DNA of 35,993 nucleotides, taken from assembly GCA_903863375.1 (NCBI GenBank), contig CAIPBT010000037.1, positions 1 through 35,993 of the forward strand, in the 5' to 3' direction. The notes below the pieces were generated by a model. The model was not told the origin of the DNA. It saw only the letters and a list, made by a program, of their open reading frames with translations, and did not search any database. A program made the position numbers and the translations under genes. Positions 1 to 35,993 of this stretch are shown one piece after another. Origin of the DNA: an uncultured Ferrovum sp. Lineage in GTDB: Bacteria > Pseudomonadota > Gammaproteobacteria > Burkholderiales > Ferrovaceae. Numbering within the stretch: position 1 is the stretch's first letter; each line of letters starts with the position of its first letter.

Positions 1-1006
1 GTGGCTGCTTGCCACCGACCGCCTGGGCCGCTGTCCGCTGTATTGGCGCGCGCAGGACGGCTGGCTGGAAGTGGCCGATCATCCGTTCGCGGCAGACGAC
101 AGCGGCAATGCCGTCCCGGCGGGCTGTCATCTGCGTCTGGGCGTCGATCCGACGGCAGCGGGTTTGGCCGTGGCCAGCAACCCGGCCTTTCATGGCAGCT
201 GGCGTCTGGAACGTCGCGACCGGCGCGGTTGGACGCAGGTGATCGAGGAATGTCGCGAACGCATGACCAGTGTCTGCCGCACGCTGGACGTCTGGCCCAC
301 CCGCATCCTGTTGGCCGACGACCTGACGGGGGCCGCCCTGCTGCTCGCGTCCCTGCAGTGCTGCGCCTTGCTGCCGCAGCGGATCGTGTGGGTGGAGGGT
401 TATGCCGGGGCAGGCTTGGCCGACTGGCGCCGGCTGGCGGCGTACTTCGCTGTGCCCTTGCAGGAGTCCGCCCGGCAGGAGCCAGTCCGGCAGGAGCCCG
501 GCCTTGAAGCGCCCGGCCCGGAGGAGCCGGGCCTGGCGAAATCAGTCCAGCCGAAGCCGGACCCGGCTACCGCCGCGCGGCTGCGACTGGCGCTGCAGGC
601 GGCCTGCCGCGATGAGCCGGCCGGTGCCCTGCTGTCTGCGCAGGGCCTGGGGGTGTTGCTGCCGCCGCAGCCGCCAGGGGTGCTGGCACGTTGTCTGCGC
701 TGGCGACCGTGGCAGGCCGACCTGCCCGCGCGTCCTGCGCTGTATGGCGCTCATCTGGTTCGCGCTTTCGGCGAGAACTGGCAGCCGATATTGCGCACAG
801 CCCTGCGCGACTGGCCAACGCCTGCTCCGCTGCGGCCGGTGTGGCCATGGCTCGATGAAGTGGTGGCGCATCCGCTTGCCAACCTGCCACCCGTCCGGCG
901 CTCTGGCACCCCCTGGCAGGCCGACTTCCGCGCTGCCATGCTGCAGCAGGTACTGCCACGTCCGCTGCGACGGGCGCTGCAGCCCGCTCTCGACCGCGGA
1001 TGCTAG
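1..1006 (+). CDS. Asparagine-synthetase-like protein, degenerate (3' part only)
   Basis: The reading frame is open from base 2 to the TAG at 1004-1006, giving about 334 residues; the true start lies left of the window. The first residues (ATDRLGRCPLYW, then VPAGCHLRLG) resemble the end of the class II glutamine amidotransferase domain of AsnB-type asparagine synthetases (usual pattern DRxGxxPLYY, then LPPGxxL). The following part aligns loosely with the synthetase domain, but where SGGxDS should bind ATP the sequence reads ADDLTGA (about bases 314-334), so ATP pyrophosphatase activity looks lost. A Pro/Glu/Gln-rich insert follows at about 461-560, with a 12-base unit repeated at 472-483 and 487-498. 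The end (SGTPWQADFRAAMLQQVLP) resembles the C-terminal part of such enzymes. It converges on the TPR gene. Family assignment is tentative; it could be an unrelated hypothetical protein. Confidence 0.5.
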   Translation, partial: WLLATDRLGRCPLYWRAQDGWLEVADHPFAADDSGNAVPAGCHLRLGVDPTAAGLAVASNPAFHGSWRLERRDRRGWTQVIEECRERMTSVCRTLDVWPTRILLADDLTGAALLLASLQCCALLPQRIVWVEGYAGAGLADWRRLAAYFAVPLQESARQEPVRQEPGLEAPGPEEPGLAKSVQPKPDPATAARLRLALQAACRDEPAGALLSAQGLGVLLPPQPPGVLARCLRWRPWQADLPARPALYGAHLVRAFGENWQPILRTALRDWPTPAPLRPVWPWLDEVVAHPLANLPPVRRSGTPWQADFRAAMLQQVLPRPLRRALQPALDRGC

Positions 1007-1027
1007 CGGCAGGCCCCGGTCAAGGCT

Positions 1028-2548
1028 TCAGTTCAATTCCTTGAGCAGATCGCGGGCTTTGGCCTCGTTGGCAAACGGGGCCTTCAGGGCGAGGATCGCT
1101 TCCAGCTCGCTCTTGGCCTTGGCTTTTTCGTTGACCGCCAACAGTCCACGCGCATAGTCGTAGCGCACATCCGCATTGGTCGGGGCATGCTGGGCCGCTT
1201 CGCGCAGCAGGCCGAGCCCGCGCTCATTCTGCTTGCCCTCGGACATCAGGATCACGCCCAAGGTGTTGGCCGTGGCCACGCTGTCGGGCTTCAGTTTGTG
1301 CGCCTTTTCAGCGTACTCCAGCGCGCCGGGGTCCTTCATCAGCTCCAGGGTCTGGGCAAGATCCAGCAAGGCCTGCAGGTTGTTGGCATCTTTGGCCAGG
1401 ATCGCCTTGTACTGGACCACTGCGGCCGGATAGTCCTTCGCGCGGCCAGCGCTGGCGGCGGCATAAAAGCGCAGACGCATGTCATCGCCATGGGTATCCA
1501 CCCACGCCTTCAGGCGTTTCGCAGCCTCGTCGGTCTGGCCGTCCGCCAGCAAGGCCTGATGCAACTGCACCAGCAGCTCGGTGGCTGGCTGTTTGTCGAG
1601 GGCGGCCTTCAGGGCCGTCACGGCCTCCTTCGGATGCTTCTGCGCCATGGCAATCTGGGCCTTCAACGACAGCACCACGGCCTGGTTGGGCAGAATGGTT
1701 TCCAGCCGCGCTTCATAACCCGCCGCCTCATCCGGCTTGCCGGCATGCAGCGCGAACTGGGCGGACGCCAACAACGGCTCGGCCTGGTTGGGCTTGGCCT
1801 TGCGTGCCTTTTCCAACCAGCTGGCGGCGCTGGCGTTGCGGTTGGCATCGGCTTCAATGCCGGCCAGTCCGAGCATGGCGTCGATGTCGTCGGGTTGCAG
1901 CTTGAGCAGCGCCTGCAGCTGGCGGGATGCCTCGTCAAACTTGCGCTGGGCAAAGGCCAGGCGGGCAGCCAGCTGGTGGGCCGGAATATTGTTCGGTTCG
2001 GCCTTCAGCGCCTTTTCCACCGAATGGTTGGCCGACTCGAAGTCGGAACTGGCGGCGGCAATCTGAGCGGCGAGCAGGTAGGCCTGCACATCCACCGGCG
2101 TGCGTTTGAGCACCGGCTCCAGGGTCTCAAGCGCGTGGGCACCATCGCCTTTCTGCATCAGGGCGCTGGCGTAAACCTTGCGCGCCATCAGGTTGTCCGG
2201 ATTGTCGGTGACCGCCTGCTTGAGATGGGCGAGTGCTGCATCCAGCTTGCCCATCGCGCCCTCGAGCGTGCCGGCCAGCAGCAGGGCAGGTACCGATTTC
2301 GGGTGCTTTTTCAACACCTCTTCCACCTTCGCCAGGGCCGCTGGAATTTCTCCCTTGGCTCTCAGTTCCTCGGCTGCCTTGAGCTGTTGGTCAACCTCGG
2401 CGTTGGCCGATGCCGACGTACTGCCGGGCAGGCTGAGCTTGCCGCCCGGCGTGTTGACAGGATCAGCCGCCAAAAGAAGCGGACTGGTGGCCAGCAACGC
2501 ACTCGCAACGAGCAGGACGGCAGGACGGACAGAAAGGCGCAGATTCAC
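1028..2548 (-). CDS. Secreted TPR-repeat protein
   Basis: 506 residues starting at a GTG. An N-terminal Sec signal peptide is visible (RPAVLLVASALLATSPLLLA, likely cut before ADP), so the protein is probably periplasmic. There is no lipobox cysteine. The rest is Ala/Leu/Lys-rich helical repeats of about 34 residues with TPR signatures (for example the repeats around PDNLMARKVYASALMQKGD and PDDIDAMLGLAGIEADANR), running to the C-terminus. TPR arrays bind proteins or peptides. The layout resembles the TPR protein PrsT of exosortase/PEP-CTERM loci, but it is shorter and no exosortase gene is in the window, so that link is only a suggestion. It lies 138 bases downstream of ntrX on the same strand and may have its own promoter in that gap. 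Confident on TPR and export, unsure of role. Confidence 0.85.
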   Translation of the reverse strand: MNLRLSVRPAVLLVASALLATSPLLLAADPVNTPGGKLSLPGSTSASANAEVDQQLKAAEELRAKGEIPAALAKVEEVLKKHPKSVPALLLAGTLEGAMGKLDAALAHLKQAVTDNPDNLMARKVYASALMQKGDGAHALETLEPVLKRTPVDVQAYLLAAQIAAASSDFESANHSVEKALKAEPNNIPAHQLAARLAFAQRKFDEASRQLQALLKLQPDDIDAMLGLAGIEADANRNASAASWLEKARKAKPNQAEPLLASAQFALHAGKPDEAAGYEARLETILPNQAVVLSLKAQIAMAQKHPKEAVTALKAALDKQPATELLVQLHQALLADGQTDEAAKRLKAWVDTHGDDMRLRFYAAASAGRAKDYPAAVVQYKAILAKDANNLQALLDLAQTLELMKDPGALEYAEKAHKLKPDSVATANTLGVILMSEGKQNERGLGLLREAAQHAPTNADVRYDYARGLLAVNEKAKAKSELEAILALKAPFANEAKARDLLKELN

Positions 2549-2600
2549 GTGTGCAAGACCCTTGGTAACAATGAGGTTGAAAACGGGTAGCGGTCAGAAC

Positions 2601-2630
2601 AGCCGCGTATGTCAGGGCGCGGACGCGGCT
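2601..2630. repeat. Inverted repeat between ntrX and the TPR gene
   Basis: An 8-base perfect inverted repeat (AGCCGCGT ... ACGCGGCT) with a 14-base loop lies between the ntrX stop and the TPR gene start. It could be a terminator for the ntrYX transcript or a leader hairpin of the TPR gene. No run of T follows on either strand, so a classical intrinsic terminator is not supported. Confidence 0.35.
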
Positions 2631-2686
2631 TCACCCGTCAGCGATGCTAACCGGGGCGGCCACCGGCGCCGCTGCCGAAGACCGGT

Positions 2687-3952
2687 TCAAACCGGATCCT
2701 CGCGACCGGATGGACGGATGCCAAGCTGCTTGAGCTTGCGGTACAGATGGGTGCGCTCCAGACCGACGCGCTCGGCCACCCGCGACATGTTCCCGCTTTC
2801 GCGGCGGATGTGATATTCGAAATAGGCCTGTTCGAACTGATCGCGCGCTTCGCGCAGGGGCCGGTTGAATTCCATCACCACCTGGTTGGCCGCCGCCGGC
2901 CGGGTGAACTGGGCGGCGATGCGCTGCACGTCAGCCTGGGTGATTTCCTGGTCGAGAGCCGCCAGCGCCAGGGTACGCACGGCGTTCGCGAGCGCCGGCA
3001 GATTGCCGGGCCAATTGAGGCTGCGCAAGGCATTCAGCGCCCCACTCGACAGGGCACGCACCGGTACTTCCTTGCCCTCGATCAGCTGCTGCAGCATCAC
3101 GGTGGCAATCTCGGGAATGTCTTCGGCGTGATCGCGCAGGGCCGGCACCGGCAGCACCAGCTGGGACAGGCGGTTGAGCAGTTCGGCGTCGAAGTGATGA
3201 TCGGCGACCAGGCTGGCCGGGGTCTGGCTGGAGGCGGTGACGAGGCGCACGTTGTGGCGCTCCAGCTTGGTCAGCAGCTGGGCCAGGCCGCGCTGGGCGG
3301 CACGGTCGAACTGGGCGATGTCCTGCAGGAACAACATGCCGTCCTGCACGTCGGGCAGCACCGAATAGGGGTTTTCCGCCAGCCACGCCACGTCATCCGG
3401 GGCGACCCAGGGCGTGTTGGGGCGATGCAGGTAACGGGCAGCCAGATCGGCGCCGCAGCCCGGTTCGCCCACCAGCAGCAGGGGCTGTGGGCGGTTTACC
3501 AGCAGATCGAGGCGTTTGCGCAGGTCGACGATCACGGCCGATTTGCCGAGATGGCCCAGGTTCAGCCCAGGCCGGAAATCGGCGCGACCCTTGGCCAGGG
3601 CGCGCTCCACCGTGGCGAGCAGGCGTGGCAGGGCGATCGGCTTCTCAAGGAAATCGACAGCGCCGATACGGGTGGCTTCCACCGCTGTCTCGATGGTGCC
3701 GTGCCCCGACATCATCACCACCGGCATGGTTAGCATGCCCGTGCTGGCCCACTCCTTCAACAGGGTGATGCCATCCATTTCCGGCATCCAGATGTCAAGC
3801 AGGACCAGATCCGGACGGGCGTGCCGGCGCGCTTCGCGCGCCACCAGCGCGTTGGCCGCGAGGCGGACGCGATACCCTTCCTCGCTCAGGATTTCCGAGA
3901 GCAATTCGCGGATGCCGACCTCATCGTCCACCACCAGGATTTCCTGACTCAA
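2687..3952 (-). CDS. ntrX: NtrX-type response regulator with degenerate AAA+ domain
   Basis: 421 residues. I chose the TTG at 3952-3950 because AGGAG sits 7 bases upstream and the receiver domain begins right there (SQEILVVDDE). Receiver domain at about 4-120 with Asp9/Asp10, phospho-acceptor Asp53 and Lys104. The central AAA+ domain (about 135-330) is degenerate: the Walker A position reads GEPGCGAD (162-169) without its lysine, the Walker B position reads LFLQDI instead of LFLDEI, the sensor II segment reads WPGNLPAL instead of WPGNVREL, and about two dozen residues including the GAFTGA loop are missing. The C-terminus (about 380-421) is a Fis-type helix-turn-helix typical of NtrX. The likely role is partner of NtrY, acting as a DNA-binding regulator independent of sigma-54 (inference). 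An upstream start near 4018 is possible but has no comparable ribosome binding site. Confidence 0.9.
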   Translation of the reverse strand: MSQEILVVDDEVGIRELLSEILSEEGYRVRLAANALVAREARRHARPDLVLLDIWMPEMDGITLLKEWASTGMLTMPVVMMSGHGTIETAVEATRIGAVDFLEKPIALPRLLATVERALAKGRADFRPGLNLGHLGKSAVIVDLRKRLDLLVNRPQPLLLVGEPGCGADLAARYLHRPNTPWVAPDDVAWLAENPYSVLPDVQDGMLFLQDIAQFDRAAQRGLAQLLTKLERHNVRLVTASSQTPASLVADHHFDAELLNRLSQLVLPVPALRDHAEDIPEIATVMLQQLIEGKEVPVRALSSGALNALRSLNWPGNLPALANAVRTLALAALDQEITQADVQRIAAQFTRPAAANQVVMEFNRPLREARDQFEQAYFEYHIRRESGNMSRVAERVGLERTHLYRKLKQLGIRPSGREDPV

Positions 3953-4020
3953 ACCTGTACTCCTCGATTGCGACCGGTACCACACGCCCACCAGGGCAGA
4001 CCTGCTGCGCCAAGCCACGG

Positions 4021-4044
4021 CCTCATGCGCATGACCTCATGCGC
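4021..4044. repeat. Palindrome and direct repeat at the ntrY stop codon
   Basis: Positions 4027-4044 form a perfect inverted repeat (GCGCATGA, 2-base spacer, TCATGCGC). The same stretch contains a 10-base direct repeat CCTCATGCGC at 4021-4030 and 4035-4044. The ntrY stop codon (4039-4037) lies inside the palindrome, in front of the 84-base ntrY-ntrX gap. It could be an operator-like protein site or an mRNA stem affecting expression of ntrX; the sequence alone cannot decide. Confidence 0.45.
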
Positions 4045-6211
4045 TGTCTTCCGCCAACGGCAGGGTGATGCTGACGTGCCCGCCCCCCTGATCCTCGTTG
4101 CGCGCCTGCACGCGCCCGCCATGCTCTTCGATGATCTTCTTGACGATGGCGAGCCCCAGACCAGTCCCTTTCGACTTGCTGGTGACATAGGGTTCGAACA
4201 CCCGTGGCAGCAGCTGGTCGGGAAAGCCCAGGCCATTGTCCAGCACGCGCAGGCGCGCGCCGTCGCCGCGCTGTTCGGTCCGCACCGTGATGCGCGGATC
4301 CGGCTGGCCCTGCAACGCATCGACCGCGTTCTGCAGCAGATTGTGCAGCACCTGACGGATCAGGTTGCCATCGCCGCGTACCCGGGGCAAGTCGGGATCG
4401 AGGGCCAGATCGAGCGTCACTCCGGTGCCTTCGTACAGGTGCAGCACTTCGCGCACCAGCGCGTTCAGATCCAGGCTGCGCGCCACCACGCCCGAGGCCC
4501 GGGCATAGGCACTGAAATCGTCGACCATTGCCTTCATGGCATCCACCTGGTTGACGATGGTGGCCGTCGACCGTTCCAGCAGGGCGGCGTCGGCCTCATC
4601 CAACCGGGGCGTGAGGCGGCGCTGCACCCGCTCGGCCGCGAGCTGGATGGGGGTAAGCGGATTCTTGATCTCGTGCGCCAGCCGACGGGCAACCTCGGCC
4701 CAGGCAGCATCGCGTTGCGCCTGCAGCAGGCCGGTGATGTCATCGAACACCACCATGGCATCGGCATCCGGGCCGCCGGGCAGGCGGCGGCCCCGTAGAT
4801 GCAGCACGCGCAGGCCATCCTCGGTCACGTAATCCAGCTGCGCGTCCCAGGCGGCATCCTCCGGATCCGGTTCCTGCCCGGTCTGGCGCAGACGCTGCCC
4901 CAGCAGTCCGGCGAACGCACGCAGGCCCTCGCCCACCGGCGAGCCCGCCAGCTCGGCCAGACTGCGGCCGGGCAGGGCCAGCTCGAGCTGCAGCAGGTCG
5001 TAGGCGGCCGGATTGGTGGCCACCACCGTCTGGTGGCGGTCGATCACCACCACCCCGGTGCTGAGATTGGCCAGGATACCTTCCAGATAGGTCTTGGCGG
5101 CCTCGAGCTGGGCCTGGTCGCGGGCACGCGACGAGGCCGCTGTCTGCAGCTGGCGGATCATGGTGTTGAAGGCCTGTGCCAGCACCCCGAGCTCATCCCG
5201 GGTGGTGACATTGGCCAGACGGGTAAAGTCTCCCCGTCCCACCGCCAGGGCCGCTTCGGCCAGCTGTCCCAACGCCACCCCAAGATACTCGGACAGGGAA
5301 AACGCCAGGGCAAGGGCCGACAGCAGGGTGAGCAGCAGGGTCAGGGTCAGGGTCAGGCCATAAACCCGCTTCAGGCCAACCCGCGCCCGGGTAAGCTCCT
5401 GATAGCTGCGCCAGGCCGAATCCACGCGTTCGGCGTTGGCCGACAGCTCCGCCGGCACCGGCTGCAACAGCTCGAGGGCGCGCAGGTCTTCGTTGATCGA
5501 CAGCAGGTTGACCGGCACCACCACGCGCAGGAAGAAGCCCTTGCCCGGCACCGATTCGATGCTCTTGTAGGTGCGTTGCAGCCGCACCTGCCGCAGGGCC
5601 GCCATGTGCGGCAGGCCGGCACCGGGAAACAGGGCGGTGCTGCGCGAACTGGAAAAGGCCAGCATCTTCCCGGTCTTGTTGTACAGGCTCACCTCATCCA
5701 CGCCGTTTTGCTCGCGCAGGTGATTGAGCAGCACCACCTCATCGATGGCGGTGCTGTCGGCCATCGAAACCGCCATGGCCTCGCCCTTCAGGGCGAGGTC
5801 GCCGAGCAGGCTGTCCAGGCTGGTCCGCCCAAGATTGAGACCCGCTTCCAGCGCCTGATCGACGTTCACGTTGAACCAGGTTTCGATGCTGTTGGCGAGA
5901 AACTGCACGGAAACGGCGTATACCAGGGTGCCGGGCACCAGGGCTGCCACACCGAACACCATCAGCAGGCGCAAGGTGAGGCGCGAGCCGAACTGGCGCG
6001 CCCGGATGCGCCGGTAGAGGGTATGCACCTGGTAGGCAATCAGACCGACCAGGCCAATCGCCAGACAGAATCCCAGCAGCAGCAGGGCGGTGTAATTCTC
6101 GGCAAACAGCGAGGTATTGGCCGTGGCCTGGAACAGCAGGTAGAGCAGTACGCCGCCCAGCAGCAGGCATGCCCCAAGCAGCGCGCGGACGCGCCAGCTT
6201 GCAAAGATCAT
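4037..6211 (-). CDS. ntrY: NtrY-type membrane sensor histidine kinase
   Basis: 724 residues, starting at the ATG whose last bases overlap the stop codon of the DUF4390 gene (ATGA), which suggests translational coupling. Order of domains: hydrophobic segments near the N-terminus (two close together around residues 10-65, another near 80-110), a periplasmic sensor region, a membrane segment at about 285-310, HAMP, PAS (about 385-480), then the kinase core. The phospho-acceptor is His513 in RRLAHEIKNPL; the ATP-binding lobe shows the N box (HNLLQNAVDAL), DNGLGFP and GTGLGLAI. It should autophosphorylate and pass phosphate to NtrX, encoded just downstream. NtrY/NtrX systems elsewhere are linked to nitrogen or redox/respiratory control; the ligand here is unknown. 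A start 15 codons further upstream is possible but would lie within the DUF4390 gene. Confidence 0.95.
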   Translation of the reverse strand: MIFASWRVRALLGACLLLGGVLLYLLFQATANTSLFAENYTALLLLGFCLAIGLVGLIAYQVHTLYRRIRARQFGSRLTLRLLMVFGVAALVPGTLVYAVSVQFLANSIETWFNVNVDQALEAGLNLGRTSLDSLLGDLALKGEAMAVSMADSTAIDEVVLLNHLREQNGVDEVSLYNKTGKMLAFSSSRSTALFPGAGLPHMAALRQVRLQRTYKSIESVPGKGFFLRVVVPVNLLSINEDLRALELLQPVPAELSANAERVDSAWRSYQELTRARVGLKRVYGLTLTLTLLLTLLSALALAFSLSEYLGVALGQLAEAALAVGRGDFTRLANVTTRDELGVLAQAFNTMIRQLQTAASSRARDQAQLEAAKTYLEGILANLSTGVVVIDRHQTVVATNPAAYDLLQLELALPGRSLAELAGSPVGEGLRAFAGLLGQRLRQTGQEPDPEDAAWDAQLDYVTEDGLRVLHLRGRRLPGGPDADAMVVFDDITGLLQAQRDAAWAEVARRLAHEIKNPLTPIQLAAERVQRRLTPRLDEADAALLERSTATIVNQVDAMKAMVDDFSAYARASGVVARSLDLNALVREVLHLYEGTGVTLDLALDPDLPRVRGDGNLIRQVLHNLLQNAVDALQGQPDPRITVRTEQRGDGARLRVLDNGLGFPDQLLPRVFEPYVTSKSKGTGLGLAIVKKIIEEHGGRVQARNEDQGGGHVSITLPLAEDSA

Positions 6212-6843
6212 CCGGGTGTCACCGCGAAGCGGTGGATGGGAGACGACAGCTGCCACTCGCGCGACGACAAGGTCTCGATCTGCAGCGGCTTGGGCAACTG
6301 CGAGGTATCGAGGTGCAGACCAACGCTGGCCTCGTAGTGCATGCCCTTGCGCAACGGGATGCGCTCGCCGGAGGGCATCACATGCACATGGGTGAGGGCG
6401 CGTAGGGCCTCATGCAGATCGGGGAAAGTTTCGTAGGCGTTGCCGATGTTGAGCCGGTACATGCGGGTGATCGGAACATAGCTCAGCCGGCGATGCTCGT
6501 GCAGGCTGGTGAGGGTTTCGTCAAACCACCACGCGCGTGGCCGCCACAGCTCGAAATCCATCACGAAATCGAGCGTGACACCGTGTGACACGGCGTCCTG
6601 CAAGGTTGGTGTCAGTTCCAGATCGAAATTGGCGTCCAGCAGATAGCCATCTTCCACCGCTTCCAGTTCGACGTTGCGCACGGTGATGCCATCGGCCCGC
6701 GCCGTGGCAGGGTTCAGCAGCAGCGCCAGCAGCATCGCAACGTGGCAACAGCCCCGGCGGCCCCCCCGGGCGAGCTGGCCAGCACGGCGGGATCGGTGGT
6801 CACGACGCCCGGCGGTCGAATCGTGCGTAGAAGAAACCGTCAT
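6208..6843 (-). CDS. DUF4390 exported protein upstream of ntrY
   Basis: 211 residues from the ATG at 6843, overlapping the 3' end of rsmB by 44 bases; its stop overlaps the ntrY start. A hydrophobic stretch (AMLLALLLNPATARA, cleavage before DG) preceded by an arginine-rich region suggests an exported protein. An alternative ATG at 6735 would give 175 residues but leave almost no positively charged region before the hydrophobic core. Neither start has a good ribosome binding site. The mature part (ITVRNVELEAVEDGYLLDAN, later ELWRPRAWWFDE) matches what is expected of DUF4390, a family commonly found between rsmB and ntrY in betaproteobacteria. Function unknown; position suggests it works with NtrY in the envelope. 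A run of seven C (6761-6767) lies between the two candidate starts. Confidence 0.8.
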   Translation of the reverse strand: MTVSSTHDSTAGRRDHRSRRAGQLARGGRRGCCHVAMLLALLLNPATARADGITVRNVELEAVEDGYLLDANFDLELTPTLQDAVSHGVTLDFVMDFELWRPRAWWFDETLTSLHEHRRLSYVPITRMYRLNIGNAYETFPDLHEALRALTHVHVMPSGERIPLRKGMHYEASVGLHLDTSQLPKPLQIETLSSREWQLSSPIHRFAVTPG

Positions 6844-8140
6844 GCAGTTCGTCAGGCAAAACCCAGGCATCGGTAAACGCAGGACCGGAAAGCGGAATGG
6901 GGAGGGCATCGGGATGGTCAGCCAGAAAAGTCTGCACGAATCCGGGGCCCTCTTCGGCAAACAGGGAACACGTGACGTAAAGCAATGTACCACCGGGCTT
7001 GAGGGTACGCCAAAGCGCCGCCCCCAGGGCACGCTGGGTGGCGGCCAGCCGGGCAGGGTCGCTCGAATGGCGCAGCCAGCGGATGTCGGGGTGCCGCCGG
7101 GTAACGCCTGAGCCGGTGCACGGGGCATCGAGCAGGATGCGGTCGAATGGCCGGCCGTCCCACCAGGCATCCAGATCGGCGGCATCGGCACGGCGCAGGG
7201 TGGCTTGCAGACCAAGCCGCTGCAGGGTCTGCTCGACCCGATTGAGCCGTTGCGCGTCGTGATCCAGCGCCACCAGGTCGAGTCCGTCGGTATGTTCGAG
7301 CAGATGGGCAGTCTTGCCGCCGGGTGCCGCACAGGCGTCCAGCACCCGCTGCCCGGCCTGCGCGTTCAGGAGCGTGGCGGCCAGTTGCGCCGAGGCATCC
7401 TGCACCGACACGCAGCCGTCGGCAAAACCGGGCAGCCGCTCGACGGGGCAGGGCGTCAGCAGCCGGATGGCAGCCGCCTGTCCGTCGTTGACCACCTCGG
7501 CGGCAAGGCCGGCAGCGGCCAGCCGTTCGAGGTAGGCGGTGCGGGACTGCCGACGCAAATTCACGCGCAGCGTGAACGGCGGGTGCTGCTGGCCGGCCAG
7601 CAGGATGTCACGCCAGGCAGCGGGATGGTCGCGGCGTAGCCGGCGGATCCACCACTCCGGATGGGAAAAGCGTCCTTCGGGCGTGGCGTCGGCCGCCCGC
7701 TCCAGCTCGGGCAGGGTGCGCTGCAGGGAGCGCAGCACCGCGTTGACGAAGCCCCCCACAGCCGGATGGGTGAGCGCCGACGCCGCCCGCACGGCATGGT
7801 CGACCACCGCATGTGGCGCCGTTCGGGTATGCACTAGCTGGTAAGCGCCCACTTCAAGCAGGATGCCCACAATCGGCTGGGTTTCCTTTTTCAGCAGGGG
7901 TCGCAGCAAGGCTTTCAGCCGCCCATGATGGCGCAACACCCCAAAGCACAGGTCGCGGCAGACCGCACGCACATGACGCCCGAGGGCCACCAGTTCGGCA
8001 TCGTGCTGGGTCAGTACCGCATCCAGACTGCGCCCGCCGAGCACATCCAGCAGGATGCCGGCGGCGCGGGCCTGGGCCAGGTCCAGACGGGAGGCATCAC
8101 CATCGGCCTGGCTGTCAGACCCCTCCCGTGATTCAGTCAT
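6800..8140 (-). CDS. rsmB: 16S rRNA (cytosine-967-C5)-methyltransferase RsmB
   Basis: 446 residues, beginning at the ATG four bases after the fmt stop. The N-terminal part (about 15-150) is the NusB-like RNA-binding domain. The C-terminal part is the SAM-dependent methyltransferase, with the SAM motif VLDACAAPGGKT, Cys341 in DAPCTGSG and the second cysteine Cys391 in VTCSLF, the two cysteines typical of RNA m5C methyltransferases. The enzyme methylates C967 of 16S rRNA in the cytoplasm, using S-adenosylmethionine. The order def-fmt-rsmB is conserved in many proteobacteria, and the close spacing implies one transcript from def. Its 3' end overlaps the next gene. Confidence 0.96.
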   Translation of the reverse strand: MTESREGSDSQADGDASRLDLAQARAAGILLDVLGGRSLDAVLTQHDAELVALGRHVRAVCRDLCFGVLRHHGRLKALLRPLLKKETQPIVGILLEVGAYQLVHTRTAPHAVVDHAVRAASALTHPAVGGFVNAVLRSLQRTLPELERAADATPEGRFSHPEWWIRRLRRDHPAAWRDILLAGQQHPPFTLRVNLRRQSRTAYLERLAAAGLAAEVVNDGQAAAIRLLTPCPVERLPGFADGCVSVQDASAQLAATLLNAQAGQRVLDACAAPGGKTAHLLEHTDGLDLVALDHDAQRLNRVEQTLQRLGLQATLRRADAADLDAWWDGRPFDRILLDAPCTGSGVTRRHPDIRWLRHSSDPARLAATQRALGAALWRTLKPGGTLLYVTCSLFAEEGPGFVQTFLADHPDALPIPLSGPAFTDAWVLPDELHDGFFYARFDRRAS

Positions 8141-8144
8141 AGGG

Positions 8145-9089
8145 TCACGCAAGCATGTCTCCTGGTTGCAGCGGCACCGCCTGCAGGAATTCCCGGGCGG
8201 ACAACCATTTGCCCCCCGGACGTTGCAGGCGCTGCACGTGCAGCACCCCGTTTGCCGTAGCAATCGCTACCGAAGCGCCAACCTGCAGCACCGTTCCGGG
8301 CCGGGCGTTCTGCGCAAGGGCACGCGCGGAATCGGCCGGGTCGAGTGCCGGCATGGCCACCCGGATGGGCTGTCCGTTCCACAGGAAACGTGCACCCGGT
8401 ACGGGATCAAACGCGCGGATCGCTCGGTGCAGCTCCACGGCGGACTGCTGGAAATCAAGCAGGGCTTCTTCCTTGCGCAACTTGGCGGCATAGGTCACGC
8501 CCTCGGCCGGCTGCGGCCGTGCGGCAGCCTGATGGCGCGGCAGGTCGGCAAGCACGGTAACGGCCAGGCGCGCTCCCAGGTCGGCCAAGGCGTCGTGCAG
8601 GGTGGCGGCGGTATCCTGGGCGGTGATCGGCAGCGTGGCTTCGAGCAGCACAGCACCCGTGTCCAGCCCGACTTCCATCTGCATGATGCCAATGCCGGTC
8701 TGCGCATCGCCGGCCAACAGGGCGCGCTGGATTGGCGCCGCGCCGCGCCAGCGCGGCAGCAGCGAGCCATGGATGTTCAGACAGCCATGCGGTGGCTGCG
8801 CCAGGATTTCGGCCGGCAACAACAGACCGTAGGCTGCGACCACCCAGAGGTCCACGTCCAGGTTGGCCAAGGCCTGCTGCACCTCGGGATCGCGCAGGGA
8901 AGCGGGCTGCCACACGGGCAGACCCAGCGCAAGCGCCAGGGTCTTGACCGGGCCGGCAACCAGTTTCTGGCCCCGGCCGGCGGGACGGTCGGGCTGACAG
9001 AGCACTGCGGCAATCTCATGACCGGCCTCCACCAGGGCGCGCAGCGCCACAGCGGCGAACACCGGCGTTCCGGCGAAGACCAGGCGCAT
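8145..9089 (-). CDS. fmt: Methionyl-tRNA formyltransferase
   Basis: 314 residues, the usual family length. The N-terminal Rossmann domain (MRLVFAGTPVFAAVALRALV) binds 10-formyltetrahydrofolate. The signature SLLPRWRGAAPI lies at 109-120, with catalytic Asn105 and His107 and Asp143 in GLDTG. The C-terminal domain (about 205-314) binds tRNA. The enzyme formylates methionyl-tRNA for translation initiation. The start is the ATG two bases after the def stop, so def and fmt are almost certainly cotranscribed and possibly coupled; rsmB follows after four bases. Confidence 0.97.
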   Translation of the reverse strand: MRLVFAGTPVFAAVALRALVEAGHEIAAVLCQPDRPAGRGQKLVAGPVKTLALALGLPVWQPASLRDPEVQQALANLDVDLWVVAAYGLLLPAEILAQPPHGCLNIHGSLLPRWRGAAPIQRALLAGDAQTGIGIMQMEVGLDTGAVLLEATLPITAQDTAATLHDALADLGARLAVTVLADLPRHQAAARPQPAEGVTYAAKLRKEEALLDFQQSAVELHRAIRAFDPVPGARFLWNGQPIRVAMPALDPADSARALAQNARPGTVLQVGASVAIATANGVLHVQRLQRPGGKWLSAREFLQAVPLQPGDMLA

Positions 9090-9091
9090 GT

Positions 9092-9595
9092 TCAGAGGGT
9101 GCTGCGCGCGCGCTTGCGCAATTTGGACTTGATACGGGTCTGCTTCAGCTGCGACAGGTATTCGACGAACACCTTGCCCAGCAGATGATCCATCTCGTGC
9201 TGGATGCAGGTGGCCAGCAGGCCCTCCGCCTCGAGGGTGAAGGATTCGCCATGGCGGTCGAGCGCCTGCACCGTGATGCGTTCGGCCCGGGTGACTTTGT
9301 CATAGATGCCGGGAACCGACAGGCAACCTTCCTCGCGCTCCGCCTCGCCGTCCCGGGTCAGGATGACCGGGTTGACGAAGGCCTGCAGTGCCGTGCCGTG
9401 CTCGCTGACATCCACCACGATCACCCGCCGATGGACATCGACCTGGGTGGCCGCCAGGCCAATGCCCGGCGCCTGGTACATCGTTTCAGCCATGTCGTCG
9501 ATCAGTCGGCGTATGCTGTCGTCGACTGTCTGGACCGGGCTGGCCACCTTGTGCAGGCGCGGGTCGGGATAATGCAGGATGGGAAGTACGGCCAT
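9092..9595 (-). CDS. def: Peptide deformylase
   Basis: 167 residues. All three family motifs are present: GIGLAATQ (44-51), EGCLS (89-93) and QHEMDH (132-137). Cys91, His133 and His137 bind the catalytic metal (iron in the native enzyme) and Glu134 is the catalytic base. It removes the formyl group from the N-terminus of new proteins, reversing what fmt adds. I chose the ATG at 9595 because the protein begins directly with the conserved start ([14 protein letters not shown]); an upstream GTG or TTG extension would be non-homologous. It is the first gene of the def-fmt-rsmB-DUF4390-ntrY-ntrX run and is divergent from the LysM gene. Confidence 0.97.
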
Positions 9596-9644
9596 TAATA
9601 GGTTGCCCCGGCAAGCGGTTGAATGCAGAATTTTTGCAAATTGC

Positions 9645-9677
9645 CCAGACTTAAGCCTGGACAGCACCCCATGACAA
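9645..9677. promoter_or_regulatory. Palindrome and possible def promoter in the divergent def/LysM gap
   Basis: The 98-base gap between the divergent def and LysM genes holds an imperfect 16-base palindrome at 9645-9660 (CCAGACTTAAGCCTGG, one mismatched pair). On the minus strand TTGTCA (9677-9672, five of six matches to a -35 box) lies 17 bases before a poor -10 candidate TTAAGT (9654-9649), which overlaps the palindrome. The arrangement would suit a promoter for the def run controlled at the palindrome, but the -10 is weak. I could not pick out a convincing plus-strand promoter for the LysM operon. Confidence 0.3.
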
Positions 9678-9693
9678 TCCTTGAGTGCTCCGA

Positions 9694-10758
9694 ATGCGAT
9701 CTCTCCCTATTATAGCCCTGCTGTGTGCCCTGGGCCTCTCCGGCATGGCGTCGGCGCGGTCGGACATCCTGCAGATCCAGGAGAATGCGCCGGACCGTTA
9801 TGTGGTGGTGAAGGGCGACACGCTGTGGGACATCTCTGGCCGCTTCCTCAAGCAGCCCTGGCGCTGGCCCGAGATCTGGCGCCTGAACAAGGCACAGATC
9901 AAGGACCCGCACTGGATTTATCCTGGCGATGTGATCGTGCTCGACCGCTCGCAGAATCCGCCGCGGCTGAGCATCGAAGGGCGCGACAGCACGGTGCCGA
10001 AGACCGATGCCGAGAGCAGCGGCAGTGGCCGCGAACGGCTGTCGCCAGAAGTGCGCAGCCTGGCGGTGGAAGGGGCCATCCCTAGCATTCCGCAAGGCGA
10101 CATCCGCGCCTTCATGGGCCAGCCGCTGGTGGTGACCGGCGACGAACTGGACAAGGTTCCCGCCATCATCGGTTTTGAGGGTCACCGCGACTACGCGAGC
10201 GCCGGGGATGACCTGTTCGTGCGTGGCAACCTGGCGCCGGGCATCCGCGATTTTCAGGTGTTCCGGCCCGGCAAAGCCTTGCGGGACCCGGAAACCCGGG
10301 AGGTGCTGGGATATGCTGCGGAATATATCGGCGAAGCAAGACTGACGCAGGAAGGCAATCCGGCAAGGCTGCTGCTGCGCAAGGGGGGTGTTGAAGCCCA
10401 GGTGGGCGATCGCGTGATCCCGCCCGGCCCGCCGCCCCCGCCCAACTTCGTGCCGAGTGCGCCGACCGCCGAAACCCATGGTTATGTCATCGATGTGCCG
10501 GGCGGCGCCGGTATGGCAGGCCGCAACAGTGTGGTGGTGGTGTCCCGTGGCAGCCGTGATGGACTGCAGCCGGGTCACGTGCTGGCGGTCTATCCGGCAG
10601 AAGAAGTCCGGCCGAGCCGCGGCGAGGCGCCCGTCAAGCTGCCGGAAACACGTTCCGGGCTGCTTTTCGTGTTCCGCACCTTCGACCGGGTGTCCTATGC
10701 TCTGGTGGTTCAGAGCCAGCGTCCGGTGAATGTCCTCGACACAATTCGCAACCCCTGA
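9694..10758 (+). CDS. Exported LysM-domain protein
   Basis: 354 residues. Signal peptide at 1-21 ([21 protein letters not shown]), so the protein is probably periplasmic or attached to the cell wall. A LysM domain follows at about 36-84 ([15 protein letters not shown] ... [10 protein letters not shown]), a fold that binds peptidoglycan glycan strands. The rest (about 100-354) has no motif I can name, except a proline-rich stretch around [11 protein letters not shown] LysM protein of this type is often encoded directly before dprA in betaproteobacteria. Its 3' end overlaps dprA by 29 bases. A GTG three codons upstream (9685) is the only nearby alternative start. Confidence 0.9.
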
Positions 10759-12001
10759 GATTCCGGCGGCCGCGGCGGCTGTCGACACCTGCCTGCGCGA
10801 GCTTGGCCTGATCGATGGCTTCCGCGGCGACGCCCTCCGCCGCCTCGTCGAGGCCTTCGGCGACCTGGCAACCGTCGCGAGCCAGCCGCGGCGGCGCCTT
10901 GCGGAAGCGCTGCCACCCGCCCTGGCTGAACGGGTGCGACGTGGTCCGGAAGCCGACCTGCTGCAGCGCACGCAATCCTGGCTGGCGCAGCCAGATCGCC
11001 ATCTGATCAGTCTGTGTGACCCGCGCTATCCGCAGGGCCTGCGCGAACAACCCGACCCGCCCCCCCTGCTCTGGCTGCAGGGCGACCCTGCCTTGCTGTT
11101 CCACCCGGCCCTCGCCATCATTGGCAGCCGGCGTGCCACGCCACAGGGTCTGGCAGATGCCCGCGCCTTTGCACGCCACCTCGGATCGGCAGGCCTGACC
11201 ATCGTCAGCGGTCTGGCCGAGGGTATCGATGGTGCCGCGCACGAAGGTGCCCTCGATACCCTGGGCCGTACCGTGGCGTTTCTGGGGCACGGCCTGGACC
11301 GCATCTACCCGCCCGTCCACCGTGCCCTGGCCCATCGCATTGCGGCGCAGGGGCTGCTGGCAAGCGAATATCCGCTTGGGTCGCCGGCGTTGCGCCATCA
11401 CTTCCCCGAGCGCAACCGGCTGATCAGCGCCTTCAGCCTGGGCACGCTGGTGATCGAGGCAGGCCTGCGCAGCGGATCGCTGGTGACGGCGCGTCTGGCG
11501 CAGGAACAGGGCCGTGAACTGATGGCCTTGCCCGGATCGATACACGCGCCCATGGCGAAGGGCTGTCATCAGCTGATCCGCGAGGGGGCCAGCCTAGTGG
11601 AAACCGCCGAACATGTGTGGGCCCAGCTGGAACAGCCCTTGCACCGCTTCCGTCAGGCGCTGGCGGCGGCCGGGCTGACGGCGAATGACCCACCGCTGGC
11701 AGCGGGTGCCGACGCGCCGGCGCCGGCGGCCCCCCCCCTGTCCGGCGTCCTGCCGGAGGCGGACCCGGCGTGGAAGGAACCCACGTGCGCAGTGCTTCGC
11801 GCCCTGCAGTCCGGTCCGGCTCACACCGACAGGATCGCGTCCTGGATTGGCTTGACGGCAGGACAGGTATCCTCCATTCTGGGTCGCGAGGAGCTGCTGG
11901 GCCGGGTGATCCGGCTTGCCGATGGACAGTACCAGGCCCTGGCACCCTGCGCCGCCGTCACGGGCGAATCCGACGGCAGGAACTCCATCGGGGAATCGTA
12001 A
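10730..12001 (+). CDS. dprA: DNA-processing protein DprA (Smf)
   Basis: 423 residues starting at an ATG inside the end of the LysM gene. An N-terminal SAM-like region (about 15-75) is followed by the Rossmann-like DprA core at about 125-310, with IIGSRRATPQG, IVSGLAEGIDGAAHEGAL, the PERNRLIS segment and SGSLVTARLA, all typical of the family. The C-terminal part (about 345-405) fits the DprA winged-helix domain. DprA protects incoming single-stranded DNA and loads RecA during natural transformation. Between core and winged helix is an Ala/Pro-rich linker encoded partly by a run of nine C (11730-11738), where a one-base slip would remove the winged helix. The order dprA-smg-topA is conserved. 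Confidence 0.96.
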   Translation: MSSTQFATPEIPAAAAAVDTCLRELGLIDGFRGDALRRLVEAFGDLATVASQPRRRLAEALPPALAERVRRGPEADLLQRTQSWLAQPDRHLISLCDPRYPQGLREQPDPPPLLWLQGDPALLFHPALAIIGSRRATPQGLADARAFARHLGSAGLTIVSGLAEGIDGAAHEGALDTLGRTVAFLGHGLDRIYPPVHRALAHRIAAQGLLASEYPLGSPALRHHFPERNRLISAFSLGTLVIEAGLRSGSLVTARLAQEQGRELMALPGSIHAPMAKGCHQLIREGASLVETAEHVWAQLEQPLHRFRQALAAAGLTANDPPLAAGADAPAPAAPPLSGVLPEADPAWKEPTCAVLRALQSGPAHTDRIASWIGLTAGQVSSILGREELLGRVIRLADGQYQALAPCAAVTGESDGRNSIGES

Positions 12002-12031
12002 AGCGTCTTCCTTGAACTGATACCGGGAACC

Positions 12032-12481
12032 ATGTACGACATCCTGATTTTTGTGTACGAAACGTTTTTCTCCAGCGGGGTCTATCCGACCAACGCGGTC
12101 CTGCAGAACCGGCTGTTTGCGGCCGGGTTTGAACCAGAAGAAGTAGAGCAGGCGCTGGCCTGGCTGGACGTTGTGGATCAGCTGCCAGCGGAAGAGATCA
12201 CGGCAGCAAGCGCGGGCGCCATGCGGTGCCTGAGCGATTCGGAGTTCGACAAGCTGGGACAGGAAGGGTGGGGATTCCTCTGTTTTCTGGAAGGCAGCGG
12301 TATTCTCGACGCGGTGCAGCGTGAGTGGATCATCTCCAGCGCGCTGGCCATCGAAGGGGGCGAAATTGGCCTCGACAAACTGAAACTGATTACCCTGACG
12401 GTGTTCTGGCGACAAGGGCAACCCCTCGACGTCCTCCTGATGGAAGAGTTGACCGGGGACGGCGAGCCATTCGTCCATTGA
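12032..12481 (+). CDS. smg: Smg family protein (DUF494)
   Basis: 149 residues, close to the family's usual 155 or so. The protein starts MYDILIFVYETFFS and is acidic throughout, with the conserved end segment DKLKLITLTVFWRQGQPLD. No catalytic motif is known. Smg proteins are almost always encoded next to dprA and close to topA or a topA-type zinc-finger gene, which is what is seen here; the function remains unknown. It is in line with dprA (30-base gap) and topA (27-base gap), so one transcript is likely. Confidence 0.95.
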   Translation: MYDILIFVYETFFSSGVYPTNAVLQNRLFAAGFEPEEVEQALAWLDVVDQLPAEEITAASAGAMRCLSDSEFDKLGQEGWGFLCFLEGSGILDAVQREWIISSALAIEGGEIGLDKLKLITLTVFWRQGQPLDVLLMEELTGDGEPFVH

Positions 12482-12508
12482 GCCCGGCCTCACGGAGACC
12501 GCGCCAAC

Positions 12509-15322
12509 ATGGCTGAAAACCTGCTGATCGTCGAATCGCCCTCCAAGGCGAAAACGCTGAAGAAGTACCTGGGAGACTCTTTCGAGATCCTGGCGAGCTA
12601 CGGCCACGTGCGGGATCTGGTGCCGAAGACCGGTGCTGTCGATCCCACGCAGGATTTTGCGATGCAGTACGAGCTGATCGAGCGCAACCAGAAGCACGTC
12701 GATGCCATCGCCAAGGCCGTCAAGAACGCTGACCACATCTTTCTGGCAACCGACCCGGACCGCGAAGGCGAGGCCATTGCCTGGCATCTGGCCGAAATCC
12801 TCAAGAGCAAGCGGCTGCTGAAAGACAAGACCATGCAGCGGGTGGTGTTCTACGAAATCACCCAGAGCGCGGTGCGCGAGGCGGTGGCCAATCCGCGGGA
12901 AATCCTGCAGCCGCTGGTCAACGCCCAGCAGGCGCGTCGCGCGCTGGACTATCTGGTGGGTTTCAACATTTCGCCGCTGTTGTGGAAGGCCCGCCGCGGC
13001 CTGTCGGCTGGACGGGTGCAAAGCCCGGCCCTGCGCATGATCTGTGAGCGCGAGCGCGAGATCGAAGCCTTCGAGAGCCGCGAGTACTGGTCGGTCCATC
13101 TCGATGGCGTCAAGGCCAACCAAGGGTTCAAGGCCCGGCTCACCTTGCTGGACGGCGAGAAGGTGGAGCAATTTGCCATGAGCAGCCGGGCCGGCAATCT
13201 CGACGTAGTACGGCAGCTCGCCCAGGCGGCAGGCGGTGTGCTACGCGATGCGCCGGCGCCGACGGCTGTCGATGCCGACGGCAATCTGGCCAGCCCGCTC
13301 GCGCCCGAAGCGCTCGGCGGCACGGTGCGGGTGGTCAAGGTGGAACGCAAGCGCAAGCAGCGCACCTCGGCAGCCCCGTTCACCACCAGCACGCTGCAAC
13401 AGGAGGCCGTGCGCAAGCTAGGTTTCACCACCGACCGCACCATGAAGGTGGCGCAGCAACTGTATGAAGGCATCGATGTCGGTGGCGGTGCGGTCGGCCT
13501 GATTTCCTACATGCGAACCGATTCGGTGGCGCTCAGCAAGGAAGCGATTGCCGACATCCGTCTGTGGGTGAAAGACAATTTCAACAGCGAATATCTGCCG
13601 GCCAACCCGGTGGTGTTTGCCAACAAGTCGAAGAATGCCCAGGAAGCGCACGAGGCCATCCGACCGACGTCGATCGCCCGCACGCCAGCCAGTCTGCGCG
13701 ACCGGCTGAATCCGGAACAGCTGCGCCTGTACGAGATGATCTGGAAGCGCACCGTGGCCAGCCAGATGGCACCGGCCCGGTTTGATACGGTCAGCGTCGA
13801 TCTGGCCACAGCCGGCAATCCCGGCCACCAGTTCCGGGCAACCGGGCAAACCCTGGTGTTTGCCGGCTTCATCGCGGTGTATCAGGAAGGCCGTGACGAC
13901 CACGGCGACAGCGACGACGGCGAAGCGCGACTGCCGGCCTTCGAGGAGGGCGATGTGGTGGATGTGGCGCGCATCTTCGGCGAACAGCACTTCACCCAGC
14001 CACCGCCACGCTACACCGAAGCCAGCCTGGTGAAAGCCCTTGAGGAACACGGCATCGGGCGGCCCTCCACCTATGCCAGCATCGTCAGCACGCTGCAGAC
14101 ACGCGAATACGTCACGCTCGACAGCAAGCGCTTCAAGCCTACGGATGTCGGCCTGTTCGTCAACGCCTATCTGACCGAGCGGTTCGCCCGCTATGTCGAT
14201 TATGACTTCACGGCCCAGCTGGAAAACCAGCTGGATGTGATCAGTGAAGGCAATGCCGCCTGGATTCCGGTGCTGCACGAATTCTGGGACCAGTTCTCGG
14301 AGTCACTGCGCAAGGCAGGCGAGACCGGTCCGTGGCCGGTGATGCCTGGCGCCTGCCCGAAATGCGAGAAATCGCTCAGCCTGCACCTGGGGTTCCGCGG
14401 CCTGTTTGTGGGCTGTGACGGTTACCCGGAATGCGATTACACGCAAAACCTGCACGGCGAAGAAGAGCAGCGCGGCCCGATCACCGTGGGCCTGTATCCG
14501 GATTCGGGGCAACCGATCCTGTTGCTGTCAGGGCCCTATGGGCCTTATGTGCAGGTTGGCGAAACCGTCAAGGACTCCAAGGAGAAGCCGCGGCGTGCCT
14601 CTGTGCCGAAGGAGCTGGCGCCGGGCGATGTCACGGTGGAACTGGCGCTGAAGCTGCTGTCCTTGCCGCGTGATCTTGGTCTGCACCCCGACAGCGGCAA
14701 GAAGGTGAGCGTGAACATTGGCCGGTTCGGCCCCTACATCCAGCACGATGGCGAATTCCGCTCCGTGCCGAAGGCCGATGACGTTTACGCCATCGACCTG
14801 CCCCGCGCACTTGAGGTACTGGCGCAGCCGAAGGGCTTGCCGCGCGGCGCCTTGCGCCTGGTCGGCAAACACCCGGCCGACAACGCCACCATCACCCTGC
14901 ATGCGGGCAGCTACGGCCACTACGTCAAACACGGCAAGACCAACGCCACGCTGCCGAAGGACGCCGACATCGATGCCCTGAGCCTGGAAGACGCCGTGGC
15001 CCTGCTGGCGGAACGGGCTGCGAAGGACGGCAGCACCGCACGTACCGGGGCACGCAAGGCACCGGCGGCGCGCAAGGCGCCGGCCACAAAAAAGGCGACA
15101 GACGCGCGAGCCACCGCCGCTCGGTCGACCGCCACCAGAACAACGGCAGCCAAGGCCGCCAAGGGTGCCCCCCCGAAAGCCGCGGGCAAGGCCGCCGCCA
15201 GCGCATCCGGCAAGGTGGTGGCCGGCGGGACGACCAAATCGGCGGCCACAGCCAAGGCCACTGCGGTGAAAAAGCCGCCGGCAAACAAAAAACCGGCAGC
15301 TAAAGCCGCCATTGGCGGATAA
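12509..15322 (+). CDS. topA: DNA topoisomerase I (type IA) with long basic tail
   Basis: 937 residues; E. coli TopA has 865. The N-terminal Toprim domain shows LLIVESPSKAKTLKKYL and the metal-binding acidic motif DPDREGEA. The active-site tyrosine is Tyr334 in SYMRTDS. A single four-cysteine zinc ribbon is visible (Cys616, Cys619, Cys636, Cys642), followed by three topoisomerase C-terminal repeats (GPYVQVGE, GRFGPYIQHDG, GSYGHYVKHG). Residues from about 836 to 937 form an Ala/Lys/Thr/Pro-rich tail resembling histone H1 or AlgP-type tails. The enzyme relaxes negative supercoils by nicking one strand. The ATG is preceded by GGAGA at a reasonable distance. It is the last gene of the LysM-dprA-smg-topA run and converges on the DUF2252 gene. 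Confidence 0.97.
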   Translation: MAENLLIVESPSKAKTLKKYLGDSFEILASYGHVRDLVPKTGAVDPTQDFAMQYELIERNQKHVDAIAKAVKNADHIFLATDPDREGEAIAWHLAEILKSKRLLKDKTMQRVVFYEITQSAVREAVANPREILQPLVNAQQARRALDYLVGFNISPLLWKARRGLSAGRVQSPALRMICEREREIEAFESREYWSVHLDGVKANQGFKARLTLLDGEKVEQFAMSSRAGNLDVVRQLAQAAGGVLRDAPAPTAVDADGNLASPLAPEALGGTVRVVKVERKRKQRTSAAPFTTSTLQQEAVRKLGFTTDRTMKVAQQLYEGIDVGGGAVGLISYMRTDSVALSKEAIADIRLWVKDNFNSEYLPANPVVFANKSKNAQEAHEAIRPTSIARTPASLRDRLNPEQLRLYEMIWKRTVASQMAPARFDTVSVDLATAGNPGHQFRATGQTLVFAGFIAVYQEGRDDHGDSDDGEARLPAFEEGDVVDVARIFGEQHFTQPPPRYTEASLVKALEEHGIGRPSTYASIVSTLQTREYVTLDSKRFKPTDVGLFVNAYLTERFARYVDYDFTAQLENQLDVISEGNAAWIPVLHEFWDQFSESLRKAGETGPWPVMPGACPKCEKSLSLHLGFRGLFVGCDGYPECDYTQNLHGEEEQRGPITVGLYPDSGQPILLLSGPYGPYVQVGETVKDSKEKPRRASVPKELAPGDVTVELALKLLSLPRDLGLHPDSGKKVSVNIGRFGPYIQHDGEFRSVPKADDVYAIDLPRALEVLAQPKGLPRGALRLVGKHPADNATITLHAGSYGHYVKHGKTNATLPKDADIDALSLEDAVALLAERAAKDGSTARTGARKAPAARKAPATKKATDARATAARSTATRTTAAKAAKGAPPKAAGKAAASASGKVVAGGTTKSAATAKATAVKKPPANKKPAAKAAIGG

Positions 15323-15366
15323 GCGCAGTCACAGGAGCGCCGTCGGCGGTTGAGCGCCGGCACGGC

Positions 15367-16833
15367 TCATAGTGTCGGGGCGGCCTCCACCTTCCCTGCC
15401 TTGATGGCCGCCACCAGCTGGCGGTGATCGCGTTCCACCTGATCACCGTAGTGCTCGGCCCACTCGGCCAGGGCTTCGTCGAGGGCGGCCGAGTTGCCGC
15501 AATAGCCAGCAATCACGGCGGCGTCGCCCGTCCGTGCATGTCCGCGGGCCAACAACGCGGAGAATCCGCCCGCAAAGAACGCCAGCGGTCCGGGTGCCAG
15601 CCATTCGGTCGGAATCCCGCCTTTCATGTTGCGCATCTGCCGCACGTAATAGGGTCGTCCCTCCATGGTGGTCCAGCCCAGCAGCGGATCGCCGCTCGCC
15701 TGCAGCAGACGCTGGCCATGCACCACCCGTCGCCCCTGATGACGAAAATCGCTGGGAAGCGGCGGCGCGTAGGGCGCGGCAGCTGGTCGCACCGACTCCT
15801 TGACCTGCAGGAACAGGGGATCGGTCTGATTGTTGCCCAGCAGCAGCACCAGCCAGGCACGGGTGCCAACGCTGCCAACGCCCACCACCCGATGGGCCGC
15901 ATCCACCACACGGTAGCGGCGCAACATGTAGGCTCGTTCGCGCGAGATCGTCTCGGTGTAGCCATACAGCGCGTCGATCAGCGCCTCCCGGCGCTCGTCA
16001 TCCACCCGCGAGAGCAGGGGCGGCTCGTCGCGGAAGCGCAGACCGCCCGGCGTCGATTCCACCACCTTGGCCAGAAAGGATTGGTTATTCTGCGCGCGTG
16101 CCTTGGTCTCGGCCTTGGCGATGATGGCCCGCACCTTGCTGTCGCCACCAAACTCGGCAGCAAAATGGTCGGCCAGCGAATGGGCATACCAGACTTCCAG
16201 GGTGTTCATGCTGGCCAGCCGCGTGATCGAGCTGCGATAGCTGGCCACACAGCGCAGCACCGTCGCCTTCCGCTCACGCCGGGAAAACCCGTTTTCGCGG
16301 CCAGCCACATTCACGCTGGCCACCAGACGCTTCAGGTCCCAGATCCAGGGGCCGACCAGGGCTTCATCAAAATCATTCAGGTCAAACACCACGTCGCCGT
16401 CGGCGGTGCCGAACAGACCGAAATTGTCGAGGTGCGCGTCGCCGTCGATGATCACCTGCAGTCCGGTATCCGGCAGCTGCGCCAGATCCCAGGCCATGAC
16501 ACAGGCAGAGCCGCGCAGGTAGGCGAAGGGAGTGGCGGCCATACGCCCCATGCGCAGCGGCACCAGACTGGCCTGGCGGCCGCGGTTCGACTGCGCCAGC
16601 AGTTTCAGGGGATCTGGCCGGTTGCCGGGCGCAACCCAGGCCGCGTGCGACTCACGCGGACACAGCGCCCGCAGGTCATGCCCCATCCGCATGCGCGACG
16701 CGACTGGCTCCAGTGGGGTGCGCAATTCGGGCCGGTACAGGCCGCCTGGCAGGAAGGCACCGGTGGCATGAATCTGTTCCAGCGGACTCACGTTGGCGAC
16801 CTTGGCAGGCGCAGGGGAACGGCGGCGGGTCAT
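15367..16833 (-). CDS. DUF2252 family protein
   Basis: 488 residues, matching the family's usual length. The ATG has GAGGAG about 9 bases upstream. Family hallmarks are GDAHLDNFG (131-139) and DLNDFDEA (151-158), which resemble the catalytic HxDxxxxN and metal-binding motifs of aminoglycoside-phosphotransferase/kinase-fold proteins; the N-terminal segment FLPGGLYRPELRTPLEP and the later GVGSVGTRAWLVLLLG also fit DUF2252. Substrate and reaction are unknown; kinase-like phosphotransfer is an inference. There is no signal peptide. It lies 86 bases downstream of the hybrid kinase gene on the same strand and could be read from the same transcript, but a shared function is not shown. Confidence 0.85.
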   Translation of the reverse strand: MTRRRSPAPAKVANVSPLEQIHATGAFLPGGLYRPELRTPLEPVASRMRMGHDLRALCPRESHAAWVAPGNRPDPLKLLAQSNRGRQASLVPLRMGRMAATPFAYLRGSACVMAWDLAQLPDTGLQVIIDGDAHLDNFGLFGTADGDVVFDLNDFDEALVGPWIWDLKRLVASVNVAGRENGFSRRERKATVLRCVASYRSSITRLASMNTLEVWYAHSLADHFAAEFGGDSKVRAIIAKAETKARAQNNQSFLAKVVESTPGGLRFRDEPPLLSRVDDERREALIDALYGYTETISRERAYMLRRYRVVDAAHRVVGVGSVGTRAWLVLLLGNNQTDPLFLQVKESVRPAAAPYAPPLPSDFRHQGRRVVHGQRLLQASGDPLLGWTTMEGRPYYVRQMRNMKGGIPTEWLAPGPLAFFAGGFSALLARGHARTGDAAVIAGYCGNSAALDEALAEWAEHYGDQVERDHRQLVAAIKAGKVEAAPTL

Positions 16834-16919
16834 GCGCAGGCTCCTCGTCAGACAGGACGCGCCGATTGTGCCACGTCAGCCACTGCGCCGTGCGAAACGC
16901 GGATGGCGCAAACGCAGGC

Positions 16920-19900
16920 TTACAGCAGCCGACGCAGCAGCGCGGCGGCCGCCGTAAAGTCGAGGTGATCGAGGTGGTGCCGCAACACGGTCAGCAGGCG
17001 CTCCGGCAGCCGCTGCAGCAGTGACGCCGGCAGGTTGGAAAATTCCTCGAGCGCACTCAGGTCGCGGGCTTCCAGCGACGCAGCAAGGGTAAACAGCAAC
17101 GCCCTGGCGTCTGACGGAAGGGCAGGTACAGCTTCCCAATCCTCCGCCAGCAAGACGCCAGGACCCGCGATTGCCGTTGGTGTACCAGGCTTGCGGTCGA
17201 TGGCCACGGGCGCCCCTGGCCACGCAGCCGCAGCCGTCTCGGCCGGCTGACCACCCGGTTCGCCCGTTGCACTGAGCTCCGCCAGGGCGACATGCAGCGC
17301 ATCGCGTTGCCGGTCACACGACCCGCGTAACTGCAGCAAGGATTCGCGCAGCCGCTGTGGCAAGCCGGCCTCCAGCAAGGCAGCCGGCCCCGGCAGTTGC
17401 TCAAACAGGGGCTCGAGCAGCGAGGCCAGCCGGTGCACTTCGGTGCAGGCGACCATGCCGGCAGCCCCTTTCAACCGGTGCACAGCCCGTCGCAGGGGCT
17501 CGGCATCCACACCGGCACCGGTGGTCTGCCCGAGCATCTGCACCGCGCGCTCCAGTTCGGCATCGAACAGTCGCAGGGAACGCAAGTAAAGTGTGGAATC
17601 CCCCGCCATGCGCCGGAAGGCAACTGCCATGTCGTGACCAGAGACGTCGGGAAAGCCTTGCGCGCGCGCGCGCGCGAGGGTGCTGATCCAGTTCAGGTCT
17701 TCGTGACTATCCGGTTGGCTGCCCGTGCCGGCAAAATCCGCCGGGCGGATCGAGCGCTGGCGCAGGGCACGCAGCACGACACCGACCATTTCGTGCAGGT
17801 CGAATGGTTTGGCAATGAAATCGTCCATGCCGGCGGCTCGGGCGGCCTCGCGCTGGGCCGGCAGGGTGCCCGCCGACAGCGCCAGGATCGTAAGATCGTC
17901 CGCCCGCGGCAGCAGGCGGATATGGCGCGCCAGGGTCAGGCCGTCCATGTCCGGCATCTGCACATCGAGCAGCAGCACGGTGGGCCAGACCAGACCGTGC
18001 TGCAGCAGGTGCAGGGCTTGTTGTCCGCCGGCGGCGGTCTGCACCAGGGCGCCGGCCCGGGTGAGCAGCCGGGCTGCCACCTCGAGGTTGACCGGGGTGT
18101 CGTCGACGATCAGCACGCGCTGACCGATCAGAGCCCCGACCGGATCTGCCGGTTGATCCACGTCTGCGGGCAGGTGGGTGCGCGCCTCGCTGGTCTGGAA
18201 GGGCAGTTCCAGCCAGAAGGTGCTGCCCAACCCAGGCGTGCTGTCGGCGCCAACGCGTCCGCCCAGCAGGGCAGCAAGCTCCCGGCTGATGGCGAGGCCC
18301 AGGCCGGTGCCGGAGTTGCGCGCGAGACTCGGTTCATCGAGCTGAGTGAACGCATCAAACACCCGTTGCAGGTCTTCCGGTGGGATGCCAGTGCCGGTGT
18401 CGGCCACCTCAAAGCGCAGGCGTAGCTCGCGCCCCTGGGCAACCGGCAGTCGCACAACCCGCAGACGGACTTCGCCAACGGCGGTGAACTTGATGGCGTT
18501 GCTGACGAAATTGGTCAGGATCTGGGTGACCCGCTGACTGTCGCCAATCAGCACGGCCGGCAGTTCTGGCAGCCCGTCGACGCTCAGGCGCAGACCCTTC
18601 TGTTCGGCGCTGGGCGACCACAGCTGCACCAGATGCGCCAACAGCTGGCCGACGGCAAAGGCCTGCGATTCCACTTCCAGTCGGCCGGCCTCGATCTTGG
18701 CGAAATCGAGCACATCATTGACCAGGTCAAGCAAGGAATGGCCGGCGGCCGCAATGGTTTCCACCAACCGGCGCTGATCGGGGTCGAGACGCTCGTCCTT
18801 CAACACTTCGGCCATCCCCATGATGGCGTTGAGCGGATTGCGAATCTCGTGGGACATGCTGGCCAGAAAGGCCCCTTTGACCTTGTTTGCCTCTTCGGCG
18901 ATGCGTTTGTCCTCCCGCAGCCGGAACTCCTCCGTGCGATAGGCGGTGATGTCGTCAAACATCAGCAGCAGGCGGCGCTCTTCGTGCAGGCTGAACGGCA
19001 CCAGATCGATTTCCACCCAATGGCTTTCGCCATTGGCCAGGCGCAGCTCGCATTCCACGCGCTGGGGCTGCATCTGCCGCAGGGCCTGTTCCACCGCCGG
19101 CCGAAATCCCGTGGCATGCCAGGCCGGCAGGTGATACAGATTGCCCTGCAGCAGGGTGGTGCGCGGCACATTGAGCAGATAGGCCGCCACCTCGTTGACG
19201 AGCAGGCAGGTGCCGTCGTGGCGGAACAGTGCCATGCCCTGGGTGGAGGACTCGATCAGGCGCTGATTGATGTCGGCGATTTCCTGCACGCGCGCCGCCG
19301 TTTCGTGACGGCTGCTGACATCGACGAACGTGGCCAGATAGCCATATTCGAGCGAGACCGCCGAGATTTCCATGGTCAGGACGCGGCCGTCGCTGCGGGT
19401 CACGCGTTGCTCGGCCGTCGCCCGATGCATGCCGCCATTGGTCTTGCCCTGCAGACCGATCCAGATCCGCACCGCTTCGCGACGATAGTCGGGGTCGGGA
19501 TAGGCGAGCTGCCACCATTCGGCCAGTCCGGGCACCTGGGCCGGGACATAGCCGAAGGTGGCCCAGAATCGCTCGTTGGCGATGGCCAGGGCGCCGTCGT
19601 TGTCGAAAACGCACATCGGAATCGGCGCGTTGCGGATGAACTCGCCCAGGCGGCGGCGGGCCTCTTCGGCCTCGTGGACGCGGATCTCGACCAAGGCCTC
19701 CATCTTCTCGCGGTAGCGACGCACCTCCTGTTCCGCGCGCCGCCGCTCGGTGACATCGATGAAGGTTACCAGCACAGCAGGCAGACCTTGCACCAGTCCC
19801 AGCGGTGCCGCGCTGACTTCCAGCCAGCGCAGGGTGCCATCGGGCGCAATGTCGCCTAGCAGCTGGCGGGACACCGAGATGCCCTGCAGCAGGGCCCGGT

Positions 19901-20225
19901 TGACCGGCGACTCGGCCAGGGGAAGGCGCTCGCCGTCCGGTCGCAGGATGATCCACTCGTCCGGCGCTTCCCGCGCACTAAAGGTGCGTCCCAGCATATG
20001 TTCGGCCGTCGTGTTCCAGAACAGCATGCGGCGCCCGACCGAAAAGATCAGCACCCCTTCATCCAGCGAATCGACGATCCGCCGGAAATAGCGGTCAAAC
20101 GTGGCGGGCTTCAGCGCCCCGGCAACCGCCCCCGTGTCGCGATGACCCAGGGCACGCTGCCAACGCAACAGGTCTTCATTCAAGCGCGATGTCCATCTGA
20201 CGGGTTCGCGTCTGGTTGCGCCCAC
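16920..20225 (-). CDS. Cytoplasmic hybrid histidine kinase (PAS-PAS-PAS-HisKA-HATPase-REC-HPt)
   Basis: 1101 residues if read from the GTG at 20225; a TTG at 20183 is an alternative, and neither has a strong ribosome binding site. Three PAS domains are at about 45-165, 195-310 and 320-435. The HisKA phospho-acceptor is His459 (ASMSHEIRNPLNAI), followed by the ATP-binding lobe (NFVSNAIKFT, DTGTGIP, GTGLGLAI). A receiver domain follows with Asp754 (LLLDVQMPDMDG) and an HPt domain with His916 (VHRLKGAAG). No membrane segments are visible, so sensing is probably intracellular. The 5' end overlaps the diguanylate cyclase gene, suggesting phosphorelay towards that receiver. An alternating GC tract of 17 bases lies at 17660-17676 inside the gene. 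Confidence 0.93.
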   Translation of the reverse strand: MGATRREPVRWTSRLNEDLLRWQRALGHRDTGAVAGALKPATFDRYFRRIVDSLDEGVLIFSVGRRMLFWNTTAEHMLGRTFSAREAPDEWIILRPDGERLPLAESPVNRALLQGISVSRQLLGDIAPDGTLRWLEVSAAPLGLVQGLPAVLVTFIDVTERRRAEQEVRRYREKMEALVEIRVHEAEEARRRLGEFIRNAPIPMCVFDNDGALAIANERFWATFGYVPAQVPGLAEWWQLAYPDPDYRREAVRIWIGLQGKTNGGMHRATAEQRVTRSDGRVLTMEISAVSLEYGYLATFVDVSSRHETAARVQEIADINQRLIESSTQGMALFRHDGTCLLVNEVAAYLLNVPRTTLLQGNLYHLPAWHATGFRPAVEQALRQMQPQRVECELRLANGESHWVEIDLVPFSLHEERRLLLMFDDITAYRTEEFRLREDKRIAEEANKVKGAFLASMSHEIRNPLNAIMGMAEVLKDERLDPDQRRLVETIAAAGHSLLDLVNDVLDFAKIEAGRLEVESQAFAVGQLLAHLVQLWSPSAEQKGLRLSVDGLPELPAVLIGDSQRVTQILTNFVSNAIKFTAVGEVRLRVVRLPVAQGRELRLRFEVADTGTGIPPEDLQRVFDAFTQLDEPSLARNSGTGLGLAISRELAALLGGRVGADSTPGLGSTFWLELPFQTSEARTHLPADVDQPADPVGALIGQRVLIVDDTPVNLEVAARLLTRAGALVQTAAGGQQALHLLQHGLVWPTVLLLDVQMPDMDGLTLARHIRLLPRADDLTILALSAGTLPAQREAARAAGMDDFIAKPFDLHEMVGVVLRALRQRSIRPADFAGTGSQPDSHEDLNWISTLARARAQGFPDVSGHDMAVAFRRMAGDSTLYLRSLRLFDAELERAVQMLGQTTGAGVDAEPLRRAVHRLKGAAGMVACTEVHRLASLLEPLFEQLPGPAALLEAGLPQRLRESLLQLRGSCDRQRDALHVALAELSATGEPGGQPAETAAAAWPGAPVAIDRKPGTPTAIAGPGVLLAEDWEAVPALPSDARALLFTLAASLEARDLSALEEFSNLPASLLQRLPERLLTVLRHHLDHLDFTAAAALLRRLL

Positions 20226-21183
20226 CGGCTTTCGCCTGATACAGCGCCAGGTCGGCCGCCGTGACCAGGCTGGAACTGGCCAGCGGCAACAACGGGGCGC
20301 ACTCGCTGACGCGGCTCGCCGTCAGGCTGGGCATCAGGCTGGCCAGCAGCGGGCCATCCGGTTCCAGGGCGCTGGCACCCACGCTGATGGTGAGCCGCCC
20401 CCCCTGGCCCGCGGCCCGATGCTGGATGTTGCGGTCGTACAGGGTCTGATGCAGCCGTTCGGCCACCACCACCGCCTGTTCAAGCGAGGTATGCGGCAAC
20501 AGCAGGGCAAACTCCTCACCGCCATAGCGGGCGGGCTGATCACTCGCCCGCTGCGCGACATGCTGCAGCACCTGGGCCACCTGGCGCAGGCACGCATCGC
20601 CCTGCTGATGCCCATAAGCATCGTTGAACGCCTTGAACTGGTCAACGTCCACCATCAGCAGGGCCAGCGGGATGTTGTTGCGCAGCGAGCGCTTCCATTC
20701 CCGTTCCAGGGCCAGATCAAACAGGCGCCGGTTGGCAAGACCAGTCAGCTCATCGGTGTGAGTCAGACGCAGCAGTTCGTCGGTACGCCGCTTCAGGGCG
20801 AGGTGGGTCTCCATCCGGGCGCGGGCGACGGGCGGATTGAATGGCTTGATGATGAAGTCGTTCGCTCCGATCGCCAGGGCACGGGCTTCCCGGGTAGGGT
20901 TGCCATGCGCGGTGATGAAAATGATCGGCAGTTCGGCCGGCTCGAGATGCTGGCGCAGGGCGGCACAGGTTTCCTCGCCACTGATGCCGGGCAGCTCCAT
21001 GTCGAGCAGGATCAGGTCGGGACGCTCGGTGCGCACCATGCGCAAGGCATCTTCGCCGGACAGGCAGAACCGCACCCGGCCAAGTCCGCGTGACAGGCTG
21101 TTGAGCTGATGCACGGAGGCCGGATCGTCGTCCACGATCAGGATCACTGGGGCGCCGGCATCGATGGGCAAGTGGTCGTTCAT
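20176..21183 (-). CDS. Response-regulator diguanylate cyclase (REC-GGDEF)
   Basis: 335 residues. Receiver domain at about 13-125 with Asp18-20, phospho-acceptor Asp61 (LLDMELPGISG) and Lys113; GGDEF domain at about 140-330 with an intact active site GGEEF (221-225). The inhibitory I-site RxxD is present as RASD (212-215), exactly five residues before GGEEF, so the enzyme should be active and feedback-inhibited by cyclic di-GMP. It makes cyclic di-GMP from two GTP when phosphorylated. The ATG has AAGG just upstream. It overlaps the hybrid kinase gene by up to 50 bases and is the first gene of the pair, making the kinase the natural phosphate donor. Divergent from pirin, with 132 bases between. 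Confidence 0.94.
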   Translation of the reverse strand: MNDHLPIDAGAPVILIVDDDPASVHQLNSLSRGLGRVRFCLSGEDALRMVRTERPDLILLDMELPGISGEETCAALRQHLEPAELPIIFITAHGNPTREARALAIGANDFIIKPFNPPVARARMETHLALKRRTDELLRLTHTDELTGLANRRLFDLALEREWKRSLRNNIPLALLMVDVDQFKAFNDAYGHQQGDACLRQVAQVLQHVAQRASDQPARYGGEEFALLLPHTSLEQAVVVAERLHQTLYDRNIQHRAAGQGGRLTISVGASALEPDGPLLASLMPSLTASRVSECAPLLPLASSSLVTAADLALYQAKAGGRNQTRTRQMDIALE

Positions 21184-21315
21184 TTGCCTTTATATTCGCA
21201 TGAAAGCGCAGGTGATCCGGCATCCGAATCTGCTCGAAGTGTAAGGGTTGCCGCTGCCGGCGCGCCACGCAACAGCGCATACTGCATACCTGCATGGTCT
21301 ATCGAGGCACACAGG

Positions 21316-22203
21316 ATGAACGATCCCGCCCAAGCAAGGGCCCAAAGCCTGATTCACCACACACGTTCGGTGGAGCGCCTGGTGGCAGGCCAGCGGACAT
21401 CGGATGGCGCCGGCGTCAAACTGATCCGGGTGCTGACCCAGGACCTGCAACGGCGGCTCGATCCCTATCTGATGCTGGATGCCTTCGGCAGCGACAATCC
21501 GGACGACTACATCGCCGGATTTCCCGACCACCCGCACCGCGGCTTTGAAACCATCACCTACATGATCGCCGGACGCATGCTGCACCGGGACAGTGCCGGC
21601 CATCAGGGCCTGCTGGAAAATGGGGGGGTGCAGTGGATGACGGCTGGCCGGGGTGTGATCCATTCCGAAATTCCGCAGCAGGAGGCCGGCGTGATGGAGG
21701 GCTTCCAGCTGTGGCTCAACCTGCCGGGCCGCGACAAGATGCAGGCGCCCTGGTACCGCGACTTTACGGCCGCGGAACTGCCACGCCTGCGCACAGCGCA
21801 AGGGGTAGCGGTGACCGTGATTGCCGGTCACAGCCATGGCGTGGACGGGGCCGTACAGCGCGCGGCCAGCCAGCCCCTGTTTCTGGATGTGCATCTGCCG
21901 GCCGGCACAGATTTTGCCGAGGTGCTGCCCGCCGATCACAACGCCTTTCTGTATGTCTATCGGGGCAGCATCGTCGTGGCCGGTCAGACCATTGCGTCCC
22001 GTCAGATGGCGATCCTGGCCAATGCCGTCCACCACGACGGGGTGGCGCTACGCGCTACCGGCGACGGCGAAGCGCGGGTGCTGCTGATCGCCGGCCAGCC
22101 GCTGCGAGAGCCGATCGCGCAACATGGCCCGTTTGTGATGAATACCGTCGACGAGATCCGCGCCGCCATCCAGGACTTTCGCAGCGGCCAGCTCGTGCGT
22201 TGA
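21316..22203 (+). CDS. Pirin family protein
   Basis: 295 residues, normal for the family. The double beta-barrel cupin fold is indicated by HPHRGFETITYM and the segment GGVQWMTAGRGVIHSE. The expected iron ligands are present: His72, His74, His116 and Glu118. Bacterial pirins can act as quercetin dioxygenases or as redox-responsive binding partners; which applies here cannot be told. The ATG is preceded by GAGG at 8 bases. It is divergent from the diguanylate cyclase gene and converges on trpS. A run of seven G lies at 21622-21628. Confidence 0.93.
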   Translation: MNDPAQARAQSLIHHTRSVERLVAGQRTSDGAGVKLIRVLTQDLQRRLDPYLMLDAFGSDNPDDYIAGFPDHPHRGFETITYMIAGRMLHRDSAGHQGLLENGGVQWMTAGRGVIHSEIPQQEAGVMEGFQLWLNLPGRDKMQAPWYRDFTAAELPRLRTAQGVAVTVIAGHSHGVDGAVQRAASQPLFLDVHLPAGTDFAEVLPADHNAFLYVYRGSIVVAGQTIASRQMAILANAVHHDGVALRATGDGEARVLLIAGQPLREPIAQHGPFVMNTVDEIRAAIQDFRSGQLVR

Positions 22204-22255
22204 TCACCGCTGTCGCCGCCCAGCCCGGCAGCCCCACAAGCGGAAGCGTCGCGCC

Positions 22256-22300
22256 AGCAGCACTAGCAGAACTCGCAGGACCAGCAGAACCAGCCGAGCC
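22256..22300. repeat. Degenerate 9-base tandem repeat after trpS
   Basis: Five imperfect copies of a 9-base unit (for example AGCAGAACT and AGCAGAACC on the plus strand) fill 22256-22300, between the convergent pirin and trpS genes and ending next to the trpS stop codon. On the minus strand in the trpS frame they read as Gly/Ser/Ala/Pro codons, like a protein linker, although they follow the stop. Confidence 0.6.
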
Positions 22301-22303
22301 AGC

Positions 22304-23731
<1,428 letters not shown>

Positions 23732-23981
23732 GGCAGAGCGCAAAGGAGGCGGCAGGCAGGAAGGATGTTGGGAAAATGTGACTGCCCAGATGCGGGGGCG
23801 GACAGCCAATACCGGACGCTACCAGATGGCTGCCTTGGACGCACACTTCGGGTCAACCCCGACGCGGGCTTTGCTTCCGCCAGCCTGGCACCAACGGTAA
23901 CATTCGGCATGACCCCGCCTTTCCCGTGCCTGTCGATTTCCTGCCCGCTGGCGATACGCTGGGCAAGCGGGCACCCTGCCC

Positions 23982-24980
23982 ATGCGCATCGCTGAGCTAC
24001 GCGGCCGCCTGCGCGAACTCGGCGCTGCCCCGCAGCACGAGCAACGGTTTTTGCGGCTCTGGTCGCAAGGGCTGGCGCAGGACACGGGCCGGCGCAAGCT
24101 GGAGGGAATGCTGCCAGCCCGCCTGCTGGCCGCCCTGCCGGCATTGACCGCCGAACTGGCTGGGCTGGTCAAGGTTCAGTCTGAACACCACGGCGACGAT
24201 GGTTCGGCGCGTCTGCTGCTGCGCCTCAACGATGGTCAGGCGGTCGAAAGCGTGCTGCTGCCGCGCCACGGGGTGTGCGTCTCTTCGCAGGTGGGATGTG
24301 CGGTGGGTTGCGTGTTTTGCATGACGGGGCGCGACGGCCTGATCCGTCATGTTGGCAGCGCTGAACTGGTGGCGCAGGTGGTATTGGCGCGCCAGCGCCG
24401 TCAGGTACGCAAGGTGGTATTCATGGGCATGGGCGAGCCGGCGCACAACCTGGACAACGTGCTTGAGGCGATCGGCCTGTTGGGCACCTATGGCAACCTT
24501 GGCCACAAGAATCTGGTGTTTTCCACCGTCGGCGATCTTCGGGTGTTCCAGCGCCTGCCACAGGAAGTGGTGAAACCCGCCCTGGCCCTGTCACTGCACT
24601 CCACCCGGGCAGACCTGCGCGAGCGGCTGTTGCCGCGCGCCCCCAGGCTGACGCCGGATGAACTGGTGGATCTGGCCGCAGGCTATGCCGATGCCACCGG
24701 TTATCCGATCCAGTACCAGTGGACGCTGCTGGAGGGCATCAACGATACCGATGAGGAAGTGGCCGGCATCATCCGGCTGCTGAAGGGTCGCTATGCCGTG
24801 ATGAACCTGATTCCCTATAACCGGGTGCCCGATCTGCCGTATCGTCGGCCAGCACCGCAGCGGGCCCTGGAGATGGCGCGCAGCCTGCACGCTGCCGGCA
24901 TCCTGACCACCCTGCGCGAATCGGCAGGCCAGGATGTGGAAGGCGGCTGTGGCCAGTTACGGGCCCGGGCGCTGGGCTGA
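23982..24980 (+). CDS. RlmN/Cfr-family radical SAM protein
   Basis: 332 residues, shorter than RlmN (about 370-380). The radical SAM cluster motif CxxxCxxC is at Cys106, Cys110 and Cys113, and the two extra cysteines used by dual-specificity RNA methyltransferases are present at Cys99 (GVCVSSQ) and Cys323 (GGCGQLRA). MGMGEP and the NLIPYN segment are also typical. Genuine RlmN modifies A2503 of 23S rRNA and A37 of some tRNAs; Cfr modifies C8 of A2503. The shorter length and the changed segment FSTVGDL (RlmN usually STSG) suggest a divergent paralogue with its own target. A 250-base gap separates it from the divergent trpS; I see no clear promoter there. Its end overlaps the convergent TetR gene by 24 bases. 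Confidence 0.82.
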   Translation: MRIAELRGRLRELGAAPQHEQRFLRLWSQGLAQDTGRRKLEGMLPARLLAALPALTAELAGLVKVQSEHHGDDGSARLLLRLNDGQAVESVLLPRHGVCVSSQVGCAVGCVFCMTGRDGLIRHVGSAELVAQVVLARQRRQVRKVVFMGMGEPAHNLDNVLEAIGLLGTYGNLGHKNLVFSTVGDLRVFQRLPQEVVKPALALSLHSTRADLRERLLPRAPRLTPDELVDLAAGYADATGYPIQYQWTLLEGINDTDEEVAGIIRLLKGRYAVMNLIPYNRVPDLPYRRPAPQRALEMARSLHAAGILTTLRESAGQDVEGGCGQLRARALG

Positions 24981-25643
24981 CGCCAAGGCGCCGTGCAGGA
25001 ACAGCTGCACGCAGTCGTGTGGCCAGTGGGCCAGTTGTTCCGCCGTCAAGGCCGGCGCAAGGCCGCAGGCTGCGCGCTGTGGGTGCGTGACCACCAGCAC
25101 CAGAAACTGGGTGGCGAGAAACTCCAGCACGGGAGGGAGGGCAACCGTATTTTCCGCTTCGTGCAGATGTGGCGCAGACGGCTGTTGCAGCAGCCCCGCC
25201 ACCAGGGTGGTGGCGAGTCGAACCAAGGGGTTGGCGGCGAGCATCCGGCCGATTTCGGGAAAACGACCGGATTCCGCCGTCATCAGGCGGTGCACCGCCA
25301 GCGCCCGGGGTTGCAGGGCACCCTCCAGCATGAATCCTGCCAGGCGTTCCAGCACCGCCGGCAGGTGATCGCCCTGGATCAGGGGAACCGTTTCGGGCGG
25401 ACGCAGACTTTCAAAAATGTGTTCCAACACGGCGGCAAACAGCGCGGCCTTGTCTGGAAAACGCTGATATAGCGTGCGTTTGGAAACGCCAGCCCCCTGC
25501 ACGACGGCTTCCAGGGTGGTGGCACCGTACCCCTGTTCCAGAAACAGGGCGGCCGCCACGTCCAGCAAGGCTGCCTCGCGTGCGGCCACGGTGTCGCGGC
25601 GCGGACGGCCGCGCGTTGCTGGTGTTGCGCTGCTGGTGGTCAA
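24957..25643 (-). CDS. TetR/AcrR family transcriptional regulator
   Basis: 228 residues. The N-terminal helix-turn-helix at about 20-65 is clear (VAAALFLEQGYGATTLEAVV, then GVSKRTLYQRFPDKAALF), preceded by the GRPRR arm common in this family. The C-terminal ligand-binding part is helical and family-variable; the segment ALAVHRLMTAESGRFPEI fits AcrR-type regulators. The start is a TTG at 25643 that overlaps the stop of the Pro/Tyr-rich gene (TTGA), without a visible ribosome binding site, which suggests translational coupling. An internal GTG about 17 codons in is an alternative but would lose the GRPRR arm. Likely controls its own operon or a nearby gene (inference); effector unknown. Confidence 0.9.
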   Translation of the reverse strand: MTTSSATPATRGRPRRDTVAAREAALLDVAAALFLEQGYGATTLEAVVQGAGVSKRTLYQRFPDKAALFAAVLEHIFESLRPPETVPLIQGDHLPAVLERLAGFMLEGALQPRALAVHRLMTAESGRFPEIGRMLAANPLVRLATTLVAGLLQQPSAPHLHEAENTVALPPVLEFLATQFLVLVVTHPQRAACGLAPALTAEQLAHWPHDCVQLFLHGALASAQRPGP

Positions 25644-26212
25644 CGGGCGTAGTAGATGTCGTTGGCGTAGGTGACTTGACCAGGCGCTTGCGGCGCATAG
25701 CCAGGGGGCGGGACGCCCTGCGCTGGGGCGTAGCCTTGCGGCGCGTAGCCCTGCTGGGCGTTGGCTTGTGCGGCGTAGCCCGGCGGCGCATAGCCCTGGG
25801 GTGCAGAGGCCGGCGGCGGCGCGTAGCTCTGGGGCGCATAAGCCGGCGGCGGCGCATAGCGCTGCGGTGCAGAACCTGGCGGTGGCACGGCATAGCCCTG
25901 GGCTTGCGGCACGTAGACCGGGTAGGGCTGATACACCACCTGCGGCGGCGGCGCATACGCCGGGGCAGGGGCCACCACATAGGCCGGGCGCGATACTTCG
26001 GCGAGGGCAACGAAGGGCGCAGTAACGATGGCGGCGGCAGCGCCAATCACGGCGGCACCAACCAGACCAATGCCACCAAACAGGCCATGCCCGCCATGGC
26101 CACCATGAAAGCCCCGGCCATAGTCACCGGCGAACGCCGAAGACACCGGGGCGGCAGCCAGGCTAACGGCCAGCAGGCCGGAAACAAGGGTTTGACGCAG
26201 GGAAGGACGCAT
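25640..26212 (-). CDS. Exported Pro/Tyr/Ala-rich repeat protein
   Basis: 190 residues; I chose the ATG at 26212 because AGGAG lies 8-9 bases upstream. Signal peptide at 1-28 (core LLAVSLAAAPVSSAFA, cut before GD). The mature protein has a His/Gly stretch (GRGFHGGHGGHGLFGG), a hydrophobic segment at about 49-72 (a likely membrane anchor), and a Pro/Tyr/Gln/Ala-rich region to the end with three 11-residue units of type APQxYAPPPAx at 115-147. No enzymatic domain is visible. Low-complexity exported proteins of this kind are often envelope or surface proteins; the His-rich part might bind metal. A sigma-70-like promoter precedes it and the TetR gene follows with overlapping stop and start. I do not recognise the family. 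Confidence 0.8.
   Translation of the reverse strand: MRPSLRQTLVSGLLAVSLAAAPVSSAFAGDYGRGFHGGHGGHGLFGGIGLVGAAVIGAAAAIVTAPFVALAEVSRPAYVVAPAPAYAPPPQVVYQPYPVYVPQAQGYAVPPPGSAPQRYAPPPAYAPQSYAPPPASAPQGYAPPGYAAQANAQQGYAPQGYAPAQGVPPPGYAPQAPGQVTYANDIYYAR
25772..25870. repeat. 33-base in-frame repeats of the Pro/Tyr-rich gene
   Basis: Three 33-base units encode residues 115-147 (APQRYAPPPAY, APQSYAPPPAS, APQGYAPPGYA). The last unit is more diverged. Further shorter YAPQ/GYAP echoes continue towards the C-terminus. Confidence 0.75.
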
Positions 26213-26254
26213 GACCGATCTCCTGGGAAAGCGACTGTTGACACGCATGGGAGG

Positions 26255-26282
26255 ACTATACCCCTTCCATAATGAAACGCAA
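26255..26282 (-). promoter_or_regulatory. Sigma-70-like promoter of the Pro/Tyr-rich gene
   Basis: On the minus strand TTGCGT (26282-26277) is followed after 16 bases by TATAGT (26260-26255; five of six matches to TATAAT). Transcription would start around 26248, giving a leader of about 35 bases with the AGGAG ribosome binding site. A direct repeat CGTAC CGTAC lies just upstream (about 26284-26294), a possible operator for the TetR protein, though it is not a palindrome of the usual kind. Confidence 0.5.
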
Positions 26283-26378
26283 CCGTACCGTACCTTTTAA
26301 TCTTGCGGTGTCGACAGACCACCGCTTATCGGTAAGATCAGGGCATTGCCCACGCGGCGACAGTGCCGGACCCCCCCC

Positions 26379-26888
26379 ATGTGGAAATATCACGGACAGC
26401 AACGACCAGATTTTGCCGAGATGCCGAAGACAGGTCAGGAGTCGGTCTGGGACTACCCGCGCCCGCCGATCGTCGTGACAGACAGCAGGACCGTGGAAGT
26501 GTGGTCTGGTGACATTCTGCTGGCCCGGTCGACGCAGTGTCTCCGGGTGCTGGAAACGGCAAGTCCGCCCACGTTTTATCTGCCGCGCGGCGACATCGAC
26601 ATGATCCGGCTGGTGCGCGTGGACGGGCGTTCCTTCTGCGAATGGAAGGGCGCCGCCACATACTGGGCCTTGGCCAGCCAGGCAGACATGGCGGTGGGCT
26701 GGAGCTATGAACAACCAACCGAGGCCTTCGCCGACATTCGGGGATTTCTGTCGTTCTATCCGGGGCGCCTGACGTGCGCCGTGAATGGCGAACGGGTACG
26801 TCCCCAACCCGGGGGCTTTTATGGAGGCTGGCTTACCGATGAGATTGCCGGTCCGGTCAAAGGCATCCCCGGTACCGGCCACTGGTGA
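26379..26888 (+). CDS. DUF427 family protein
   Basis: 169 residues. The start MWKYHGQQRPDFAEMP and the segment GQESVWDYPRPP are characteristic of DUF427, as is the later RGDIDMIRLVR followed by CEWKGAATYW. The family is small, cytosolic and of unknown function. I chose the ATG at 26379; it directly follows a run of eight C (26371-26378) and has no ribosome binding site. An in-frame TTG at 26346 would place the C run inside the coding region; that start also lacks a well-placed ribosome binding site. Divergent from the Pro/Tyr-rich gene. Confidence 0.88.
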   Translation: MWKYHGQQRPDFAEMPKTGQESVWDYPRPPIVVTDSRTVEVWSGDILLARSTQCLRVLETASPPTFYLPRGDIDMIRLVRVDGRSFCEWKGAATYWALASQADMAVGWSYEQPTEAFADIRGFLSFYPGRLTCAVNGERVRPQPGGFYGGWLTDEIAGPVKGIPGTGHW

Positions 26889-26910
26889 AGCCGGACGGGG
26901 GGCGGTGCAA

Positions 26911-26931
26911 CGGAAGGCAGGCATCCTTCCG
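26911..26931. terminator. Hairpin between convergent genes (possible bidirectional terminator)
   Basis: A perfect 7-base stem (CGGAAGG / CCTTCCG) with a 7-base loop lies in the 63-base gap between the convergent DUF427 and small membrane peptide genes. Three further flanking pairs (GTG/CAC) are possible. No T run follows, so the terminator call rests on position and stem. Confidence 0.45.
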
Positions 26932-26951
26932 CCACGACCGGTCCAGCGTCA

Positions 26952-27116
26952 TCAGCTGCGGCGACCGCGGTAACCGTTGAGCAGATACGACACCACCAAC
27001 ACCAGCAGAATCAGGCCAATCGGGCCCATTCCCCAGCCGTATCCCATTCCCCAGTAAAGTCCGCCACCACCGCCAAACAGCAATAGAAACAACAACAGCA
27101 TCAGGAGCAGGTCCAT
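26952..27116 (-). CDS. Small Gly-rich membrane peptide (DUF3309-like)
   Basis: 54 residues from the ATG at 27116, with GAGGA about 7 bases upstream. Two hydrophobic stretches (LLLMLLLFLLLF and GLILLVLVVSYLL) flank a Gly/Tyr/Met-rich loop (GGGGGLYWGMGYGWGMGP), with a basic end (GYRGRRS). Composition and length resemble DUF3309 peptides, small membrane proteins often annotated near stress genes. Divergent from the CheB-CheR-PAS gene, with only about 21 bases between starts, so the two may share regulatory sequence. Function unknown. Confidence 0.65.
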   Translation of the reverse strand: MDLLLMLLLFLLLFGGGGGLYWGMGYGWGMGPIGLILLVLVVSYLLNGYRGRRS

Positions 27117-27137
27117 GGTGTTTTCCTCGCCATCACG

Positions 27138-29777
27138 ATGATGGATCAACGTTCATCAGACCACGGACGACTGCCCGCTTCGGTTCGCCAACGCGCGGAG
27201 CAGCCGACCACGGCAGATGGCCAGGCGCCGGTGCGCATTGTGGGCATCGGGGCCTCGGCGGGCGGCCTCGAGCCCCTGCTTGAGTTTCTCGCCCAGGTGC
27301 CGGTGGCCAGCGGTCTGGCCTATATCGTGGTGCAGCACCTCGACCCGACGCGGAGAGCCCTGCTACCCGAGATCCTGCAACGCGCCACAACCATGCCCGT
27401 GCGCGAGGTGTCTTCGTGGATGCGCATCACGGCCAATTCCGTCTATGTGATTCCGCCCAATGCCGAGCTGACCGTCGTGAACGGCATGATCCGACTGTCA
27501 GAACCCAGCGAGCCGCGCGGCCTACGCCTGCCAGTCGATGTGCTGTTCTGTTCGCTGGCGCGCGAACAGGCCGAACATGCCATCGGGGTGGTGCTGTCCG
27601 GCATGGGGACCGACGGCACCCTGGGCATGCAGGCCATCAAATCGCAAGGAGGACTGACGGTCGCGCAGACCCCGGATTCGGCACGGTATGGCTCGATGCC
27701 CCGCACCGCCGTGGCGTCGGGCATGGTGGACATGATCGGTGCTGTCGCCGATCTGCCGCGCCGGATCCTGGCAGTGGTCGCTTCGCAACAGGAACAAGAA
27801 CAAGGACAAGGACAGGGCAGGCCAGAGACGGTCGGCAGCGCGGCACCGCCAGAAGACACGGGAGACGTGCACGCCCCCCTGGCCGCCATCCTGGAATTGC
27901 TGCGCATCCACAGCCGATATGATCTGGCGCTGTACAAGCCCAGCACGCTGCGGCGCCGGATTGAACGGCGGATGGCCATCCATGGCCTGAGCCGGATGGC
28001 CGACTACGCGGCGTATCTGGCGGCGAACAGCGCGGAGCTTGCCCTGCTGTTCAAGGAAATGCTGATCGGTGTGACCGGTTTTTTCCGCGATCCGGAGGTT
28101 TGGGACATCTTGCGGGATTTGGTGTGGCCCGAGCTGTTTGCCCGCAGCGAGCCGGGTCGGCATTTCCGGGCCTGGGTGCCGGGATGTTCCACGGGCGAGG
28201 AAGCGTTCACGCTCGCCATGGTGTTTCAGGAAGCGCTGACCCGATGGGTCGATCCGACCGCGTTCTCCTTGCAGGTGTTTGCCACCGATCTGAATGCCGA
28301 CGCGATCGCGGCGGCTCGCCGGGGCCGGTATGGCGCGACCATGATGGCCGGATTGGGGCAGGATCGTCTGGCCCGGTTTTTCCGGATCGATGGGGCGGAC
28401 TACGTGGTCGATCCCGGCATTCGGGAAATGGTGCTGTTCGCCCAGCATGATGTGAACATGGACCCCCCATTCACCCGGCTGGACCTGTTGTCCTGCCGCA
28501 ACCTGCTGATCTATTTCAGTGCCACCTTGCAGAAACGGCTGATGCCGCTGTTCCATTACAGTCTGGTGCCGGGCGGCATTCTGGTGCTCGGCGAATCGGA
28601 AACGGTAGGCGGCGCCCACAACCTGTTTCGACCCTTGTCACCCACGGTGCGGCTGTATCGGCGCGATGCGCAGGATACTGCCACCAGCGCCGTTCATTTT
28701 CCGGTCAACCGTCGCAGCGTCGTACCCCCCCACCCGCAGGAGCAAGCCATGTCCCGACAGCCGCCAAATGCGGTCAACCTGCAGGTGCTGGCCGACCAGC
28801 TGCTGCTGCAGCGGTTCTGTCCGGCCGCCGTGCTGGTGAATGAACTGGGGGACATCCTGTACATCAATGGCCGCACCGGCGCTTATCTGGAGCCAGCGGC
28901 GGGGCGCGCCAACTGGAACGTGCATGTCATGGCGCGGGCGGAAATCCGCGCGCCGCTGGCGATTGCCATGCGTAAGGCGATCGGCGAACGGGTACCGGTA
29001 ACCGTGCAAGGCATACCACTGGAAGACACCGGCAAAAGCAGGCTCGACCTGCTGGTGGAATCGGTCGATGCGCCCAGCACGGTGGAGCGCATGGTGATGA
29101 TTGTGTTCCGGGAAGTGCCGGCCGGTGCCGGCCGGCGACCGCGGCGCAACGTCGCCGTGAACGATCTCGACACGTCGCCCGCTGTCGAACTGCTGCGCGC
29201 GCAAGAAGACATTGCCGCCCTGCGCGCGGCCATGCGTACCGCCGAGGAAGACCGGCAGGCGGCCATCGAAGAGCTGCAATCCACCAACGAGGAGCTGCAG
29301 TCAGCCAATGAAGAGCTGACCACCTCGAAGGAAGAAGCCCAGTCGATGAACGAAGAACTGCAGACCATCAACGCCGAACTGCGCTGCAAGCTGGATGACC
29401 TCGCCCTGGCGCAGAGCGACATGCAGAACCTGCTCAACAGCACCGACATCGCCACCCTGTTTCTGGACAAGGACCTGAACGTGCGGCGATTCACGGAAAA
29501 GATCAAACGCATCATTCACCTGCGCGATGCGGATGTCGGGCGTCCGCTCAGTGATCTGGCCACCACGCTGGACTATGGCGATTTCCGCATCGATGCCATG
29601 GAGACCTTGCGCACGCTGGTGTTCTGCGAAAAGGAAGTCTCGACGAACGATGGGCACTGGTTCAAAGTGCGCATCATGCCGTACCGCACCGTGAGCAATG
29701 TGATTCAGGGCGCGGTGATCACCTTTGTCGACATCACGGCCGCCAAGGAACTCGAATCCCGGTTGCGAAAAGCCTGA
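27138..29777 (+). CDS. CheB-CheR-coiled coil-PAS fusion signalling protein
   Basis: 879 residues from the ATG at 27138 (a second ATG follows directly). The CheB methylesterase domain (about 33-215) keeps its catalytic triad: Ser40 (GASAGG), His67 (VVQHLDP) and Asp159 (SGMGTDG). A Gln/Glu-rich linker (216-228) leads to the CheR methyltransferase (about 245-510) with the SAM motif WVPGCSTGEEAF and the LLSCRNLLIYF segment. A PAS-like region (about 545-665) follows, then a coiled coil (about 680-765, AIEELQSTNEELQSANEEL type heptads) and a C-terminal PAS (about 770-875). No kinase or GGDEF domain follows, although many relatives have one, so it probably signals through partners. No receptor gene of the MCP type is in the window. 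A PAS-only gene lies 76 bases downstream. Likely acts on protein methylation; target unknown. Confidence 0.94.
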   Translation: MMDQRSSDHGRLPASVRQRAEQPTTADGQAPVRIVGIGASAGGLEPLLEFLAQVPVASGLAYIVVQHLDPTRRALLPEILQRATTMPVREVSSWMRITANSVYVIPPNAELTVVNGMIRLSEPSEPRGLRLPVDVLFCSLAREQAEHAIGVVLSGMGTDGTLGMQAIKSQGGLTVAQTPDSARYGSMPRTAVASGMVDMIGAVADLPRRILAVVASQQEQEQGQGQGRPETVGSAAPPEDTGDVHAPLAAILELLRIHSRYDLALYKPSTLRRRIERRMAIHGLSRMADYAAYLAANSAELALLFKEMLIGVTGFFRDPEVWDILRDLVWPELFARSEPGRHFRAWVPGCSTGEEAFTLAMVFQEALTRWVDPTAFSLQVFATDLNADAIAAARRGRYGATMMAGLGQDRLARFFRIDGADYVVDPGIREMVLFAQHDVNMDPPFTRLDLLSCRNLLIYFSATLQKRLMPLFHYSLVPGGILVLGESETVGGAHNLFRPLSPTVRLYRRDAQDTATSAVHFPVNRRSVVPPHPQEQAMSRQPPNAVNLQVLADQLLLQRFCPAAVLVNELGDILYINGRTGAYLEPAAGRANWNVHVMARAEIRAPLAIAMRKAIGERVPVTVQGIPLEDTGKSRLDLLVESVDAPSTVERMVMIVFREVPAGAGRRPRRNVAVNDLDTSPAVELLRAQEDIAALRAAMRTAEEDRQAAIEELQSTNEELQSANEELTTSKEEAQSMNEELQTINAELRCKLDDLALAQSDMQNLLNSTDIATLFLDKDLNVRRFTEKIKRIIHLRDADVGRPLSDLATTLDYGDFRIDAMETLRTLVFCEKEVSTNDGHWFKVRIMPYRTVSNVIQGAVITFVDITAAKELESRLRKA

Positions 29778-29778
29778 T

Positions 29779-29809
29779 GGCTGGCCATCGCCTGCCTTGG
29801 TCGCCAGCC
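29779..29809. repeat. Hairpin between the CheB-CheR-PAS and PAS genes
   Basis: A 7-base perfect inverted repeat (GGCTGGC / GCCAGCC) with a 17-base loop directly follows the stop codon of the fusion gene. About 20 bases later comes a run of five T. It could attenuate or process transcript between the two genes; the distance to the T run is too long for a textbook terminator. Confidence 0.3.
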
Positions 29810-29853
29810 GGCATTGCCCGGCCAACATCTTTTTCCATTACCAGAGCCGCATC

Positions 29854-30444
29854 ATGAACACCCTTTCAGACCGGTCACTGCGTCATGCCAGGTTGCGGTC
29901 CCTGGCGCAGGCTCAGCTGTCGGTGTCTGTTGGCAATGCCCCACCGCTACCGGATGCGTCCGATGCCTTGCGCGTGCTGTTTGAACTGGCTTCCACCCCC
30001 GCCACCGCGGCAAAGGCGCTGGCCCTGTTGCATGAGCTGCAAGTGCATCAGGTGGAAGTCGATCTGCAGGATGAGGAGCTGCGTCAGGCCAGGGCCGAAC
30101 TGGAACGCTCGCTGCAGCGGCACGTTGAACTCTTCGAATATGCCCCCAGCGGGTATCTGACCCTCGATCGTCAGCTCCTGATCCAGGAGCTCAATCCGGC
30201 GGCCGCCAACCTGCTGCGGGTTGAACGGCAGGTCATGGTCGGCCGGGCGCTAGTGCGGTATCTGGTACCAGACAGCGTTCCGCTGTTACGCACCGTGCTG
30301 TTTGCGGTGCTGGAAGAGGGAAGGGTCGAGCGGACCGATCTCGATCTGCTCGATCACAATGGTGGCAGCCGCCGGGTACATGTCTCGGCCCGGCTTGATC
30401 CGGCAGGAGGAGGTTATCTGCTGGGCATGATGGAGCGCTGCTGA
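29854..30444 (+). CDS. Small PAS-domain protein
   Basis: 196 residues from the ATG at 29854. The N-terminal half is helical, with a coiled-coil-like stretch (LLHELQVHQVEVDLQDEELR and on, about 65-95). A PAS domain follows (about 97-194), beginning ELFEYAPSGYLTLD and including NPAAANLLRV. No output domain is present. The same helix-then-PAS layout occurs as the N-terminal module of many kinases; here it stands alone, probably as a partner of the CheB-CheR-PAS protein (inference from adjacency and strand). Ribosome binding site weak. The gene ends 7 bases before the convergent DUF2058 gene. Confidence 0.85.
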   Translation: MNTLSDRSLRHARLRSLAQAQLSVSVGNAPPLPDASDALRVLFELASTPATAAKALALLHELQVHQVEVDLQDEELRQARAELERSLQRHVELFEYAPSGYLTLDRQLLIQELNPAAANLLRVERQVMVGRALVRYLVPDSVPLLRTVLFAVLEEGRVERTDLDLLDHNGGSRRVHVSARLDPAGGGYLLGMMERC

Positions 30445-30451
30445 AGCGCTC

Positions 30452-30988
30452 TCACCACATCAGGTCATCGGGTACCTGGTAGGCAGCATAGGGGTCATCC
30501 TCGGCAGCCACGGCTGCCGACCGGTGCACCTGCACCACCAGACTCGGATCGCGTTCCGCGATCTTGTCGGCGATGCGGCGCGGTACCAGGTCTATCACCT
30601 CGCCCTGACACACGATGATCAGCCGCCCGGCCACCAGATGCTCCTGCACCGCTGGCGAGACATGAATGCGCTTGATCTTGTCGCCATGGGTGAAGTTGTA
30701 GGCGATGTCGCCGCGGCCCTTGTCCTGCCGGCTCTGCTGCACCATCTGCGCGATCTGCGCGGCGATCGCCTTTTGCCGGGCAGCGGCATCGCGCTGGGCG
30801 TTGAGTTCGCGGGCGCGTTCGGCCTTCAGACGCTGGGCCTCCTGCGCCGCCTGCTGGGCGACATCCACCGGCTCGGTGCCGGTCTGCTTGGCAACCTTGC
30901 TCTGGATGCTTTTTTCCTGCACGGCCGACCGCACCTTTTTCTGGTCGATCAGACCGGCTTTCAGAAACTGGTCACGCAGGGAGGCCAT
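30452..30988 (-). CDS. DUF2058 family protein (YaiL-like)
   Basis: 178 residues, the usual family length. The start MASLRDQFLKAGLIDQKK, the basic Gln/Ala/Arg-rich coiled-coil middle (about 40-90) and the segment YNFTHGDKIKRIHVSP are characteristic of DUF2058. The family is annotated as nucleoprotein or polynucleotide-associated; the exact role is not known. GGAAG lies just before the ATG. On the same strand as gyrB and the antiporter, with an 86-base gap from the antiporter. Confidence 0.9.
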   Translation of the reverse strand: MASLRDQFLKAGLIDQKKVRSAVQEKSIQSKVAKQTGTEPVDVAQQAAQEAQRLKAERARELNAQRDAAARQKAIAAQIAQMVQQSRQDKGRGDIAYNFTHGDKIKRIHVSPAVQEHLVAGRLIIVCQGEVIDLVPRRIADKIAERDPSLVVQVHRSAAVAAEDDPYAAYQVPDDLMW

Positions 30989-31074
30989 GGCGCTTCCTTC
31001 CGATCAAAGTCATAGTTTACCAGTCGACCCGCTCGTCGCTGGCGCCAGACGCCATGACGGACTTCCTTCCCTGT

Positions 31075-32739
31075 TCAGATCAGCTGGATGGCCGCGCGCG
31101 TGCCTGGACCGCCAGCGCTTTCGGCAGCGTGCAGCAGGCGCGCCTCCTCCAGATCCAGTTCCCGCTCGATGCGCTGTCGGGCATCGTCATTCAGGCGGCC
31201 TTGGGCATGACGGTTGGTGATGGTCTGACGCTCTGCCGCCAGCATCTGCAGTTGGACGGACGCCGCGACGGCCGTCCGGGTCTCGACGTCGGGGCTGTTG
31301 TTCGTTTGACCGGCGGTGGCCAAGAAATGCAGCCGGCGATCTTCGTGGGCGCGACGCAACTGATCAGCCGTTGCTGGATCGACGCCATGGGTTTCCAGCG
31401 CGCTGAGCCGACCCAAAGCGCTGTCGATGGCAGCAAGCCGCGCGGCAAGCTCATGGTTACGGGCGAGCGTGGCCTCATTGTTGCCGGCATGATCGAGGCC
31501 CAGCCACTGGATGACCTTCGGCAACAGGGCGCCCTGACCGATCAGGGAAAACAGGATCACGCAGAAAGTCACGAACAGGATCAGATCGCGGTCGGGAAAT
31601 GGTACGGCACCGGCCAGATTGGGAATCGACAGTGCAGCGACCAGGGACATCGCCCCGCGGATGCCCGTGAACGCCACCAGAAAGGTGCCTTGCCAAGTGG
31701 GCGCGGCTTCCATCTCCCGCAGGCGGCGCGGTCTGGGCACGTACGAGGCCGGAAACACCCAGACAAAACGGATCACGATCACCACCACGGTGGTGATCAC
31801 CGCCGCCGCGATCATGTGCTGCCAGCGCCCGGTGGCATAACTGTCGGCTACCAAACGCGCCTGCAGGCCGGTCAGGAAAAACACCACCCCATCGATCAGG
31901 TAAATGGCAAGACCCCAGACGAAAAAGCCCTGCAGCCGGGTTTTCGAGGAAATCAGCCGGGGTCCATGGCGACTGGTGTAGAGCCCAGCGGTGACCGCAG
32001 CCAACACGCCCGAACCCCCCAGAAAATGGGGTGGCCAGAAGGCGATGAACGGCGTCAGCAGGGCAAGGATCATTTCCACTTCGGCGTCGTCTGCCCGACA
32101 ACGCAGATACAGCAGGGTGGAAGCCAGAACCAGGCCCCAAGCGATCTCGGCACCTGCAATCGCCAGGAAGCTGAGCCCGGCCTGTGGGATGGACGACATG
32201 CTGCCCGAAACCACCGCATGCACCGCAAAGCTGAACAGGATCAGGGCGGTGGCGTCATTGACCAGGCCCTCGCCCTCCAGGATGGTCAACAGGCGTTTGG
32301 GGACCGACAGCCGCTTGGCAATAGCCATCGGTGCCACGGCATCCGGCGGCGAGACCACAGCACCGAGAACCAGGCCGACGGCCCACGGAATGCCCAACAG
32401 GTAGTGGCAGGCGGCTGCCACGGCCGACGCCGTGAACAGCACGCAACCAATCGCGAGCATCAGGATGGGACGCAGGTTGTCCCGGAATCCGCGCCAGCTC
32501 ATGCTCACGCCGGCGGCGTACAGCAAGGGCGGCAACAGCAGCAATAAGACCAGATCCGGGTCCATCTCGTGGACCGGCACCCCGGGCACAAAGGCCACGC
32601 AGGCCCCTACGATCACCAGCAAAAAAGGCTGTGGTATCCGCAGCCGACGGGCGATCAGGCTGGTCAGCGCGGTGAGCGCTGCCACCGCGAAGGCCACCAA
32701 CAGGACATCAGGAACCGTGTCGGGCGCGACGGAACTCAC
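31075..32739 (-). CDS. CPA1-family Na+/H+ antiporter
   Basis: 554 residues from a GTG at 32739, close to E. coli YjcE (about 550). At least ten hydrophobic membrane segments are visible in residues 10-430, with the antiporter motifs SPPDAVAP (130-137) and GEGLVNDATAL (156-166), where Asn161-Asp162 would handle the cation. The last 110 residues or so are hydrophilic and helical, typical of a cytoplasmic regulatory tail. It exchanges Na+ (or K+) for H+ at the inner membrane. It follows gyrB on the same strand after 33 bases, so readthrough from the dnaN-gyrB transcript is likely; a functional link to replication is not implied. Confidence 0.92.
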   Translation of the reverse strand: MSSVAPDTVPDVLLVAFAVAALTALTSLIARRLRIPQPFLLVIVGACVAFVPGVPVHEMDPDLVLLLLLPPLLYAAGVSMSWRGFRDNLRPILMLAIGCVLFTASAVAAACHYLLGIPWAVGLVLGAVVSPPDAVAPMAIAKRLSVPKRLLTILEGEGLVNDATALILFSFAVHAVVSGSMSSIPQAGLSFLAIAGAEIAWGLVLASTLLYLRCRADDAEVEMILALLTPFIAFWPPHFLGGSGVLAAVTAGLYTSRHGPRLISSKTRLQGFFVWGLAIYLIDGVVFFLTGLQARLVADSYATGRWQHMIAAAVITTVVVIVIRFVWVFPASYVPRPRRLREMEAAPTWQGTFLVAFTGIRGAMSLVAALSIPNLAGAVPFPDRDLILFVTFCVILFSLIGQGALLPKVIQWLGLDHAGNNEATLARNHELAARLAAIDSALGRLSALETHGVDPATADQLRRAHEDRRLHFLATAGQTNNSPDVETRTAVAASVQLQMLAAERQTITNRHAQGRLNDDARQRIERELDLEEARLLHAAESAGGPGTRAAIQLI

Positions 32740-32772
32740 CGCTTACGCCCGCAGGCGCGCGCCGACACGGTG

Positions 32773-35993
<3,221 letters not shown>

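Follow-up and report, generated by a model that had tools for sequence, protein, structure and literature searches.

The response regulator NtrX encoded in the DNA analyzed here carries a central AAA+ domain that has lost its sigma-54-contact loop and nearly all of its catalytic motifs. It is a typical representative of a known group, the betaproteobacterial (beta) NtrX of the PlrR type, in which the AAA+ domain has very probably turned into a non-catalytic structural module within a dimer that works at ordinary promoters. What we add is a family-wide series of such states. The window, i.e., the whole stretch that was analyzed, comprises 35,993 nt from an uncultured Ferrovum sp. (GCA_903863375.1, contig CAIPBT010000037.1, positions 1–35,993, forward strand).

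Results

Gene, domains and genetic neighborhood

The ntrX gene and its domains lie in the window as follows.

2687..3952, minus strand: ntrX, beta type, 421 aa (ORF translation, Pfam, orthologues)
3593..3946, minus strand: receiver domain, NtrX residues 3–120, with D9, D10, D53, S82 and K104 (Pfam PF00072, invariant residues)
2909..3550, minus strand: degenerate AAA+ domain, NtrX residues 135–348 (PF14532, PF25601, motif census, AlphaFold2 model, kinship to 3co5)
2720..2860, minus strand: Fis-type DNA-binding domain, NtrX residues 365–411, with recognition helix ERTHLYRK (PF02954, conservation)

The gene starts with TTG (3952); the open frame also offers a GTG at 4018 as an alternative start. 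Both Pfam and the model gave the domain order receiver, AAA+ and Fis-type helix-turn-helix (HTH) that is typical of sigma-54-dependent enhancer-binding proteins. Response_reg, Sigma54_activ_2 (6.6e-38), AAA_lid_14 and HTH_8 were all found above their Pfam cut-offs. Sigma54_activ_2 (PF14532) matched residues 135–272 over its full profile with 130.5 bits (curated cut-off 25), and part of the Sigma54_activat profile was matched with 32.5 bits (cut-off 20.2). The best-scoring family was the NCBIfam equivalog model for NtrX, NF051870, with 270 bits; its curated cut-off of 600, which the window protein missed, was passed by 40 of 150 genomes of the phylum among the matches listed. The RegA/PrrA/ActR family consists of a receiver and a Fis-type HTH without a central domain and has a RegB-type kinase as partner. 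We do not place the window NtrX there, because it has a central domain and an NtrY-type kinase gene upstream.

Three genes upstream belong to a conserved cluster.

4037..6256, minus strand: ntrY (plrS type), sensor kinase, presumed NtrX partner, directly upstream of ntrX (NtrY_N (weak), HAMP, PAS, HisKA, HATPase_c)
6208..7332, minus strand: DUF4390 ORF, corresponding to Bordetella plrP (PF14334, 6.7e-44; PMC13001219)
6800..8263, minus strand: rsmB, 16S rRNA methyltransferase, first gene of the cluster (PF01189, PF01029; PMC13001219)

The order rsmB-plrP-plrS-plrR is reported for beta and gamma NtrYX systems (PMC13001219), and the window likewise has rsmB and the DUF4390 (plrP) gene upstream. 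The DUF4390 match covers only residues 213–369 of its ORF, and the true start of this gene probably lies inside the ORF. Over all groups studied here, 268 of 277 NtrX loci have an NtrY-type kinase gene immediately upstream, some genomes being counted twice.

Elsewhere in the window, a TPR-repeat protein (506 aa, 1028–2548, minus strand) is encoded downstream of ntrX on the same strand. A hybrid sensor kinase (1101 aa; several PAS, receiver, Hpt) adjoins a receiver-GGDEF diguanylate cyclase (16920–21183, minus strand), and 27138–29777 (plus strand) encodes a CheB-CheR-PAS fusion protein (879 aa). At the right end, gyrB and part of dnaN lie side by side (32773–35906, minus strand), and the region may therefore be near the replication origin.

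Catalytic and sigma-54-contact residues of the window NtrX

As a yardstick we used six sigma-54 activators with intact motifs from the same genome (L001–L006). All six have a GAFTGA-like loop (GSFTGA in L001) and the Walker A lysine within GE[ST]G[TS]GK, together with the Walker B DE, both arginine fingers and the sensor II arginine. Compared with these, the motif losses that a first-pass annotation had described for the window NtrX are all present. Walker A reads GEPGCGAD, without the lysine. At Walker B the Asp-Glu pair is absent, with LFLQDI in place of LFLDE. In sensor II a proline takes the place of the arginine (WPGNLPAL versus GN[VI]R). In addition, the first arginine-finger R is replaced by D (FDAELLNRL versus FRxDLxxRL), while the second is kept. 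Walker A and Walker B stand 48 residues apart, versus 71 in the genome's own activators, i.e., 23 residues including GAFTGA are missing, which agrees with the roughly two dozen residues annotated as lost. Walker B and the second arginine finger are 51 instead of 61 residues apart, so that ten more are gone. Hence, of the features of sigma-54-dependent enhancer-binding proteins, i.e., GAFTGA, Walker A lysine, Walker B Asp-Glu, arginine fingers and sensor II arginine, the window NtrX has only the second arginine-finger R.

The outer domains had been annotated as intact, and the receiver residues D9, D10, D53, S82 and K104 as well as the recognition helix ERTHLYRK are all there. We found no GAFTGA-like pattern anywhere in the window NtrX by regular expression or alignment. 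GAFTGA or Walker motifs conserved at shifted positions, an outcome that would speak against the annotation, were sought in the same way over all groups and not found. Moreover, the domain-less orthologues described below keep the receiver residues, almost without exception the recognition helix, and the kinase gene. The suggestion that this NtrX acts as a plain activator or repressor and not as a sigma-54 activator hence stands as far as sequences can tell. Sequencing error is an unlikely source of the degenerate domain, given the same architecture in four congeneric genomes at 72–83% identity among the matches listed.

The degenerate domain in sampled members of the order

We searched the window's genome and 60 relatives for NtrX. 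Among the matches listed, 51 of the 61 genomes have an NtrX with this central domain and seven have one without it; the three without NtrX (G013, G024, G027) are 57–76% complete. Eighty further loci from public genomes, with titles that include Chromobacterium, Nitrosomonas, Nitrosospira, Thiobacillus, Methylophilus, Neisseria and Snodgrassella, brought the sample to 131 beta NtrX with central domain, the window's included; the two sets may count one species twice. L007–L009 and L068 were left out of the group counts. The latter (G054:C29) is an additional NtrX-like regulator of a beta genome; it has Walker A GESGTGRE and gamma-like spacing, no ntrY was found upstream of it, and it is possibly a gamma-type paralogue.

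None of the 131 proteins has GAFTGA, the Walker A lysine or the first arginine finger. The Walker B D is found in eight and the sensor II arginine in one. The window's protein is one of 44 that retain the second arginine-finger R. Most of the proteins also retain the P-loop glycines (G165 in 99%, G162 in 87%, the third one in 98 of 131), and 125 have an acidic residue where the Walker B glutamate would stand. These remnants speak against a fully dead site, and weak binding of a nucleotide or another ligand is conceivable. The annotated loss thus holds as described, but not as a trait of one NtrX, since all sampled members of the order with the domain share it, and we reject a peculiarity of one genome or genus.

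A check for rpoN had been proposed together with the annotation. The gene is present in the window's genome, beside the six intact activators, and nothing therefore suggests a general loss of sigma-54 regulation. In total 59 of the 61 genomes have rpoN, and the two misses (G013, G024) are 70% and 76% complete. Loss of rpoN is hence rejected as cause, as the gene is found in the window genome and its relatives alike.

Receiver residues D9, D10, D53, S82 and K104 are invariant in all NtrX groups. Of the 131 beta NtrX with the domain, 130 have the helix ERTHLYRK, as do 40 of 47 gamma NtrX and 58 of 59 domain-less loci (some genomes counted twice; the exception is L273). Its core ERxxLxRK is present in 30/30 alpha, 46/47 gamma and 55/57 proteins of other families, and in none of the six non-NtrX activators of the window's genome.

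On contigs titled Bordetella parapertussis MAGs, four loci (L108, L109, L147, L158) encode an NtrX with a dead AAA+ domain. As Bordetella PlrR is said to consist of a receiver and a DNA-binding domain, these titles are probably wrong species labels.

Absence of the entire domain on three branches

We used a domain-less NtrX from G038 (P0002) as query in 250 genomes of the order. At least 55 gave an end-to-end match, one of them (G412) with an internal stop, and two gave no match. A further 16 are domain-less by length (203–269 aa from the receiver start), and NtrX without any central domain is thus found in at least 71 of the 250 genomes. In 24 examples, a low-complexity linker of variable length fills the place of the domain; the 'KLL' helix before the linker is kept nearly always and the 'REAR' motif at the HTH start mostly.

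On a tree of receiver, HTH and NtrY (98 rows, of which L064 and L260 are long; quick method, SH-aLRT only), domain absence required three changes, all forced by branches starred at ≥95. One of them is family f25, another is genus g281 of family f211, and the third is a large clade comprising eight families. Because the gamma outgroup has the domain, we read these absences as losses. They do not follow from loss of sigma-54, because rpoN is present in all seven genomes with domain-less NtrX among the 61. Within g281 the domain is kept in one of eight genomes (G583) and absent in seven; its loci are L278 with the dead AAA+ domain, and L261–L265, L277 and L285 without.

Selection and fold of the central domain

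Nei-Gojobori dN/dS within the genus was 0.054 for the receiver, 0.243 for the central domain and 0.047 for the HTH, rough values from 3–4 of 10 pairs, the rest being saturated. Within the family, equally rough values from 40–61 of 171 pairs were 0.064, 0.189 and 0.025, respectively. At a receiver identity of 0.7–0.8, central-domain identity was 66% in alpha, 57% in gamma and 41% in beta NtrX. The beta central domain is relaxed yet constrained, i.e., it is under purifying selection that is weaker than on the outer domains. As purifying selection acts on it, the domain does something where it is kept.

Modeling of the central domain had also been proposed as a check. An AlphaFold2 model from a 54-row alignment had a mean pLDDT of 87, and values exceeded 90 over most of the central domain. 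The modeled domain superimposed on the AAA+ domain of FlrC with Z 22.0 and an rmsd of 2.3 over 214 residues, and on NtrC1 with Z 21.7 and 2.5 over 214 residues. According to the model, the central domain is hence predicted to retain the AAA+ fold. The solved structure 3co5, which we take to be from a Neisseria species, resembles the NtrX central domain in sequence (E 5.7e-20 with the single sequence, 2.2e-32 with a profile); it was not among the best 50 matches of either fold search with the model.

NtrX outside the order

To NtrX from elsewhere we gave inferred labels. Of the proteins from the 40 genomes that passed the cut-off of the NtrX model, the 30 best-matching ones form the alpha group. 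Outside the order we obtained 113 matches, 47 of which, from other orders of the same class, form the gamma group. Both samples were chosen by NtrX similarity, which favors typical members. GAFTGA is absent from all 30 alpha proteins; the Walker A lysine, Walker B D, both arginine fingers and sensor II are present in 30/30 and the Walker B E in 29/30, so that the ATPase is intact in terms of residues, not of activity. In the gamma group we found GAFTGA in 0/47, the Walker A lysine in 38/47, the Walker B D in 17/47 and the sensor II R in 34/47.

We added 60 matches to the NtrX model below its cut-off and removed L293 (gamma) and L304 and L305 (NtrC-like). For 56 of the remaining 57 loci a kinase gene lies within the stretch. 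In family f52, from another class, each of the 35 loci encodes an NtrX with the Walker A lysine downstream of a kinase gene; their loops are GAFTGA (12), GAFPGA type (13), GAFAGA (4), GAFSGA (3), GAFVGA type (2) or none (1). The loci with GAFTGA and the Walker A lysine beside NtrY are L292, L294, L307, L308, L309, L311, L313, L314, L317, L318, L321 and L332. GAFTGA is found neither in the one f72 locus nor in 21 loci of other families, one of which has GAFPGA. Judged by its residues, an NtrX apparently fit for sigma-54 thus exists, nested among loop variants. The f52 sister genomes with GAFPGA, GAFAGA and GAFSGA are a possible natural series of sigma-54-contact loss. As these NtrX of another class carry GAFTGA and Walker A intact, it would be incorrect to deny all NtrX a role as sigma-54 activator.

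The GAFTGA state needs six changes on a further tree with outgroup and five without, a count that does not by itself tell retention from reversion. Beta NtrX is nested inside gamma with SH-aLRT 93, unstarred, on this tree from a quick method with two long outgroup rows.

Discussion

A probable plain regulator with a motor domain that looks dead

For the window NtrX we infer a protein without ATPase activity that is phosphorylated by NtrY and acts as a dimer at sigma-70 promoters. In this mechanism, NtrY (PlrS type) would phosphorylate D53, with the neighboring DUF4390 protein probably modulating the kinase. Phosphorylation would strengthen dimerization, and the paired Fis-type domains would bind DNA near ordinary (sigma-70 family) promoters. 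Activation would occur via contact to RNA polymerase, or repression by occlusion, and neither would involve ATP hydrolysis or contact to sigma-54. The central domain would be a spacer, a dimer scaffold or an inhibitory module, dispensable on an evolutionary time scale.

The central domain might instead bind a nucleotide or other ligand without hydrolysis and thereby gate dimerization or DNA binding. Its largely kept P-loop glycines, the acid at Walker B, the purifying selection and the AAA+ fold in the model are consistent with this, and there are precedents: NtrC of Rhodobacter capsulatus is described as binding ATP without hydrolysis (PMC10274813), and the related Brucella NtrX was crystallized with ATP and with ADP. 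However, the residues that hold phosphate and magnesium are gone in beta NtrX (Walker A lysine 0/131, Walker B D 8/131, sensor II R 1/131), whereas the alpha group keeps them in 29–30 of 30, and three lineages do without the domain altogether. We therefore consider ligand gating unlikely.

Much less probable still is a role as non-catalytic partner at sigma-54 promoters, e.g., as subunit of a mixed ring or as competitor for enhancer sites. It would find suitable company in a genome with rpoN and six intact activators, and the fold of the model would suit it; yet the protein has neither the sigma-54-touching loop nor the first arginine finger, and domain-less relatives keep the DNA-reading helix and the kinase gene, contrary to such a role. 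A decaying pseudogene we regard as practically untenable: central-domain dN/dS is four to five times that of the neighboring domains within the genus but still only 0.19–0.24 (0.03–0.06 in receiver and HTH), frame and architecture are kept in 130 sampled relatives, and ntrX is reported as putatively essential in Azoarcus olearius (PMC9769520).

Relation to known systems

The plain, non-catalytic NtrX that we favor shares the receiver, the Fis-type domain, the NtrY/PlrS kinase and the upstream DUF4390 and rsmB genes with the beta systems Bordetella PlrSR and Neisseria and Herbaspirillum NtrYX. PMC13001219 describes Bordetella PlrR as a receiver joined to a DNA-binding domain and working under PlrS, reports its phosphorylated form as essential and, citing Bonato 2016, has beta NtrX 'lack the AAA+ domain'. 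As worded there, this is too simple: unlike that description, the window NtrX and 130 sampled beta members keep a folded-looking, catalytically empty AAA+ domain.

The domain closest to it, 3co5 (PF14532), is likewise short. It too lacks the GAFTGA loop, and the alignment shows no Walker A lysine in it either. It is an isolated domain, with no name beyond putative response regulator. Our open-licence literature search found no published mention of 3CO5.

Alpha NtrX (Caulobacter, Brucella; PDB 5m7n, 5m7o, 5m7p) belongs to the orthologous family and also has no GAFTGA, as reported for the Caulobacter protein (PMC10274813). It keeps the ATPase residues, most of which the window NtrX lacks, and the structure titles give full-length Brucella NtrX with ATP and with ADP. 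NtrC of R. capsulatus and Caulobacter and VspR are without GAFTGA as well and are described as working at sigma-70 promoters (PMC10274813). There, ATP binding (R. capsulatus NtrC) or binding and hydrolysis (Caulobacter NtrC) is reported to be required (PMC10274813), in contrast to the degraded ATP site of the window NtrX. With the canonical sigma-54 activators NtrC, PspF, NtrC1 and FlrC, the window NtrX shares domain order and AAA+ fold but not the catalytic and sigma-54-contact motifs, the second arginine finger excepted.

Activation as well as repression of direct targets is on record for alpha NtrX. In Sinorhizobium it is reported to activate dnaA and ftsZ1 and to repress ctrA and gcrA (PMC9223101), and in Rhodobacter sphaeroides it is described as an activator and possibly a repressor (PMC7240162). 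A review citing earlier work refers to NtrX in 'four different classes' (PMC12697260), and part of the architecture series may already be in print in that four-class work. In the open-licence literature we found no description of the order-wide, catalytically empty but folded beta state, and neither the three deletions nor an NtrX that carries GAFTGA came up there. New here is the graded decay series, including a lineage with GAFTGA-bearing NtrX beside NtrY.

Implications

Domain-based annotation labels such proteins sigma-54-dependent, and regulon predictions follow. In a 2025 study of Acidithiobacillia, proteins were chosen by the presence of sigma-54 activator and receiver domains, and NtrX was placed in a sigma-54 network with NtrC-like interactions inferred (PMC12194929). 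For beta NtrX with a central domain, this domain rule fails in 131 of 131 sampled proteins.

NtrX may, as a tentative reading to which we give somewhat less than an even chance, be a fossil series from motor to plain switch, within one orthologous family and beside the same kinase type. Its stages would be loops fit for sigma-54 (f52), loss of the loop with ATPase residues intact (alpha), eroding residues (gamma), a dead ATPase with the fold kept (beta, as in the window) and deletion of the domain on three branches (beta). Close relatives with and without the dead domain, as in genus g281, are natural experiments. If the series is true, such sister genomes would show the role of the dead domain, and the promoters of one regulon would have switched sigma factor while the helix core ERxxLxRK stayed.
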